Below, one piece after another: positions 1-64,000 of a stretch of 64,000 bases of DNA. The position numbers and the translations under genes were made by a program. The notes under the pieces were generated by a model. The model saw only the letters and a program-made list of their open reading frames with translations. It had not been told where the DNA came from and made no database searches. The stretch is from Coleofasciculaceae cyanobacterium (GTDB taxonomy: Bacteria; Cyanobacteriota; Cyanobacteriia; Cyanobacteriales; Xenococcaceae), in NCBI GenBank assembly GCA_036703275.1, contig DATNPK010000076.1, forward strand, positions 62,001 to 126,000. The letters are read 5' to 3'. Positions within the stretch are counted from its first letter, which is position 1, and every line of letters starts with the position of its first letter.

Positions 1-528
1 GTTGCCGCAATTGCCTTGATGTCTGAAGTTGTGAATAGTGTAGCAAACTCTTTGACGTTCCATTCCGTAGTACCGGTACATCTCGTACAGCATTACGGGG
101 ATTAAGCCCGTTTGCCAATCATGGCAATGAATAATATCAGGACGTTTGTTGCTCTTAAGCAAGAATTCCATGGCGGCTTTACTAAAGAAAGCAAACCGCA
201 TCGGATCGTCGCTACCACCATAAACGTAACCTCGATTAAAAAATGCGTCTTGGCTTTTTGGTTGGATAAAAAAACAAAGCCTACCATGTACCCAACCACA
301 AAAAACATCACATTTGATTTCCCCACCATACCAAGGCACACCAAGATCGAGATAGGCATCGTGCAAGCCCCAAATATGGTCATATCTCATGCAGTCATAC
401 ATGGGCAGAATTAGCTCGACACAGTGTTCGCGATTTTCTAATTCTCTGCTCAATCCGTAGACAACATCCCCTAAACCGCCAGCTTTAATTACAGGAGCGC
501 ATTCAGAGGCAATCTGCACGATGTACAT
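1..528 (-). CDS. glgA: Glycogen synthase, N-terminal part (runs off the left edge)
   Basis: The first 176 residues of an ADP-glucose-dependent glycogen synthase, which extends alpha-1,4-glucan chains in the cytosol. The start MYIVQIASECAPVIKAGGLG carries the family's KxGGLGDV signature that contacts ADP-glucose; further along are the motifs GGEIKCDVF and HCHDWQTGLIP, the latter typical of the GT5 N-terminal Rossmann domain. The ATG at 526-528 is chosen because the GT5 family starts almost directly at this strand. The reading frame is open to base 1, so the C-terminal half lies outside the window. The upstream region to 786 holds no gene. Confidence 0.93.
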   Translation of the reverse strand, partial: MYIVQIASECAPVIKAGGLGDVVYGLSRELENREHCVELILPMYDCMRYDHIWGLHDAYLDLGVPWYGGEIKCDVFCGWVHGRLCFFIQPKSQDAFFNRGYVYGGSDDPMRFAFFSKAAMEFLLKSNKRPDIIHCHDWQTGLIPVMLYEMYRYYGMERQRVCYTIHNFRHQGNCGN

Positions 529-786
529 AGACTAAAACCCTCTCTTAATAAAACTTTATATTTATCTATATTTATTAAAGATTTTAGACCACAAATTCGA
601 TTTACGCGGATTAAATAAGTGAAAAAGATAAAAATGTTATTTAAATTTACGGTTAACAGATCTAGAAAATTCTCACGCTCTATATCTTAAGGTTTATGGA
701 ATCGGGTCTAAAAAGCAAATTTAAGTAAATTCCTCAGCTTAATTCATGTAAAACATCAGCGTGTTTTAAAGCTAAAAGCTAAAAGC

Positions 787-1824
787 TTAAAGTGAAAAAT
801 AGATCGTTGCCCCGCGATCGCATTCACCCTCAGCCCAAACTTTACCACCATGACGATAGATGATGCGCTGTACGGTAGCTAGTCCGATGCCTGTACCTGG
901 AAACTCGGATTGGCTGTGAAGTCGTTGAAAAGCAGTAAATAATTTATCAGCATATTCGATGTCAAATCCTGCGCCATTATCCCGCAAAAAATAGGTTAAT
1001 TGGCGTTTATTTTTGGTCAAAAGACCAAACTCAATTTTTGCCTGCGATCGCTTGGAAGTATATTTCCAGGCATTATTTAGTAAATTACTCAAGACAATCC
1101 TTAATAGCTGGGGATCTCCCTTGGTTTGCAGATTGGGAGTGACGGTTACCTCTACTTGGCGTTTGGGGTTATCAACCCGTAATTCTTCAACAATATCTAA
1201 GGCGATCGCACTTAAATTAACGTTAACCGAATTCATCTGGCTACGAGTTACCCGCGATAACTGCAATAGAGCATCAATTAAATCACTCATGCGCTTGCTG
1301 TTTGCCTGGATTCTTTGTAAATAGTGCCTCCCGCGATCGTCTAAATTGGGCTGATAGTTTTCCCATAGCACTTGGCTAAAACCGTTGATCACCCTCAAAG
1401 GTGCTTGCAAATCGTGGGATACAGAATAAGAAAAAGATTCCAATTCTCTATTAGCCGCTTCTAACTGTAGGGTACGCTGAGAAAGAGCCTCCTGAGTAGC
1501 AGCTAAGTCAGGGATATCGCTATAGGTGTGGAGTATCGCATAAATTTTCCCTCGACGATCGTACAGAGGCGTAATTACCGTATCAAAATAATGAATTCCA
1601 TCAGGTAGAGTGACCTCTTCTTGGATGTGCAGCACTTGTTTATAGGTAATTGCCTGTTGAATATGCCAAGCAATTTGTTTGGCATATTCTGCTGAAAAAC
1701 ATTCGGCGATCATCTTACCAGTAGCTTCAGAATTTGATAAACAAAGGCTTTGAGCTAATTTAGAATTTATTAAAGAAATATTTTTAGTCTTAACGTCCAC
1801 TACGAAAAGGTAGTATGGAAGCAA
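787..1824 (-). CDS. Sensor histidine kinase, C-terminal part (PAS + HisKA + HATPase), split off by frameshift
   Basis: The catalytic half of a two-component sensor kinase. It contains a PAS-like region (about 1-105), a short coiled coil, a HisKA H-box with phospho-acceptor His137 in SYSVSHDLQAPLR, and an HATPase domain with N-box (LLNNAWKYTS), G1 (DNGAGFD) and G2 (GTGIGLATV) all intact. The ORF has only a TTG as nominal start and no convincing ribosome site. The frame is open upstream and joins the preceding gene (1893-3560) perfectly if one base is added to the A9 run at 1913-1921, giving about 924 residues. It is most likely not an independent gene. Confidence 0.85.
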   Translation of the reverse strand: MLPYYLFVVDVKTKNISLINSKLAQSLCLSNSEATGKMIAECFSAEYAKQIAWHIQQAITYKQVLHIQEEVTLPDGIHYFDTVITPLYDRRGKIYAILHTYSDIPDLAATQEALSQRTLQLEAANRELESFSYSVSHDLQAPLRVINGFSQVLWENYQPNLDDRGRHYLQRIQANSKRMSDLIDALLQLSRVTRSQMNSVNVNLSAIALDIVEELRVDNPKRQVEVTVTPNLQTKGDPQLLRIVLSNLLNNAWKYTSKRSQAKIEFGLLTKNKRQLTYFLRDNGAGFDIEYADKLFTAFQRLHSQSEFPGTGIGLATVQRIIYRHGGKVWAEGECDRGATIYFSL

Positions 1825-1892
1825 ATTAATTACAGTTTCTAGCTTTTCGAGAGATTGCGCTGTGTTTTGCTGAACAAAGAACTTGTCTGCAC

Positions 1893-3560
1893 TTACTGAC
1901 TCGATCTGATAATTTTTTTTTCTTCTAGTCTTGGTGCGGTAATATCGGTAACTACACCAGTAAGGCGAATTGGTTGCCCTTCAGCGTTATAGTGCAGTTT
2001 GCCTTTAGTACGAATCTGGGAAATTTCTTGGTTAGATTTGACAATGCAATATCTTAAATCCAAATCTTGATTAGCTTGAATCGCTCTAGCTGCTTCTAAA
2101 TCTACGGATTCTTTTTCGTTAAAGTGAATTGTTTGCAAAAAGCTAGCGTAACTGCCATCGAAGTCGCTTAATCCTAAAATAGTACGACCTCGATGACAAA
2201 TATCGATTTGATTAGTAGCTAGATTCCAACTCCAGTTGCCAGTCTTGGTTGCTTCTAAGACTAACCTCAGTTTGGCTTCTACCTCGGCTAATTTAGTTTC
2301 GTAGTGAACAACATCGGTAATATCTTTGGCAATAGAAATAGTTAATTCTGACTCACACTGGTCAAAACTTAATGCTGCTGAATATAATTCCCAAAAAAGC
2401 CGTTCGCCACTCCTAGTGGAAATAGTGACTTCGCTACGAATCGTATCAGCAGGTTTATTATCGGCTTTGGTTTTGGATCTGCTGGGAGCGAGATCGATTG
2501 AATCGATTAAGGAATTGACAATCTGTTGCAGCGAGGCGGTGGTTTCTATCGCCGTTTGATGTGCTGGAGCAACATATTTTTTCCATAACTTCTCAGAAGT
2601 TTCTGCTCGAAGCCTGACAATTTCGCGCTGTTTAACCTGAGCTTTCTGATTCCACTGGCTGATAGTAGATATTTCTGACGCGTCGTAACCTGTTGCTTCC
2701 AACCAATTGCGATTGAGATAAATAATTTGCCCTGAGCGGGTGTGAATCATGACTGGGAAGGGCGCGTTTGCTAAACAAGCAGTAAGAGTTTTATGCTGTA
2801 GCTGTGGAATAGAAGTCTCAATCGATCGCCGATGATTATTTTTTATTGGGGAAAATAAACTATTCTCTTGCGCTTTGGCTAAGGGAGGAATAGTTTCTGA
2901 TTGAATTACCGATTTTACCTTGGCTGTAAAAAACTGGGCAAGTTGAATCTCTTCCAATAATAGTGGTCCAAGATGCAGTTGAGAGCGGCGATCCTGTTGA
3001 TGGGAAATATCTGGATTGCTTAGCAGCCAATGATGACATAGCTTTATATAGCCTAATAAGACGACTAAATAATGATAATAAATCCCTAATAACTTTTTTA
3101 ATTCGGCAGATAAACTAGTCGTTCGTTTTGGCTTCAAAAAAATTAGGCTAGAGCATCGCAATAAACTTGCTTCAAGTTGAAGATTATTTTGCCAGTCTTT
3201 TCCCGGATGCCATTGAAGATCCAGTATTTGAAGATCTGCTGCCACCTGTACTTCCGTCTGTGAATACTCAATCTTCTCAAGCTCTAATATTTCTGCTGCG
3301 GATATTCCTAGCGATCGCAGAGTGCAGCTATGACAGATGGTAAAATAGCTAATTCCAAAATAGCGTGAGAGGACTACAAAGAGTTTTTCTTTAAATCGAG
3401 CGGGCAAAGGATTATTAATATAGGCAAATAAGGTTTGCTGGGCTAAGCTGCGGTAAATTAGCGATGAGTTAATTGCGGGAATTAAAAAGGCAGGAAAATA
3501 GCCTAACTGTTTAATAATTTCTGTTTTTGCCCAACTCGGTTTTGCATGATTCCCGTGCAT
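1893..3560 (-). CDS. Sensor protein N-terminal part: AhpD-like domain plus two PAS domains
   Basis: The input half of the kinase that continues in 787-1824. Residues about 1-95 resemble the AhpD/carboxymuconolactone decarboxylase fold, with the CxxC pair Cys76-His-Ser-Cys79 followed by a helix like the AhpD active-site helix. A PAS domain follows at about 255-310 (motif MIHTRSGQIIYLNRNW) and a PAS/PAC domain at about 425-540 (GNWSWNLATNQI...LTGVVTDIT). The frame ends 14 codons after PRLEEKK, just past nine consecutive A bases. A redox or peroxide input is an inference from the CxxC domain; the ligand is unknown. It could also be a recent pseudogene. Confidence 0.75.
   Translation of the reverse strand: MHGNHAKPSWAKTEIIKQLGYFPAFLIPAINSSLIYRSLAQQTLFAYINNPLPARFKEKLFVVLSRYFGISYFTICHSCTLRSLGISAAEILELEKIEYSQTEVQVAADLQILDLQWHPGKDWQNNLQLEASLLRCSSLIFLKPKRTTSLSAELKKLLGIYYHYLVVLLGYIKLCHHWLLSNPDISHQQDRRSQLHLGPLLLEEIQLAQFFTAKVKSVIQSETIPPLAKAQENSLFSPIKNNHRRSIETSIPQLQHKTLTACLANAPFPVMIHTRSGQIIYLNRNWLEATGYDASEISTISQWNQKAQVKQREIVRLRAETSEKLWKKYVAPAHQTAIETTASLQQIVNSLIDSIDLAPSRSKTKADNKPADTIRSEVTISTRSGERLFWELYSAALSFDQCESELTISIAKDITDVVHYETKLAEVEAKLRLVLEATKTGNWSWNLATNQIDICHRGRTILGLSDFDGSYASFLQTIHFNEKESVDLEAARAIQANQDLDLRYCIVKSNQEISQIRTKGKLHYNAEGQPIRLTGVVTDITAPRLEEKKIIRSSQ
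1913..1921 (-). other. A9 homopolymer at the frame junction of the split kinase
   Basis: On the coding (minus) strand nine A bases follow GAAG. Reading with nine gives EEKKIIRSSQ and a stop. Reading with ten gives EEKKNYQIESVSADKF and runs without a stop through the linker into the PAS-HisKA-HATPase ORF. A9 tracts are classical sites of transcriptional slippage, mutation and sequencing error, so the gene may be intact in vivo, phase-variable, or misread. Confidence 0.8.
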
Positions 3561-3569
3561 GGTATATCC

Positions 3570-3774
3570 GTAAGTGTCTATAGCGGATACACCTTCGGAT
3601 ATATCCGTTCAGGGACACCTTCGGACGATGCGAAGGACGCGCCTCCAGGCGCTAATCCTTTAAGGCGAGTCCGTGCATGATAAGCTTCGAGACCGAAGGG
3701 AATCCTTTAGGGCAAATGTGACCGAAGGGCGGAGTGCGGTTTATCCGTGAATCATGCACGGGCTTTAGTATAAG
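3570..3774. repeat. GC-rich short-repeat cluster upstream of the split kinase
   Basis: This non-coding stretch is built from short palindromic words such as ACACCTTCGGA, GGATATATCCG, GCGAAGGACGCG, AATCCTTTA(A/G)GG and CCGAAGGG. Words of the same kind recur at 18640-19090, 29695-29762 and 35480-35560. Such elements are common between genes of filamentous and colonial cyanobacteria. No ORF of interest was seen. Confidence 0.6.
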
Positions 3775-4240
3775 CGCCTGGGGGCGCGTCCCGCACCCAG
3801 GCGCCCCACAACGCGCTGAATCGCTTTGTTAGGTAGATAGGTATAAGCAATCAATCCAGCCATCAGATTTACTAAAAAATTCCCCATACTACGCTGGATT
3901 GAATGTTCGATTTGAAAGATATTTTTGAGTTGGTCGTTGACAGTCTCGATGTTATCGCTCTTTTACGCCCAAGAATTTGCTCAATCAGTTGAACAAGCTT
4001 CTGTTTCATCTTCTTTTGAGATCGAGTGATTAACTGGAGTTGTTGTTCCTCAAGCTGCTCAAAAAGATCTAGACAGATGTAACCACGGTCGCCAAGTAAT
4101 TTAGCGAAGATACCTAGAAGCAGATCTGGTAATGGTTTTCTCTCATCCACATTTGCACTACGTCAATTTAAAAGCAAGCAACTCACCTCTATCATTAATC
4201 ATCAGATGAAGCTTAATGGCTTATGCTAAATGTCGATTTG
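3775..4240 (-). pseudogene. IS982-family transposase remnant
   Basis: Pieces of the C-terminal DDE region of an IS982 transposase lie in different frames. First is KLHLMINDRGELLAFKLT. After a frameshift near 4155 comes VDERKPLPDL...KLLGDRGYI, which holds the family's GDRGYI motif. After another shift near 3960 comes [18 protein letters not shown] followed by [19 protein letters not shown], the typical C-terminus. At least two frameshifts and the lack of the N-terminal half make it inactive. It sits just downstream of the permease gene and beside a repeat cluster. Confidence 0.85.
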
Positions 4241-4359
4241 TTTTATATACGTAACTATAACTATAATTAGATTCATACTTGCAACAAATCTTAACAAAGC
4301 TCTAAAAGATTAAAAAGATTTAAAATTTATTGCTCAGACTTCTTTCAATAGATTGCGGT

Positions 4360-5577
4360 CTAGATGCTTCTTAGAGCAACAATCGGGTCTAATTTTGCTG
4401 CTGCTTTAGCCGGGAAAACACCAAAAGAAAGACCGATCGCGCCAGAAACTCCTACCGCCAAAATAATCGCTACAGGGGAGATGGTGGGAGCAAGGGGAGA
4501 AATAGCCCCAACGATAATAATTCCAGTAACTCCAACCACTGTACCGATCGCGCCACCCGCAGCCGAAAGAATTGTCGCTTCAATTAAAAATTGCCAGAGA
4601 ATATCCCCAGATTTAGCACCTACCGCTTTACGCAGGCCGATTTCTTTAGTTCTTTCTGTAACCGCCACCAGCATAATATTCATTACGCCGATACCACCGA
4701 CAAGGAGTGAGATACCAGCGATCGCAGCAAGTAATACCGTCAGGCCACTAGTAACAGTGCTAACAATCTGTAGTACATCTTTTTGAGTACGAACACTAAA
4801 GTCATCTTCACCAGTAATTTTGTGACGCAGACGCAGGAGATTTTCAATTTGTAAGCTGGCTGCACGAATACTATTTTCATCCTTAGCAGCAATAGAGATA
4901 AAGCCGATTCCTGTACCGTAGGGAGAAGTCTCCCCCACAATTTGATTCGCCATCGTAGTTAGAGGTACATATACGGTTCGATCTTGATTTGTACCTAGAA
5001 ATGCTCCCTTAGCTTCTAGTACTCCAATGATCTCTAAGTTGGTATTTTTGACTCTAATTTTCTTGCCCAAAGGATTTTGTCGCGGAAAAAACTTCTCGGC
5101 TATTTCTGCACCCAACACTGTAACTTTTTGATTGCGTTGCACATCAACATCGCTAAAAAACCTGCCTTGTGCCACCTCAAAACTCCTCACTGTTAAATAT
5201 TCAGGAGTTGTGCCAACCACCTGTTCATTAGCATTGCTGTTGCGATAGGTAATCAGTTGATTAGCCGTAAGTTCGGGGGCAACTTCTTTAACGCTGGGTA
5301 CTTGTTCGGCGATCGCGATCGCATCTGACCAAACTAAAGTTTGCGGACGGTTGAAGGTGGTGCGACGTTCTTCTTCTGAACCTGGAACTACAAAAATTAC
5401 GTTAGGCCCTAAAGATTCAAACTGTTCTGAGGCTAAGTTTTTTGCCCCTTGTCCTACCCCTACCATCGTAATTACCGAAGCATTGCCGATAATAATGCCC
5501 AGCATTGTCAGACTGCTGCGCATTTTGTTGGCAACCAAGGTAGAAGTCGCCATTTTAAAACTTTCGATTAGATTCAT
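4360..5577 (-). CDS. ABC transporter permease, MacB/DevC-like (FtsX superfamily)
   Basis: A full-length 405-residue permease of the MacB family. It has an N-terminal membrane segment (MRSSLTMLGIIIGNASVITMVG), a periplasmic MacB_PCD domain (about 50-240), then three membrane helices with the FtsX-type stretch GGIGVMNIMLVAVTERTKEIGLRKAVGA. Members work with a separate ATPase and a membrane-fusion protein to export glycolipids, peptides or macrolides. Neither partner gene is next to it; upstream there is only transposase debris. Its substrate cannot be told. It may be a survivor of a disrupted exporter operon. Confidence 0.88.
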   Translation of the reverse strand: MNLIESFKMATSTLVANKMRSSLTMLGIIIGNASVITMVGVGQGAKNLASEQFESLGPNVIFVVPGSEEERRTTFNRPQTLVWSDAIAIAEQVPSVKEVAPELTANQLITYRNSNANEQVVGTTPEYLTVRSFEVAQGRFFSDVDVQRNQKVTVLGAEIAEKFFPRQNPLGKKIRVKNTNLEIIGVLEAKGAFLGTNQDRTVYVPLTTMANQIVGETSPYGTGIGFISIAAKDENSIRAASLQIENLLRLRHKITGEDDFSVRTQKDVLQIVSTVTSGLTVLLAAIAGISLLVGGIGVMNIMLVAVTERTKEIGLRKAVGAKSGDILWQFLIEATILSAAGGAIGTVVGVTGIIIVGAISPLAPTISPVAIILAVGVSGAIGLSFGVFPAKAAAKLDPIVALRSI

Positions 5578-5623
5578 TTGGTTAGTGTAAATTTAGTTTT
5601 CTTCGTTCAGATTTATTGGTTTT

Positions 5624-5642
5624 TAGCTATTAGCTATTAGCC
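5624..5642. repeat. AGCTATTAGCTATTAGC short tandem repeat
   Basis: A two-and-a-half-unit tandem of the heptamer AGCTATT just upstream of the permease start. Related tandems (AGCTAAA, AGCTAAT, AGCTATT) occur at about 770-790, 41690-41725, 43316-43350 and 61410-61425, nearly always between genes. Confidence 0.6.
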
Positions 5643-5699
5643 TGAGATATTTATTTTTAATGTTAATAAATACAATGGTTCGGACAATTTTGAGAAACT

Positions 5700-6035
5700 G
5701 TGAAAAAAGCCATTCATTGTTTTAAGGTAAAAGTGTTGAAAGTAACCCACGCAATGGATAGCGTTAAAATAATTATACAAACCTTATTAGATTCGGTGGG
5801 CAATTTAGCACACCCTCAAAAGAAATTTCTTGTAACCCTGTTTTCGAGTCTGCTGATGAGTTGCGAACGAGCAAATTTTACTAATTTGAGTCGTTATGGT
5901 CAACTTAATGAACGAACTTATCGTCGACAGTATCAACGCTCATTTAATTTTATCAAGCTCAATCAAAAACTAATCGAGCAAGCAATTGAACCAGGCTCGG
6001 AGGTAATTCTAGCAGTAGATTGTTCTTGGCTAGTT
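5700..6035 (+). pseudogene. Transposase N-terminal fragment (IS4-like, cyanobacterial)
   Basis: About 112 residues resemble the N-terminus of IS4-type cyanobacterial transposases, with QKKFLVTLFSSLLMSCERANFTNLSRYG, ERTYRRQYQRSFNF and the first DDE aspartate region ILAVDCSW. The frame then leaves homology abruptly at about 6030, where sequence of a Na/Pi cotransporter begins. The rest of the transposase is absent, so the copy is dead. The join marks a deletion or one-ended insertion. Confidence 0.75.
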
Positions 6036-6439
6036 CTGGTTTAATCGCGCTGCCTGCGGGAATTGTTATTATGCTGGGTGCGGAAGTTGGCACTTGCGCA
6101 GATACTCTACTCTCTACGATTGGTAGAGGCAGTGCAGCTTTGCGAAGAGTTTTTCACCTTTTATTTAACTTAGAAAGTGCCATTCTGGACATTATTCTCG
6201 CCCCTCAGTTAGTCAAACTGGCTCAACTTATTTCTGGTCGGGCAGGAGTTGGACGACAAGTCGCCAATGCTCAAATGTTGTTTAATATTTTGGGTGTTGT
6301 ACTTGTAATTGGTTTCTTACCTGCGATCGCTTATCTTCTAGCACGTCTTGTTCGCGACAATCAAGCTGACTTTGAACGGCAACAGCGAAAACAGAAGCAA
6401 GAAGAAGCGGAAAAGTTCGCCTTCAAACAGATGTGTTGA
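6030..6439 (+). pseudogene. Na+/phosphate cotransporter, C-terminal fragment
   Basis: The encoded stretch SSGLIALPAGIVIMLGAEVG matches the second glutamine/serine-rich repeat region of NptA/PF02690-type Na/Pi cotransporters, followed by two further membrane helices and a charged tail (RQQRKQKQEEAEKF). The N-terminal two thirds are missing; the frame emerges straight out of the transposase fragment, with no start codon of its own except a TTG. It therefore looks like a truncated gene created by the neighbouring IS element. Confidence 0.7.
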
Positions 6440-6488
6440 AAAAATATGTTCACAGATCGCGACTTTCCATTGCTAGACCCTGTCCAAT

Positions 6489-6668
6489 CATGAAGGGCTG
6501 TTACCTGGGGAAACCCCAGAGAACGCTAATTCAATCATTCAAGTAGGAGATGTTCCCTTACCGAGTATTACTTTACGAGCAGCTAGCGCACGCTTTGACA
6601 GAGGCGAAACAGGAACTAAGTTTGCTAGTAAAGGAGCTGTGGTTGATTTGGGAAAAGAAGCTCTTTAG
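6489..6668 (+). pseudogene. Unassigned C-terminal gene fragment
   Basis: An open stretch of about 60 codons reads NHEGLLPGETPENANS..., then VPLPSITLRAASARFDRGET and GTKFASKGAVVDLGKEAL before a stop. It has no start codon and is closed by a stop upstream (about 6460), so it looks like the tail of a lost gene rather than a small protein. I do not recognise the family with certainty. Confidence 0.4.
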
Positions 6669-6706
6669 TCGGTCTTCATTAAAGCTCTCCAGATTAAGAG
6701 AAGGAA

Positions 6707-7933
6707 TTAAAACCGTCCGAGCTGCTGATTAAAATATGCGACTTTATAATTTAAAGTTTGCGCCAACTTCAAACCCTGCTGGAAATAATATTTAGCTTGT
6801 TCTGGCTGTTCTAATTTTAAATATATTTTGCCTAGAGCATCGTAAGTATCGATCAAACTATAATAGTCATAAGATTGCTGCTGTATGTCAAGTAACTTGG
6901 TGTAAGCTGCGATCGCCTCATTAACTCGACCACCGTTTTGATATAGTTCTGCTAATTTAGTTAGAGCATCGTTAGCAGTAGCCAATCTTTGAATTCGAGA
7001 CGCTATGGCAAATGCTCGATTATAAGCTTCAACTGCTCGCTCTTTTTGGTTTAAAGTTTCATAATCTTGAGCGATCGCTATTTCTAATTCGGCGATCTTT
7101 TCTGGTTGTTTACTCAAAGCATAATGCTCAATTAAGCGTTGTTTTGTGGCGATCGCTTGGTCGATTTGAACAGTGCGATCGTAAATATCAACCAAAGTTT
7201 TAAGATATAGACCGGCTTTATTTTTAGGCTGCAACTTTGCTTGCTCAGTGTCTGTGAAAGACAATAAGGTCTGATAAATTTTGACCGCATTTTGATAGTC
7301 AAACTTAGCTAAATAAAGTTCGCCTAAAACTTCCAAGTTTTCCTGTTCTACAGTTAAATTATAATTATCGATTCTGCGACTAATTTTGGTAATTTTTATT
7401 TGAACGTTGATCCCTCGATCTAAATATCGTACCTGCTGGTATGCCGTAGCAAACCGATTGAGTAAATCAAGGGATAAAGGGGTTTTAGCTGTTATTTCCG
7501 CTTCAAGTTGAATTAAACGCTCGGCAATGTTACGTACATCTGGGCCTCGGTTTTCTTGCCAAGCGATCGCCCCAACCTCTCCTAAAGCCTGTATTTCTGT
7601 AGCAGCATTAATAGCGCGAGTCAGTTTTAACTGACGATACCATAGCTCAAAGGCTCGATCTTGGTTTCCTTGCTTTAATTGTGCTTTGGCTGTCTGGTTT
7701 AGTTCCGCGATCGTTTTTTCAATTCGATATTTTTCAAACGAAGATAGTTCCCGTTGACCATAAGCAGAGGGAATTACCAGCTCGCTTGGGTCTATTTTTG
7801 TCTTTAGAGGATTGGCTAATTGTGACTGAGCTAAGATTTTCTTTTGAACAGAAAAAACCTGGAATACCCCCAAAAATAAAGCGATAAACACAATCTTCCA
7901 ACTAGGAGATGGAGCAGCATTGCAATGAGTCAC
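6707..7933 (-). CDS. TPR-repeat protein with N-terminal membrane/signal segment
   Basis: This 408-residue protein has a hydrophobic N-terminal segment (WKIVFIALFLGVFQVFSV), likely a signal peptide or anchor, followed by helical repeats over about 70-400. At least four are recognisable TPR units, for example RAVEAYNRAFAIASRI, EAIAAYTKLLDIQQQSYDYY and QAKYYFQQGLKLAQTL. TPR proteins scaffold other proteins; the partner is unknown. It lies downstream of the topoisomerase gene in the same direction with a 66-base gap and could be co-transcribed. Confidence 0.8.
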   Translation of the reverse strand: MTHCNAAPSPSWKIVFIALFLGVFQVFSVQKKILAQSQLANPLKTKIDPSELVIPSAYGQRELSSFEKYRIEKTIAELNQTAKAQLKQGNQDRAFELWYRQLKLTRAINAATEIQALGEVGAIAWQENRGPDVRNIAERLIQLEAEITAKTPLSLDLLNRFATAYQQVRYLDRGINVQIKITKISRRIDNYNLTVEQENLEVLGELYLAKFDYQNAVKIYQTLLSFTDTEQAKLQPKNKAGLYLKTLVDIYDRTVQIDQAIATKQRLIEHYALSKQPEKIAELEIAIAQDYETLNQKERAVEAYNRAFAIASRIQRLATANDALTKLAELYQNGGRVNEAIAAYTKLLDIQQQSYDYYSLIDTYDALGKIYLKLEQPEQAKYYFQQGLKLAQTLNYKVAYFNQQLGRF

Positions 7934-7999
7934 GGCTGATTTCTGACTTTTAACTTCTTGATGCAGTCTATTACGGCATATGATGACCGCATACCGCTT

Positions 8000-10528
8000 C
8001 TAACTGCACACAAACGGATACACTCCAGTAATAATCTCATTCGTCTTAAGTTTACCAATTCTCTCACCTTGGCTATTTTTCTCGGTTTGTTTCAGACTGT
8101 TGACTGGTAAGACTAACCTGCGATCGATGCTAGTAGTTAAAATAATATTTTCTTCAGTAGTAGAAATAATTCCCGCTAGCATATCTTCCTTAGTCGTAAA
8201 TTGAATTGCCTGAGTTCCAATATCCCCTCGATTACCTAACCTCAAGGAGTTAACGGGAATACGTTTACCAAATCCCAACCGAGAAATTACGGCGAGAGAA
8301 TCATCAGAACTGACGTTACAGCAACCGACCAAACTTTCTTTCAATCTCAAACGCATGACTCGATTACCCTGAGCATTTCGTCCCATCAGCGGAATTTGAG
8401 TATCGTTGACTGGCAAACGTAAGATACGTCCTCCCGTAGTAGCGATCGCCATCTCGCGATTTTCTTGGGTAAAACAGAAGTACTTGAGGACATCTTGCTC
8501 TTTAAGCTTGACTAAAACTAATCCGCGATTACCCAAAGCGTCTAGTTCGGTGGCATCTAAACGTTTAATGATGCCTTTTTCAGTCAGCATTACTAAGTCC
8601 AAATCCTGATGATTTTCGCTCAGGAAGAAATGCGCCATCGTAGCGTTAGCGTCTCTTTGTGCTGCTGCTGATAAAAGTTCTACTGCGCGCAGCTCGGTAC
8701 TCTCCAGACTAGAGGGGACTTCTTCAATGGGAATTGGATAGGCTTTGCCACTATCGGTAACCACAATTAGCTGGTTGCGATCGCCAATAACTGCTTGATG
8801 CAGGATAAAATCTTCTCCTGCTTGAGGAACAGAATTATTGGCTTCAGTATCTTTGGCAGAATTTTCCCAATAAATACAGCCAGAGCTAGTAACTTTCAAT
8901 TTTGCCTGGGACGAACGTTCAAAAGTTAGACTAGAAGATACGGTTAAAGCAGGATCTTTTTTCGGAGACTTTTCCTGCTCAAGGGATTTTTGGGCGGTTG
9001 GTGCTGGCTTATCTTCGCTTACTTTTACATTAATAATGCGAGTCCGACGTTCATCACCAAACTTGCGCTTGAGAGAACGTAGTTCTTTTTTAAGCGACTT
9101 CATTAATTCTTGGCGATCGCCTAACACCTTATTTAGCTCGGCGATCCGCTCCTGTAGATCCGTCGACTCAGTTTCTAGCTTCTGCTTTTCTAAGCCTGTC
9201 AGACGACGCATCGGCATTGCCAAGATAGAATCTCCCTGAGTTGGAGAAAAGTCTAACTCATCTTGAAGACGTAACTTAGCCGTAGTTCCGTCAGGTGCAT
9301 GACGTAGAATCTCGATCACCGCATCAATTTGATTTAGAGCCAGTAATAGACCTTCAACCAAATGCAGCCTTTGATTTGCCTGTTCTAGTTCGTGGCTATA
9401 TTGTCTTCTTAAGGTATCTTCACGGAATTTAAGAAATTCTTCTAATATGTTGCGTAAAGGTAGCTGAAGTGGCTTATTATCTACCAATGCCAGCATAATT
9501 GTTCCAAAATTACTCTGTAAGGCAGTCTGGCGGTAGAGTTGGTGCAGAACTTTTTGAGCAGTAGCCTCTTTTCTTAATTCAATTACGACTCGCATCCCAC
9601 TGCGATCGCTCTCATCTCTGATATCAGAAATTCCCTCGATTCTTCCCTGATTGACTAACTCAGCAGTCTTTTCGATCCAGCCAGCTTTATTAACCTGATA
9701 GGGTAGCTCGGTAATTACGATCGCTTTCTTTTCTCTACGCCGTTTCTTCCCTGTAGCTATTTTCTCAATTTGGGCAATACCCCGCATTTTGATAATGCCT
9801 CTGCCAGTACGGTAGGCATCCTGAATCCCTGTAACTTCAACAATTTCACCTCCTGTAGGAAAATCAGGACCAGGGACTAATTGCCAGAGTTTTTCGTCGG
9901 TTATGGTCGGGCGATCGATCAAAGCAATTAAACCATCTACCACCTCACCTAAATTATGAGGCGGAATATTAGTCGCCATCCCTACAGCAATTCCCGAGCA
10001 GCCATTGAGCAGTAAAATTGGTAGCTGAACGGGTAAAACAATCGGCTCAGTTTGAGAGTTATCGAAGTTATTACTAAAGTTAACCGTCGCTTCCCCAATT
10101 TCTGTCAGCATGGCCTCAAAAGCAACGGGAGCAAGTCGGGTTTCGGTGTAGCGCATTGCTGCGGGGGGGTCATTATCTACCGAACCAAAGTTACCGTGAC
10201 CATCTAAAAGAGGATAGCGAGTTGAAAAACTCTGCACTAGACGCACCAAAGCATCATAAACTGACTGATCGCCATGAGGATGATATTTACCTAGAACATC
10301 TCCGACGACGCGAGCGCATTTACGGTAAGGGCGATCGGGAGTCAAGCCTAATTCATACATAGCATAGAGAATACGCCGATGTACGGGTTTTAATCCGTCT
10401 CTTACGTCAGGTAATGCCCTGCCGACTATAACGCTCATTGCATATTCAAGATATGACCTCTCCATTTCTTGGTGAAGAGGAGTAGGAATGATTTGACCAT
10501 TTCCTAACAAATTAAGCTGCTGTGCCAT
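8000..10528 (-). CDS. gyrA: Type IIA topoisomerase subunit A (gyrase A / topo IV A)
   Basis: This 842-residue breakage-reunion subunit changes DNA topology with a GyrB/ParE partner. Residues 15-500 form the catalytic core, with the QRDS-like region [16 protein letters not shown] and the active-site tyrosine Tyr127 in [11 protein letters not shown]. The C-terminal beta-pinwheel region is recognisable by repeated GNRGLVL-, GNRVMRL- and RLGNRGDI-like blades. A canonical GyrA box (QRRGGKG-like) is not visible in the first blade, which holds instead a long charged linker (about 505-545). Cyanobacteria often carry two A-type paralogues, so this could be the ParC-like one. The ATG at 10526-10528 precedes the usual MxQQ start. 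Confidence 0.9.
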
Positions 10529-11054
10529 TCAAAAAATCTCCAAGAGTTTGTAGGGGAAATATGCCAAAAATACAGTTAAGCCTAGGAAAACAAAATAAGC
10601 AGGAGCTAAAAATATAGCTTAATCTTTGAGGATAGAAAAAACAGACAGTTCTGTCCAGCAGGACAAAGACACGCAACGCATTGCGCTGCCAGTCGAATAT
10701 GCGACGGGCGACACAAAATTTTAACAAGATTTTAAACTGAATTCAGAATCCGCGCCCTCATGGGGCATACGAGTGTTGAAGACAAGCTCCGACCATAGCT
10801 TCTTACACAATCTAATTAGAAAGGACTTGTCCGCATCTAAGCTTTGGGCAAGTAGGGCTGATGGCAAGGCGGAGTAATCTCTGACCGTTGGTAAGAATAT
10901 TATTCAACAGCCTTGGCGAGATAATCTAGAACTTTGCGATCTTAATCTTTTAAGCCACAATAAAATAAAGTTATCTTAGCCCAAGTAATTTTTTGTCCTC
11001 GTTATTTCTAGCATCAAGTTTTTAAAATCTCATCAAACTTTGTGAGTAGCATCT
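10529..11054. other. 526-base intergenic region, possible structured RNA or long 5' leaders
   Basis: This region lies between gyrA (leftward) and the receiver gene (rightward). It contains GC-richer parts with short inverted repeats, e.g. GCCC-TCAT-GGGGC near 10757-10770 and a conserved-looking block at 10780-10900. I could not fit tRNA, tmRNA, SRP RNA or RNase P RNA to it. An ORF at 10512-10727 overlaps the gyrA start out of frame and looks spurious. Confidence 0.35.
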
Positions 11055-11453
11055 ATGACAACGGTTTTGATTGTAGAAGATGACCCCATTAATTTGCGGG
11101 TTTTTTCTAAAATACTAGTAAAAAGAGGCGGTTTGCAAGTCAAAGGTACAGAAATTGTCGAAGAAGTCCTGCAATATGCTCAATCTGGCGAAATAGATGC
11201 AATTTTAATGGATGTTGCTCTTGCCAATAGTATTTATCAGGGTAAACCAGTAGATGGGATAAAAATAACCCAGATGCTGAAGGCAGATCCTAAGACCGCA
11301 GATTTACCCATAATTTTAGTGACCGCTCACGCTATGGAAGGCGATCGCGAAAACTTTCTTCAGCAAAGTGGCGCAGATGGTTACATCTCTAAACCAGTAG
11401 TTGACCATGGGGAATTTATTCAACAGATTGTTTCTTTAATCGATAAAGCATAA
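11055..11453 (+). CDS. Stand-alone response regulator receiver protein (CheY-like)
   Basis: A single receiver domain of 132 residues. The acidic pair is in VEDDPIN, the phospho-acceptor Asp in AILMDVALA, the switch Thr in ILVTAHAM and the conserved Lys in YISKPV. The absence of an output domain implies it acts by protein contact or phosphotransfer. It stands alone, with the nearest kinase the split gene 7 kb away on the other strand. The start ATG at 11055 leads directly into the first beta strand (TTVLIVEDD). Confidence 0.92.
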   Translation: MTTVLIVEDDPINLRVFSKILVKRGGLQVKGTEIVEEVLQYAQSGEIDAILMDVALANSIYQGKPVDGIKITQMLKADPKTADLPIILVTAHAMEGDRENFLQQSGADGYISKPVVDHGEFIQQIVSLIDKA

Positions 11454-11553
11454 TTCTCTAATTTGCCCATCTATTATCGTTTTACTTTTGACACAATTTA
11501 CCATTATCTTAGTACATTAGTTCGTTTTATCTCAAAATATAATTTTAGAGCAA

Positions 11554-12720
11554 CTAACTTTTATCCCTCAATTCTTTTGAGAGGCAGTTGCGAAATATTT
11601 GCCTGACATTATCTGCTGTGCGATTCCAACTAAAAAGCTGCGATCGCTCTATTCCTCGATCTCGTAGTTTATTCCTCAATTCAACATTGCTTAAAACCTG
11701 ATACATCCCCTGGGCAATATCTTCCACACTGTAAGGATCGACATAAAACACACTTTCTCCCCCTACTTCAGGAATAGACGTAGTATTTGAGGCGATTACA
11801 GGACAACCACAGGCCATTGCTTCTAATACTGGTAGTCCAAACCCTTCATAAAGCGAAGCAAAGACCAAAGATTGAGCCGACGAATATAAGCCTGGTAGAT
11901 CGGCGTTGGGTACATAGTCCAAAAAGATAATTCGCTCCTTAGCAGCTAGCTGTGCGGTTTGGCGTTCAATTTCAGGATAAAAAAAGTCGTCTTTTTTACC
12001 AGTAATGACAAATTGGTAATCTTTGAGTGGTAAACGGTCAAAGGCTGCTAAACAGCGACTAAGATTTTTATAAAATCGCATATCTCCTACATAAAGCAAA
12101 TATTTATCCAGGCTATATTTTTGCAGTATGTCTGAATCTGGTTGAGGAAAAAACAAATCGCGATCAAACCCTAAATAAACTACATCGATTGATTCAGGAT
12201 TAAGCCTATAGTTTCTAACTATGTCTTGCTTGGTATATTCGGAAATACAAATAATATGTTGAGACTGCTTGAGAATAAAGGGCAAAACATAGAGATAATA
12301 ATATTTCCACTTAGGGCTTAATTCAGGATATTTGAGGGGAATTAAATCGTAAACACAGACTATTTGGGGTACGTTGGGAAACAAAATTCCTTCGGTAACG
12401 GGAGAAAAGAAGAGATCGACATTCTGTTTTTTGAGCTGTCGGTTGAGAGCAGTTTGATACCAAATAAGCCGCTTAATGTGTCCAGAAAAACCGCGATCGG
12501 GTGAGATATCGGGAGCTACAGAGACAACTTTGGCAGAATACTTATTTTGCCAGAAATCCGCATTGGAATAAAGCGTAAAATCGAACTGGCGATCGTCTTG
12601 ATGCTGGTTGAGCGAGTATTTCATTAATTCGGAAATTAAATTCTCATTGACTACTCCCAAACCACTGGCTTGTTGTTGAATATAAGTTCCGTTAATAGCG
12701 ATTTTATCGAGTTTAGACAT
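11554..12720 (-). CDS. Glycosyltransferase family 4 protein
   Basis: A 388-residue GT-B enzyme of the mannosyltransferase type, transferring sugar from a nucleotide-sugar to a glycan or lipid acceptor at the inner face of the membrane. The GT4 core is visible as [20 protein letters not shown] (about 209-228) and the nucleotide-binding [20 protein letters not shown] with E-x7-E (about 290-310), followed by [17 protein letters not shown]. No glycan cluster surrounds it, so the acceptor is unknown. It is divergently transcribed from the DUF362 gene 56 bases away. Confidence 0.9.
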
Positions 12721-12776
12721 TGCAATTAATTTTTTTTTGGTACTTTGGAGACAGATATTAAAAATAAACTAAAAAA

Positions 12777-13736
12777 ATGTATACAGTTAGTCTGATTAAA
12801 GCCGAGTCTTACGAACTAAGAGAACTGCGATCGCGCCTAGAATATTTACTCGAACCCCTAGGCGGAATGGGATCTATTGTCACACAAGGCGATCGCGTCT
12901 TGTTAAAGCCAAATTTATTAACTGGTAGTCGTCCCACCAAAGAATGTATCACCCGTCCTGAGATTGTTTACTGCGTTGCTCAACTGGTACAAGAAGCAGG
13001 AGGCAAACCCTTTTTAGGAGATAGTCCCGCTTTTGGTAGCGCCAGAGGAGTCGCTAAAGCTAACGGTTATTTACCTCTATGCGAAGAATTAAACTTACCG
13101 ATTGTTGAATTTAAAGGTCAGCGTTACGCCACAGAAAATGAGAATTTTCGACATCTAAGGCTATCAAAAGAAGCGATGGATGCCGATGTAGTAATTAATT
13201 TACCTAAAGTAAAGTCCCATATGCAGTTAACTATGACTTTAGGAGTTAAAAACTTGTTTGGCTGTGTCCCTGGCAAAATGAAGGCTTGGTGGCACATGGA
13301 AGCAGGCAAAGATGCCGCTCGCTTTGGCGAAATGATTGTGTCAACGGCTAAGGCGATCGCCCCTAATTTAACTATTATTGACGGTATTATCGGTCACGAA
13401 GGAAATGGCCCTAGCGGTGGTGAACCAAAAAAATTAGGAGTTTTGGGGGCATCTTGCGACGTTTTTGCTTTAGATCGCGCCATGATCGCTCTATTAAACG
13501 TCGATCCTTTGACTGTTCCGACTCTGGCTGCGCAGTTTAAACAGGGACACTGTACCGAACTCTCTGAAATTGAGTTTCCCTACTGCAAGCCTGCTGATTT
13601 ACAGGTATCGGATTGGAAATTGCCTGAAGCTTTGATGCCAATTGATTTTGGTCTTCCCCGCGTGTTGCGATCGACCTTTAAAAACTTTTATATTCGCTTG
13701 ATTAAAGAGCCGATGAAAACCTATGAGAAAAATTAG
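12777..13736 (+). CDS. DUF362 domain protein
   Basis: This 319-residue protein matches the DUF362 family throughout: DRVLLKPNLLTG, GDSPAFGSARGVAKANGY, VINLPKVKSHMQLTMTLGVKN and IDGIIGHEGNGPSGGEPKKLG. Family members are cytosolic, and some carry ferredoxin-like Fe-S domains; none is present here. The biochemical role is not established. The ATG at 12777 is preceded by an A-rich stretch with no strong ribosome site. It shares a short divergent promoter region with the glycosyltransferase. Confidence 0.85.
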   Translation: MYTVSLIKAESYELRELRSRLEYLLEPLGGMGSIVTQGDRVLLKPNLLTGSRPTKECITRPEIVYCVAQLVQEAGGKPFLGDSPAFGSARGVAKANGYLPLCEELNLPIVEFKGQRYATENENFRHLRLSKEAMDADVVINLPKVKSHMQLTMTLGVKNLFGCVPGKMKAWWHMEAGKDAARFGEMIVSTAKAIAPNLTIIDGIIGHEGNGPSGGEPKKLGVLGASCDVFALDRAMIALLNVDPLTVPTLAAQFKQGHCTELSEIEFPYCKPADLQVSDWKLPEALMPIDFGLPRVLRSTFKNFYIRLIKEPMKTYEKN

Positions 13737-14020
13737 CGACTATACTGATTCGTATGATCAAAGGCGAAGCGCGATCGCTCAAATCCAGCAAAAGTTTTTG
13801 AAAAACTTTTTCAAGTCATTGCTGCTCAATAGTTTTTTAATCATTAATTGTGTCATCCAACACAGTTTTACAGCTGATTCTCGCTTTTAACATTATTTAT
13901 CTGGTAAAAAATCAAAGAGTTAATTAAGGAACCAATCGACACCGATAAAACTGCGCTAGCCTTTTTTTAGATCGTTATGTTTCCAATTAAATAAGCAAGA
14001 ATTAGGGCAAGTTAAATACA

Positions 14021-15475
14021 ATGGCAAAAAGAACTTTTGGTGTAATCGGTTTAGCAGTAATGGGTGAAAATCTCGCCCTCAACGTAGAAAGTCGCGGTTT
14101 TCCGATCGCCGTCTACAATCGTACCGCTGCCAAAACCCTGTTATTCATGGACAAAAGAGCAAAAGGCAAAGATATTAAAGCTGCCTATTCCTTAGAGGAC
14201 TTCGTGCAAACTTTAGAACGTCCCCGCAATATTTTAGTGATGGTCAAAGCAGGTAAACCTGTTGATGCCGTAATCGATCAGTTAAAACCACTCTTAGATG
14301 AAGGAGATACCATTATTGACGGTGGGAATTCTTTGTATGATGATACCGAAAGACGTACCAAAGATTTAGAATCCACGGGACTAGGTTTTATGGGTATGGG
14401 TGTTAGTGGCGGAGAAGAAGGCGCGCTTAAAGGTCCAAGTCTAATGCCAGGAGGCACAAAAGCAGGTTACCAAGATTTAGAACCAATCCTAACCAAAATT
14501 GCCGCCCAGGTAGATGATGGTCCTTGTGTCACCTATATTGGCCCTGGTGGTGCAGGTCACTATGTCAAAATGGTGCATAATGGCATTGAGTATGGGGATA
14601 TGCAGTTAATTGCTGAAGCCTATGACTTAATGAGAAATACTTTGGATCTGACTGGCGAAGAGTTACAAGAGGTATTCAGCAATTGGAATCATACCGATGA
14701 GCTAAATTCTTTTTTAATTGAAATTACTGCCGATATTTTTAGTAATACAGACCCCGAAACCCATAAGCCTTTAGTAGATTCAATTTTAGATGCTGCTGGG
14801 CAAAAGGGAACAGGACGTTGGACGGTAGTAAGTTCTTTAGAGTTAGGTGTACCGATACCTACTATTTATGCAGCGGTTAATGCTCGCGTCATGTCGGCAT
14901 ATAAAGAAGAACGGGTAGTAGCTTCCGAACAAATTTCAGCTCCTATCTTTAAATATGAAGGAGATAAGCAAGAATTTATTGATAAAGTTCGAGATGCTCT
15001 TTATTGCTCCAAAATGTGTTCCTATGCTCAAGGAATGGCACTTTTAAGCAAGGCATCAGCTGAATTTAACTTTAATCTTGACCTGGCAGAAATAGCGCGC
15101 ATTTGGAAAGGTGGCTGTATTATTCAGGCTGCTTTTCTCGACAAAATCAAACAAGCATTCAAGGAAAATCCCAGTTTATCAAACCTGTTACTTGCACCTG
15201 AATTTAAACAATCAATTGTAGATCGTCAAGCTGCATGGCGTGAAGTTTTGGCAACTGCTAAGCAGTTGGGTATTGCTGTTCCAGCATTTAGTTCTTCATT
15301 GGACTATTTTGATAGTTATCGTCGGGCTACTCTACCTCAAAACTTGACTCAGGCTCAAAGAGATTACTTTGGCGCACATACCTATGAAAGAGTCGATCGC
15401 CCCAGAGGTGAATTTTCTCACACCGAATGGACTAAAGTTGCCAAAGAATCTTTGCAAACAGGTACAACGGACTAA
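14021..15475 (+). CDS. gnd: 6-phosphogluconate dehydrogenase (decarboxylating)
   Basis: Oxidises 6-phosphogluconate to ribulose 5-phosphate and CO2, giving NADPH in the oxidative pentose phosphate pathway. At 484 residues it is full length. It has the N-terminal Rossmann motif GLAVMGENLALNVESRG, the signature MGMGVSGGEEGALKGPSLMPGG, and catalytic GGAGHYVKMVHNGIEYGDMQ with Lys and Asn in place. The C-terminal helical domain includes KGTGRWTV, and the tail GEFSHTEWTK is typical. It appears monocistronic, with a likely terminator just downstream. The preceding 284 bases hold no gene. Confidence 0.97.
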   Translation: MAKRTFGVIGLAVMGENLALNVESRGFPIAVYNRTAAKTLLFMDKRAKGKDIKAAYSLEDFVQTLERPRNILVMVKAGKPVDAVIDQLKPLLDEGDTIIDGGNSLYDDTERRTKDLESTGLGFMGMGVSGGEEGALKGPSLMPGGTKAGYQDLEPILTKIAAQVDDGPCVTYIGPGGAGHYVKMVHNGIEYGDMQLIAEAYDLMRNTLDLTGEELQEVFSNWNHTDELNSFLIEITADIFSNTDPETHKPLVDSILDAAGQKGTGRWTVVSSLELGVPIPTIYAAVNARVMSAYKEERVVASEQISAPIFKYEGDKQEFIDKVRDALYCSKMCSYAQGMALLSKASAEFNFNLDLAEIARIWKGGCIIQAAFLDKIKQAFKENPSLSNLLLAPEFKQSIVDRQAAWREVLATAKQLGIAVPAFSSSLDYFDSYRRATLPQNLTQAQRDYFGAHTYERVDRPRGEFSHTEWTKVAKESLQTGTTD

Positions 15476-15511
15476 TTGTGGTTTGAATAGTCAAATTTAA
15501 AGTTAGATTTT

Positions 15512-15545
15512 TAGGATATGGCAAGAGTCATGTCCTATATTTTTG
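15512..15545 (+). terminator. Probable rho-independent terminator of gnd
   Basis: The stem TAGGATATG / CATGTCCTA (one G-U pair) with loop GCAAGAGT is followed by TATTTTT, 37 bases after the gnd stop. Confidence 0.55.
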
Positions 15546-15665
15546 TCGCTAATTTGTCGGTAATTATACTAAATCTTGTCTAGATAAAACACTTTAAGGT
15601 TAGGTAAGTCAGAAGAGTTATAGCTACTTTAAGTCAAGAGTACTTTATCAATCGCGGATTTAGTA

Positions 15666-15890
15666 TTAGAGATCGCTAAAATCGATAACTCGCACTTTAG
15701 GTTCGGATAGCTGTTGATATTCAGCTGTTTTTGATTCTATTTGTGGCAATTGTCCCAAGGCTCTACTACAGGCAAAACCATAGGCTGCCTTAAGGCGATC
15801 GCTGGCAATATTTAAAGCCGTACGGGATTTTTCGACAAAGCTAGCCAACTCGTATTCTTCCCTTGGAGTAAAGTATTGTTTTACTACCAA
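15666..15890 (-). CDS. Small hypothetical protein (74 aa)
   Basis: An open frame of 74 codons with an apparent TTG start (no ATG available upstream) encodes a mostly helical soluble protein: FTPREEYELASFVEKSRTAL, then SDRLKAAYGFACSRALGQL, ending VRVIDFSDL. Composition and codon use look like a real gene, but I do not recognise the family. It sits alone between gnd and the GCS2-type gene. Confidence 0.5.
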   Translation of the reverse strand: MVVKQYFTPREEYELASFVEKSRTALNIASDRLKAAYGFACSRALGQLPQIESKTAEYQQLSEPKVRVIDFSDL

Positions 15891-16029
15891 AGAAGGGGAG
15901 TAACAATTTTGTCGTGTGCCATCTGGCTATTCTATTTTAAAGTTATTTTCAGGCATAATTTTTACGGGATGAAAGATAAGTTTTGAAAAAATGAAGTGAA
16001 TAAAAGTCGTCGCTTAAAATACTGCCACC

Positions 16030-16088
16030 TTATTCAGCTTATTCAGTAAAATTGAAGCAATTGCTACAAATTTAGATAAGCTGAATAA
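16030..16088. promoter_or_regulatory. 13-bp perfect inverted repeat upstream of the GCS2-type gene
   Basis: TTATTCAGCTTAT (16030-16042) and its exact reverse complement ATAAGCTGAATAA (16076-16088) flank 33 bases, ending 13 bases before the start codon at 16102. It could be a paired operator or a large 5' leader stem-loop. Confidence 0.5.
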
Positions 16089-16101
16089 TTATGCTGATAA
16101 T

Positions 16102-17451
16102 ATGAAGCTTAACAACTCTCGCCTTGGACTCGAACAAGAATTTTTTATTGTAGATCTCGAAGGGTTTCTATCCCATCGCGCAGACGAATTTTTATCAGGC
16201 TGTCGGAATATAGCTAAAGCACGCGATCGCTCTGCTGATTGTTTTGCCCCTGAGTTTGTCAAAAGCATTGTGGAAATTAATACTGTTCCAGTTAATAATT
16301 TTGCTGAACTAACTGCCGAATATCTTGACTTACTCAAGATTTTATTAGAAGTTGCCCAAAGCCTAGATTTACGAATATATCCTTTATCTACTTATCCTCT
16401 TTATACTACTCCTATAATACGGAATAAGCCCAACTATCATTTGCAGGTACGTACTGTGGGGGAAGGAAGTTTTGATAACGCAGCCAAATGTACGGGTACG
16501 CATATTCATTTAGATTTACCTGACGACGTAGTAGATCGTCGAGTCGGTATTGCTTATAATTCTTCTTTTGAAGCTAGAGAGAGAGTTTTAAATATTTACA
16601 ATTTGGCAACTGCTTTCGATGCAGCAATAATTACTTTATCTCGCGCCTGTCCTTTTTATGATGGCACAGTGGCTGGGAAGGCGATGCGGACAATCCACTA
16701 TCGTGGAAGCAAACAATTTGCCTGGCAAGGAGTTTATACCGATCTTCAATCTGTAGGTGGCTTGATGCCTTATGCTGAAACTGTAGAAGATTTAACTCAA
16801 CAGTTATTCAATCGTTACCATAGCTGGCTGCAAGCAATGGATCTGGCAGGAGTAGACAGACAAATGTTTTTAGACTCTGGTGGTGAATTATTAACTGCGG
16901 GGTGGAATCCGATCAGACTTAATTCTATCGGTACAGTAGAACTTAGAGGTTCAGACAGCAACTATCCCAGCGTAATATTGGCACTTGTCGCCTTAATTTC
17001 TGAAGCTGCTAATCGAGTACGACGCGAAGATATCAGGGTTAGACCGAAACCAGGGGCTAAAACCTTTGAACTGCAAGGACAAAATTTAACAGTACCCGAA
17101 TTTGACTATTTAAACAATGAGCTACTATATGCTGCGGTAACGGAAGGAATAAATCATGCAGCGGTTAAAAATTATCTTGATTCAATTTTAGAATTTAGTT
17201 GCCAAAACCAAGGTGAAGCCAGCGAATATTTAGCTCAATTCAAAACAACATTAGGACAATACACTACTACCGAAGCCAAGTTATTAGACAAGTTTCCTAC
17301 TACTACAGGAACAATATCTCAAGAGGATGGTTTAGCTTTAGTTCGTTACTGCTGCGATCGCCTGGAAGAAGAGGTAAGCGATCTTAGTTCTCAGCAGCTA
17401 GATAAACAGGCTTTAATTACCGATCTAGACGATTGTAAAGTTGTTATGTAG
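16102..17451 (+). CDS. GCS2-family carboxylate-amine ligase (glutamate-cysteine ligase-like)
   Basis: A 449-residue member of the GCS2 family of ATP-dependent glutamate-cysteine ligases. Evidence is the N-terminal RLGLEQEFFIVD (acidic metal ligands), the central CTGTHIHLDLPDD, and NSIGTVELRGSDSNYPSVI with the family's VExRxxD-like turn. The substrate need not be cysteine; many GCS2 paralogues have unknown amine substrates, so a gamma-glutamyl ligase is as far as the sequence allows. The gene's last 27 bases overlap the remnant of a glycosyltransferase on the other strand. Confidence 0.75.
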   Translation: MKLNNSRLGLEQEFFIVDLEGFLSHRADEFLSGCRNIAKARDRSADCFAPEFVKSIVEINTVPVNNFAELTAEYLDLLKILLEVAQSLDLRIYPLSTYPLYTTPIIRNKPNYHLQVRTVGEGSFDNAAKCTGTHIHLDLPDDVVDRRVGIAYNSSFEARERVLNIYNLATAFDAAIITLSRACPFYDGTVAGKAMRTIHYRGSKQFAWQGVYTDLQSVGGLMPYAETVEDLTQQLFNRYHSWLQAMDLAGVDRQMFLDSGGELLTAGWNPIRLNSIGTVELRGSDSNYPSVILALVALISEAANRVRREDIRVRPKPGAKTFELQGQNLTVPEFDYLNNELLYAAVTEGINHAAVKNYLDSILEFSCQNQGEASEYLAQFKTTLGQYTTTEAKLLDKFPTTTGTISQEDGLALVRYCCDRLEEEVSDLSSQQLDKQALITDLDDCKVVM

Positions 17452-18010
17452 CCTTTGATAAAGGTCAAGGTGTATTTGAGCAGGTTTTTGCCAAATATAT
17501 TCAGCAGGAATAGCTGCGCTGTTATTAACTAATTTTTGGCTGAGGTTTTTATTTAGGATATCGAGCATGGCAAAGGCGATTACATCAATGAAATGAGGAT
17601 CGAAAGTAAAGCTGTTTCATGGTCGAGAAATTCGGTAAATGGCGCAATATTAGCAGTAACCATAGGTAGTCCCGAAGCGATCGCTTCTAATAATACTAGT
17701 CTCCAACCTTCTTTGACCGATGGAAAAACCAAGGCATCGCCGCAACGATACAAAACAGGCAGATCTCGATCGGATATTACTCCAGGTAAGATTAAAGACT
17801 TGCCAATTTCAATTTCATTATGCTGGACTAAATTAAAAAATTCCTGCCGATATGGCTTGTAGTCAAACAGAGTATCACCACCAACAATAATTAACTGTGC
17901 TTGAGGATAAGTTTTTAGCACCTAATTAAAAGCTTGTAGTAATTTGAGAGAATTCTTGCGGAGTTCAATTCCGCCGATGGATAAATAAGGTATACGATCC
18001 ATATTTGGTC
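17425..18010 (-). pseudogene. Glycosyltransferase (GT4, MSMEG_0565-like) pseudogene
   Basis: The C-terminal GT4 domain is readable in pieces: LSIGGIELRKNSLKLLQAF, an in-frame TAG near 17922, then QAQLIIVGGDTLFDYKPYR and FPSVKEGWRLVLLEAIASGL (nucleotide-sugar site). A frameshift near 17595 follows, after which FDPHFIDVIAFAMLDILNKN and AEYIWQKPAQIHLDLYQRL finish the protein. The N-terminal half is gone, replaced by a Uma2 remnant. One nonsense codon plus one frameshift make it non-functional. Confidence 0.8.
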
Positions 18011-18049
18011 GAACTTAGACAAAGCAAATTGAACACTCTCAGGTAATTG

Positions 18050-18546
18050 ACGACGTTTGCTTTTGTTCCAAGATAATTTTAGATTCGGTAGCAGAACGAA
18101 GTTCGATTATAAAGTCAGGAACGACAGGAATAAAGCCTGTAATATTGATTCCTTCCAAGCGAGACTTTTCAATCCAAGAGACATCGGGAGACATCTTGCC
18201 GCCACCAATGGGGATAAAGTCATAGCCAGTGGAAGAGTCAAATACTTCACCTAATTTTGTTTGTTTATTCCAAGCAATAACTTGAAAAATTAATTCTGAG
18301 TTTTTTTTCCACTTTCACCGCCGCGCGATGCAATAGCATCGCCAGTCGTCGAAGACGACAATCTGAACGTACGTTCTGCAAAGACATAACAATCAATTCT
18401 TAATCTTTAGTAAGTTCGAGTCGTAAATCGGGGTTATTCAGGCAGAGAGAATCAAACTCCGAAGCAGTGACATGAAGCACTGTGTTACTAACATTGAGCA
18501 ACAAAAGTTCAGCTTGAGTATCGGTAGAAATATTCTTGGCAATCAT
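18050..18546 (-). pseudogene. Uma2-family putative restriction endonuclease pseudogene
   Basis: Starting at an ATG (18544-18546), the frame reads MIAKNISTDTQAELLLLNVS... SEFDSLCLNNPDLRLELTKD, then a TAA where Uma2 proteins have GELI. Downstream, in another frame, come ELIFQVIAWNKQTKLGEVFD, IPIGGGKMSPDVSWIEKSRL and GFIPVVPDFIIELRSATES, the PD-(D/E)xK core with the IELRS motif. Uma2 (DUF820) genes are abundant in cyanobacteria and of unclear role. About 100 bases in the middle are scrambled. Confidence 0.8.
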
Positions 18547-18639
18547 TTTCTTAGACAAGTTCCACTAACCTCTTTAGTTTAATATTTTATTTTCTGAGTG
18601 CGATCGCAATGATTGGTAATATTCCACAAAGAGCGATGC

Positions 18640-19090
18640 CTTCAGCTAACTTCGCGACCTAAGGAGGACGCGATATGCCCTAAAGGACTAACTTCGTGTC
18701 GCGGAGCGGTATGCTAAAGCACTAGCTTCGCGTCGTCCTTTAGGACGTAAGGAGGACGCGATATGCGGAGCGGTATCCTTTAGGACGTAAGGAGCTAATC
18801 CTTTAGGGCTAATCCTTTAGGGCTAATGCTTTAGGATACGAAGTTAAGGCGCGTTTTATGTAAGAAGCTTCCTACACAAAAGCCGCCGTTAGTCCTTTAG
18901 GGCACTCGCGCTGTTGAGCTTTTCAAGAGGAGTCCTGTTATTGAGCTTTAAATATATTTCAATTTGTTGTCAGAGCAAGGCTAATTTCTGAAAAAAGAGG
19001 GGCTAAAATATATAGCAATTTTTGTCCTAGACGACGCGCAGCTAGTCTATTACGGATACCGCTCCGCGACGCGAAGCTAGTCCTTTAGGG
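18640..19090. repeat. Dense field of short GC-rich repeats before cas3
   Basis: Units such as TCCTTTAGGACGTAAGGAG, GGACGCGATATGC, CGGAGCGGTAT, CTTCGCGTCG and GCTAATCCTTTAGG recur many times, some in tandem (GCTAATCCTTTAGG three times at about 18795-18835) and some in inverted order again at 19055-19090. No ORF with coding character was found. It separates the decayed pseudogenes from the CRISPR-Cas operon. Confidence 0.75.
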
Positions 19091-19298
19091 CATATAAACG
19101 TATAATGCGTGAGGGGTTAATGCTGAATATTGAAGCAGAGCCAGGAATGAGGCTGAAAAAAACTAGAGCGATGAAAACAGAGAAACAAATGCTTCAATCA
19201 AGTGTTATTAACCGCCAACGCAGAGGGAACGCAAGAAGAGGAAAGTTTTAATTTGTTTTGACGGTTTATTTATACGTGCAGTATTCTGTGTTGAAGTT

Positions 19299-21512
19299 AT
19301 GCCTTTTTGCGCCCATACTCCTCCTAAAGATAGTAAAAATTGGCATTCTCTCAAATGTCACTTATCGAAAGTAGCTAAAATAGCCGAGATTTTTGGTGAT
19401 AAATTTAATGCAGGAAAGTTAGCTTATCATGCTGGACTATGGCATGATCTGGGTAAGTATAATTCAGAGTTTCAGAAATATTTAGAACAGTGTCATCAAG
19501 CTTCAGAAACTAATAATTCCGAACCTAAAATTCGTATTCCTCATGCTATTTATGGTGCAAAACTCGCTGCGGAAAAATTTCAACCGATTGCACCATTAAT
19601 CTATGGGCATCATGGTGGTTTACCAGAAATGCAGTATATGCGCGATCGCCTAGCTGAAATTAAAATTGAAACATACCAGCAGATTCTAGCTAATGCGAGA
19701 TCGCAATCATTAAATTTAGATATCTCACCAGAAATAAATCAGCAATTGATGAGTCTGGTAGAAGATCCTCTTGGTTATGAATTATTGTTGAGAATTTTAT
19801 TTTCTTGTTTAGTCGATGCCGACTATCTTGATACAGAGAGTCATTTCGATCCAGAAAATACAGCCATCAGAGAAACAAACAAAAATCGAGAAGATCTAAA
19901 AATTTCTTGCTTGTGGCAAACATTAAAGAAATCCCAAGAGGAATTATTAGCTAGTACTGTAAATACGAAAGTCAATCAAGTGCGATCACAAGTCTATCAA
20001 GCTTGTCTCGATGCTGGACAATTAGAACCAGGAATATTCCGTCTAGCCGTACCTACAGGTGGAGGTAAAACCCGCAGTGGACTATCATTTGCTCTAGCCC
20101 ATGCAAAAAAATATAATCTTGAACGCGTAATTGTAACCGTACCTTACACCAGTATTATCGAGCAAACAGTAGAAGTATATCGCAATATTTTTGGGCAAGA
20201 TGCAGTTTTAGAACATCATAGTGCAGTACAACCCGAAAAAAGTAATGAATCAGATGCACGACCTCGCCAAGCTATAGCAAGACTGGCAACTCAAAACTGG
20301 GATGCACCTTTAATTGTGACTACTACAGTTCAGTTATTGGAAAGCTTATTTGCCAATCGTACTAGTCGATGCCGTAAGTTACATAACATCGTTAATAGCA
20401 TTATTATTCTCGATGAAGTCCAGACTCTACCCGTCTTCTTACTCGAGCCAATTTTAAGTGTCTTGAAAGAATTGTGCGATCGCTATCGTGTCAGTATTGT
20501 TTTGTGTACGGCAACTCAACCAGCATTTGAAGGCAATAGTCCATATTTAAAAGGATTTCCATCTGGAAGCGTCAGAGATATTATTCCGGATGAATTAGCT
20601 AAACAGCATTTTTCAACTTTAAGTCGTGTTAATTATCAAATTCCTGAGATAGCTTGGAGTTGGCAAGATTTAGTACAAGACTTAGAAAAGCGTGAAGCAT
20701 CGCAAGCACTAATTGTTTTGAATACTCGCAAAAATGCTTTAGATGTTTTAGATGCGATCAAGTCTACAGAAGAAGATAGTCTATATCACCTGTCTACTTT
20801 ACTATGCGGTCAACATCGAAGAGAAGTTTTACAACCTGTACGAGAACGCTTGAAAAATAATCAGCCTTGTATTCTAGTTTCTACTCAGGTAGTTGAAGCG
20901 GGAGTAGATTTAGATTTCCCCTTAGTTTATCGTGCGATCGCGCCGTTAGATCGAATTGTACAAGCAGCAGGAAGATGTAATCGGGAAGGGAAATTAGAGA
21001 AGGGAAATGTTATTGTGTTTCAGCCAGAAGAAGGCAAAGTTCCCCCAGGAGAATATCGTAAAGCAGTAGATGAAACTATACGATTACTGAAACGAGAGAA
21101 TTTAAATTGGGACGATCCGAGTATTTTTGCTGAATATTTTCAAAGTCTTTATCAAGGTTTAGAAACTGATTCTAAGGAAATTCAGAAATATCGCACATCT
21201 TTTGATTATCCAGAAGTAGCAGCCAAATTTAAGTTAATTCCAGACGATACCAATCCCGTTGCGATCGCTTATGACGATCTCGCTAATGAAATTATTCAAC
21301 GTATCAAAAAACGAGGATTGAAATCTGGAGATTTAAAAGCACTACAGCCTTATTTAGTAAATCTTCGCAGCAGAGAGTTTAAACAAACAGAAGAATTAAG
21401 AGAACAAATTGCTGCGGGTATTTGGGTGTGGAATGGAAACTATGACTTTATAAGGGGAATCGCGATTGGTGACCAAGCAATCGCTTACGATCCAGCCGAT
21501 TTAATCTTTTAG
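19299..21512 (+). CDS. cas3: CRISPR-associated nuclease/helicase Cas3 (type I-C)
   Basis: A 737-residue fused HD nuclease and superfamily 2 helicase that unwinds and degrades target DNA recruited by Cascade. The HD domain (about 1-200) carries HDLGKYNSEF and YGHHGGLPE. The helicase has Walker A VPTGGGKTRSGLSF, motif II ILDEVQTLP, motif III LCTATQPAF and motif VI QAAGRCNREGK. It opens the operon, and the ATG at 19299 leads directly into the HD region. A dead copy of its last 25 codons lies just downstream. Confidence 0.96.
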   Translation: MPFCAHTPPKDSKNWHSLKCHLSKVAKIAEIFGDKFNAGKLAYHAGLWHDLGKYNSEFQKYLEQCHQASETNNSEPKIRIPHAIYGAKLAAEKFQPIAPLIYGHHGGLPEMQYMRDRLAEIKIETYQQILANARSQSLNLDISPEINQQLMSLVEDPLGYELLLRILFSCLVDADYLDTESHFDPENTAIRETNKNREDLKISCLWQTLKKSQEELLASTVNTKVNQVRSQVYQACLDAGQLEPGIFRLAVPTGGGKTRSGLSFALAHAKKYNLERVIVTVPYTSIIEQTVEVYRNIFGQDAVLEHHSAVQPEKSNESDARPRQAIARLATQNWDAPLIVTTTVQLLESLFANRTSRCRKLHNIVNSIIILDEVQTLPVFLLEPILSVLKELCDRYRVSIVLCTATQPAFEGNSPYLKGFPSGSVRDIIPDELAKQHFSTLSRVNYQIPEIAWSWQDLVQDLEKREASQALIVLNTRKNALDVLDAIKSTEEDSLYHLSTLLCGQHRREVLQPVRERLKNNQPCILVSTQVVEAGVDLDFPLVYRAIAPLDRIVQAAGRCNREGKLEKGNVIVFQPEEGKVPPGEYRKAVDETIRLLKRENLNWDDPSIFAEYFQSLYQGLETDSKEIQKYRTSFDYPEVAAKFKLIPDDTNPVAIAYDDLANEIIQRIKKRGLKSGDLKALQPYLVNLRSREFKQTEELREQIAAGIWVWNGNYDFIRGIAIGDQAIAYDPADLIF

Positions 21513-21580
21513 ATTTTTATTGGTCTCAAAATCAGTCTTAACTTGGGCTTTTTTTGACAAGATTATGGAAGAAAAAGATT

Positions 21581-21653
21581 TGGAATGGGAACTATAACTT
21601 TAAAGGGAATTCCAATCGGCGACAAAGCTATTGTCTACGATCCAGCCGATTGA
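21581..21653 (+). pseudogene. Diverged duplicate of the cas3 3' end
   Basis: Bases 21581-21653 repeat the last codons of cas3 (21429-21506) with about one quarter of bases changed. WNGNYNF, then after a one-base slip GIPIGDKAIVYDPAD and a TGA, correspond to WNGNYDF...GIAIGDQAIAYDPAD of the intact gene. It encodes nothing useful and lies in the cas3-cas5 gap. Confidence 0.85.
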
Positions 21654-21681
21654 ATTTTCTGAACAAAGGAGTAAATAAATA

Positions 21682-22362
21682 ATGACAACAAATCCACCTT
21701 TAGCAGTTAAAGTCTGGAGTGATTTTGCTTGCTTTACGCGTCCAGAATTCTGTGCTGAAAGGGTTAGCTATGAAGTAATAACGCCAAGTGCTGCCCGTGG
21801 TGTTTTAGAGGCAATTTTTTGGAAACCTGAATTTGCTTGGAAAATACGAGAAATACAAGTACTTAAGCCAATTCATCACTTTTCTATCTTTCGTAATGAA
21901 ATAAATAATTGGCAAAGCGATCGCTCGGCTAAAGATGCAGAATACCGCTATTTCGCCGATGACGATCGCGCCCAACGGCATACTTTAGGATTGAGGGATA
22001 TAGCTTACATCATCAAAGCAGATATCCAGCTTAAACCTCATGCTAATGCCAATCCTGCCAAATATCGCGACCAATTTCGTCGTCGAGTCAAGAAAGGGCA
22101 ATGCCATCATCAACCCTATTTAGGAACTCGTGAATTTAGTGCCTTTTTTGGTGTACCAGAGTCGGAAGATAAACCGATCGATTGCAGTGATGAATTGGGT
22201 TTAATGCTTTTAGATGTAGATTTTATAACCGATACAGTAGGGTCAACTATAGAGTATTTTACTCATGATGAAATGGGTGGAAAAGTTACCAAAGGAAAAG
22301 CACAGCCGAAGTTTTTTCGGGCGCGTTTGGAAAATGGCGTTTTACGAGTACCCGAATCATGA
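21682..22362 (+). CDS. cas5c: Cas5c (Cas5d), crRNA-processing Cascade subunit
   Basis: This 226-residue type I-C Cas5, in place of Cas6, cleaves pre-crRNA and binds the 5' handle. The N-terminal Cas5 motif SDFACFTRPEFCAERVSYEV and TPSAARGVLEAIFW are present, as is KKGQCHHQPYLGTREFSAFF, where Lys and His of the proposed catalytic set lie. A good ribosome site (AAAGGAG) precedes the ATG. Its stop overlaps the start of cas8c by four bases (ATGA), showing translational coupling. Confidence 0.95.
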   Translation: MTTNPPLAVKVWSDFACFTRPEFCAERVSYEVITPSAARGVLEAIFWKPEFAWKIREIQVLKPIHHFSIFRNEINNWQSDRSAKDAEYRYFADDDRAQRHTLGLRDIAYIIKADIQLKPHANANPAKYRDQFRRRVKKGQCHHQPYLGTREFSAFFGVPESEDKPIDCSDELGLMLLDVDFITDTVGSTIEYFTHDEMGGKVTKGKAQPKFFRARLENGVLRVPES

Positions 22363-24083
22363 TTCTTACTAGATTATACGAATATGCCGAGAATCGCATG
22401 AGTTTACCACCTGCGATGTACGGCGAAACTAAGGTAGCATGGCACATTATTTTATCTTCTGATGGTGTATTTGAAGGATTTGTTTGCTTGAAATCCAAAG
22501 AAGCTAAACGAGGAACACCAATGACAGCACCACATATCGGTCGTTCATCTGGTGTAAAACCCAAATTACTCGCAGATACAGGAGAATATGTTCTCGGTAT
22601 TGCCAAAGAAACATCGAAACCAGAAAGAGTTAAAGAGTGTCACGAACAATTCAAAACTCTTGTTCAACAATGCGCCGACGAAACACAAGAATCTACAGTA
22701 ACAGCGATCGCACTTTTTCTTAATTCACCAGAACTAGATAAAGCCAAATCTCAACTACCAAAAGATTTCGATCCTAGTGAAATAGTAACTTTTCGAGTTG
22801 ATAGCGTGATTCCAGCAGACGCTAAATATAAATTCCATCGCGTTGAAGAATTTTGGGCAAAATATACTTCTGGAGAAACTACTGAAAGTACAGATAACAG
22901 TAATCCAGTAATGACTTGTCTGATTACAGGTAAAGTTACTTCTGTAGAAAAACGATTGCCTTTTCTAATTAAAGGCATATTCGGCGGACAACCATCAGGT
23001 ACAGCGTTGGTTTCTGCTAATTCTTCTTCATTTATGTCTTATGGATTGCAAAACTCTCTGACTTCACCAATTTCCAGAGATGCTGCTGAGAAATTTGCTA
23101 AAGCGTTGAATTGTCTAATTTCCAATAAACAAGATCGATCGTGTATTTATATAGGTTCGACTGTCTATGTATTTTGGACGAGGAAAGAAACAGAATCTAA
23201 TTTTATTCAATTTCTAGATAAACCCGCTCCACAAGCGGTTGCCAACCTATTACAATCTCCATTGACTGCCAAACAAGCATCAAGCTTGGATGAAAACAAA
23301 TTTTACGGATTGTCTTTAACTGCTAATAATGCCCGTGCAGTTGTCAGGGATTGGTTAGAAACCACCGTTTCTAATGTCGAAGATAATCTCAAACTCTGGT
23401 TTCAAAAACAAAGAATAGTTGATGCCTATGGCGGAGAACATCGGCCTCTCGGTGCTTACACTCTAGCAGCCAGTGTATATCGAGATGCAGCTAAAGAAAT
23501 GCAGCCAAAAATACCAACTGCTTTAATTCGGAGTGCTTTGCATGGCGATCTCTTGCCTTATGACTTACTCAATAAGCTGGTGCGACGCAATCGGGTAGAG
23601 ATGGAAATTACTTACCCTCGCGCCATTTTAACTAAATTAATTTTCTCTAGCGACGTAAAAACCCAAACCATGATGACCGATATGGAACAGTTAAATCTCA
23701 ATCCCAATCTAGAAGGTGGCGATCGCGCTGCTTACTATTGTGGACGCTTATTAGCCGTTTTAGAAGCGATTCAAAGAAAAGCCATTGGTTCAGTTAATAC
23801 TTCTCTAACCGATCGCTATTATGGCGCAGCATCTAGTACACCCGCCAATGCCTTTCCTTCTTTAATGCGTGGTGCGCGATCGCATTTAGCCAAGCTACGA
23901 AAACAAACACCTGGTACTTGTAACGCTCTAGAAGAAAGATTAGAAGAGATTACTGTCAATCTGTCCACCTTTCCTAAAACTCTTAATTTGCAACAACAAG
24001 GCTTGTTTGCTTTGGGTTACTACCATCAAAGGGGAAGCGCTCGGGCTGCTGCAAAAGCTAGTCAGAACAGTCAACTCACCTAA
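22359..24083 (+). CDS. cas8c: Cas8c/Csd1, large Cascade subunit
   Basis: The 574-residue Csd1 protein is the large subunit of the type I-C effector, expected to recognise the PAM; in I-C systems an internal start in this gene also makes the small subunit Cas11c. Family features are the N-terminal LYEYAENRMSLPPAMYGETK, CLITGKVTSVEKRLPFLIKG, LVSANSSSFMSYG, and the C-terminal helical part with YYCGRLLAVLEAIQRKA and ALGYYHQRG. It begins inside the cas5 stop codon. Confidence 0.95.
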   Translation: MILTRLYEYAENRMSLPPAMYGETKVAWHIILSSDGVFEGFVCLKSKEAKRGTPMTAPHIGRSSGVKPKLLADTGEYVLGIAKETSKPERVKECHEQFKTLVQQCADETQESTVTAIALFLNSPELDKAKSQLPKDFDPSEIVTFRVDSVIPADAKYKFHRVEEFWAKYTSGETTESTDNSNPVMTCLITGKVTSVEKRLPFLIKGIFGGQPSGTALVSANSSSFMSYGLQNSLTSPISRDAAEKFAKALNCLISNKQDRSCIYIGSTVYVFWTRKETESNFIQFLDKPAPQAVANLLQSPLTAKQASSLDENKFYGLSLTANNARAVVRDWLETTVSNVEDNLKLWFQKQRIVDAYGGEHRPLGAYTLAASVYRDAAKEMQPKIPTALIRSALHGDLLPYDLLNKLVRRNRVEMEITYPRAILTKLIFSSDVKTQTMMTDMEQLNLNPNLEGGDRAAYYCGRLLAVLEAIQRKAIGSVNTSLTDRYYGAASSTPANAFPSLMRGARSHLAKLRKQTPGTCNALEERLEEITVNLSTFPKTLNLQQQGLFALGYYHQRGSARAAAKASQNSQLT

Positions 24084-24111
24084 GTAAGGGCAAACGGCGG
24101 TTTGCCCTTAC
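24084..24111. promoter_or_regulatory. Perfect hairpin between cas8c and cas7
   Basis: GTAAGGGCAAAC and GTTTGCCCTTAC form a 12-bp perfect stem with loop GGCG directly after the cas8c stop. There is no T-run, so it may act as an mRNA stabiliser or processing site allowing excess cas7, rather than as a terminator. The word GGGCAAACGGCGGTTTGCCC is also a common dispersed cyanobacterial motif. Confidence 0.5.
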
Positions 24112-24153
24112 AGAAAATATGTTTCCTACAAATATAAACTTAAGGAATTAATT

Positions 24154-25293
24154 ATGACTCATCATCTTAACCCTAACTACCGTCACGATTTTGTTTTATT
24201 GTTTGATGTTATTGATGGTAATCCTAATGGCGATCCAGATGGCGGAAATATGCCCCGCACCGATGCCGAAACTTCTCATGGATTAGTTACAGATGTCTGT
24301 TTAAAGCGTAAAATCCGTAATTACATTGCTACTTATGCCGAATATGAAGCCACAGAAGCAGAAAAGGAACGATTAAAGATTTTTATCGAACATCATGGCG
24401 TACTTAACGATCAAATTCGTCGCGCCTATGTTGCAGAAGGTATTCCTATCGGTAAATCTGCCAAAGAGGTTGTTAAAGAAGATAAAATCATTCCAGCTTT
24501 ACGGGAACTCAAAGTCTTTCTACCAACCGCGTTTAGTTTCGTTGATAATGATGAAGAATCTGGTGAAGTAGATGCCACTTTAGAATATAGTGGCGAATTA
24601 TCTGAAGATGAATTGAAAGATTTTTATGCCCTAGATACAGTTACAGAAGTATTTAACCAAAATAAAGCACTGAGTAAATTTGTCAAAGATTTAGTCAAAA
24701 AAGCGAAAAAACCAGATAAAAATCGTGCTAATGCTGAAAAAGCACAGAAATGGATGTGCGCTAACTTCTATGATATTCGGATGTTTGGCGCAGTTCTTAG
24801 TACAGGTTTAAATGCAGGGCAAGTAAGAGGGGCAATGCAACTTACCTTCGGGCGATCGCTCGATCCAGTTCAACCTCAAGATCTTGCTATTACTAGAGTT
24901 GCGGTAACTGATGCCAAAGATCGTGAAAAATTACAAACCATCGGGCGTAAAACTTTAATTCCTTATGGCTTATATCAATCCCATGGTTTTTATTCTCCTT
25001 GTTTTGCTGCCAAAACAGGCGTTACCGAAGCAGATTTAGCCTTATTTTGGGAATCTTTAATAAAAATGTGGGATATGGATCGCTCTGCCAGTCGAGGCAT
25101 GATGGCACCACAAGGATTGTGTGTATTTAGTCATGAATCTAAACTAGGGAACGCACCAGCACATAAGCTATTTGAACGAGTACAAGTAAATCTACAATCA
25201 GAGGGAACAGTTCCGCGTCAATTTAGTGATTACCAAGTCACAGTAAATGAAGCAGAGTTGCCAGCAGGAGTGCATCTGACAAAATTAATTTAG
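24154..25293 (+). CDS. cas7c: Cas7c/Csd2, Cascade backbone subunit
   Basis: The 379-residue Csd2 protein polymerises along the crRNA spacer to form the I-C Cascade backbone. The characteristic start is RHDFVLLFDVIDGNPNGDPD (RAMP fold, first glycine-rich turn), followed by PRTDAETSHGLVTDVCLKRK. Later come DIRMFGAVLSTGLNAGQVRG and WDMDRSASRGMMAPQGLCVF. It is longer than many homologues (about 280-300) because of an acidic insert (about 130-170). It sits 70 bases after cas8c, behind a hairpin. Confidence 0.95.
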   Translation: MTHHLNPNYRHDFVLLFDVIDGNPNGDPDGGNMPRTDAETSHGLVTDVCLKRKIRNYIATYAEYEATEAEKERLKIFIEHHGVLNDQIRRAYVAEGIPIGKSAKEVVKEDKIIPALRELKVFLPTAFSFVDNDEESGEVDATLEYSGELSEDELKDFYALDTVTEVFNQNKALSKFVKDLVKKAKKPDKNRANAEKAQKWMCANFYDIRMFGAVLSTGLNAGQVRGAMQLTFGRSLDPVQPQDLAITRVAVTDAKDREKLQTIGRKTLIPYGLYQSHGFYSPCFAAKTGVTEADLALFWESLIKMWDMDRSASRGMMAPQGLCVFSHESKLGNAPAHKLFERVQVNLQSEGTVPRQFSDYQVTVNEAELPAGVHLTKLI

Positions 25294-25318
25294 CTGTTAG
25301 CTTAAACTAAAAAGATTT

Positions 25319-25945
25319 ATGTTTACTAATGATGAATATGTAATGCTGAGTGCATTGCAACATTTTGCTTTTTGCCCCAGGCAGTGCGCCCTGATTCATA
25401 TCGAACAAGGTTGGACAGAAAATATCTATACTCTCCGAGGTTTGCGGGTACACGAAACAGTAAACAAACCAGGGGATGAACTCATTGAAGAGGGAATTAG
25501 AGTTGAACGATCACTACCTTTATCTTGTCATAAACTCGGACTTAAAGGAATTGCCGATGTAATCGAGTTTCTACCTGACGGTACACCTTATCCAGTCGAG
25601 TATAAATCTGGTTCGCGTAAAGTTCGCCCTGCTGATAATATCCAGCTTTGCGCCCAAGCATTGTGTTTGGAAGAAATGCTTGATCGCCCTGTCTTAAAAG
25701 GGGCAATTTTTCATCACCAATCCCGCCGCCGACGAGAAGTATTGCTAAATGATCAGTTGCGATCGCTAACAATCCAAACAATTCAACAAACGCGATCGCT
25801 CTTGGCTACAGCCAAATTACCGCCCCCAGTCAGAGATAAACGTTGTGATGATTGCTCTTTGATTGAAACCTGTATGCCTGATGCAGTAAATTACTTCACC
25901 GAATCAGCGCACAAGAATAATCCTTTTAGATTAGATCCTCCCTAG
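25319..25945 (+). CDS. cas4: Cas4, CRISPR adaptation nuclease
   Basis: A 208-residue RecB-like nuclease that trims prespacers and sets PAM orientation with Cas1-Cas2. The first Fe-S cysteine is in QHFAFCPRQCALIH; the nuclease core has EYKSGSRKVRPADNIQLCAQ; the C-terminal cluster CDDCSLIETCMP supplies the remaining cysteines. The order csd2-cas4-cas1-cas2 is standard for type I-C. The 220-base gap that follows is unusually long for this operon and contains a MITE-like element. Confidence 0.94.
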   Translation: MFTNDEYVMLSALQHFAFCPRQCALIHIEQGWTENIYTLRGLRVHETVNKPGDELIEEGIRVERSLPLSCHKLGLKGIADVIEFLPDGTPYPVEYKSGSRKVRPADNIQLCAQALCLEEMLDRPVLKGAIFHHQSRRRREVLLNDQLRSLTIQTIQQTRSLLATAKLPPPVRDKRCDDCSLIETCMPDAVNYFTESAHKNNPFRLDPP

Positions 25946-25951
25946 CGATCC

Positions 25952-26137
25952 TAGGGCTGTTTCCTGTTCGCGTAGAACAGATAGAGAGATAGGGGATTAG
26001 GGAAATATAAGGGTAAATATCCTGAATTAATTCAAAATTTATCAAATATATAGTTTTGGTTGTTCAACGATTTTCCCTACTTCCCCATCCCCCTAAGCTC
26101 CAAAATCGTTAACCTATGGAACTTTGGAACAGCCCTA
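25952..26137. mobile_element. MITE-like element with TA target duplication between cas4 and cas1
   Basis: The terminal inverted repeats GGGCTGTTTCC (from 25954) and GGAACAGCCC (to 26135) are each bordered by TA, as expected for IS630/Tc1-mariner insertions. Inside, AGGGGATTAGGGAAA and TTTCCCTACTTCCCC form a further inverted pair. At about 182 bp and with no coding potential, it fits a non-autonomous miniature element. Confidence 0.65.
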
Positions 26138-26166
26138 CCCTACCTTACTAAAGGGGAAATTGAATT

Positions 26167-27201
26167 ATGAAACAAATTCTTAATACGCTCTACGTCCAAA
26201 CTCAAGGTTCTTATTTACGTTTAGATCATGAAACCCTCAAACTAGAAATAGAAAAACAACTCAAATTTCAAATTCCCTTACATCATCTTGGTGGTATCGT
26301 CGCTTTTGGTAATGTATTGCTGAGTCCATTTTTGATTCACAAGTGTGCTGAAGATGGCAGAAGTTTGATTTGGTTAACTGAATATGGACGATTTAAAGCG
26401 CGACTGACAGGTTCGACTACAGGAAATGTTTTGCTGAGAAGATGCCAACATCAAGGAATCGATTCTGCCGAACAAACTTTAGCGATCGCCCGATACATAG
26501 TAGCAGGAAAGTTACAAAATGCACGCTCGGTAGTCATGCGGGCAGCAAGAGAAGCAAAAAACTCGAAAGATAAAGAAATTCTGCTAAAAACTGTTCAAAT
26601 TCAGGCCGATTCAATTATAAATACAGAAACAGTTTCAGATTTAGACAAACTTAGGGGAATTGAAGGTTATGCAGCTAAAGCTTATTTTGGCAGTTTTACC
26701 TCAATGATTCGTCAAAATAGAGAAGCATTCGCCCTGACAGAAAGAAGCAAAAATCCACCTCGCGATCCAATTAATGCTTTATTATCTTTTGTTTACACAT
26801 TACTTACTAATGAATGTGTTTCCGCCTGCGAAAGCGTTGGACTCGATCCGCAAATGGGCTTTTTGCACGCCCTACGCCCAGGTAAACCATCTCTAGCACT
26901 AGATTTAATGGAAGAATTGCGATCGCCTCTGGCAGATCGTCTGGTTTTAACCTTAATCAATCGGGGACAAATTAAACCAGACGATTTCACTGAACGTCCG
27001 GGGGGTACAATTTATCTTTCTGAAGACGCTAGAAAAGCAATTCTCACAGAATATCAAAAACGAAAACAAGAAGAAGTAACTCATTCGTTTATTGGTTCTA
27101 AAATTCCTCTGGGTTTAGTTTCTCATGTACAGGCGCGGTTGCTGGCAAGGCATTTACGAGGAGATGTACCGAGTTATCAACCTTTTATTTTGCGAGGTTA
27201 A
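26167..27201 (+). CDS. cas1: Cas1 integrase (type I-C)
   Basis: A 344-residue metal-dependent integrase that inserts new spacers with Cas2. The catalytic Glu lies in LRGIEGYAAKAYFGSF, the His in VGLDPQMGFLHALRPGKPSL, and the acidic residues in LALDLMEELRSPLADRLVL. The N-terminal beta domain begins NTLYVQTQGSYLRLDHETL. Its ribosome site AAAGGGGAAA lies just beyond the MITE-like element, so expression may depend on transcription crossing or starting in that element. Confidence 0.96.
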   Translation: MKQILNTLYVQTQGSYLRLDHETLKLEIEKQLKFQIPLHHLGGIVAFGNVLLSPFLIHKCAEDGRSLIWLTEYGRFKARLTGSTTGNVLLRRCQHQGIDSAEQTLAIARYIVAGKLQNARSVVMRAAREAKNSKDKEILLKTVQIQADSIINTETVSDLDKLRGIEGYAAKAYFGSFTSMIRQNREAFALTERSKNPPRDPINALLSFVYTLLTNECVSACESVGLDPQMGFLHALRPGKPSLALDLMEELRSPLADRLVLTLINRGQIKPDDFTERPGGTIYLSEDARKAILTEYQKRKQEEVTHSFIGSKIPLGLVSHVQARLLARHLRGDVPSYQPFILRG

Positions 27202-27205
27202 TTTT

Positions 27206-27496
27206 ATGGATATTCTAGTAACTTATGATGTGAATACGGAAACCACGGAAGGACGCAAACGCTTGCGTCAAGTGGCTACTGTTTGTAAAAATTACGGTCA
27301 GCGCGTTCAATATTCTGTGTTTGAATGTCGTGTAAATGAGATGCAGTATGAGATTTTTCAAGCTCAATTGATCAAAATTATTGATAAGCAGACGGATAGT
27401 ATTCGGTTTTATCGTTTGTTTTCCCCGCGAGAAAAGTATGTAGAATCTTTTGGCGTTGATAAGTATACTGATTTTGACAAGCCTTTGATTCTGTGA
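27206..27496 (+). CDS. cas2: Cas2 (type I-C)
   Basis: A 96-residue ferredoxin-fold partner of Cas1. The start ATG at 27206, four bases after the cas1 stop, gives MDILVTYDVNTETTEGRKRL, the canonical beta-1 strand with the conserved Asp; YSVFECRVNEMQYE and IRFYRLFSPREK follow. A longer in-frame opening upstream lies inside cas1 and is not used here. Confidence 0.96.
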   Translation: MDILVTYDVNTETTEGRKRLRQVATVCKNYGQRVQYSVFECRVNEMQYEIFQAQLIKIIDKQTDSIRFYRLFSPREKYVESFGVDKYTDFDKPLIL

Positions 27497-27503
27497 TTTT
27501 CTC

Positions 27504-27543
27504 GCGAACCTATAGCGGAGGATATTTTCCGCTATAGGTTCGC
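27504..27543 (+). terminator. Strong hairpin just after cas2
   Basis: GCGAACCTATAGCGGA (27504-27519) pairs perfectly with TCCGCTATAGGTTCGC (27528-27543), 16 bp with an 8-base loop, eight bases after the cas2 stop. There is no T-run after it. It could end the cas transcript or separate it from the array leader. Confidence 0.55.
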
Positions 27544-27673
27544 AATCGCTTTCTGAATAATGGTTTGGGTGTAGTTTTAACTTTTTGGATTTGACTTCTA
27601 TGGGTATCTAGATCGGGGGTTCGCGCAATAGTAACGGCAAAGGCTTATCTAGATTGGGGTTAGAATAAACACT
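27544..27673 (+). promoter_or_regulatory. CRISPR leader
   Basis: A 130-base non-coding stretch lies between the hairpin and the first repeat, on the side where type I-C leaders lie (repeats end GGATTGAAAC in the + direction). T-rich runs (TAGTTTTAACTTTTTGGATT) and the repeated words TCTAGAT(C/T)GGGG occur in it. The array promoter is expected here; no box was assigned with certainty. Confidence 0.65.
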
Positions 27674-29004
27674 GTTGCGGTCGTCCTTCGGGGCGATCGA
27701 GGATTGAAACATCATAATTATGATCGATAATTTGTGTTGCTGTCAGTTGCGGTCGTCCTTCGGGGCGATCGAGGATTGAAACATGCCAACTATTTGAAAT
27801 GCACCGATCGAAAAGGTTGCGGTCGTCCTTCGGGGCGATCGAGGATTGAAACGTTAGATAATTTAATCCAACTATATTCGTCAGTTAAGTTGCGGTCGTC
27901 CTTCGGGGCGATCGAGGATTGAAACTAAAATTTCTTTAACATCTGAAAATACACTCATTTGGTTGCGGTCGTCCTTCGGGGCGATCGAGGATTGAAACTA
28001 ATCCAAAATCATGTGGATCATACCGTTCATAAGTTGCGGTCGTCCTTCGGGGCGATCGAGGATTGAAACTAGGTTTACAAGAATATTTAGATTGAGAGTA
28101 TAGGTTGCGGTCGTCCTTCGGGGCGATCGAGGATTGAAACAGTTATAGAAATACAAGGCAATATTGAATTTTGAGTTGCGGTCGTCCTTCGGGGCGATCG
28201 AGGATTGAAACATATTGACAAAATTAAACTGACTTAAAGTAAAGATTTTAGTTGCGGTCGTCCTTCGGGGCGATCGAGGATTGAAACACTTTCAAAGGTG
28301 TAGCAAAGCATAGAATTGCTCAAGTTGCGGTCGTCCTTCGGGGCGATCGAGGATTGAAACACTTTCAAAGGTGTAGCAAAGCATAGAATTGCTCAAGTTG
28401 CGGTCGTCCTTCGGGGCGATCGAGGATTGAAACAAAAATTACCGCATTTGAAGGAGTTTGAATGGATAAGTTGCGGTCGTCCTTCGGGGCGATCGAGGAT
28501 TGAAACTAAATTACCTTTTTCGTCTCTACTATCAAAAACTTTATGTTGCGGTCGTCCTTCGGGGCGATCGAGGATTGAAACTAATATTGGCTGTGCCATA
28601 CTATCAATATTATCTTGAGTAGTTGCGGTCGTCCTTCGGGGCGATCGAGGATTGAAACTTAAATGGAGAAACTTGGGCATTTGCAGCTAATGGTTGCGGT
28701 CGTCCTTCGGGGCGATCGAGGATTGAAACTTTTGCTCCTTGGTAGACTGAGAAGAGCTTTGGTTGCGGTCGTCCTTCAGGGCGATCGAGGATTGAAACAG
28801 GCTCTCCTGGTCGTCGGGGTAAATAATGTTCAGTTGCGGTCGTCCTTCGGGGCGATCGAGGATTGAAACAGGCAGATAGTTTAAAGAGAAGATCTACAGT
28901 GGCGCAGGTTGCGGTCGTCCTTCGGGGCGATCGAGGATTGAAACTTAAATGGAGAAACTTGGGCATTTGCAGCTAATGGTTGCGGTCGTCCTTCAGGGCG
29001 ATCG
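27674..29004 (+). CRISPR. Type I-C CRISPR array: 18 full repeats, 18 spacers, truncated last repeat
   Basis: The 37-nt repeat starts GTTGCGGTCG, has a central GTCC-TTCG-GGGC stem capped by a UUCG tetraloop, then CGATCG, and ends GGATTGAAAC. Full copies begin at 27674, 27746, 27816, 27889, 27962, 28033, 28104, 28175, 28251, 28324, 28397, 28470, 28545, 28622, 28693, 28762, 28833 and 28908. Spacers are 32-40 nt. Spacers 9 and 10 (28288 and 28361) are identical, as are spacers 14 and 18 (28659 and 28945). Repeat 16 carries one change (CTTCAGGG), also found in the last repeat (28979-29004), which stops after 26 nt. Leader-proximal spacers lie at the cas2 side. Confidence 0.99.
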
Positions 29005-29123
29005 CCAATCAAGCAGCAACAGAAGACGAACAATTCAGTTTCACTTTCTCCGAAAATACCTTTAATAATGTAAACGATAAGGGTGAAGTCATCGGTTATA
29101 AAGACTGGCTATTTCAAACATAA
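28998..29123 (+). pseudogene. Fragment of a cadherin-like/Ca-binding surface protein fused to the array end
   Basis: Beginning exactly at the HIP1 octamer that ends the array, the frame reads AIANQAATEDEQFSFTFSEN, TFNNVNDKGEVIGYKD and a stop. This resembles the repeat start (ADQ-ATED--FSFT---NTF-DVD) of dystroglycan-type cadherin-like domains in large cyanobacterial surface proteins. Only about 41 codons remain, without a start. Confidence 0.5.
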
Positions 29124-29370
29124 ATACAGTTTTTCTCTGCATGTTTGCCTCTGGAGACTAACCAATCGAAATAGAAAGTTTTATAAGGTTTATTCATTAA
29201 ATCGCGTTCGCCATGAATTTCCTCGTTACCAATATGAATATAAGTAACTCCAGTATCTAAAATCTCGTCTTCATCTGGTGCCTAACTATGTCCTGCATCA
29301 ACTCCTCCTGGGTCTTCGGTTCTAAGAGTCATCCAAGCAGTAATTAACGCGAGTTCGGGATAAGAAAAAG
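29114..29370 (-). pseudogene. Remnant of an unidentified protein
   Basis: A stretch with clear coding character reads ELALITAWMTLRTEDPGGVD, an in-frame stop, then APDEDEILDTGVTYIHIGNE, GERDLMNKPYKTFYFDWLVS and a stop. Upstream the frame is closed. I do not recognise the family. It is broken by at least one stop codon and lacks a start. The rest of the interval to 29694 holds no gene I can support. Confidence 0.4.
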
Positions 29371-29694
29371 AGCAGATAGTAAGCTAGAACTGTCTAAAAG
29401 TCGTTTCATCGCCTAAGTTTGTAGTAAATAAGTTCTTCTACTCTGGCTCAATTAATTAAATCTGGGTGCGATTTAATATCGATAGGATGTACCATATCCT
29501 TTAATTCGCTTCATCACAGTTACCAAATATTAATCAGAACTTACGCACAAGTTTTTGGTTGTGGTTGGGTAAAGGTTAAAGGTCTACGCAAGTAGTTAAT
29601 TAATCCTTTTCCCATTTCCCTTTTCCCATGCCAAACCTTTGATTTTTGTTGACTGAGTAAGTCCTAATGGTTATCTGTCATCTGTCATAGTCTA

Positions 29695-29762
29695 TTGGGT
29701 TAGGATTTGGTGCGCTCCGAAGGCTACACGAAGTGTAATCGCGTAGCGTACCCGAAGGGTAA
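29695..29762. repeat. Short GC-rich palindromic repeat
   Basis: The block contains GGTGCGCTCCGAAGG, CTACACGAAGTGTAATCGCG and TAGCGTACCCGAAGGGTAAG, palindromic words shared in form with the end of the xdhC-like gene (35480-35560: ACCCTTTGGGTACACTTCGTC). It looks like a dispersed REP-like element. Confidence 0.6.
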
Positions 29763-29784
29763 GTTGATTTTATTAACCAGCCTT

Positions 29785-30153
29785 TTAGTACGATCTCAAC
29801 TTATAAACTGGTTCAATCGCTACAACAGCAGGATCTTGCTCTAGTTGTGCTAATACCTCATAGGGGATATTGGCGGTAAAGATTAATGGACTGATTCTGG
29901 TACGAACTTCGACACTAGAAGGCACGTATCCTTCCTGAGAAACCTTAACTGTTGCCACAAAAGGCTCTTCTTGATTCAGCCCTCTTTGAGCTTCTCCACT
30001 TAACCTCAGCTTTGAATGTTGAGGAGTGACGTACTCAACCCTGTACTTTGAACTGTTATCTTGTTTGTCTGAAGACATGGTGTATTTAGATAGAGGTACA
30101 ACTAATATCAATATTGAACCTAACAAAATTATAACTTTGTACCATGCATTCAT
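29785..30153 (-). CDS. Membrane-anchored, subtilase-propeptide-like small protein
   Basis: A 122-residue protein with an N-terminal hydrophobic segment (WYKVIILLGSILILVVPL), a short polar linker and a small alpha/beta domain ending IPYEVLAQLEQDPAVVAIEP. That ending is the hallmark of I9-type propeptide/inhibitor domains, where the C-terminal tail enters the protease cleft. It starts 20 bases after the stop of the subtilisin-like gene, with a ribosome site (TAGGAG), so the two are co-transcribed. A chaperone or inhibitor acting in trans is an inference. Confidence 0.6.
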   Translation of the reverse strand: MNAWYKVIILLGSILILVVPLSKYTMSSDKQDNSSKYRVEYVTPQHSKLRLSGEAQRGLNQEEPFVATVKVSQEGYVPSSVEVRTRISPLIFTANIPYEVLAQLEQDPAVVAIEPVYKLRSY

Positions 30154-30173
30154 GAGCTAACTCCTACTACAGA

Positions 30174-31964
30174 TCACCCGCGTACTTGCTGTACCGATGC
30201 GCTTGCATCCACTCGTCCATTACCGTAGCGGTCATCCCACGCCATACTAGGTGGATTTGAGCGCGCATTCTTAGCTAAAATGTCACGAATTTGTTCAACC
30301 GTAAGCTCTTTATTTAGACTACGGGCTTCGGCCAGCACAAGGGCTACAACTCCAGTGACGGCAGGAGCAGCCATACTGGTTCCTGACATACGGGTAATCC
30401 CTACCCGTGTTGATGAATTAGCAGCCCAGACATTATGTCCAGGTGCGCTGATTTCTGGTTTTTGTCTTCCATCTCTGGTCGGTCCAGCACTAGAGAACCA
30501 AGATAGGGGTTGTCCAGCCGTGTGAGCATCGTACGAACCCACGACTATGTTGTGCTGTCCGCAGGAAATTGAGCCGAGAGTATGAGAATTATCATGGGGA
30601 GGAGCAAAACTAGACTGTCCAGGATCGTCTCGTTCGATCCAGGCATGAAATTGACCGTTATTGATCGCAACACCATGCAGACGAAGCTTAAGCTCTGTCG
30701 GTAGACTCGAAGACATAGCCCTAGTATTCATGAAAATCCCAATGGTATTGTCGCCATTGTTAGGATCTCCTTGGCGATGGGCAGCGAAAAAGAGTAGCTC
30801 GTTTGCCTCGTTGAAAATCTCCGCCGAAGCACCTAAGTCTACTGTGCCAATACTTTGCTCATCTTGATCGATCAACTCTAGCTGTAGCTGGTCATCTTTG
30901 CTGTACCAGATTTCAAGTTCGTTATGAGTAAAATCAAATTGACCGATTTGCCAGATAAGATCGACGAAGCTTCCTTCCGTAACCTGACCACTGGCATGAA
31001 TTCCGTCATTGTAAGAGTTACTAGCTGCAATAACTACAGCGCGGTTAGGTTGGGCAGTGACAACCGCATCAATTCCCTGTTCGACCAGGTTGGTGCCGTC
31101 ATGAGGACCACCATTAGTTCCCAGACTAATATTAATTACACAAGGTTGGTTTCCAGCTTGCTCAAAAATAAATTGGATTGCCTCTAGGAGTTGTACCGAA
31201 CCTCCAAAATTAGAGTCAATCACCTCAGTCCCTTCCCAAGCTATGTCACTGGCACTGATTTGGACAAAAATTATATCTGCATTGGGAGCAACACCTGGGA
31301 CACGGCTACCGTTGCCATTACCACAAGCAATATCCATCACATGAGTTCCATGACTTGCCCTGCCAGGATCGTAGCCCAAGCTAAGATAGGGTTCTGATGA
31401 GCGTAGTGCAGCATTAATGTCAGTTTGAGTGTAAACTTTACCGTATCCAAAAGGACTGGAGCCTTCAGATAAGGCGGTCTGATCCCAAAGTGCTAGAATG
31501 CGAGTACTGCCATCAGGATTACGAAAGTTATTATGGAGAAAATCACATCCGTAATCAATGATACCAACAACAACACCTTTTCCCTGTTGTCCTTGAGCAG
31601 AAGGAGGTAGCAAATCTACCCGCGCTTTGATTTCTTCAATTGTGGACTTTAGTGTTGGTTTGAGGAGTTGAGTTGCTTTTAGACTTTGGACGTAGGGAAG
31701 TTGTCGTAGTATTTGCACTCGGTCGAGCGGTATTCTGGCGGTCACAATATTAGCATCATCAGGTGTAGTTCCAAGATTAGCTCCTGGAAAAACTTCGCTT
31801 CGATTTAGCCAGCTTGTTAGATTGGAAACCTTAGCAATAACCGCAATTTCTCCTTTTGCTGTTGAGGATGTGACAGGAGGCACTATTCCTCTAGCTCTGC
31901 GAGCCAAATCCACTTGTATTCTTGGATCAATTTCAGTAAAAACTTCTTGCAATTGTATCCGCAT
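30174..31964 (-). CDS. Subtilisin-like serine protease (S8 family)
   Basis: A 596-residue protease with the full catalytic triad: Asp in GVVVGIIDYGCDFLH, His in RASHGTHVMDIACG, and Ser in RMSGTSMAAPAVTGVVAL. The oxyanion Asn is in VVIAASNSYNDG. An insert of about 130 residues lies between the Asn and Ser blocks. Residues about 40-105 resemble an I9 propeptide (ANIVTARIPLDRVQILRQLPYVQSL). No signal peptide is visible, so it is either cytosolic or exported by another path. It is the first gene of a pair with the propeptide-like protein. Confidence 0.92.
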   Translation of the reverse strand: MRIQLQEVFTEIDPRIQVDLARRARGIVPPVTSSTAKGEIAVIAKVSNLTSWLNRSEVFPGANLGTTPDDANIVTARIPLDRVQILRQLPYVQSLKATQLLKPTLKSTIEEIKARVDLLPPSAQGQQGKGVVVGIIDYGCDFLHNNFRNPDGSTRILALWDQTALSEGSSPFGYGKVYTQTDINAALRSSEPYLSLGYDPGRASHGTHVMDIACGNGNGSRVPGVAPNADIIFVQISASDIAWEGTEVIDSNFGGSVQLLEAIQFIFEQAGNQPCVINISLGTNGGPHDGTNLVEQGIDAVVTAQPNRAVVIAASNSYNDGIHASGQVTEGSFVDLIWQIGQFDFTHNELEIWYSKDDQLQLELIDQDEQSIGTVDLGASAEIFNEANELLFFAAHRQGDPNNGDNTIGIFMNTRAMSSSLPTELKLRLHGVAINNGQFHAWIERDDPGQSSFAPPHDNSHTLGSISCGQHNIVVGSYDAHTAGQPLSWFSSAGPTRDGRQKPEISAPGHNVWAANSSTRVGITRMSGTSMAAPAVTGVVALVLAEARSLNKELTVEQIRDILAKNARSNPPSMAWDDRYGNGRVDASASVQQVRG

Positions 31965-32304
31965 ATTGCTACCTCATTCTTTGACTTTTCTATGGGGTCA
32001 GAATTACTTCCCTAAAATTTTTTCTTATGCACCTCTTCTAAGATATTTTTTGATGCAGTGGTAGTTTTTTACAACGGCGCGTCTGAATTATTTAGACAAA
32101 ATAATTCTGTATATTTACCCTATGTAATTGGTTATGTTATCTAAAATTATTCCGTATATTTTTCTGTATTAATCCGTTGCACAGCATTTCTTAATCTTTA
32201 ATTGAATGGTTAATTAAACGGTTTAGGCTGAACCACCTTTATCTCCACTGTTCCCACCGCATATTGATCTTAAGAAATGCGATCGCACTCCTCGGTAAGA
32301 ATCC
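31965..32304. other. AT-rich intergenic region, no gene seen
   Basis: About 340 bases upstream of the protease gene. It presumably holds the protease promoter; no ORF, tRNA or repeat family was recognised in it. Confidence 0.5.
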
Positions 32305-32467
32305 GGGGGCAATGTTACTAGATACGGTGATTCATCAGAAACAGGCGTCGCTGATACTTCGGGACAATCGGCTACAGTATGGGACATATTAGGAAGACCT
32401 GCTAGTAAGTCGGCATCGGAATACGAACGAAGAACTGTTTAAAGAAATGCTCAAACAACTGCCATGA
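32305..32467 (+). pseudogene. ParA-type partition ATPase, C-terminal remnant
   Basis: Three frame segments add up to a ParA C-terminus: MLLDTVIHQKQASL, then DTSGQSATVWDILGRPASKS ASEYE, then EELFKEMLKQLP and a stop. The WDILGR-A-S-EYE--FKE pattern is typical of the final helices of ParA/Soj. Two frameshifts (near 32368 and 32428) and the missing ATPase core make it dead. Its stop codon overlaps the ATG of the next gene (ATGA). Confidence 0.65.
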
Positions 32468-32808
32468 CCAAAAGACAGCGAAAATACCTAGATGACTCTC
32501 TAGCTAGTGAATTTGTATTTGGTGACAACAAACCAGAGGCAGAAGCAGCAACACCAGAAGAAGTAACTACCGTCGAGTCAGAAACAACACCTATTGCACC
32601 TATGTCAGACAAGCCAGTTGAGAACAAAAGTAAAGAATTAAGCCTGATGGAAAAGTTACAGGTAGAAGCCAAAAAAGGAACTAAGCGTTTTACTATTGAC
32701 TTGAGAAAGTCAGTATACCGTAAGTTATCGATTTTGTCTGCCAGGACTGGTAGAAGTAAGGCGGATATTATCCGTATGGTTTTGGATGATGTAAGGTGCG
32801 GATGTTGA
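32464..32808 (+). CDS. Ribbon-helix-helix DNA-binding protein, partition partner-like
   Basis: A 114-residue protein with a disordered acidic N-terminus (about 1-65) and a C-terminal RHH domain, TKRFTIDLRKSVYRKLSILS followed by ARTGRSKADIIRMVLDDV. This layout and the ATGA overlap with the ParA remnant match ParG/CopG-like centromere-binding partners of plasmid partition systems. Without an intact ParA it cannot drive partition, but it may still repress its own promoter. Confidence 0.65.
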   Translation: MTKRQRKYLDDSLASEFVFGDNKPEAEAATPEEVTTVESETTPIAPMSDKPVENKSKELSLMEKLQVEAKKGTKRFTIDLRKSVYRKLSILSARTGRSKADIIRMVLDDVRCGC

Positions 32809-32933
32809 GGAGTAAGGGGCATTACATAATTGTCCTATCATTCAAACCAGTCAAATAAAGTTAAAGACTTGCAACCAATCAAAAAAATCTCTCTTTAGGA
32901 TCGTGTTTATTTTTCTTTTAACTGTGAAACTAA

Positions 32934-33245
32934 ATGATAAATACAATCATAGAGAGTATGGAAAAGACGTTATTCGATAAATTCTTCCGTGACAGCAATG
33001 GTAATATTGTTATTGCTCAACCACCAAACTTACCTATTATTGTCTGGGGTGTAGCTAGCTTGCTGAAACTATTTTTTACAAGTGGCTTAACCAATGTGGG
33101 CTTAGACCTAATAGCTTTTGGCTCTTTGTTTACTTGGGCGTGGCTTGAATTATTTCAAGGCGTTAATTATTTTCGCAGGATGCTAGGTTTCGTTGTGTTA
33201 GTTGGATTTGTTGGGTTAAGAATTTTCGGTAATAACACAATTTAA
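32934..33245 (+). CDS. Small membrane protein of unknown function
   Basis: A 103-residue protein: an N-terminal soluble segment (KTLFDKFFRDSNGNIVIAQP) followed by two or three hydrophobic helices (LPIIVWGVASLLKLFF, LIAFGSLFTWAWLELF, MLGFVVLVGFVGLRIF). I do not know the family by name, but similar two-helix proteins with this N-terminus occur in cyanobacteria. It is preceded by an A-rich leader and stands alone. Confidence 0.6.
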   Translation: MINTIIESMEKTLFDKFFRDSNGNIVIAQPPNLPIIVWGVASLLKLFFTSGLTNVGLDLIAFGSLFTWAWLELFQGVNYFRRMLGFVVLVGFVGLRIFGNNTI

Positions 33246-33419
33246 ACTTTAATTGCTGCTGCTCCCCAAGTTGCCTTACTATCAGGAAAATTGCCTGTGA
33301 AAACCAAAGCGATCGCCAATATTTCCACCGGCGATCGCTCTAGTTTGTAATCATTTCTTCCTCAAAACTTTTAATATTTCTCTAACAGATACTTTCTCGG
33401 TGTTGGGTAGTGTACTAAC

Positions 33420-33653
33420 TTATGTACAGTTTTGTAATTTGACATAATCTTCATTGAAAGACAAAGCTTTTAAAAGATTTTCACTCGTCGTAGTCCAACC
33501 CACAATTCCTCCTTGAGCGCGAATCATCTCTAAGGTAGATTTTTTAAATTCAGGAAAATAGCTGGCGGTGGCATCTTCAACTAACAAACATTCATAACCG
33601 CGATCATTAGCTTCGCCCATGGTTGTCTGTACGCAAACCTCAGTAGTAATCAT
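33420..33653 (-). pseudogene. Isochorismatase/biuret-hydrolase-like cysteine hydrolase, C-terminal fragment
   Basis: The 77 codons keep the C-terminal half of an isochorismatase-like amidohydrolase: [20 protein letters not shown] (with the catalytic Cys) and [20 protein letters not shown] followed by [14 protein letters not shown], closest in pattern to biuret hydrolases. The N-terminal half with the catalytic Asp and Lys is absent upstream, so the enzyme is dead. Its location beside nucleoside transport and xanthine dehydrogenase genes suggests it belonged to the same nitrogen-scavenging locus. Confidence 0.75.
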
Positions 33654-33829
33654 ATGGTTGGGCTGGAATTAAGACCATTGCTTAATTTATTACTTATTAC
33701 TTCATTGCGATCGAGATTGATCTCATTTCCCTGCTTAAAACTAATATCCCGCCATGCGTTGACCAATAGTATTGATATCTGCAAGTGCGATCGCATAGCT
33801 TGAGAAGTTCGTCTAAGTCTTCACAAAAA

Positions 33830-33985
33830 TGGCGGCGTGGAAGCGCCCCTTCTTTATAATCCGGGGAGGAAACGTCGCCACGCCGCCGCTAATTGTGAAT
33901 AAAGTTTATTGCCAGCTCGCTATTAACTAAAGTGCCATCCTTGGCCAAATCCCACGCACTTTAGTCGTGGGATGAGCTTAAGAGT
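33830..33985. mobile_element. IS200/IS605-type right-end remnant
   Basis: Two hairpin-forming blocks occur: TGGCGGCGTGG with CCACGCCGCC (33830-33893), which may include the last codons of a TnpB on the + strand (RGG.V-type tail), and CTTGGCCAAATCCCACGCA followed by GTCGTGGGATGAGC (33945-33977), the usual subterminal hairpin of cyanobacterial IS200/IS605 ends. Just beyond it begins the interrupted ABC ATPase gene. No transposase body remains. Confidence 0.5.
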
Positions 33986-34645
33986 TGCCTGATAGATTGC
34001 ACCGTTTACTAAAATTTCTCCACAGATAGCCGAACGCTGACCTAATAGTATTTCTACCAGTTCTTTTTGCCCATTCCTTGATATTCCTGCAATCCCAACA
34101 ATTTCACCGCTATTTACTGTTAGATTTACGCCTTTAACTGCTGGAAGTCTATCATCTCGATCAGCGAAACATTTTTCATTTCTAAAACAGTTTTACTAAC
34201 AGAAATTACTGTTTTTTCGATCTGTTGCAACTCGCCCTTTTCACCCATCATCATTTCGGCTAAGTCAGCAATATTTTAAATCTTTGACTAAGCCATTTCC
34301 GGCTAACTTGCCTTTACGCAATACGCTGACTTCATCGCAGAAAGCCATTACTTCTAAAATTAAAATGCGACACTTATGAGCATCACGGGTACTATTAATT
34401 TGACACGATCGCCGGTCAATAACTACTTCACCCTCAGTAGGCTGATAAAAACCCATAATGCACTTGACCAAAGTGCATTTACCTGCTCCGTTTTCTCCTA
34501 ATAAAGCCCGAACAGTTCCTGGCTTGATTTTCATGGTTACGCGATCGAGAGCCACAAAACTACCAAACCTCTTGGACATATTAACCGTCTCTAATGCTGG
34601 AAGCATCTTGGTATGGTTCTGGTTGCTTGCAGTCATAGCCCTCAT
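33985..34645 (-). pseudogene. Nucleoside-type ABC importer ATPase (YufO/NupA-like), broken
   Basis: The first ATPase domain begins LETVNMSKRFGSFVALDRVT and has a Walker A reading GENGAGKCTLVK, with Cys for the usual Ser. A large internal deletion joins DAHKC to RILILEVMAFCDEVSVLRKG, removing the signature and Walker B motifs. A frameshift follows, then the start of the second domain (VNSGEIVGIAGISRNGQKEL), ending at the IS200/IS605-like end near 33985. The duplicated-domain layout is that of BmpA-linked nucleoside importers. Confidence 0.75.
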
Positions 34646-34803
34646 AAATCACCTCGATCAATGGCTGTAATCTGATGGGTTTTAGATTGACAGAATTAAG
34701 CTGAAAATTATGTATTTAAGATTACAAGACTACTTTTTAGGATTTATCTTAAAGAAACAATACACAAAATAATTTGAGAATATTGTTTAAGCTCAATTAA
34801 GAT

Positions 34804-35451
34804 TTATTGGCTATTATTTTTAATTAATATTGTTTTCTGCAATTCCAATTGGTATTTACTTTGGTTATTAAGATCGCTCAACACTTGTGAAGTTGCAAAT
34901 TCAATTTTTTCAATATCAGAATAAAACTGGCTAATAATTTTGCGTAACCCTAAAGTTGCCTCGCGAATATTTTGCAGAGCTGGTAATAGTTGCTTAGAAA
35001 ACAATAACGGATGCCCTAATTTGCCTTGATAAAAAGGTGCTGTAATTAAAGCTGATTTTTGATAATAAGCCTGTAATAAAGTTTGATAAATATCAGCCGA
35101 CCGAGGCTGATCGACAGCCGAAATAATAATAGTAGAAAAATCCCCTGGAAGAACTTGTAATCCAGTTAAAATTGAGCTGGTTTTACCGCGATCGCACCGA
35201 TGATTAATCACAACCCAACTACCATCGGGACAATCAGATTGCCGATGAGCATTATGAGAACCCAAGACAATAATTGGCGTAATCCCAGCTAGTAAAAATT
35301 GTTCTGCTTGGTAGCGTAGTAAAGTTTGATGATTGTGCCAGAGTAAAGTAGTTTTGCAAGTTCCCATACGAGTAGATAAACCTGCTGCCAAGATTAAAGC
35401 AAAGTTTCGCTTATCAGGACTAGTAGACGTAGGCATAAATAAATCCACCAT
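34804..35451 (-). CDS. MobA-like molybdenum cofactor nucleotidyltransferase
   Basis: A 215-residue NTP transferase of the MocA/MobA family, which adds CMP or GMP to the molybdenum cofactor of xanthine dehydrogenase-type enzymes. The nucleotide loop is ALILAAGLSTRMGTCKTTLL (LAAGxSxRMG). The metal-binding Asp is in IIISAVDQPR, and APFYQGKLGHPLLF is the usual GxxGHP motif. Lys follows Cys rather than Pro in the first loop (GTCK). It lies downstream of xdhC in the same direction, so cofactor maturation for the neighbouring enzyme is the likely role. Confidence 0.85.
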   Translation of the reverse strand: MVDLFMPTSTSPDKRNFALILAAGLSTRMGTCKTTLLWHNHQTLLRYQAEQFLLAGITPIIVLGSHNAHRQSDCPDGSWVVINHRCDRGKTSSILTGLQVLPGDFSTIIISAVDQPRSADIYQTLLQAYYQKSALITAPFYQGKLGHPLLFSKQLLPALQNIREATLGLRKIISQFYSDIEKIEFATSQVLSDLNNQSKYQLELQKTILIKNNSQ

Positions 35452-35479
35452 TAGTAAATCTTAGAAGCCGCGCAATTAA

Positions 35480-35560
35480 GTATTCTGACTTCCGCGTAGC
35501 GATACTAGCCTCTGTTGACGAGACGCGATTACCCTTTGGGTACACTTCGTCGGGCATACA
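35480..35560. repeat. REP-like repeat overlapping the 3' end of the xdhC-like gene
   Basis: ACTTCCGCGTAGCGATACTA, GACGAGACGCGATTACCC, TTTGGGTACACTTCGTCGGG resemble the palindromic element at 29695-29762. It overlaps the last ten codons of the XdhC-like gene and supplies its C-terminal residues ARRSVPKG and stop codon. Confidence 0.6.
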
Positions 35561-36623
35561 GCAATTCTCCTACATGAACTGTAGACCTTGTTTTTGAGTG
35601 TTGCATTCGTTCGCAAAGAGGCAAACCCGTACCGCCACGACGTACTTTAATTAATTCACCACAGATACTAACGGCAATTTCTTCAGGAGTTAGCGCACCA
35701 ATATCTAACCCTATAGGTGCATAAAAATTTGGCAATCTTTCTAGCGATATTCCTTGCTGCTGTAGCGCTTGATGAATCATGCGGATACGCTTCTGACTGC
35801 CGATCGCACCGATATACTGATAAGCCAAAGAACGTTGTAAAATAGCCTGTAATGCTTCAAGATCTTGTTGGTAGCCTCGGGTTACTAGAGCTATATAGAG
35901 TCGGGCATGATTGGCTAGAGTAGCTAAAGTTTCAGTAATAGATTGAGATAAAAGTACTGCTTGAGGAAATCTTTGGGGAGTCACAAATTCAGGGCGATCG
36001 TCCTGTACGGCGATTTGAAACCCAGCCAAATTAGCAATTTGTGCCAAAGCTACAGCTACATGACCACCACCGATAATTAATAAAATAGGTGGCGGTTGGA
36101 TTGTTTCGACAAAAGAGGTTGAGGTGTACGGAAGTTTTGGGCAACGCCCATACGGAAGTAGAGAATTTTTAATTTCCTTAGACAAATCTCGATCGCTAAT
36201 TAAATAAGGTTGAGTATTATTAGTCAAAGGCGTAATTAATTCAGCAGATTGACCAGTTTTAAATAATTCCAGAATTTTGGTTACTAGGGCGATCGCCTTT
36301 TCCCCCGACCATTTTTCCAACCATACCTGTACTTTTCCCCCACAGACTCCTTGAATATCTTGACCAGGCGTACCAGTAAGATCGATTTCAACTAGCTGTT
36401 TTGCTTCTGTCTCTAGGATCGATAATGCCCGTTTAATTACCTTACTTTCGCCCGCACCACCGCCGATAGTACCAATAATGCTGCTATCAGCACAAACAGC
36501 CATCTTTGCCCCGACTTCTCTGGGCGCAGAACCAATAACCTTAACAATAGTCGCTAATACTACTGATTCTAATTCTAATCGGTGTTTTAACTGTCGATAA
36601 AAAGTGCGCTCGTTCATTATCAA
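35529..36623 (-). CDS. xdhC: XdhC/CoxI-family molybdoenzyme maturation factor
   Basis: A 364-residue protein that delivers sulfurated molybdenum cofactor to xanthine dehydrogenase-type enzymes. The N-terminal XdhC_CoxI domain has VIGSAPREVGAKMAVCADSS and GTIGGGAGESKVIKRAL. The Rossmann domain starts ILLIIGGGHVAVALAQIANL and contains FQIAVQDDRPEF and YIGAIGSQKRIRM. The stop codon of the upstream dehydrogenase overlaps its start by four bases. Its C-terminus (ARRSVPKG) runs into a dispersed repeat and is probably not ancestral. Confidence 0.92.
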   Translation of the reverse strand: MIMNERTFYRQLKHRLELESVVLATIVKVIGSAPREVGAKMAVCADSSIIGTIGGGAGESKVIKRALSILETEAKQLVEIDLTGTPGQDIQGVCGGKVQVWLEKWSGEKAIALVTKILELFKTGQSAELITPLTNNTQPYLISDRDLSKEIKNSLLPYGRCPKLPYTSTSFVETIQPPPILLIIGGGHVAVALAQIANLAGFQIAVQDDRPEFVTPQRFPQAVLLSQSITETLATLANHARLYIALVTRGYQQDLEALQAILQRSLAYQYIGAIGSQKRIRMIHQALQQQGISLERLPNFYAPIGLDIGALTPEEIAVSICGELIKVRRGGTGLPLCERMQHSKTRSTVHVGELLYARRSVPKG

Positions 36624-39427
36624 TGATCCATTGTCAATTGTTCATTACTCATTGCTTGCCAGACTCGTTCGGGAATCATCGGTAATTGACGTAACCTAAC
36701 TCCTGTAGCCTGTGCCACGGCATTAGCGATCGCTGGGGCAGCACAGTTAGTCCCAATTTCACCAATACCTTTAGCCCCAAAAGGGCCATAAGGATCGGCC
36801 TGTTCGATTAAAAATACTTCCGTTGGCGGAACATCCGTAGCAGCAGGAATACGATAGGTGCGTAAGCTGGGGTTGAGTATCTTACCTTGTCCATCAAAGC
36901 GTAGTTCTTCAGCCAGGGCGTATCCCAAGCCCATAACCAAACCTCCGATAGCCTGTCCGTGACAAATGCGAGGATTAATTGCCTTACCAATATCGATCGC
37001 CTCGGCGCAGCGCAATACTGTTATCCTTCCTGTTTCGGTGTCTACCTCCACTTCTACGCCTAAAAAGGCAAAGGTTAAAGAAGAGCGATCGCTGGTATGT
37101 TCTAATTCTACTTCTAATAATTCTCCTCTTGCTGCTGTTTGGGCTAATTTCTCCAGAGTTATTTTGGCAGATGGACTAAATATTTTATTTTCGTCTAACT
37201 CCAATTGGGCCAAATCAGCTTCAATAATTTCGGCTGCGGTTTTAAGAAGGTGCGATCGCAATTTTTGGGCAGCTAAATTTACCGCTTGTCCAGAAATAAA
37301 GGCAGTAGCCGAGGCATAAGAACCCGCATCAAAGGGCGTATGATGAGTATCTGCGCTAATTAGCTTAATTTTTTCTACCGTTGTTCCTAATACCTGGGCT
37401 GCTATTTGTCGCAAAGATGTATCCGAACCAGTACCGACATCTACCGAACCCGTTCGCAGTTCGTATAGTCCATCTGGCATTAAAGATAGTTTGACGCTGG
37501 CTAAATGAATTTTGGCTAAACCACTAGCTTGCATAGTCGCCGCAAAACCAACGCCGCGCTTTAGATGTCCTGACTCTGGCTGTTTGACTGGATCGTAATC
37601 TAACGCCTGGGTAACTTTTTCAATACATTCATCAAGGGCGTAGCTGCCAATAATATGAAAATGTTCTTCTCGACCAATTAGAATTTCATCTTTGGCGGTA
37701 ATTAGATTATGCTGACGCAGCTTGATCGGATCAATATTTAATTTACTAGCAATTTCATCGAGTTGAGATTCCATCGCAAACGTGCCTTGAGTCGCCCCGT
37801 AGCCCCGAAACGCACCTGCGGGCATAGTATTGGTATAAGCCACCGTTCCTTTATAAGACTGATTGGCACAGCGATATAAGCCGAGAGGAAAACAACCAGT
37901 CAAGAAAACTACTGTTTCTGCATGATTCCCATAAGCCCCCGTGTTAGAAATCGCCTCCATCTCTTGTGCCACCAGCGTACCATCGTTTTTTACACCCGTT
38001 TTCAGTCGGATATTCATTGCGTGACGGCTATTAGTAGCGGTAAATTCTTCTTCTCTAGTAAATCGCCACTGAACAGGCTTGCCCGTTTTTAAGGTTGCTA
38101 ATACACATAAGTCTTCGGTCAATATTTCCTGCTTGTTCCCAAAACCACCGCCTAACTGAGGTTTATAAACCCGAATCTTTTCTTTGGGTAAGTCAAACAG
38201 TTCCGATAGCAATCTTTGGCAGTGAAATGGTACTTGGGTACTAGAACGAACAACTACAGTACCGTTTTCATTTTGCCAGCTAATACTAGCGTGGGGTTCT
38301 AAATGGACGTGCTGTACGGCGGGTAAAATATAGGTATTTTCAATAATTAAATCGGCTTGGGCAAATCCTGCTGTCAAATCGCCTTTATCTAAAACTACTT
38401 GACCAGCAATATTATGAACTGCATCTTGTATTTGACTTGATTCTGGTTCGTCATGAATTACCACTTCTCCCTCGATCGCTTTTAGGGGATTAATTACATG
38501 AGGCAAAATTTCATAATCAACCTTAATTAATTCGCAAGCCCTAGCGGCGATCGCTTCTGTATCAGCTACTACTGCTGCCACGCGATCGCCGATAAACCGT
38601 ACTTTGTTATCTAATAAGTAATGGTCTAAAGGATCGGGTACTGGTGCGCCATGTCCTGCGGTACTATAAGCTCGTCGGGTAACATCTTTATGGGTGAAAA
38701 CTGCCTCAACCCCTGCCAATGCTTGGGCTTTTGACGTATCTATCTCGCGAATATGGGCATGAGGATGGGGCGATCGCAATACTTTAAGATGTAATAAGCC
38801 AGTCGGCGACCAGTCTGTGGTATATACTGGTTTGCCCGTAACTAAATCAGGACCATCTTGTTTGGGAACGTCTTTTCCTACCTGCCCTTCTTGGGCAGTT
38901 ATGGGTTTGAGTAAATTATCATTACCGCATTCGAGAACGCTATCAATAATCGCCTGATAACCAGTACAGCGACAAAGATTACCTTCTAATTCTGCCCTCA
39001 ACTCCGCTTCCGATTCATACTCCAGCTTACTTGCCGTCATAATCATCCCTGGAGTACAGTAACCACACTGAAAACCTTGCTTAACTAAAAAAGCTTGCTG
39101 CATCGGAGATAGCCTGCCATTTTCTAAACCCTCAATAGTAGTTATCTGATGACTATCTGCCCGCATCGCGGGATAGATACAGCTATGAATAGGTCGATCA
39201 TCTAGCCACACCGTACAGCTACCGCAGTCTCCTGACTCACAAACGCGATGCACTCCTGCGTATCCTAAGCTGCGGAGTAAAGTTAATAAACTTGTTCCTG
39301 GGTTACAGTTGGTGCTATAGGCTTGGTTGTTTACCTGAAAATTTAATAAATCTGGCATGGTTTTTGATAATTTTATGTCGGGGCAATGAGAGAATTGGCC
39401 CGACGATTTAATATCGGCGTTTTCCAT
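36620..39427 (-). CDS. xdhA: Xanthine dehydrogenase: [2Fe-2S] and molybdopterin subunits fused
   Basis: A 935-residue fusion of the iron-sulfur subunit (about 25-185) and the molybdopterin-binding subunit (about 190-930). First cluster cysteines are in CESGDCGSCTVWL and second ones in CGYCTPGMIM and GNLCRCTGYQ. The molybdenum part has QLGGGFGNKQE and, near the end, FGAKGIGEIGTNCAAPAIAN with the catalytic Glu. Xanthine/hypoxanthine is the likely substrate given the neighbours, though other hydroxylated heterocycles or aldehydes are possible. MPDLLNFQV at about 39358 is an alternative start, leaving no overlap with the FAD subunit gene. Confidence 0.88.
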   Translation of the reverse strand: MENADIKSSGQFSHCPDIKLSKTMPDLLNFQVNNQAYSTNCNPGTSLLTLLRSLGYAGVHRVCESGDCGSCTVWLDDRPIHSCIYPAMRADSHQITTIEGLENGRLSPMQQAFLVKQGFQCGYCTPGMIMTASKLEYESEAELRAELEGNLCRCTGYQAIIDSVLECGNDNLLKPITAQEGQVGKDVPKQDGPDLVTGKPVYTTDWSPTGLLHLKVLRSPHPHAHIREIDTSKAQALAGVEAVFTHKDVTRRAYSTAGHGAPVPDPLDHYLLDNKVRFIGDRVAAVVADTEAIAARACELIKVDYEILPHVINPLKAIEGEVVIHDEPESSQIQDAVHNIAGQVVLDKGDLTAGFAQADLIIENTYILPAVQHVHLEPHASISWQNENGTVVVRSSTQVPFHCQRLLSELFDLPKEKIRVYKPQLGGGFGNKQEILTEDLCVLATLKTGKPVQWRFTREEEFTATNSRHAMNIRLKTGVKNDGTLVAQEMEAISNTGAYGNHAETVVFLTGCFPLGLYRCANQSYKGTVAYTNTMPAGAFRGYGATQGTFAMESQLDEIASKLNIDPIKLRQHNLITAKDEILIGREEHFHIIGSYALDECIEKVTQALDYDPVKQPESGHLKRGVGFAATMQASGLAKIHLASVKLSLMPDGLYELRTGSVDVGTGSDTSLRQIAAQVLGTTVEKIKLISADTHHTPFDAGSYASATAFISGQAVNLAAQKLRSHLLKTAAEIIEADLAQLELDENKIFSPSAKITLEKLAQTAARGELLEVELEHTSDRSSLTFAFLGVEVEVDTETGRITVLRCAEAIDIGKAINPRICHGQAIGGLVMGLGYALAEELRFDGQGKILNPSLRTYRIPAATDVPPTEVFLIEQADPYGPFGAKGIGEIGTNCAAPAIANAVAQATGVRLRQLPMIPERVWQAMSNEQLTMDH

Positions 39428-40250
39428 TTATCCCTGTGGTTAGTTCAGTAATTCCTCGCTGCATCAACACCTGAGTGACCTGACGACGATATGTTGCACC
39501 ACTTCGTTCATCATCGATGTAGATGTGTAAGGGCATTTTGTGAATCGCCCCGACGATTTGTTCGGGGGTTGGTACGCTATCAAATTCAATTAAACACGGC
39601 GATTTTACACTACCGCCAATGCCGAACCTGACTTGCTGGGTTTGGGGATGATAAGCTGTTACCACGATCGCGATCGCATATCCTGCCGTACAGACCGCCA
39701 TCCGTTTAAAGCTAGTCTGCCACTGCGATAGATTCGAGATGGGAATTTTAATTCTGCGTAATACTTCCCCTGGCTGCAAAACTGTCTGTTGTGGTGCGGT
39801 TTGAAAATTAACTGCATCTACAAAATAAGGTTCGTGGTTGTTAGGTCGCCAAATTTCATAGCTGGCATTCAAGACAATCATCGCCGGGATAAAAGTACTG
39901 GCACTTAATGCCAAACAAATGTTCCCTCCCACCGTAGCAGTATGGGATAACTTAAAAGAAGCTAGTTCTCTCACTGCATCTTTTAGGGCTTTTGTTGCCG
40001 ACCAGGGTATGGGAAAAGAGAAGTCTAGCAAATCGTTTTGAATGCAGGTTGCCCCGATCAATAAGCCTTGGGGGGTAACTTCTATTTCTGACCAGTTAAA
40101 CTGCTGCATATCCACCAGGGTTTTGACCTGGGGTTGGACTTCGTTAAAAATCCAGGTACCGCCAGCCAGCCAATTCCAGTCAGGTTGCCAATCTGATACT
40201 TCTGTTAATGATTTCGGTCGCAGATAGGTTTCAACGCTATACAAATCCAT
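39408..40250 (-). CDS. xdhB: Xanthine dehydrogenase FAD-binding subunit
   Basis: A 280-residue FAD-binding subunit that passes electrons from the iron-sulfur clusters to NAD+. It opens MDLYSVETYLRPKSLTEVSD, then DWNWLAGGTWIFNEVQP (FAD pyrophosphate loop) and KLSHTATVGGNICLALSAST (TxGGN(I/L)), with the C-terminal CO-dehydrogenase flavoprotein domain from about 165. It is the first gene of the xdhB-xdhA-xdhC-mobA-like run, with a 20-base overlap to the next. A 15-bp palindrome lies 52 bases upstream. Confidence 0.88.
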   Translation of the reverse strand: MDLYSVETYLRPKSLTEVSDWQPDWNWLAGGTWIFNEVQPQVKTLVDMQQFNWSEIEVTPQGLLIGATCIQNDLLDFSFPIPWSATKALKDAVRELASFKLSHTATVGGNICLALSASTFIPAMIVLNASYEIWRPNNHEPYFVDAVNFQTAPQQTVLQPGEVLRRIKIPISNLSQWQTSFKRMAVCTAGYAIAIVVTAYHPQTQQVRFGIGGSVKSPCLIEFDSVPTPEQIVGAIHKMPLHIYIDDERSGATYRRQVTQVLMQRGITELTTGINGKRRY

Positions 40251-40301
40251 GGCAAGCGACTTTTATTTTGTATGATTATCTATCTTGCTGCGAAACTAAT
40301 G

Positions 40302-40316
40302 TGCATACTGTATGCA
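40302..40316. promoter_or_regulatory. Palindromic operator candidate of the xdh operon
   Basis: TGCATACTGTATGCA is a perfect 7-1-7 palindrome, 52 bases before the xdhB start and in the divergent region shared with the deaminase gene. Form and spacing suit a dimeric repressor of GntR or similar type; no regulator gene is adjacent. Confidence 0.55.
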
Positions 40317-40636
40317 ATGTGTCAGAACTGAAATTTTATTAAAGTTAATTTGAATTAAATAATCAATAATCTATCTCTTCTACTCAAAGCTGTCTAAAAG
40401 GATATCTATTTTAGCAGCAGTATCTCAGCTCAGATTTGTTCTCCTCGCTTGATAAATGGGCGAAATTGGCACGTAATCAGAATAAATACTAGGTTTCACA
40501 ACCCCGCGCCGATGCAAGGCGTTTCTCTTCAGTTTTTGAGGACAAAGGAATGCTGAAATCATAGTAGCAAGTAGTAACTAACTACTAAATCCGTATAGAA
40601 ATAAATAAACTATGAAAGTAACCCGTAAAAATAAAA

Positions 40637-41696
<1,060 letters not shown>

Positions 41697-41708
41697 TAAC
41701 TAAAAGCT

Positions 41709-41725
41709 AAAAGCTAATAGCTTTT
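41709..41725. terminator. AGCTAA-repeat hairpin between convergent genes
   Basis: AAAAGCTAATAGCTTTT forms a perfect 8-bp stem between the deaminase stop (41696) and the rplT stop (41750), with A and T runs on both sides, so it can act in both directions. It is the last unit of an AGCTAAA tandem repeat (41688-41725). Confidence 0.6.
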
Positions 41726-41749
41726 GGATAACTAAAATCTATTTCCAAT

Positions 41750-42103
41750 TTAGTCTGCCGATTTAGCTACTTCGGCTACTTTTTCAAAGGCTTGAGGATC
41801 TACCATAGCTAGCTGGGCTAACATTTTACGATTTAAACCTACTTCAGCTTTTTTTAGTTGGTGAGTTAACTTGCTGTAGCTTAAACCGTTCATTCTGGCT
41901 GCTGCATTGATGCGAGTAATCCAGAGACGGCGAAAATCACGTTTGCGCTTACGGCGATCGCGATAGGCATTACGCAATGCCTTCATTACCTGCTGATTAG
42001 CAGTACGAAATAGTTTGGAATGAGAACCACGGAAGCCTTTAGCCAGCTTCAGGATTTTTTTACGACGTTTGCGGGCAACATTACCCCGTTTGACTCTACT
42101 CAT
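41750..42103 (-). CDS. rplT: 50S ribosomal protein L20
   Basis: A 117-residue large-subunit protein binding 23S rRNA early in assembly. It starts [20 protein letters not shown] and contains [20 protein letters not shown] and [20 protein letters not shown]. It follows rpmI by 79 bases as in most bacteria, though infC is not upstream. Confidence 0.98.
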
Positions 42104-42182
42104 AGTTAAATATTTATGGATCTTGTTTTATGGAAGTTACAACTAAATTTAAGACTAAGTTTTAGTTGAAATAAAGTCTTGT

Positions 42183-42386
42183 TTAGCTGTAGGGCATCAT
42201 GATGCGTACTGCTTTTTCGTCAGTCTCGTGTACTACAGCCATGTTAGATAATCGACGACGAGTACGCTCTTTGCTTTTACGTTCTAGTAGGTGATTCTTA
42301 AACGCCTTGCGACGCATGATTTTTTTGCCACTGCCAGTAATGCGAAAACGCTTGGCAGCAGACTTTTTAGTTTTGAGCTTAGGCAT
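42183..42386 (-). CDS. rpmI: 50S ribosomal protein L35
   Basis: A 67-residue basic protein: [20 protein letters not shown], then [20 protein letters not shown]. Standard length. First gene of the rpmI-rplT pair. L20 autoregulation of this operon is known in other bacteria; no leader structure was identified here. Confidence 0.97.
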
Positions 42387-42483
42387 GAACTACAGATAAT
42401 TAGACACAATTTACAATTATACTCTGGGTCTAATGTCAATTACAAATCAATTTGATATTTAGCAAAAATTATTGAAAAAAAGC

Positions 42484-43308
42484 TTAAAGCTTATTCAATG
42501 CCGACATAAGAGCCTGTTGTCCTGTAGTTTGATATATCTGAGTTAGATATTGCTGAACTGCTGCGGCATCAGCAGGAGGTAGAGGCATTGCTCCTAAAAG
42601 ATCTAAAATTGTTTTCTGCTCCATTGGTGGCACGATCGCAACTAAGCTAGATTCCAAAGATTCGTTATATTGCCAAAAGCCCTTAGTTTTGACTCCCGCG
42701 TCATTGGCTGTAGCTGTAGCCGAATTGATGGTTGTAACTATTGTTGGTTGGGTAGTTGTTTTAGTAGCCTTGGCTTTTTGACTACGAATTTGGCGTAAAC
42801 GTTCAATAATTTGATTTTTAGTCCGCCCTCTTAACTGAAAAATAATAAAAGGATCTTCACTAAAGCGATCGCCTAATTGATAGTAAACCGCTGCAATATG
42901 CTTACAAGGATTAGCTTTATCGGGGCAGCTACACCGAGAGCGTACTTCGTTGAGGGTAAAAGGAAATAAGCTCAAACCGCTGGCGGTAAATACAGCCTCG
43001 ATAGTTTCGGGCATTTCCCCTGCTAGGAGTTGCGCCGAGAAAACCGCCTTCTCCGACATTTTGGTAATGACAAAATCCCAGTCTTCGTTACTAAAAGAGT
43101 CTAAGGACAAAGATACTCGATAGGGTTCAGCATCACTTCCTTGCACTACTGCTTTAGCTCTAGAATCAGTAAACTCCATGTTGAGAACATTGCCTTCTCT
43201 AGCATAGCTTCGCCCTCTTTCCAAACGCTTTTTAAATCGATAGGAGTTGAGCAAATCTAACCATCGCTCTACCCACCATTCCTGCTTTTCTACTTCAAAG
43301 TTAATCAT
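42484..43308 (-). CDS. SWIM zinc-finger protein
   Basis: A 274-residue protein with the SWIM motif (CxCx...CxH) at about 126-140, VRSRCSCPDKANPCKHIAAV. Flanking regions match the cyanobacterial SWIM family (N-terminal RFKKRLERGRSYAREGNVLN). SWIM domains bind DNA or protein; in bacteria such genes often lie by SNF2 helicases, but none is adjacent. The role is unknown. Confidence 0.85.
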   Translation of the reverse strand: MINFEVEKQEWWVERWLDLLNSYRFKKRLERGRSYAREGNVLNMEFTDSRAKAVVQGSDAEPYRVSLSLDSFSNEDWDFVITKMSEKAVFSAQLLAGEMPETIEAVFTASGLSLFPFTLNEVRSRCSCPDKANPCKHIAAVYYQLGDRFSEDPFIIFQLRGRTKNQIIERLRQIRSQKAKATKTTTQPTIVTTINSATATANDAGVKTKGFWQYNESLESSLVAIVPPMEQKTILDLLGAMPLPPADAAAVQQYLTQIYQTTGQQALMSALNKL

Positions 43309-43315
43309 TTTTTTT

Positions 43316-43350
43316 AGCTGTTAGCTATTAGCTATTAGCCGTTAGCTTTT
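43316..43350. repeat. AGCTATT tandem repeat
   Basis: TAGCTGTTAGCTATTAGCTA and TTAGCCGTTAGCTTTTTTT lie directly before the SWIM gene start, four to five units of a TAGCTRTT-like heptamer. Confidence 0.65.
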
Positions 43351-43440
43351 TTTAGTAAACAAATAATCCAGTAGAATAATCATAATTAAAGCAACTATCA
43401 ACTGGCTGATTTCCTGTTATCAATACCCAAAGAGCGATCG

Positions 43441-44250
43441 CTATTGTCTCACCTTATAAAAAGTTTCTAAACTATCGCGATCGCCTACAAATCTCCAGTG
43501 CCAGGGTTCATAACTGACTCCCTGTTTATTACCGAGAGGAAAAGATAGCTCAAAACTATATTTTAAGGCATTTTGCTCTAACCAACGAAAGGCAGCAGTT
43601 TCAGCAAATTCCGTCTCCAGATTAGTTGCAGGAGCATTACCATCTCCAAGATCGACCGCATAGCCTGTATGATGTTCGCTATAGCCAGGAGGCGCGCTAA
43701 CTTCGGCGCGTTTAGTAGCATCCTGTACTTTTTGTTCTTTTACTCCAAAAAATAGTTGTTCTTGAGTCTTGGCATCACGGAAGGCAGAAATAGGAACTAA
43801 GATTACTCCATCAGCTTTAGCAGCAGCCTGCATTTGCAGAAATTTTTTGGCAGCAGCAGAGCGCATTGTCAAGCTACCATCAGCCGTGATTGTCTTTAAT
43901 TGCGATCTGGGAGCAACATTATAGGGTAAATGACCTAAGAGATCTCCTTTGCCAGGCTGTTTTTCTGGTTTTGTTTCAGCCTGAGGAGAAGTAACGGCAG
44001 TTTTTTGTGGTTGTTCTAGTTTGACTTCAGGCTGGGAAGATCTCAATTCAAGAGAATGGTCAATTGTTTGTCGAGCCGACTTATTGGAAAATGAAAATAA
44101 CCATACCGATACTAATCCCACTATGCCAAGACACAATATTATGCCTAATATTAGGGGTATAGACAGGGTGAATCCTGATTTTTTCGGTTGCTCTACATTC
44201 TCTCTTATCGCCTCTGGAATTTCAATTTCGTCCATAGTATTTGTCAACAA
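43441..44250 (-). CDS. D-alanyl-D-alanine carboxypeptidase, VanY/M15 family
   Basis: A 269-residue membrane-anchored zinc peptidase acting on peptidoglycan stem peptides in the periplasm. It has a membrane helix at about 27-50 (LSIPLILGIILCLGIVGLVS), a Pro/Gln/Lys-rich linker, and the M15B domain: VPISAFRDAKTQEQLFFGVK, zinc ligands in SEHHTGYAVDLGDGNAP, and the third ligand in YEPWHWRFVGD. All catalytic residues are in place. Confidence 0.92.
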   Translation of the reverse strand: MLTNTMDEIEIPEAIRENVEQPKKSGFTLSIPLILGIILCLGIVGLVSVWLFSFSNKSARQTIDHSLELRSSQPEVKLEQPQKTAVTSPQAETKPEKQPGKGDLLGHLPYNVAPRSQLKTITADGSLTMRSAAAKKFLQMQAAAKADGVILVPISAFRDAKTQEQLFFGVKEQKVQDATKRAEVSAPPGYSEHHTGYAVDLGDGNAPATNLETEFAETAAFRWLEQNALKYSFELSFPLGNKQGVSYEPWHWRFVGDRDSLETFYKVRQ

Positions 44251-44265
44251 CTAAATGTTTTCTCG

Positions 44266-45666
44266 CTAGTTATTGGTTTTTTGGGCAACATTGTCTTGTT
44301 GGGCAGCTAGATATACTGCCTGAGCTACTGCTGTTGCCACCCGGGGATCGAACACTGAAGGAATAATATGCTCTCGGTCAAGATCGGTATCATCAATTAA
44401 AGTAGCGATCGCTTTGGCAGCTTCCAGGTACATATTTGTGGTAATCGCCGAAGCTCTACAGTTTAATGCACCACGGAAAACTCCAGGAAAGGCTAACACA
44501 TTATTGATTTGGTTAGGATAATCGCTTCGACCTGTTGCCATCACTGCTACGTTATCATAAACAAGTTCGGGCTGAATTTCGGGAATTGGATTTGCCATCG
44601 CAAATACAATTGGTTGTTCTGCCATTGTATGTACCATTTCGGGAGTGACAACTCCTGGCGCACTAACCCCTAAAAAGATATCAGCATTTTTCATGGCATC
44701 AGCCAAGTTACCGCTCTCGGCTACAGCAAACTTTTGCTTTTGCTCGTTTAGATCTTCACGCTGATGGTCGATAATTCCTTTGGAGTCACAAATTACAATC
44801 TTGTTAGCTCCTGCTTTACGCAGGAGTAAGGCGATCGCAATGCCAGCAGCCCCCGCCCCATTAATCACAATCTTCACCTCAGCTATTTCCTTACCGACTA
44901 ATTTAAGCGCATTATACAAAGCTGCCAAGACGACAATGGCTGTTCCATGCTGATCGTCATGAAAAACTGGAATATCAAGCTCTTGTCTTAATCTGTGTTC
45001 GATCTCAAAACAGCGCGGTGCAGCAATATCTTCTAAATTTATCCCGCCAAACACGGGAGAAAATTCTTTAACTGCTTTAATTATTTCTTCCGTATCTTGA
45101 GTATCGAGAGCGATGGGAAAAGCATCGATTCCCGCGAATTCTTTAAATAATAAAGCCTTGCCTTCCATAACTGGCAAAGATGCTGCCGCACCTAAGTTGC
45201 CTAACCCCAAAACTGCGCTACCATCAGTCACCACAGCCACAGTATTACCTTTAATGGTTAAATCATAAACCCGTTCTGGCTGTTCGGCGATCGCTCGACA
45301 GATCCTACCAACTCCTGGAGTATATGCCATAGCCAAATCTGACTGAGAATTTAGCGGTAATTTACTCTCAACGCTAATTTTCCCGCCCTGATGAATGGCA
45401 AAGGTGCGATCGCTATAGCTGATTATCTTAACCCGAGGTAAGCTTTTGATCGCCTCAATGATTTGATCTCCCTGTTCGGTGCTAGAAGCATCAATCATTA
45501 ATTCTCGCTGAGTATATTTAAGATTACGCTGTAACAGTACAATATCGCCTAAACTACCACCAAATTGAGCAATGATACTCATTACTGAAGCTAATGCACC
45601 AGGGCGATTGGGAATTTCTAACTCGATCTTTAAGCTAAAGCTGGCACTAGGGTTTAAATCTACCAT
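44266..45666 (-). CDS. NAD(P)-dependent malic enzyme with N-terminal ACT domain
   Basis: A 466-residue enzyme converting malate to pyruvate and CO2. Residues about 1-85 form an ACT domain ([20 protein letters not shown]), suggesting amino-acid regulation. The malic domain has [60 protein letters not shown] and the dinucleotide motif [19 protein letters not shown]. It ends 15 bases before the VanY-type gene, so they may be co-transcribed, although functionally unrelated. Confidence 0.95.
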
Positions 45667-45763
45667 TATTTATGTGTGTTGCAGAATTGATTATTGTAAA
45701 CCGTTTTGTCGCTTGAAGACTGGTAAATATAGCTACTATTGATCGACAAACGATTAATGTTTT

Positions 45764-46417
45764 TCAATCCTTAAATTCTTCTGTTGCTGATTTGTCATAT
45801 AAAACTCGATACACAGGTAGATGTTGATTTAATACATATAATTCTCTTTCTGTCGGCACTGGCAAAGGGTTAGCATCAAGCCAAGTCGTAGTGTGCTGCT
45901 GAATTAATAAAGGATTGGCAGCAAAGCGATCGCGCATTTCTACCGCCACTGCCTCTATGTCTGACTGTATGAATACTTGCCCTCCTTCGAGCAAGTGAGA
46001 GACCAAAATTGTCACTAACTCTGGCTGTATTACTCGGCGTTTGTGGTGTTTTTTCTTAAACCAGGGATCGGGAAACTGAACTGAGATTGTCTTTAAACTA
46101 TTTTCTGGCAAAGATTCTAGCAATATCTTGGCTGAACTATTCATGTTGCCAAATAAATAGTGTAGATTGGTTAAACCTAATTCATCTCGAGTTTGATTAG
46201 CAGAATTAACTAACTGCTGGCGAATTTCGATACCCAGAAAATTAACCTCTGGGTTAAGCTGCGCCATATCCAATAAGAATTTACCCCGCGCCGAGCCAAT
46301 ATCCAAATGCCAAGGGCGCTCGTTTCGGGCATAAACTTCCTGCCAATTTGGTATCAAGATCGGCTGCTGAAACTTACGAGTCAAAGGATTAACGTGCTGG
46401 CGAATACGAATAGGCAT
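45764..46417 (-). CDS. trmB: tRNA (guanine-46-N7)-methyltransferase
   Basis: A 217-residue SAM-dependent methyltransferase for m7G46 of tRNA. The SAM site is WHLDIGSARGKFLLDMAQLN. The family motif VQFPDPWFKKKHHKRRVIQP and C-terminal TERELYVLNQHLPVYRVLY are clear. It lies 24 bases downstream of the DUF4330 gene, in the same direction. Confidence 0.95.
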   Translation of the reverse strand: MPIRIRQHVNPLTRKFQQPILIPNWQEVYARNERPWHLDIGSARGKFLLDMAQLNPEVNFLGIEIRQQLVNSANQTRDELGLTNLHYLFGNMNSSAKILLESLPENSLKTISVQFPDPWFKKKHHKRRVIQPELVTILVSHLLEGGQVFIQSDIEAVAVEMRDRFAANPLLIQQHTTTWLDANPLPVPTERELYVLNQHLPVYRVLYDKSATEEFKD

Positions 46418-46441
46418 AGAGATTGATGCGATCGCTATAAA

Positions 46442-46978
46442 TTAAGATTCTTTAGTATCTATGGCAACCACTGTACCGCTAAAGTCGTAGATATTACCCT
46501 GTAACTGAATTGATGAACCTATTTTAATTTTTTTACTACCGTCTAATACATAACCAGTATCAGTTACTTCGGCTCTACTAGCTAAAGTAACTACAATATC
46601 TCTGATCATTTCTATTTCTGGACGCGGATCTCGAAGAGCTTTTACCGTGCCGTCTGGCTGCGGGACAACAGTTGTTCTCGGCAAAACCTTGCTAGAAACT
46701 ATTTCGACTTTTCCTGCTGGTTGATTACGAATCACAACATCTGCTTGTTCTTCTGTAAATTCTTGGGCTAAAGCATCATAATTAGCCACGCTTAATCCTC
46801 TAACTAATACTTTGACTTCAATCGGTTTTTCTTTGGTTTGAGCGACAAGGCTATTAGTTAGAGGCGTACCTGGGAAAAAGAAAACACCGACAACAACCAA
46901 TAAAATTACACAGGCAGCAGCCAAGTCAAGAATGCTCAACTTACCAAATAGTCTTCCTTTAGAATCAATAATCTTCAT
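46442..46978 (-). CDS. DUF4330 family membrane-anchored protein
   Basis: A 178-residue protein with the family start MKIIDSKGRLFGKLSILDLA, one membrane helix (AACVILLVVVGVFFFP) and a beta-rich extracytoplasmic part (VKVLVRGLSVANYDAL, GYVLDGSKKIKIGSSIQL). Conserved in cyanobacteria; function unknown. It probably forms an operon with trmB. The 300 bases upstream (46979-47278) are AT-rich and hold the divergent promoters; no other element was recognised. Confidence 0.85.
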   Translation of the reverse strand: MKIIDSKGRLFGKLSILDLAAACVILLVVVGVFFFPGTPLTNSLVAQTKEKPIEVKVLVRGLSVANYDALAQEFTEEQADVVIRNQPAGKVEIVSSKVLPRTTVVPQPDGTVKALRDPRPEIEMIRDIVVTLASRAEVTDTGYVLDGSKKIKIGSSIQLQGNIYDFSGTVVAIDTKES

Positions 46979-47278
46979 AATTAATTGTCGGAAATCTCGA
47001 TATTCTACATAATTTCGTTTATATTATGTCACTAGTTAGTTGTAATCAGTCATTTGTCCCAAGTCACCAGTTGAATAGCCAGTTTTTTAATTGGCTAAAT
47101 ACAAAGAAAAAAATATTTTCTTGAAATTGTTTTGACTTTAGCAAAGAAAACTAGATCGGTTAGCTTTGAAGATTAGTTTTTTTTTAAGATCTAAAGATAA
47201 TTAGGAATAAACAGTTTAAGGCAGTATTGCTTGTCACAAATTTTAATAAAAATTTATCAAAAGAAAAAATAGCTAATC

Positions 47279-47704
47279 ATGAGTCAAATAACCGAAAATA
47301 ACAATCAAGACTTATTTGAAATTTTAGTAGCAGTCGCCTGGATTGATGGAGAAATTCAGCCAGAAGAAAGAGAGTTTTTAGAAAAAATTGCAGCCGAACA
47401 AAATCTAAAATCGTCAACAGAAGTGAAAGAATTATTGACTAACTATCAAGCTACATCTTCCGAACAATGTTATAAACTGCTCGAAAAACATTTGGGTTCA
47501 AATCCTAATCCAGAAGACTATACAAATTTGTTGTCGGCTGTCAGCCACCTAATTTATAGCGATAACGACATTGCTACAGAAGAAGCTTCTTTGTTGACTC
47601 AGATTCAAAATCTCGATCCTCAGAATCGGAAAAAGCATTCTGTGTTTGATAAAGTAATTGGAAAAATTCAAAAACTCTATCAGGCAGGACTAAAAAATCA
47701 GTAA
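47279..47704 (+). CDS. TerB-family protein
   Basis: A 141-residue all-helical protein of the TerB/DjlA N-terminal type. The two repeated acidic motifs are VAVAWIDGEIQPEEREFLEK and HLIYSDNDIATEEASLL, which in TerB bind metal ions (D-G-E-x3-E and D-N-D-x4-E). In cyanobacteria such single-domain proteins are widespread with unknown role. It faces the sugar permease gene convergently. Confidence 0.8.
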   Translation: MSQITENNNQDLFEILVAVAWIDGEIQPEEREFLEKIAAEQNLKSSTEVKELLTNYQATSSEQCYKLLEKHLGSNPNPEDYTNLLSAVSHLIYSDNDIATEEASLLTQIQNLDPQNRKKHSVFDKVIGKIQKLYQAGLKNQ

Positions 47705-47766
47705 AAAATAGCCAGTAAGAAGTAATAATTAGACGATTTTTCTTGCTTCTCTGCACCAAATTTCTG

Positions 47767-48651
47767 CTATTCTTCGTTCCAGATACGTAAATAAAAATAA
47801 ACAAACACCGCAGCAATCATCAATAAAATGACTGCTGCTGCTGCTGCATAACCAAATTCAAAGCGAGAAAAAGCCTGTTCATAAATATAATAAACCAACA
47901 GATTAGTTGAGTTTAACGGACCTCCTCCAGTAATAATATATACCTGTTCAAAACTTCGCAGAGTAAAAATAGCGGTGGTTAAAACAGCAAAAACTAGAGT
48001 AGGCTTTAGGCCTGGAATGGTTATATACAAAAACTTTGCCCAATCATTTGCCCCATCTAATTCAGCAGCTTCGTAATGAGACTGAGGAATAATTTGTAAC
48101 CCCGCAATAAATACCACTAGATTAAAGCCCAACTGCTTCCAGCTACTTAATAAAATTAGGACTGGCATCGCCCACACAGTGCTACTTAGCCAAGAAATCG
48201 GTTCTATGCCCCATGTAATCAATAAATCATTAACTAGTCCATCGGTTTGAAATAACCAGCGAAAAGCCAATCCTACAGCAACCAAAGATGTAATTGAGGG
48301 AATGAAATAGGCTGCCCGCAAAACTCCTCGCCAAGCAAGGGAACGATTGAGTAAAACAGCTAATCCTAGAGGAATAAGTATAGTTGGAATAACCGTGGCA
48401 ATAGTAAAATAAGCGGTGTTGCCAATTACTTGCCAAAAGTCCGCATCGGTAAACAACCTGAGATAATTGCGCCAGCCGATCCATTGGATTCCCGCAACGG
48501 TAAAGCTACCAGTAGTAAAGCTGAGATACAGTAAATAGGCGATAGGATAAAACAAAAAAATTCCTAACAAGATCGACGCTGGAGTAAGAAATATCCCCGC
48601 AGCTACAGAATCGCGATCGAGCCAAGAAGAGATCGGGTTTATTTTAGTCAT
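47767..48651 (-). CDS. Sugar ABC transporter permease (MalF/UgpA-like)
   Basis: A 294-residue inner-membrane permease with six predicted helices. It carries the EAA loop YEAAELDGANDWAKFLYITIPGLKPTL that docks the ATPase, and starts RDSVAAGIFLTPASILLGIF. Such proteins pair with a second permease, a binding protein and an ATPase to import sugars or glycerol phosphate. None of these partners is adjacent, which is common in cyanobacteria where MalK-type ATPases are shared. Confidence 0.92.
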   Translation of the reverse strand: MTKINPISSWLDRDSVAAGIFLTPASILLGIFLFYPIAYLLYLSFTTGSFTVAGIQWIGWRNYLRLFTDADFWQVIGNTAYFTIATVIPTILIPLGLAVLLNRSLAWRGVLRAAYFIPSITSLVAVGLAFRWLFQTDGLVNDLLITWGIEPISWLSSTVWAMPVLILLSSWKQLGFNLVVFIAGLQIIPQSHYEAAELDGANDWAKFLYITIPGLKPTLVFAVLTTAIFTLRSFEQVYIITGGGPLNSTNLLVYYIYEQAFSRFEFGYAAAAAVILLMIAAVFVYFYLRIWNEE

Positions 48652-48773
48652 ACCTGCTTATGTTTGATATCCAATTAATCTAGCAGTAATTGTTTTAACT
48701 GGATTATCAAAAGATTTAATTTTGACTTGCTGATATCGCTTGAAGGATGTTAATGATGAAATATTTGAGCTAA

Positions 48774-49850
48774 TTAACCCAGGTAATATTCAAATTTAGA
48801 TTTAAATTGTCTGGGCTGGTATATCTGCTGTCTACTAGCTGCTTGAGGCGACAATAATTGCTCTTTAATTGCGCTAGCTAAAGCTCTACTCAAATTGACA
48901 GGAACAGCATTGCCAATCATTTTATAACCTGCATTAAGATTTTGATAGCAATAAATAAAATCATCAGGAAACGTCTGAATTCGAGCGCATTCTCTAATTG
49001 ATAAACGACGATAAAAGCCAGGGGAATTAGAATCGAAAATAAATTTATCCCGCCCGACATTAATCATTTTGTTAGCTTGGGGATGGATTGGCGCATGGCG
49101 ACTGCTAGCTTGAATAGTAAAAGATGGTTCGTGCCAAGACCGTACCCGATTACGAGACATATACATACTCGAAAAACCACCAGTCGCATATTCATGATTG
49201 GCAATTAGACAAGCTTGATTAGGTTTATTTTTTTCTTTGGCTGCTAAGGTTGATTCTTTTAAGTCCCAAATTGCATCTTGAAGAGTTAGTGCTTCTCGTT
49301 GCTTAATCGCCTCGAAATCAAATACTTGCCCGAGATCTTGGCGCAAACCAACAAATATGACTCGCTTTCTGTTTTGAGGTACGCCAAAATTGACTGCATC
49401 GAGTAATTTAAACCTTACCTGATATCCTGCCTCTTCCAAGGCTGCAATAATATTTTTAAGAACCTGTTCGTGCTTCATATGTAGCATTCCTGAAACATTT
49501 TCGGTTAAGAAGAACAAAGGCTGTTTATCTTGTAAAATGCGAATATATTCGAGAAACAAGCGGCCACGATCGTCTTTAATACCTTTTTGCTTTCCTGCTT
49601 CACTCCAGCTTTGGCAAGGTGGCCCTCCGACAATACCAATACATTCGGGAATGTCTGAAGAAGAGATTTTTCTAATGTCTCTTCGATCTAAATGAGTATC
49701 GGAGTGATTTAGTTCATATGTTTGCCAAATTTCTCGATCCCATTCGTTGGCCCAAACAGTTTTAAATCCAGCTTGAGCAAAGCCTAAATCTAAACCGCCA
49801 CATCCGGCAAAAAAGGAGATTATATTCAAACTACTTCGCTGACTAAACAA
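48774..49850 (-). CDS. C5-cytosine DNA methyltransferase, M.HaeIII-like, orphan
   Basis: A 358-residue m5C methyltransferase. Motif I is ISFFAGCGGLDLGFAQAGFK, catalytic motif IV is GIVGGPPCQSWSEAGKQKGI, motif VI is FFLTENVSGMLHM, motif VIII is FGVPQNRKRVIFVG, and motifs IX-X are RLSIRECARIQTFPDDF and GYKMIGNAVPVNL. The target-recognition region (NHEYATGGFSSMYMSRNRVR, SWHEPSFTIQASSRHAPIHP) closely follows M.HaeIII, so GGCC is the likely site. No restriction endonuclease gene is adjacent. The translated sequence is open and complete. Confidence 0.93.
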   Translation of the reverse strand: MFSQRSSLNIISFFAGCGGLDLGFAQAGFKTVWANEWDREIWQTYELNHSDTHLDRRDIRKISSSDIPECIGIVGGPPCQSWSEAGKQKGIKDDRGRLFLEYIRILQDKQPLFFLTENVSGMLHMKHEQVLKNIIAALEEAGYQVRFKLLDAVNFGVPQNRKRVIFVGLRQDLGQVFDFEAIKQREALTLQDAIWDLKESTLAAKEKNKPNQACLIANHEYATGGFSSMYMSRNRVRSWHEPSFTIQASSRHAPIHPQANKMINVGRDKFIFDSNSPGFYRRLSIRECARIQTFPDDFIYCYQNLNAGYKMIGNAVPVNLSRALASAIKEQLLSPQAASRQQIYQPRQFKSKFEYYLG

Positions 49851-49975
49851 TTACTCCATTGATAATAAAATAAAGCGAGTCTAATCTTGAGCGACATTTA
49901 AATTACAATAGGAGCGCATCTGGTGACACGCTCCTACTCAAGTTAAATAATGATTTGCCTTTTATTGTCTGTTTG

Positions 49976-50170
49976 TTAGTATGCAAGAGTTTCTAAGGTT
50001 TCTCTAAGATAGCGTCGTACCTGTTGGTCAAGATCTACGTCGCTACTAATGTTTCTTTCTCGTTGCCAACTCTGGAAACCAGAACTTTTAGCGCTCGCCT
50101 GTCTGAGGCTGAACCAAATTGCTCGATCTTGATCTTGACCATTTTGAGAAACGATGGTTGGATTTGTCAT
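49976..50170 (-). CDS. Small hypothetical protein (64 aa)
   Basis: A 64-codon frame starting MTNPTIVSQNGQDQDRAIWF, followed by SLRQASAKSSGFQSWQRERN and ending with a helix QQVRRYLRETLETLAY. Composition is normal and an ATG is available. Similar small proteins of cyanobacteria have no known function. It is not recognisably a restriction enzyme partner for the methyltransferase 120 bases downstream. Confidence 0.6.
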   Translation of the reverse strand: MTNPTIVSQNGQDQDRAIWFSLRQASAKSSGFQSWQRERNISSDVDLDQQVRRYLRETLETLAY

Positions 50171-50264
50171 ATATATTATATTTGATTACTTTATATTTAT
50201 CAGTCTAGCTTAACTAAAATAACAGTCTGTAGTTGCAATTACACTCTTAAAAAACCAACATAAT

Positions 50265-50882
50265 TTAGCTTACTTCTTGAACTTCAGATGATGATTTCCC
50301 AAACCACAGTATTTTGCTTACTTTAAATCCAGGTATGGTAAAATTATGCTCGATTTTTTCCCTGGAATATGGCTCTAGTTGAGCCAACTTTGATTCTTTG
50401 GTTAGTAAAACCAATAAAACGCTAATAGGCACTTGAACAAAAAGATTGCTGGCTAAAAAGCCGATAGCGGCGATCGCTAATCCTAAAATACGCCACTGGG
50501 GTATAAAGCCAGCTATAGCTATAGCTAAAGGAGACAAACTATACAGTAACCATAACAAGAAAAGCATGATTCCTGCTGTAATTACGCTAATTATTTTTTG
50601 TTTAAATGTTTCAAATAAAGCTAATATTTTTCTTTGGTCTTCGGTTAAATATTCAGGTTTAACAGAGAAAATTAAAACGCTAAAAATATCAAACGGGCGA
50701 CTTAGCTGCATCAATAGTATAGGCAATATGGCGATCGCTGCCAGCAGAGGCAGCTCAATGAAATAAGCAAAACTATTTCCAACAGCTAAACCGATTAAAG
50801 TTACTCCTACCAAGGCGGGAAACAGAGCTATTCCCACCAAATGAATCCATAAAAAAGGTTCAGAACGCATTACATTAAACAT
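50265..50882 (-). CDS. Multi-pass membrane protein after infB
   Basis: A 205-residue protein with five or so hydrophobic segments (FLWIHLVGIALFPALVGVTL, YFIELPLLAAIAILPILLM, ITAGIMLFLLWLLYSL, ILGLAIAAIGFLASNLFV) and a polar C-terminal tail. It corresponds to the low-complexity-tail membrane proteins that commonly follow infB in cyanobacteria. Function is unknown. A hairpin separates it from infB by 82 bases. Confidence 0.7.
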   Translation of the reverse strand: MFNVMRSEPFLWIHLVGIALFPALVGVTLIGLAVGNSFAYFIELPLLAAIAILPILLMQLSRPFDIFSVLIFSVKPEYLTEDQRKILALFETFKQKIISVITAGIMLFLLWLLYSLSPLAIAIAGFIPQWRILGLAIAAIGFLASNLFVQVPISVLLVLLTKESKLAQLEPYSREKIEHNFTIPGFKVSKILWFGKSSSEVQEVS

Positions 50883-50890
50883 TTAGCATT

Positions 50891-50929
50891 GAACAGTGCC
50901 AGCAACTTGAATTTTGGCTGACACTGTTC
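50891..50929 (-). terminator. Imperfect hairpin between infB and the membrane protein gene
   Basis: GAACAGTGCCAGC (50891-50903) can pair with GCTGACACTGTTC (50917-50929), 11 of 13 positions. It lies in the infB-downstream gap and may attenuate read-through; no clear T-run follows. Confidence 0.4.
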
Positions 50930-50964
50930 GATGAATTACAGGACACTAATGTTGCTGAATTATT

Positions 50965-53922
50965 TTATTTGGTTGCCAGGGTGCGACGCTTGAAGACTAA
51001 TTCATAAGCTTCGATAATATCGCCCTCTTTCCAATCAGAGAATTTAGCAGCACCGATACCACACTCAAAGCCCGTGTTCACCTCTTTAACGTCGTCTTTC
51101 ATGCGTTTAAGAGAGTTTAAATCGCCTTCGTGAACGATATTATTATTTCGACGAACACGAATCTTGCAGTTGCGGACTATCTTGCCAGATAGAACATAAC
51201 AACCTGCTACAGCACCGCGACCCACAGGGAAGACAGCACGGACTTCAACCTGACCGAGACTTTCTTCAACTTCTTCTGGATCGAGTAGACCTTCCATTGC
51301 CGCTTGAATCTCATCTAAAAGTTTGTAGATGATGTTGTATTGGCGAATGTCTACCCCTTCGCGATCTGCTGCTTGACGAGAACCCGATGCCAAAGTGGTG
51401 TTAAATCCAATAATTACCGCACCACTGGCTGCTGCCAAGTCAACATCAGTTTCCGTTACTTCTCCAGGAGATGCTAAGAGAGTACGAATCTGAACCTCGT
51501 TTTGTGGCAGTTGTTGCAGAGAACCAACAATAGCCTCTACAGACCCTTGAACGTCTGCTTTGATAATCAGATTCAGCTCTTTTAATTCACCTTCTTGAGC
51601 CTGTGCCGAGATGGTGCTTAAACTAATTCGACGAGAAGATAAAGACTGTAGTAATCGAGTATCTCTTTGCTGGATGGAACGCCGATCGGCGATCGCTCTA
51701 GCTTCTTTTTCATCTTTATAGACATCGAACTCGTCTCCTGCTTCAGGAACGTCGTTAAGTCCAAGAATCTCAACTGCAAAAGATGGAGTCGCAGCTTCTA
51801 CCTTTGCTCCAGTATCATCTACCATAGCTCGTACCCTACCCAAGACAGAACCAGCTACGATGCTATCTCCAACTCTTAATGTACCGTTTTGAACCAGCAA
51901 GGTAGCTACAGGACCACGATTGCGATCGAGGTTAGCTTCAATTACCGTTCCTTTTGCGGCGCGGTCTGGGTTAGCAGAAAGTTCTTCAACCTCAGCTACC
52001 AAAAGAATCATTTCTAATAGTTCATCAAGATTATCGCCTTTGAGCGCACTCACTTCAACCATAGTAGTATCACCACCCCAGTCTTCAGCTACAAGACCTT
52101 GTTCGGTTAGTTCTTGCTTAATGCGATCGGGGTTAGCCCCTGGCTTATCTACTTTATTAATCGCGACAATTAACGGTACTTCCGCTGCTTTTGCATGACT
52201 AATAGCTTCTCTAGTTTGAGGCTGTACCCCATCATCAGCAGCTACTACCAAAATAGCGATATCTGTTACTTTCGTTCCTCTAGCACGCATGGCAGTAAAA
52301 GCCTCGTGGCCAGGAGTATCAAGAAAGACAATTTGCTGCTGTTTACCATTGTGTTCGACATCTACATGATAAGCACCTATATGTTGAGTAATACCTCCAG
52401 CTTCTCCTGAAGCTACAGTACTTTTACGAATTGAATCGAGCAAGGTAGTTTTTCCGTGATCCACATGACCCATAATCGTCACTACAGGAGGACGATATTG
52501 GAGATTTTCTAGATCATCAGCATCCAACATTTCAGTATCTTTAGTTGCTGCTGACTTTTCTTCAGGAGTTTCCACAATTACCCCAAGCTCTTCTGCTACC
52601 GAACGGGCTGTTGCCAAATCTAGGGTTTGGGTAATGTTTACGGGAATACCTTTAAAGAAAAGATTTCTGATGATATCAGTTTCAGGAGTATTTAGCCTGT
52701 CTGCCAAATCTCTAACCGTAAGATTATCTGACAAAGTAATTGATTCAGCCAGGGTAGGTACAGCTTTTCCTTTAGGTTGACGCTCCGTTTTTTGAGTTTT
52801 CTCTGTTTTAAAGGATGGCTTACGAGGCTTTTTGTTAGCACTAGCTGCTGGTTGCTGTTGTTGCAAAGATTTTGGCTTGGTTGGACGGGCAGTAGATAAG
52901 CTAAATGCTTTATTTACCTCAACCGCGTTAGAATCGGCATCATCAAAATCCTCATCGTCCAGTAAGGGTTTGGGCCCACGACGTTTTTTAGCTGCTTTTC
53001 CTTTGGCAGACTTAGCTTGCTTTCCTTCGTCCTCTTCTTCGTTTTCCCACTCTTTTACTTTACGAGGAGGCGCAGGGCGTTTAAGTCGAGTAACTTTTTT
53101 GACCTCGAGATCATCAGTTGTAATATCTTCGCCGTCTAGATTTTCGGTACCGCTTTCCTCTATCTCTTCTGGCGGGGCGACTTTAGCAACCGCTTGAGCT
53201 TTTTGAGGTCTTTGATTGAGTTTAGGAAGAGGAGCGATAACCACTTTTTTCTTCTTCTCTGTCTCTGTCTCCATCTCTTCTGTTATGCTCTGCGGTTGCT
53301 CTACAGAGCGTATTTTAGGCTTGCTTGGAGGCTGAATTGAAGGAGATTGGATTGAAGAATTTTTAGTCCCTACTTTTTTAGCTTGAGGTCTCGAAGGTGG
53401 CCCAGCCAGTCTAGGGGGTTGAGCCAAACTGGGTTTAGCTGAAGATTCTGAAGTCTTATGTGCTGTTGGTTGTGCTACTTCACCATTATTTGAGGAAGGT
53501 TGATTAGTTTGAGGCGATTTTGTTGAGGTTAAGGACTCTCCCGCCGATCTTCCCGACGTTGGTGATTTGGGTCTAGAAGGCGGAGAAACCAATCTAGGAG
53601 ATGTGCCATTGCCATTAGGATTAGCTGCTTGAGAAGTGGAATCTGGATGGTCAGTTCGATGATGAACAGCTAAAATCTGCTGCTTACGCTTAGCTGCTGC
53701 TACTTTTGGGGCTTTGGGTTCGTTTCTCTGGCTATTATTTGTTTTCTCTGTGCGAGGGGATTTCATCGCCACGGCTCTAACTCTTTCTGCTTGATCTGCT
53801 GTAATTGTACTACTATGACTTTTGACTGCAACATTTAGTTGTTCGCAAATTTCTTTAATGTCTTTGTTGTCCAAATTTAACTCTTTTGATAGTTCGTATA
53901 TTCTAACTTTGCCGTTGTTCAT
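50965..53922 (-). CDS. infB: Translation initiation factor IF-2
   Basis: A 985-residue GTPase that places initiator tRNA on the 30S subunit. It has an N-terminal IF2_N domain ([20 protein letters not shown]), a long disordered linker rich in Pro, Ser, Lys and Glu (about 60-390), a second IF2_N, and the G domain with [22 protein letters not shown] and [12 protein letters not shown]-terminal domains II-IV are complete. Last of the rimP-nusA-ylxR-infB cluster. Confidence 0.98.
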
Positions 53923-54190
53923 CCACTATGCCCCTCAGTTGACTGTTTGTGTTTATTTGACCATTTGTTTGTCCATGTAGTCTTTCATGTTTTTTAGTTA
54001 CTGGTAAAACTGCTATAACTCTATCAGATGTAAGATCTAGATTAAATAATAGAACAAGACGAGCGAGTCTTAAATTGTTACCAACATTAATTTACCCATA
54101 CCTTTATTTTAAAGAAAAATATCAGATTGTTTGTATAATCTTGAATTCTTAATCCAATAATTTGATTTTTGTCATTGAAGCTTAACACTA

Positions 54191-54439
54191 TCAGCTTAAA
54201 CGTTCTTGTAAACTTTGATAAATATCATCAGGAACTTTGGTTTTTAAAGAACCTCTTAGACGATTTTTTATTCTAGCTTGAGTTAAACACTTAATATTGG
54301 GGCAAAGATATGCAGAACGTCCCATTCCTCGATCTAACTGGATTTTATGGCTTGAGGCTAAACGCACTACGCGCCAGAGTAATTCTTTGGGTGCGACTTG
54401 TCGACAGCTTATACAACGACGATAGTTTATTTGGTTCAA
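54191..54439 (-). CDS. ylxR: YlxR/RnpM-family RNA-binding protein
   Basis: The conserved core is NYRRCISCRQVAPKELLWRV, then GRSAYLCPNIKCLTQARIKN with the GRxAYxC motif. The family is 80-100 residues and binds RNA, in Bacillus the RNase P RNA. The frame stays open to 54541, but the extra N-terminal residues look unlike the family; a TTG at 54437-54439 (MNQINYRRCISC) gives the expected length. No ATG is available in frame. It lies between nusA and infB as usual. Confidence 0.85.
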   Translation of the reverse strand: MNQINYRRCISCRQVAPKELLWRVVRLASSHKIQLDRGMGRSAYLCPNIKCLTQARIKNRLRGSLKTKVPDDIYQSLQERLS

Positions 54440-54558
54440 ACTTTTTATCTTTTTAACGTTTTGCTTAGCTCTAATTAAAGAGACGTAATTGTGGTTGGAA
54501 TGAGGACTAAATAGATAGAAAAGGCACAGCCACCATGCCAAGAAAAGAAAATGCGTCT

Positions 54559-54618
54559 TTTTGGCGCAGCCAGGAAAGCTTGATTACGGCGACTGCATCA
54601 AAGAGTTTTGGCGCAGCC
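54559..54618. repeat. Direct repeat TTTTGGCGCAGCC in the nusA-ylxR gap
   Basis: Two exact 13-bp copies (54559-54571 and 54606-54618) are separated by 34 bases. They lie in an unusually long nusA-ylxR gap of about 200 bases. They could be a target duplication around a small insertion or a leftover of one. Confidence 0.5.
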
Positions 54619-54646
54619 TTAGTTATGACCGTGCTTAATTTGATTG

Positions 54647-55981
54647 CTAAGATTCTTGCTCTGGTTCGGCTTCTTCTATAGTTTCAGCTTCAGCAATTGG
54701 TTCGGCTTCTTCTATAGTTTCTAACACTTCAGTTTCCTCGGCTTCTTCTGTTTCTACCTCATCAATCGTTTCTTCCGACTCGGTCAGTTCTGTTGCTCTG
54801 GCTTGAGCTGCCCATTTTGCCATTTCTGCTGCTTCATCATATTTATTAATATCTTTAAGATCAATTTTCCATCCTGTAAGACGAGCAGCCAAACGAACAT
54901 TTTGCCCTTCTTTACCAATTGCTAAACTCAACTGATCTTCAGCAACCAAAACCAAAGATTGTTTTTCTTCTGTATTAGCTAAAACTACTTGGTCAACTCT
55001 GGCAGGACTAAGAGAATTAGAGATATAGGTTGCAGGATCGGGCGACCATCGAATTACATCGATTTTTTCTCCTCGCAATTCATTTACCACGGCTTGGATT
55101 CTTGAACCCCTAGCGCCAATGCAGGCTCCGACGGGATCGACATCTCTTTCTAAAGTATCGACGGCAATTTTAGTGCGCACTCCTACATGGCGAGAAGGAG
55201 GATGAGCTTCCCTGGCAACAGCGACGATACGGACAATTTCTTCTTCTATTTCAGGAACTTCGTTACTAAATAATTCTACGACCAATCCTGCTGTGGCTCG
55301 AGAAACCATTAGCTGGGGTCCACGATGTGGAGTATCCCTAACTTTTTTCAAATAAACTTTGAAGGTGGTGTTAGAGCGATAGGTGTCGTTGGGTAGTTGT
55401 TCACGCTTGGGTAATTCTGCCTCTACTTCTGGCTGTCCCAAACCACTGGTAACTGCCACAATCGCTGATTGCCTTTCAAAACGAACTACTCTCGCCTGTA
55501 AAACTGTCCCTTCTAAATCCTGGAACTCTGCTTGTATTAGCTTTCTTTGTTGATCCCTGAGTTTTTGTAACAGCACCTGTTTGGTTTGGATTGCTGCCAT
55601 TCGTCCAAAATCTTTTTGTTCGGGAGTAACGTCTACTAATACCGAGTCTCCTACCTGAATTTCGGAGTCGTCAACTTGCTCTTGCACTTCGCTCAAAGCA
55701 ATCTGGTGATCGCGGTCTTCAATTTGGTCTTTACTAATATCCACGATCACTTTGGTAGTAAGAATTTGAAAACCTTCTTCTTCTGTATCCAGTTGAACAT
55801 TAAAGTTTTCAAAATATTCTTCGCTAAATTCTTCGTTACGGTTTTTAGAACGGCGAAACTTTTCGTAACCTTTGATTAATGCTTCTCTCAAAGCCTCTTC
55901 TACAGAGCTACCAGGTAAATTATATCTCTGGCTAATTTCATCGATAGTTGCCTTGAGACCAGGCAAACTGACTAGAGTCAT
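54647..55981 (-). CDS. nusA: Transcription termination/antitermination factor NusA
   Basis: A 444-residue RNA polymerase-binding factor. It has an N-terminal domain (SVEEALREALIKGYEKFRRS), an S1 domain (about 135-200) and two KH domains with VGVRTKIAVDTLERDVDPVG, GACIGARGSRIQAVVNELRG and AIGKEGQNVRLAARLTGWKI. The C-terminal tail (about 400-444) is an acidic EEAEPIAEAETIEEAEPEQ repeat in place of the acidic repeats of enterobacterial NusA. Second gene of the rimP-nusA cluster. Confidence 0.97.
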   Translation of the reverse strand: MTLVSLPGLKATIDEISQRYNLPGSSVEEALREALIKGYEKFRRSKNRNEEFSEEYFENFNVQLDTEEEGFQILTTKVIVDISKDQIEDRDHQIALSEVQEQVDDSEIQVGDSVLVDVTPEQKDFGRMAAIQTKQVLLQKLRDQQRKLIQAEFQDLEGTVLQARVVRFERQSAIVAVTSGLGQPEVEAELPKREQLPNDTYRSNTTFKVYLKKVRDTPHRGPQLMVSRATAGLVVELFSNEVPEIEEEIVRIVAVAREAHPPSRHVGVRTKIAVDTLERDVDPVGACIGARGSRIQAVVNELRGEKIDVIRWSPDPATYISNSLSPARVDQVVLANTEEKQSLVLVAEDQLSLAIGKEGQNVRLAARLTGWKIDLKDINKYDEAAEMAKWAAQARATELTESEETIDEVETEEAEETEVLETIEEAEPIAEAETIEEAEPEQES

Positions 55982-56064
55982 GTCGTACTCCTAATAATGG
56001 AATTAATATTTGAATTAGCGATATTGATCAATGTCGATCGCTAAAGTTTTGGCTCTAAGCTTGG

Positions 56065-56523
56065 TTATCCATCATCAAGCTGTACTTTAGCAATTAATTC
56101 GCGCGGGATAGCGATCGCTTTACCCTTATTGTTGATATGAATTGCCGTTTCGTCACGATGTTGCAGTCGCCCTTGCCACTGTTTTTTATTTTTATATGGA
56201 GCAAAGGTTTTGATTGTCACGGCAAACCCCTTGAAGGCGATAAATTCTCGATCTGTAGTCAGAGTACGGGAAATACCAGGGCTAGAAATTTCTAAGACAT
56301 AGGTCCCAGGAATAATTTCTGTTAGATCTAGCTTCTCTTCGAGAACACGACTCATCTGTTCGCAGTTTTCCAGGCTAGTGTCCCCATGAGGATTTCTCAC
56401 GTCTATCCTCAGAATTGGTGGTGTTTGATTGGTTTGAAACACTGCGTCGACTAACTCTAGCTTGAGATCTTCAGCTAAAGGAGATGCTAGTTTAATAATT
56501 TGGGGGACAACCGGATGAGTCAT
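56065..56523 (-). CDS. rimP: Ribosome maturation factor RimP
   Basis: A 152-residue protein needed for 30S assembly. MTHPVVPQIIKLASPLAEDL is the normal start (ATG 56521-56523); the frame opens nine codons earlier, but that extension is not typical. Core motifs LELVDAVFQTNQTPPILRID and YVLEISSPGISRTLTTDREF are clear. It heads the rimP-nusA-ylxR-infB cluster. The 300 bases upstream contain no other gene. Confidence 0.95.
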   Translation of the reverse strand: MTHPVVPQIIKLASPLAEDLKLELVDAVFQTNQTPPILRIDVRNPHGDTSLENCEQMSRVLEEKLDLTEIIPGTYVLEISSPGISRTLTTDREFIAFKGFAVTIKTFAPYKNKKQWQGRLQHRDETAIHINNKGKAIAIPRELIAKVQLDDG

Positions 56524-56852
56524 GTTGAGCAAAAAGTTGTGGTGCGCCAACCAAACCAGAAGTAAGTTGGAACTATTATTTAGTTTAATTTAGACAACAA
56601 AAAAAGCGGGCTGTTCCCACTTCCATGCTGCTCAATATCGTTGCAGGCATAAAGGCATTTGACTTATTTACCCTGCTTTGTGCGATCTATCATACCAATA
56701 ATTTCGACATTACCGCAATCTTAGACAGTTACACTGATTTACTAAACTAAAGAGACGTGGCTGAACCATACTTGGCTTCAACTTAAGCTAAAACCAACTA
56801 CAGAACTACTACGCCTCTTCTGACAGCTAATAAACTGTGCTTTCTCTAGAAT

Positions 56853-57335
56853 TTAGAACAAGCCTAGTGTTAGAGATTCGTCAATGGGGAAAGTTGCCCC
56901 AATTCCCAGCCAAATAGTTACCAAAGTACCAAATAAGAATAGTGTGGTGGCTACAGGACGACGGAAAGGATTTTGAAATTTGTTAACATTTTCAATGAAA
57001 GGAATCAACATCAGACCCAGAGGTACTGCTGTTTGAGCCGCAATCCCTAACAATTTGCTAGGAACAACCCGGAGAATTTGGAATACAGGATATAAATACC
57101 ATTCAGGTAAAATCTCTAGAGGAGTAGCAAAAGGGTTAGCAGGTTCGCCTACAATTGCAGGATCGAGTACAGCTAAACTTACAACCAAACCAATAGTTCC
57201 TAAGATAACTACGGGGAAAATGTATAGCAAATCATTAGGCCATGCAGGCTCACCATAGTAATTGTGACCCATACCTTGAGCTAACTTAGCGCGTAAAGTG
57301 GGATCGCTTAGATCTGGCTTTTTTAAAGTGGACAT
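56853..57335 (-). CDS. petD: Cytochrome b6f complex subunit IV
   Basis: A 160-residue thylakoid protein of photosynthetic and respiratory electron transport. [20 protein letters not shown] is the standard start (57333-57335); the frame also opens nine codons upstream (MSVNLGEKI), which contains the ribosome site. Membrane segments and the Qo-site motif [20 protein letters not shown] are intact. It follows petB by 265 bases. Confidence 0.98.
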
Positions 57336-57600
57336 AATTTTCTCTCCTAAATTTACTGACAATCAGCGGGTTAAATAAGCACAATAATTGCTATTTATGC
57401 TGTCTAAGCTTTATTAATATGGCATATGGCACTTTATTTAATAAATAAATTGAGGTATTTTAATCTCTCTCCGTGCCTTCTGGTATCCAAAAAGCAAATT
57501 AACTTATATACCTTATATACCTTATATACACTTTAGCTATTATTTTTGGCAAAATCTATCAGGAGCCTTTGTTCAATACCCCTGATAAATTTTTTTCTAT

Positions 57601-58269
57601 TTACAAAGGACCAGAAATACCTTGTTTGCGAATCATCAAAAAGTGCAGCAGCATAAATACTGCAATCAACCAAGGTAGAACAAAAGTGTGCAAGCTATAG
57701 AAACGAGTCAAAGTAGCTTGACCAACACTAGCACTACCTCTTAGTAGCTCAACTAGCTGATCGCCAACGACTGGAATTGCTGCTGGAACACCAGATACAA
57801 TTTTTACCGCCCAATAGCCAATTTGATCCCAAGGTAAAGAGTAACCAGTTACACCAAAGCTTACTGTGATCACTGCCATGATTACTCCAGTAATCCAGGT
57901 CAACTCACGGGGGTTTTTAAATCCACCAGTCAGATAAACGCGGAAAGTGTGAAGAATCATCATCAAAACCATCATGCTAGCTGACCAGCGATGGATAGAA
58001 CGGATTAACCAGCCGAAGCTGACTTCGTTCATGATGTACTCAACGGAAGCAAAAGCTTCAGATACATTGGGCTTATAGTAAAAAGTCATACAAAATCCAG
58101 TGGCGAACTGGATTAAGAAGCAAACCAGAGTAATACCGCCTAGGCAATAAAAAATGTTTACGTGGGGTGGTACGTACTTGCTGGTGATGTCATCAGAAAT
58201 TGATTGAATTTCTAGACGCTCATCAAACCATTGAAAAGTTTTTGAATCAGTTACTTGTTTAGAAAACAT
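57601..58269 (-). CDS. petB: Cytochrome b6
   Basis: A 222-residue, four-helix cytochrome carrying haems bL, bH and cn. Haem ligand regions [20 protein letters not shown] and [20 protein letters not shown], and the Qo segment [20 protein letters not shown], are present. It starts [20 protein letters not shown]. The petB-petD order is that of all cyanobacteria, with ctpA divergent upstream, a frequent neighbour. Confidence 0.98.
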
Positions 58270-58736
58270 GAAGCTTATAAATTAGCGAAAAAAAAATAGT
58301 TATGGATGGCTCTACCAAGTCAGTTTTCAGCTTTATAGCAGAGCGAAATTTCAGAGCTTCTCTACTTGAAATAAGCGATGGTGCAGGCAGGACTGCTGTA
58401 AAAGTCTTAAGTAGATAAGCGTACCGTATTAAAGTTTATCTGTAATCAAACAGATAACACGCTTGGTGTATATTTGCAGTTTTAAGCCCATAGCGGGTCA
58501 AACCATAGAAATTTTAACTTTGCCCTATTAAAAAATGTAACATAGCTTTAAGCTATGATGTCTTTATCTAATGTAGTATTATACGCCATATTTAGCTTGG
58601 GATTACCTCATATCACTAAAAAAATTTGTCGCCAGAGCTTTCTAGTTGAACAAAACAATTAATGTTTTTGCGTAACAATTAATTAAGAATCGCTAAATTA
58701 AAATAATTGTAAGAATCGCCCTATTTATTATTTCCC
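58270..58736. promoter_or_regulatory. Divergent promoter region of petB and ctpA
   Basis: 467 bases without an ORF of coding character. It is AT-rich, ending in TTATTATTTCCC before the ctpA ATG. Promoters for both genes are expected here; I could not assign boxes. Confidence 0.5.
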
Positions 58737-59975
58737 ATGGTCAAGAAAGTTTGTTCAATTGTTCTGCTGGTATTTTTTTGGTTCGCTTCTTGCTGGTACA
58801 CACCTAATGCTCAAGCTTTTACTGAAGAACAAAAGCTTTTATTGCAATCGTGGCGCATTGTCAATCAATCTTATTTAGATGAAACTTTCAATCATCAAAA
58901 TTGGTGGAAGCTAAGAGAGAAGTTTGTCAAAAAACCGCTGCGCGATCGCGAAGAGACTTATACTGCGATCGAAGAAATGCTGGCAAGCCTAGACGATCCT
59001 TTTACCAGACTACTTAGACCTGAACAATATCATAGTTTACAGGTAAATACTTCGGGACAACTTTCTGGTGTAGGACTACAAATCAACGTTAATCCCGAAA
59101 CCAAGCTAATTGAAGTTATTTCGCCCTTGGCTGGCTCTCCTGCCGAAGCAGCAGGAATTGAACCCAAAGACAGTATTTTAGAAATTGATGGAGTTGATAC
59201 GAAAACTATTACTCTAGACGAAGCAGCAGCCAAAATGCGTGGCAGTATTGGCACAAAAGTTTCTCTGAGGATACAGTCTGGGCAAGACAAAGCCGCCAAA
59301 CCTCATACCGTCGATCTAGTTCGCGATCGCATTTCACTCAATCCTGTTTATATCGCTTTAGATACTAACACCGATAAGAAAGTGGGTTATGTGCGACTCA
59401 GTCAGTTTAGTGCTAACGCAGCCAAAGAAATTGCTCATGGAGTTAGCAAGTTAGAAAAACAGGGAGCAGAAGCTTATATTCTTGATTTACGCAATAATCC
59501 TGGGGGTTTATTACAGTCTGGAGTCGAAATTGCGAGAATGTGGGTTGATAACGGCACGATTGTTTATACCGTAAATCGTCAGGGAGCTTTAGGCAGCTTT
59601 GATTCCAATAGTGAAATATTAACCGACGATCCCTTAGTCGTTTTGGTCAACCAAGGAACAGCTAGTGCTAGCGAAATTTTGGCAGGAGCATTACAAGACA
59701 ACGAAAGAGCTTTATTGGTGGGAGAAAAAACCTTTGGCAAAGGGTTGATTCAATCTTTGTTTGAATTACCCGACGGTGCTGGTTTAGCGGTAACGGTGGC
59801 TAAATATGAAACTCCCAATCATACAGATATTAATAAGCTGGGAATCGAGCCAGACAATGTTGTGTCCCAAAAGCCGATCACCTATGCTCAAATCGCTACT
59901 GAAGCCGACCAACAGTATCAAGAGGCGTTGAAGCTATTGACTGCCAAAGAAAGCGTTTTAGCCGAAGCAGCATAA
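58737..59975 (+). CDS. ctpA: Carboxyl-terminal processing protease CtpA
   Basis: A 412-residue S41 serine protease, of the type that trims the C-terminus of the D1 precursor in the lumen so that the manganese cluster can assemble. It has a signal peptide (VCSIVLLVFFWFASCWYTPNAQAF), a PDZ domain (about 100-190, GLQINVNPETKLIEVISPLA), and the catalytic Ser in NQGTASASEILAGALQD with Lys in GEKTFGKGLIQS. Full length. The lumenal location follows from the signal peptide. Confidence 0.95.
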   Translation: MVKKVCSIVLLVFFWFASCWYTPNAQAFTEEQKLLLQSWRIVNQSYLDETFNHQNWWKLREKFVKKPLRDREETYTAIEEMLASLDDPFTRLLRPEQYHSLQVNTSGQLSGVGLQINVNPETKLIEVISPLAGSPAEAAGIEPKDSILEIDGVDTKTITLDEAAAKMRGSIGTKVSLRIQSGQDKAAKPHTVDLVRDRISLNPVYIALDTNTDKKVGYVRLSQFSANAAKEIAHGVSKLEKQGAEAYILDLRNNPGGLLQSGVEIARMWVDNGTIVYTVNRQGALGSFDSNSEILTDDPLVVLVNQGTASASEILAGALQDNERALLVGEKTFGKGLIQSLFELPDGAGLAVTVAKYETPNHTDINKLGIEPDNVVSQKPITYAQIATEADQQYQEALKLLTAKESVLAEAA

Positions 59976-60081
59976 CTTGTCTTACCCCCTACAAAAGACG
60001 AGAATTTTTGAGGTAGTTGCTAGCAATGTAAAATAATTTTGTTTAGATTAAAACCAAATTTTAAGAAGAAGTAGCAACAAA

Positions 60082-60459
60082 ATGTTTAATTTAAAAGGAA
60101 AAAAACCTAATAATTTAGGTGTCAAAGATGGGAAGTTAACTGCTTGTCCTGATACTCCTAACTGTGTTAGTAGTCAAAGTAATGATGCTCAGTCGCAGAT
60201 CGAACCGTTGCCAATTGTATCTATGGCTGAGATTAAGAAAGTGCTACAGAACATGGAGAGAGTTACCATCATTGAAGAGACAGATAAGTATCTTTATGCA
60301 GAATTTAAAAGCAGGCTAATGGGATATGTGGATGATGTGGAGTTCTATTTAGATTCTGACGTTAATGTGGTTCAGGTTCGCTCTGCTTCTCGCCTTGGCA
60401 AATCCGATCTCGGAGTCAACCGTAAGCGAGTTGAAGAAATTAGAAGCAAACTTAAATAA
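60082..60459 (+). CDS. DUF1499 family protein
   Basis: A 125-residue protein with the family signature LTACPDTPNCVSSQSNDAQ and the conserved LYAEFKSRLMGYVDDVEFYL, followed by VRSASRLGKSDLGVNRKRVE. No signal peptide is seen. Widespread in bacteria and chloroplasts; function is unknown. Confidence 0.9.
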   Translation: MFNLKGKKPNNLGVKDGKLTACPDTPNCVSSQSNDAQSQIEPLPIVSMAEIKKVLQNMERVTIIEETDKYLYAEFKSRLMGYVDDVEFYLDSDVNVVQVRSASRLGKSDLGVNRKRVEEIRSKLK

Positions 60460-60580
60460 ACAAACCAGATATTAGACAATAGATTTAAAGAATTGCCAGG
60501 GTTAAGTTAGCTTGACCCTTTTTCTTGTTTGTTAAAGATGGTTATCCATAATTAATTTTTAATTATTCAGCTTTAAAATT

Positions 60581-61411
60581 ATGCCCACCACCGCCTTAAG
60601 CAGTAAATCTCCTCTTGCTGCAAATATTATTGCCAAACTCCAGTCAGGACAAAGTTTAGCCCACGCCGACTATAGTAATCAAGATCTATATGCGATCGCA
60701 CTTAACGAAGCCAATTTAGAGCAGGTTAATTTGGCTCAAAGCATTTTAACTAACGCCGATCTAGTTGGGGTAAATCTCAAAGGAGCAAATCTTTGTCATG
60801 CAGATTTAAGAGGAGCAAATTTAACGGGGGCAGATTTAAGAGGAGCAAATTTAACGGGGGCGTATTTGAGTCGTGCTGATTTACGGCGAGCTAACCTCAG
60901 TAATGCCAATTTACACAATACTCAGTTTCAGGTAACTATTTACGACAACGAAACTATTTTTCCCGAAGAGTTTAACTGTAAAAGTTCTGGCGCAGTAGGG
61001 CCTGGTGCTAATCTTAATGGGGCTTATTTTAATACCGCAAATCTGCGAGGAGTAGATTTGACAGGAGCAAAAATGCTCGGTGCTTACCTAAGTGGGGCGG
61101 ATCTAACTGGGGCAATTTTAGATAATGTTTCTTTGAGTGGAGCAAATCTGCAAAAAGCCATCATGACAGGGGCGAGCCTGCGCAACGCACGCCTTGCTAA
61201 CACTGAACTTAAGGGAGTAGATTTTCGAGCTGCTGATTTAACTGGGGCAATTTTAGAAAATCTCCAAAACATTGCAGGAGCAGACTTTAGCCTGGTCAGG
61301 GGTTTGAGCGAACAGGCTCGTTCGGCTATCCTGAGCTTTCCTGCACCAGATCTAACCACCTGGAACGCCTATACTCGCTGTAATACAAAAGATAGTCTGG
61401 AGAAAAATTAG
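60581..61411 (+). CDS. Pentapeptide repeat protein
   Basis: A 276-residue protein built of A(D/N)LxX repeats in two blocks (about 30-105 and 140-230), e.g. GANLCHADLRGANLTGADLR and GANLNGAYFNTANLRGVDLT, forming a right-handed quadrilateral beta helix. A 21-base unit is duplicated exactly near 60795-60850, showing recent repeat expansion. Role unknown; the gene sits between ctpA/DUF1499 and ureC. Confidence 0.92.
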   Translation: MPTTALSSKSPLAANIIAKLQSGQSLAHADYSNQDLYAIALNEANLEQVNLAQSILTNADLVGVNLKGANLCHADLRGANLTGADLRGANLTGAYLSRADLRRANLSNANLHNTQFQVTIYDNETIFPEEFNCKSSGAVGPGANLNGAYFNTANLRGVDLTGAKMLGAYLSGADLTGAILDNVSLSGANLQKAIMTGASLRNARLANTELKGVDFRAADLTGAILENLQNIAGADFSLVRGLSEQARSAILSFPAPDLTTWNAYTRCNTKDSLEKN

Positions 61412-61560
61412 CTTTTAGCTGATAGCCTCAGACCTTAATTAGCCACGCTCAAATTCTTAATATATTCTGTGTTCTAATCAAGACGGGCTTTAATACCTTT
61501 AATCTATAAACTGATTCTAATTATTTAGGCGAAACCACACAGGAATTAGCGGTTAGATAT

Positions 61561-63273
61561 ATGAGCTATCACATGGATCGGCGGGCGTATGCGGATACTT
61601 ATGGTCCCACTGTGGGCGATCGCGTTAGATTAGCGGACACAGAATTGCTAATCGAAGTAGAGCGAGATTTCACTACCTACGGCGATGAGGTTAAATTCGG
61701 TGGTGGCAAGGTAATCCGCGATGGCATGGGTCAATCGCCGATCTCCCGCGCAAATGGGGCGGTAGACATGGTAATTACTAACGCTTTAATTCTCGATTGG
61801 TGGGGAGTTGTCAAAGCTGATATTGGCATTAAAGATGGCAAGATTCACCAGATAGGTAAGGCAGGCAATCCTCAGATTCAAGATAATGTAGATATCATCA
61901 TTGGGGCTGCAACCGAAGTTGTGGCTGGTGAAGGACACATAGTTACCGCTGGCGGTATTGATAGCCATATTCACTTTATTTGTCCCCAACAGATTGAAAC
62001 AGCGATCGCCTCTGGGATTACGACGATGATCGGCGGCGGTACTGGCCCTGCTACGGGTACAAACGCAACCACCTGCACTCCTGGGGCGTGGAATATTTGG
62101 CGGATGCTTCAGGCTGCGGATGCTTTTCCGATGAATCTGGGCTTTTTGGGTAAGGGTAATAGTGCTAAACCTGAAGGGCTAGTGGAACAGGTACAGGCAG
62201 GTGCAATGGGGCTAAAGCTGCATGAAGATTGGGGAACAACCCCCAAGGCGATCGATACTTGCCTAAGTGTTGCCGATCGCTATGATGTTCAGGTAGCAAT
62301 CCATACCGATACTCTTAATGAAGCGGGTTTTGTGGAAAATACGCTCGCTGCGTTTAAAGAGCGCGTAATTCATACCTATCATACTGAAGGCGCAGGTGGT
62401 GGACATGCTCCTGATATTATTAAAGTCTGCGGTCAGAGTAATGTTTTACCTTCTTCGACTAATCCCACCCGTCCTTTTACCGTCAATACTTTAGAAGAAC
62501 ACCTAGATATGCTGATGGTGTGTCATCACCTTGATAAAAGTATTCCCGAAGATGTAGCCTTTGCTGAATCTCGTATCCGCCAAGAAACCATTGCAGCAGA
62601 AGACATTCTGCACGATTTAGGGGCATTTAGCATGATTTCTTCTGATTCTCAAGCAATGGGCAGAGTCGGAGAAACCATAATTCGCACCTGGCAAACCGCC
62701 CACAAAATGAAGGTGCAACGGGGTGTCTTAGAATCTTCTAATCAAGAAAAAGCCGATAACTTTCGCGCTAAACGGTATATTGCTAAATACACGATTAACC
62801 CTGCCATCACTCACGGTATTGCCAACCAGGTTGGTTCAATTGAGTCAGGGAAACTAGCAGATATCTGTCTCTGGAAACCAGCCATGTTTGGCGTAAAGCC
62901 AGAGATTGTCATCAAAGGAGGCGCGATCGCCTATGCTCAAATGGGCGATCCAAATGCGAGTATTCCCACTCCCCAGCCTGTTTATATGCGTCCTATGTTT
63001 GGTAGTTATGGCGGTGCGAGGACGGCTACTTCCCTTTCCTTCGTGTCCCAAGCGGCTATACAGGCAGGCATCCCGGAACAGATTGGCTTACAGAAAAAAG
63101 CGATCGCTGTAAGCAATACTCGTAATTTAAGCAAGGCAGATATGAAGCTCAACGCTGCTTTACCTAATATCGAAGTCAATCCCGAAACCTATGAAGTGCG
63201 AGCCGATGGCGAGTTATTAACCTGCGAACCTGCTAAAGTTTTACCAATGACACAACGATATTTTTTATTTTAG
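61561..63273 (+). CDS. ureC: Urease alpha subunit
   Basis: A 570-residue catalytic subunit hydrolysing urea to ammonia and carbamate at a two-nickel centre. Metal ligands lie in [14 protein letters not shown]; the carbamylated Lys in [10 protein letters not shown]; catalytic His and flap in [20 protein letters not shown]. The start [20 protein letters not shown] and C-terminal MTQRYFLF are canonical. ureA and ureB are not adjacent, as in several cyanobacteria where urease genes are scattered. A small remnant of a second ureC lies at 63849-63944. Confidence 0.97.
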
Positions 63274-63309
63274 ATATTTCTCGATTATTTACCCAGTTGA
63301 TTGTCAAAC

Positions 63310-63624
63310 TTAAGCTATACAATGAACTGAACTAACCCCCATTGCATCAGACAAATAGCATACCCCTCCATATTTGTTGAGAAGTAATTTTATTTGTTCT
63401 ACTATCACTTTGACTTTCTCTTAAGGACAATAACAAATTATAAACGCGTTACTTAACTTACTGCTGCCTAAATTGACATCATCAGATACAGTGCCGCGAT
63501 CGCTTTTACCAACCACATTATTGATGATGCTATAAACAGGAGCTTCCTCTTTTTCCAAGATTTTAACAACTTTGCTTACTTCTTGAGAGGTAATAATTAT
63601 TTCGATTCTACTAACTTGGTGCAT
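63310..63624 (-). pseudogene. P-II-like regulator gene with a single in-frame stop
   Basis: The frame starts MHQVSRIEIIITSQEVSKVV, continues KILEKEEAPVYSIINNVVGK and SNAFIICYCP, then has TAA (63421-63423), and reads on in the same frame as EKVKVIVEQIKLLLNKYGGV CYLSDAMG to a stop at 63310. Together these 103 codons form a P-II-like ferredoxin fold (the cyanobacterial P-II-like family near bicarbonate or nitrogen transporters). One base change (CAA or GAA to TAA) explains the break. The truncated 67-residue product would lack the last helix and strand. Confidence 0.75.
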
Positions 63625-63848
63625 TTTTTACACTGCTAAACTCACTATATCTATATATCGTAAGCGGGAATGATCTTTGTATCTCTAAAAAAAGTCATCT
63701 GTCATGTTTTGAATTCAGACTAGTATTATGCTTCGAGAAATATACCCAGAATTTTCTGATTAACTTACTTTATCGGCAGTGCGATCACTCCTGCTTTGTT
63801 TCTCAAAATACGACAAACGCTGATATTCCTTAAAAGATTGATTTGCCC

Positions 63849-63944
63849 AAAAGAGAGATCTCTGTTGGCAATACTCGTAACTTGAGCAAAACCGATATGA
63901 AGCTTAACGATGTCTTGCTCAATGAAGAAACATTAATTATATAG
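63849..63944 (+). pseudogene. Remnant of a second ureC 3' region
   Basis: The frame PKREISVGNTRNLSKTDMKL NDVLLNEETLII ends at a TAG (63942-63944) and parallels ureC residues [24 protein letters not shown] near 63100-63160. At the base level CAATACTCGTAA and GATATGAAGCT are shared. No start codon or flanking ureC sequence is present. After it, an ATG at 63958 (MLAREDIAMNSKFQ) opens a frame to the window end that cannot be judged. Confidence 0.65.
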
Positions 63945-64000
63945 TGAGTTATATTCTATGCTTGCAAGAGAAGATATTGCCATGAACAGTAAGTTTCAAT

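Follow-up and report, generated by a model that had tools for sequence, protein, structure and literature searches.

Why is a subtilase that already carries a prodomain of its own encoded next to what looks like a second, free-standing one? This question is raised by a gene pair in the window, i.e. the whole stretch of 64,000 nucleotides of cyanobacterial DNA analysed here. That the protease already has one counts against a second lock, which needs explaining. Still, the best explanation is that the small protein serves as a free-standing inhibitor of the propeptide (I9) type, specific to the S8 protease whose gene precedes its own.

Both genes, with all their features given below, lie on the minus strand. 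The first gene (30174..31964) encodes an S8 (subtilase) protease of 596 aa, and the downstream gene (29785..30153) a partner of 122 aa in which, based on the ORF, an AlphaFold2 (AF2) model, VIA-align and Kyte-Doolittle values, a hydrophobic helix and a linker precede a stand-alone I9-like domain. The two ORFs are located where the original prediction had placed its gene pair. They are separated by 20 nt (30154..30173) with a Shine-Dalgarno-like AGGAG before the partner, and a promoter search gave nothing above shuffled sequences. The three close homologues of the protease (83-87% identity), in Pleurocapsales LEGE 06147 (L033), Petrachloros mirabilis (L034) and a Scytonema MAG (L035), are all followed by a partner of 121-123 aa after a gap of only 10 nt, with the S8 stop codon falling inside the Shine-Dalgarno-like site. 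For L034, the partner was taken from the ATG at 9805, the longer frame starting at 9700; the partner proteins of L004 and L033 are identical and were counted once.

Could the small ORF be spurious, or simply a chance neighbour of the protease gene? The 122-aa protein, searched as a single sequence, matches nothing in Pfam, NCBIfam, PADLOC or the PDB, as might be expected for such an ORF. However, within the window clade (the window and L033-L035) its dN/dS is 0.19-0.30 in all six pairwise comparisons and that of the protease is 0.06-0.15; judged by these ratios, both genes are under purifying selection, and the partner is a real gene because its ratios are this low in every pair. Gene order and spacing are also conserved in L033-L035, and in a second branch of the protease family the two genes co-occur in 15 of 16 genomes (see below). 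Thus, we regard the chance explanation as refuted, with next to no probability left to it.

The protease matches PF00082 above the Pfam cut-off (E 1.3e-33). The codons for the catalytic residues Asp137 (31554..31556), His205 (31350..31352) and Ser530 (30375..30377, in the motif GTSMAAP) and for the oxyanion Asn316 (31017..31019) specify residues that are invariant in all 16 aligned S8 sequences and, with the triad and the oxyanion Asn in a subtilase domain, the protein is by sequence an S8 subtilase. In the first 60 aa, the highest 17-residue Kyte-Doolittle mean is 0.92 and, because of this low maximum, the protease has no hydrophobic leader by this measure, in line with the original prediction, which had seen no signal peptide. 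Its best PDB sequence match is CspB (4i0w, E 3.4e-35), which makes the Csp germination proteases its closest solved relatives by sequence. Csp proteases have a jellyroll insertion of about 130 residues within the subtilase domain (PMC3567191), and the cyanobacterial protease probably has an insertion at this position between the two halves of the domain (residues ~330-455, 30600..30977, these limits being approximate estimates), through which the sequence alignment with CspB continues. The scores against the NCBIfam Csp models, 152.7 of 1250 bits (CspBA) and 111.5 of 675 bits (CspC), are far below both cut-offs. An AF2 model of the protease from four sequences reached a pLDDT of 31.6.

Like the Csp proteases, this protease appears to have its own N-terminal prodomain (residues ~36-104, 31653..31859). 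A profile of 22 partners compared with the 16 S8 N-terminal segments using hhalign gave a probability of 96.5% and an E of 8.5e-10 in this single comparison, and the claim that the protease itself contains a propeptide-like segment is thereby borne out. A PDB search with the N-terminal segment of the window protease alone gave only two weak matches, one to an invasin (E 0.2) and one to a ribosomal protein (E 1.1), so that it is identified as a prodomain by its similarity to the partners and by its position. At the position 12 residues past the conserved Val/Ile of this segment, the next residue is Leu in 12/16 and Met in 4/16 of the S8 sequences, and from this register the protease probably cleaves itself after about residue 104.

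The presence of this segment bears on the possibility that the partner is mainly a folding helper acting in trans, i.e. a foldase and not a regulator. In favour of this, the CspB prodomain supplied in trans acts as a chaperone that restores folding; it also blocks CspB (PMC3567191). However, a prodomain-like segment is present in all 16 aligned S8 sequences and an additional foldase therefore seems unneeded, and foldases of the I9 type are normally inhibitors as well. We consider a primarily chaperoning partner improbable.

What fold does the partner have? AF2, given the four window-clade sequences, returned five models, the best with a mean pLDDT of 61.8 and the other four with 37.6-41.6. In the best model, residues 61-110 have pLDDT values of 75-83 (in blocks of ten) and are arranged as strand-strand-strand-helix-strand, while the mean is 66 for residues 111-120 and values below 50 are seen at residues 17-47 and 119-122. 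The top Foldseek matches of this model are subtilase propeptides, none at E<=0.001. Using VIA-align, the first 40 of the 50 matches listed are subtilase propeptide regions or POIA1 at Z 6.7-4.1 and the first unrelated fold among those listed is at Z 4.0, values to be read with the tool's caution that a Z below 8 may reflect a shared arrangement. The I9-like domain covers residues 63-122 (29788..29967): residues 64-122 of the model align with residues 7-77 of the BPN' prosegment, and residues 63-122 with residues 1-76 of POIA1. In the structural alignment, the C-terminus of the partner, in which residues 119-122 have pLDDT values below 50, coincides with the C-termini of cleaved propeptides. 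At the level of profiles, 28 partners together retrieved four PDB sequences and no others at E<=10, each a propeptide-length chain (78-112 aa) from a subtilase entry, the best at E 0.043; 0/28 partners reached the cut-off of the Pfam I9 family (PF05922) and 1/28 matched it weakly (E 0.12). Overall, the partner is predicted, from one AF2 model that was the best of five, to have an I9-like propeptide fold, as originally proposed.

The partners differ in where they end. Nine of the 22, namely all four from the window clade, three from rhizobia and those of L006 and L009, stop 11-13 residues past the conserved Val/Ile; because the other 13 run 15-23 residues past it, an end at P1 is not general for these proteins. 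In a tree of I9 domains, which are too short for the tree to carry weight, the partners of the window, L050, Sphingobium and the rhizobia group together (support 0.85) and apart from the prodomains of their own proteases, and the L006 partner joins the prodomain of its own protease (0.96). Because of the latter placement, the tree lends no support to a common origin of every partner.

The pair is not confined to the window clade. S8 relatives with 49-51% identity are present in the Nostocaceae-type genome G405 (L050), Sphingobium (L038), Agrobacterium (L039) and Rhizobium (L040, L041), and at these loci and in R. etli Mim1, the last counted by position only, a gene for an I9-like protein of 84-103 aa is directly downstream of the S8 gene. 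In total, an adjacent I9-like partner is present at 10 of the 12 S8 loci of at least 46% identity, the window included, in cyanobacteria and Alphaproteobacteria, so that the conservation on which the idea of a functional pair depended was found. The two loci lacking an adjacent partner are L042 of Paenibacillus, with an IS3-type transposase gene following the S8 gene, and L005. At L006 (S8 37% identical), a 90-aa partner is encoded upstream, and in the actinomycete Embleya the pair is present by position. No adjacent partner was found at the more distant S8 loci L007, L043, L051, L052, L053 and L060-L064, and at the distant loci L044, L045, L046, L048 and L049 no ORF of 40-260 aa matched the partner profile at E 1. 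A profile built from 13 partners, which themselves match by construction, detected partners at nine further loci of the pair's S8 group (L047, L050, L054-L059 and L065; L036 repeats L050) and nothing significant at 21 generic S8 loci (L012-L032), the lone match being that of L031 at E 0.84. Among 386 cyanobacterial genomes, the window-type partner is credible in two, the window's own (G000) and G405, and the S8 gene adjoins it in both; a third genome, G422, gave a weak match (E 0.009) that is interrupted by five stops. Because the pair recurs in unrelated bacteria, the partner is probably the protease's own inhibitor. As a separate observation, the S8 relatives of L051, L052, L049 and L045 are located inside very long ORFs (~980 to 1,860 aa), and these ORFs come after genes for small proteins that are acidic or hydrophobic and in some cases have PASTA-like repeats (by reading).

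A second branch of S8 proteases, 30-33% identical to that of the window, offers a further test of the pairing. In the 386 genomes, a second-branch S8 is present in 16 and the matching type of partner in 15, with an overlap of 15; G226 (L061) is the only genome with this S8 in which no partner was found. Fisher's test gives p 4e-26 over all 386 genomes, a significance that is inflated by relatedness, and p 8e-6 within one family, with nine negative genomes among those listed. In 9/15 genomes, the S8 match is followed at 72-409 nt by a partner of equal orientation. In the remaining 6/15 (L007/G030, L053/G284, L060/G379, L062/G436, L063/G400 and L064/G220) it is at a distance of 3.2 kb, 39 kb, 0.5 Mb or 1.5 Mb, and in two genomes on a separate contig, and the sequence stretches around these six partners contain no S8 match. 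This persistence without adjacency suggests that the partner acts in trans. L009 and L011, which are outside the 386-genome draw, also have an adjacent partner; in L011 (1489-3332) the second-branch S8 gene is split into two frames, as if broken, and the partner is intact. In L073, L076 and L078, the second-branch partner adjoins a glgC-like gene (by reading) and the S8 gene is elsewhere.

The partner of the window begins with a hydrophobic helix (residues 4-22, 30088..30144), modelled by AF2 with low confidence; the hydrophobic stretch at residues 7-23 has a Kyte-Doolittle mean of 2.48. Such a stretch is present in 4/22 partners, all of the window clade (17-residue means 2.35-2.50), and the other 18 peak at no more than 1.49 and look soluble. 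Going by these profiles, the hydrophobic N-terminus is a lineage-specific feature, and the membrane anchor of the original prediction holds for the window clade (4/4) but not as a general trait. The helix may be an uncleaved anchor or a signal peptide, and in either case it would place the partner of this clade at or across the membrane. In 4/4 window-clade partners, the N-terminal flank of the stretch has the higher charge, by a margin of one charge in three of them; this bias favours an N-in orientation, in which the I9 domain would be outside, or a signal peptide.

How a protease that has no leader would meet an inhibitor on the outside is the real puzzle. An I9 domain on the outside counts against an inhibitory function, because a protease without a leader would miss it unless it were exported. 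Another reading is that the anchored partner is a localization tether, with the I9 domain docking the protease at the membrane for membrane substrates or being freed by a cut in the tether. The hydrophobic N-terminus is kept in all four window-clade partners, as a tether would demand, but the weak charge bias favours the wrong side of the membrane and, with 18/22 partners having no hydrophobic stretch, tethering cannot be the shared function; we find this reading unlikely. We give about the same small chance to a checkpoint like that of PopC and PopD, in which a leaderless subtilase would be held by its partner and exported or released upon a starvation signal. In Myxococcus xanthus, PopC has no signal peptide and accumulates in the periplasm, while PopD forms a complex with PopC and inhibits its secretion in non-starving cells (PMC6434023). 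A similar arrangement would account for a leaderless protease together with an outward-facing inhibitor. The likeness of a leaderless subtilase with a restraining partner is one of described behaviour only and, unlike the S8 protease with its prodomain-like segment, PopC is described in PMC6434023 as having no recognizable domains in its N-terminal part. A somewhat broader scheme, still on the unlikely side, is that leaderless Csp-type subtilases are widely controlled by a second, free-standing propeptide and that, in the window clade, this propeptide has acquired a membrane leader and, placed at or beyond the membrane, captures a protease exported without a signal peptide, giving a switch that crosses compartments.

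We think it likely that the partner inhibits the S8 protease, and we suggest the following model, in which binding, inhibition and release upon removal of the partner are steps that we infer by analogy. The protease would fold with its own N-terminal prodomain, which would be self-cleaved and may stay bound, as in CspB, where the prodomain stays bound and its last three residues block the active site (PMC3567191). Because its fold and register match the protease's own prodomain, the C-terminus of the partner should fill the same cleft, its last residues entering the active site as a product-like plug. In other words, the partner would be a second lock, provided in trans, on a protease whose own prodomain has been displaced or degraded, and its removal would release the protease.

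A few eukaryotes are known to have inhibitors that resemble a propeptide and stand alone. POIA1 and the yeast peptidase B inhibitor are stand-alone members of MEROPS I9 to which the partner can be likened by fold; for instance, the POIA1-subtilisin complex (1v5i) aligns with the partner model at Z 5.6 over 60 residues with an rmsd of 2.4. They differ in that no significant sequence similarity was found and that the partner is bacterial and encoded with its protease. The closest proven analogue is SUB1-ProM, a small protein with an I9 fold that is encoded beside Plasmodium subtilase genes, resembles the protease's own propeptide and inhibits SUB1 (PMC6993865). By contrast to this eukaryotic protein, for which inhibition is proven, inhibition by the window partner is deduced, and the partner is part of an operon-like pair and, in the window clade, has a hydrophobic N-terminus. 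The Csp proteases differ in turn from the cyanobacterial protease, which has a separate I9 partner gene beside it. Protein-based peptidase inhibitors are described as relatively sparse in prokaryotes (PMC6993865), and in the open-licence PMC literature searched we found no bacterial S8 protease described as having a stand-alone I9 partner.

Does the pair instead belong to phage defence, as the original prediction had also considered? In the window, it is adjoined by a CRISPR array with at least 18 repeats (27671-29004), preceded by cas-like genes (type I-C by reading). Some spacers of this array are repeated: the unit at 28250 recurs without a change over 73 nt at 28323, and that at 28622 is 99% identical over 97 nt to that at 28908. 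An anti-phage module of a protease and its antitoxin would also fit with the match of the S8 protease to the PADLOC "subtilase" model (E 1.7e-25), a CHAT-domain gene that in L040 is the second gene upstream of the pair, the location of distant S8 relatives lacking a detected partner near caspase, MBL or Shedu-annotated genes, and the presence of S8 relatives in 66 plasmid records. However, the 17.8-kb stretches around each of L033, L034 and L035 contain no CRISPR-like array, so that an array is beside one of the four window-clade pairs and a link of the pair to it is unsupported; the examined neighbours of these homologues are mostly transport genes and a porin, together with a haemocyanin-like gene, and the PADLOC models were listed without a cut-off, S8 domains being common. 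For the window clade, the phage link was not borne out, and we regard a defence module as very unlikely. One scan of viral contigs with a rhizobial S8 found no relative.

Further genes were noted around the pair and its relatives. At all three annotated loci on rhizobial plasmids, the gene next after the pair is PLD-like, and the L041 protein has weak PADLOC similarity to DrmC-type PLD proteins. In L046 and L048, also rhizobial plasmids, the gene of a distant S8 relative and an MBL-fold gene share a few bases; the MBL protein of L046 has matches to the PADLOC models LmuA, Avs1a and RTasMBL, and a caspase gene is near the S8 gene in L046 and a Shedu-annotated gene near that in L048. Just after the Petrachloros pair (L034, 10340-13072) are genes for a haemocyanin-like protein (PF00372, PF03723) and for a member of a small protein family that has no Pfam match and occurs in 107 plasmid records, almost all of them from rhizobia. 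The haemocyanin-like protein has relatives in two plasmid records, both of Rhizobium indicum, and in both ~1.5 kb from a distant S8 relative. The haemocyanin-like gene suggested a phenoloxidase-like system, but no such gene was noticed among the ORFs listed for L033, L035 and the window. At 33420-33653 and 34265-34645, the window contains short isochorismatase and ABC-transporter pieces that are probably gene remnants.

Cyanobacteria are not known to form endospores. The Csp-like architecture of the cyanobacterial protease points to a wider type of bacterial protease that would include the germination proteases. The partner family accompanies one protease group in three phyla or more, one of them represented by an actinomycete counted by position. 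As dedicated inhibitors, its members would offer a system for studying how leaderless subtilases stay safe and are switched on, and would assign a likely function to small "hypothetical" genes that adjoin S8 genes in cyanobacterial genomes and on the plasmids of rhizobia.
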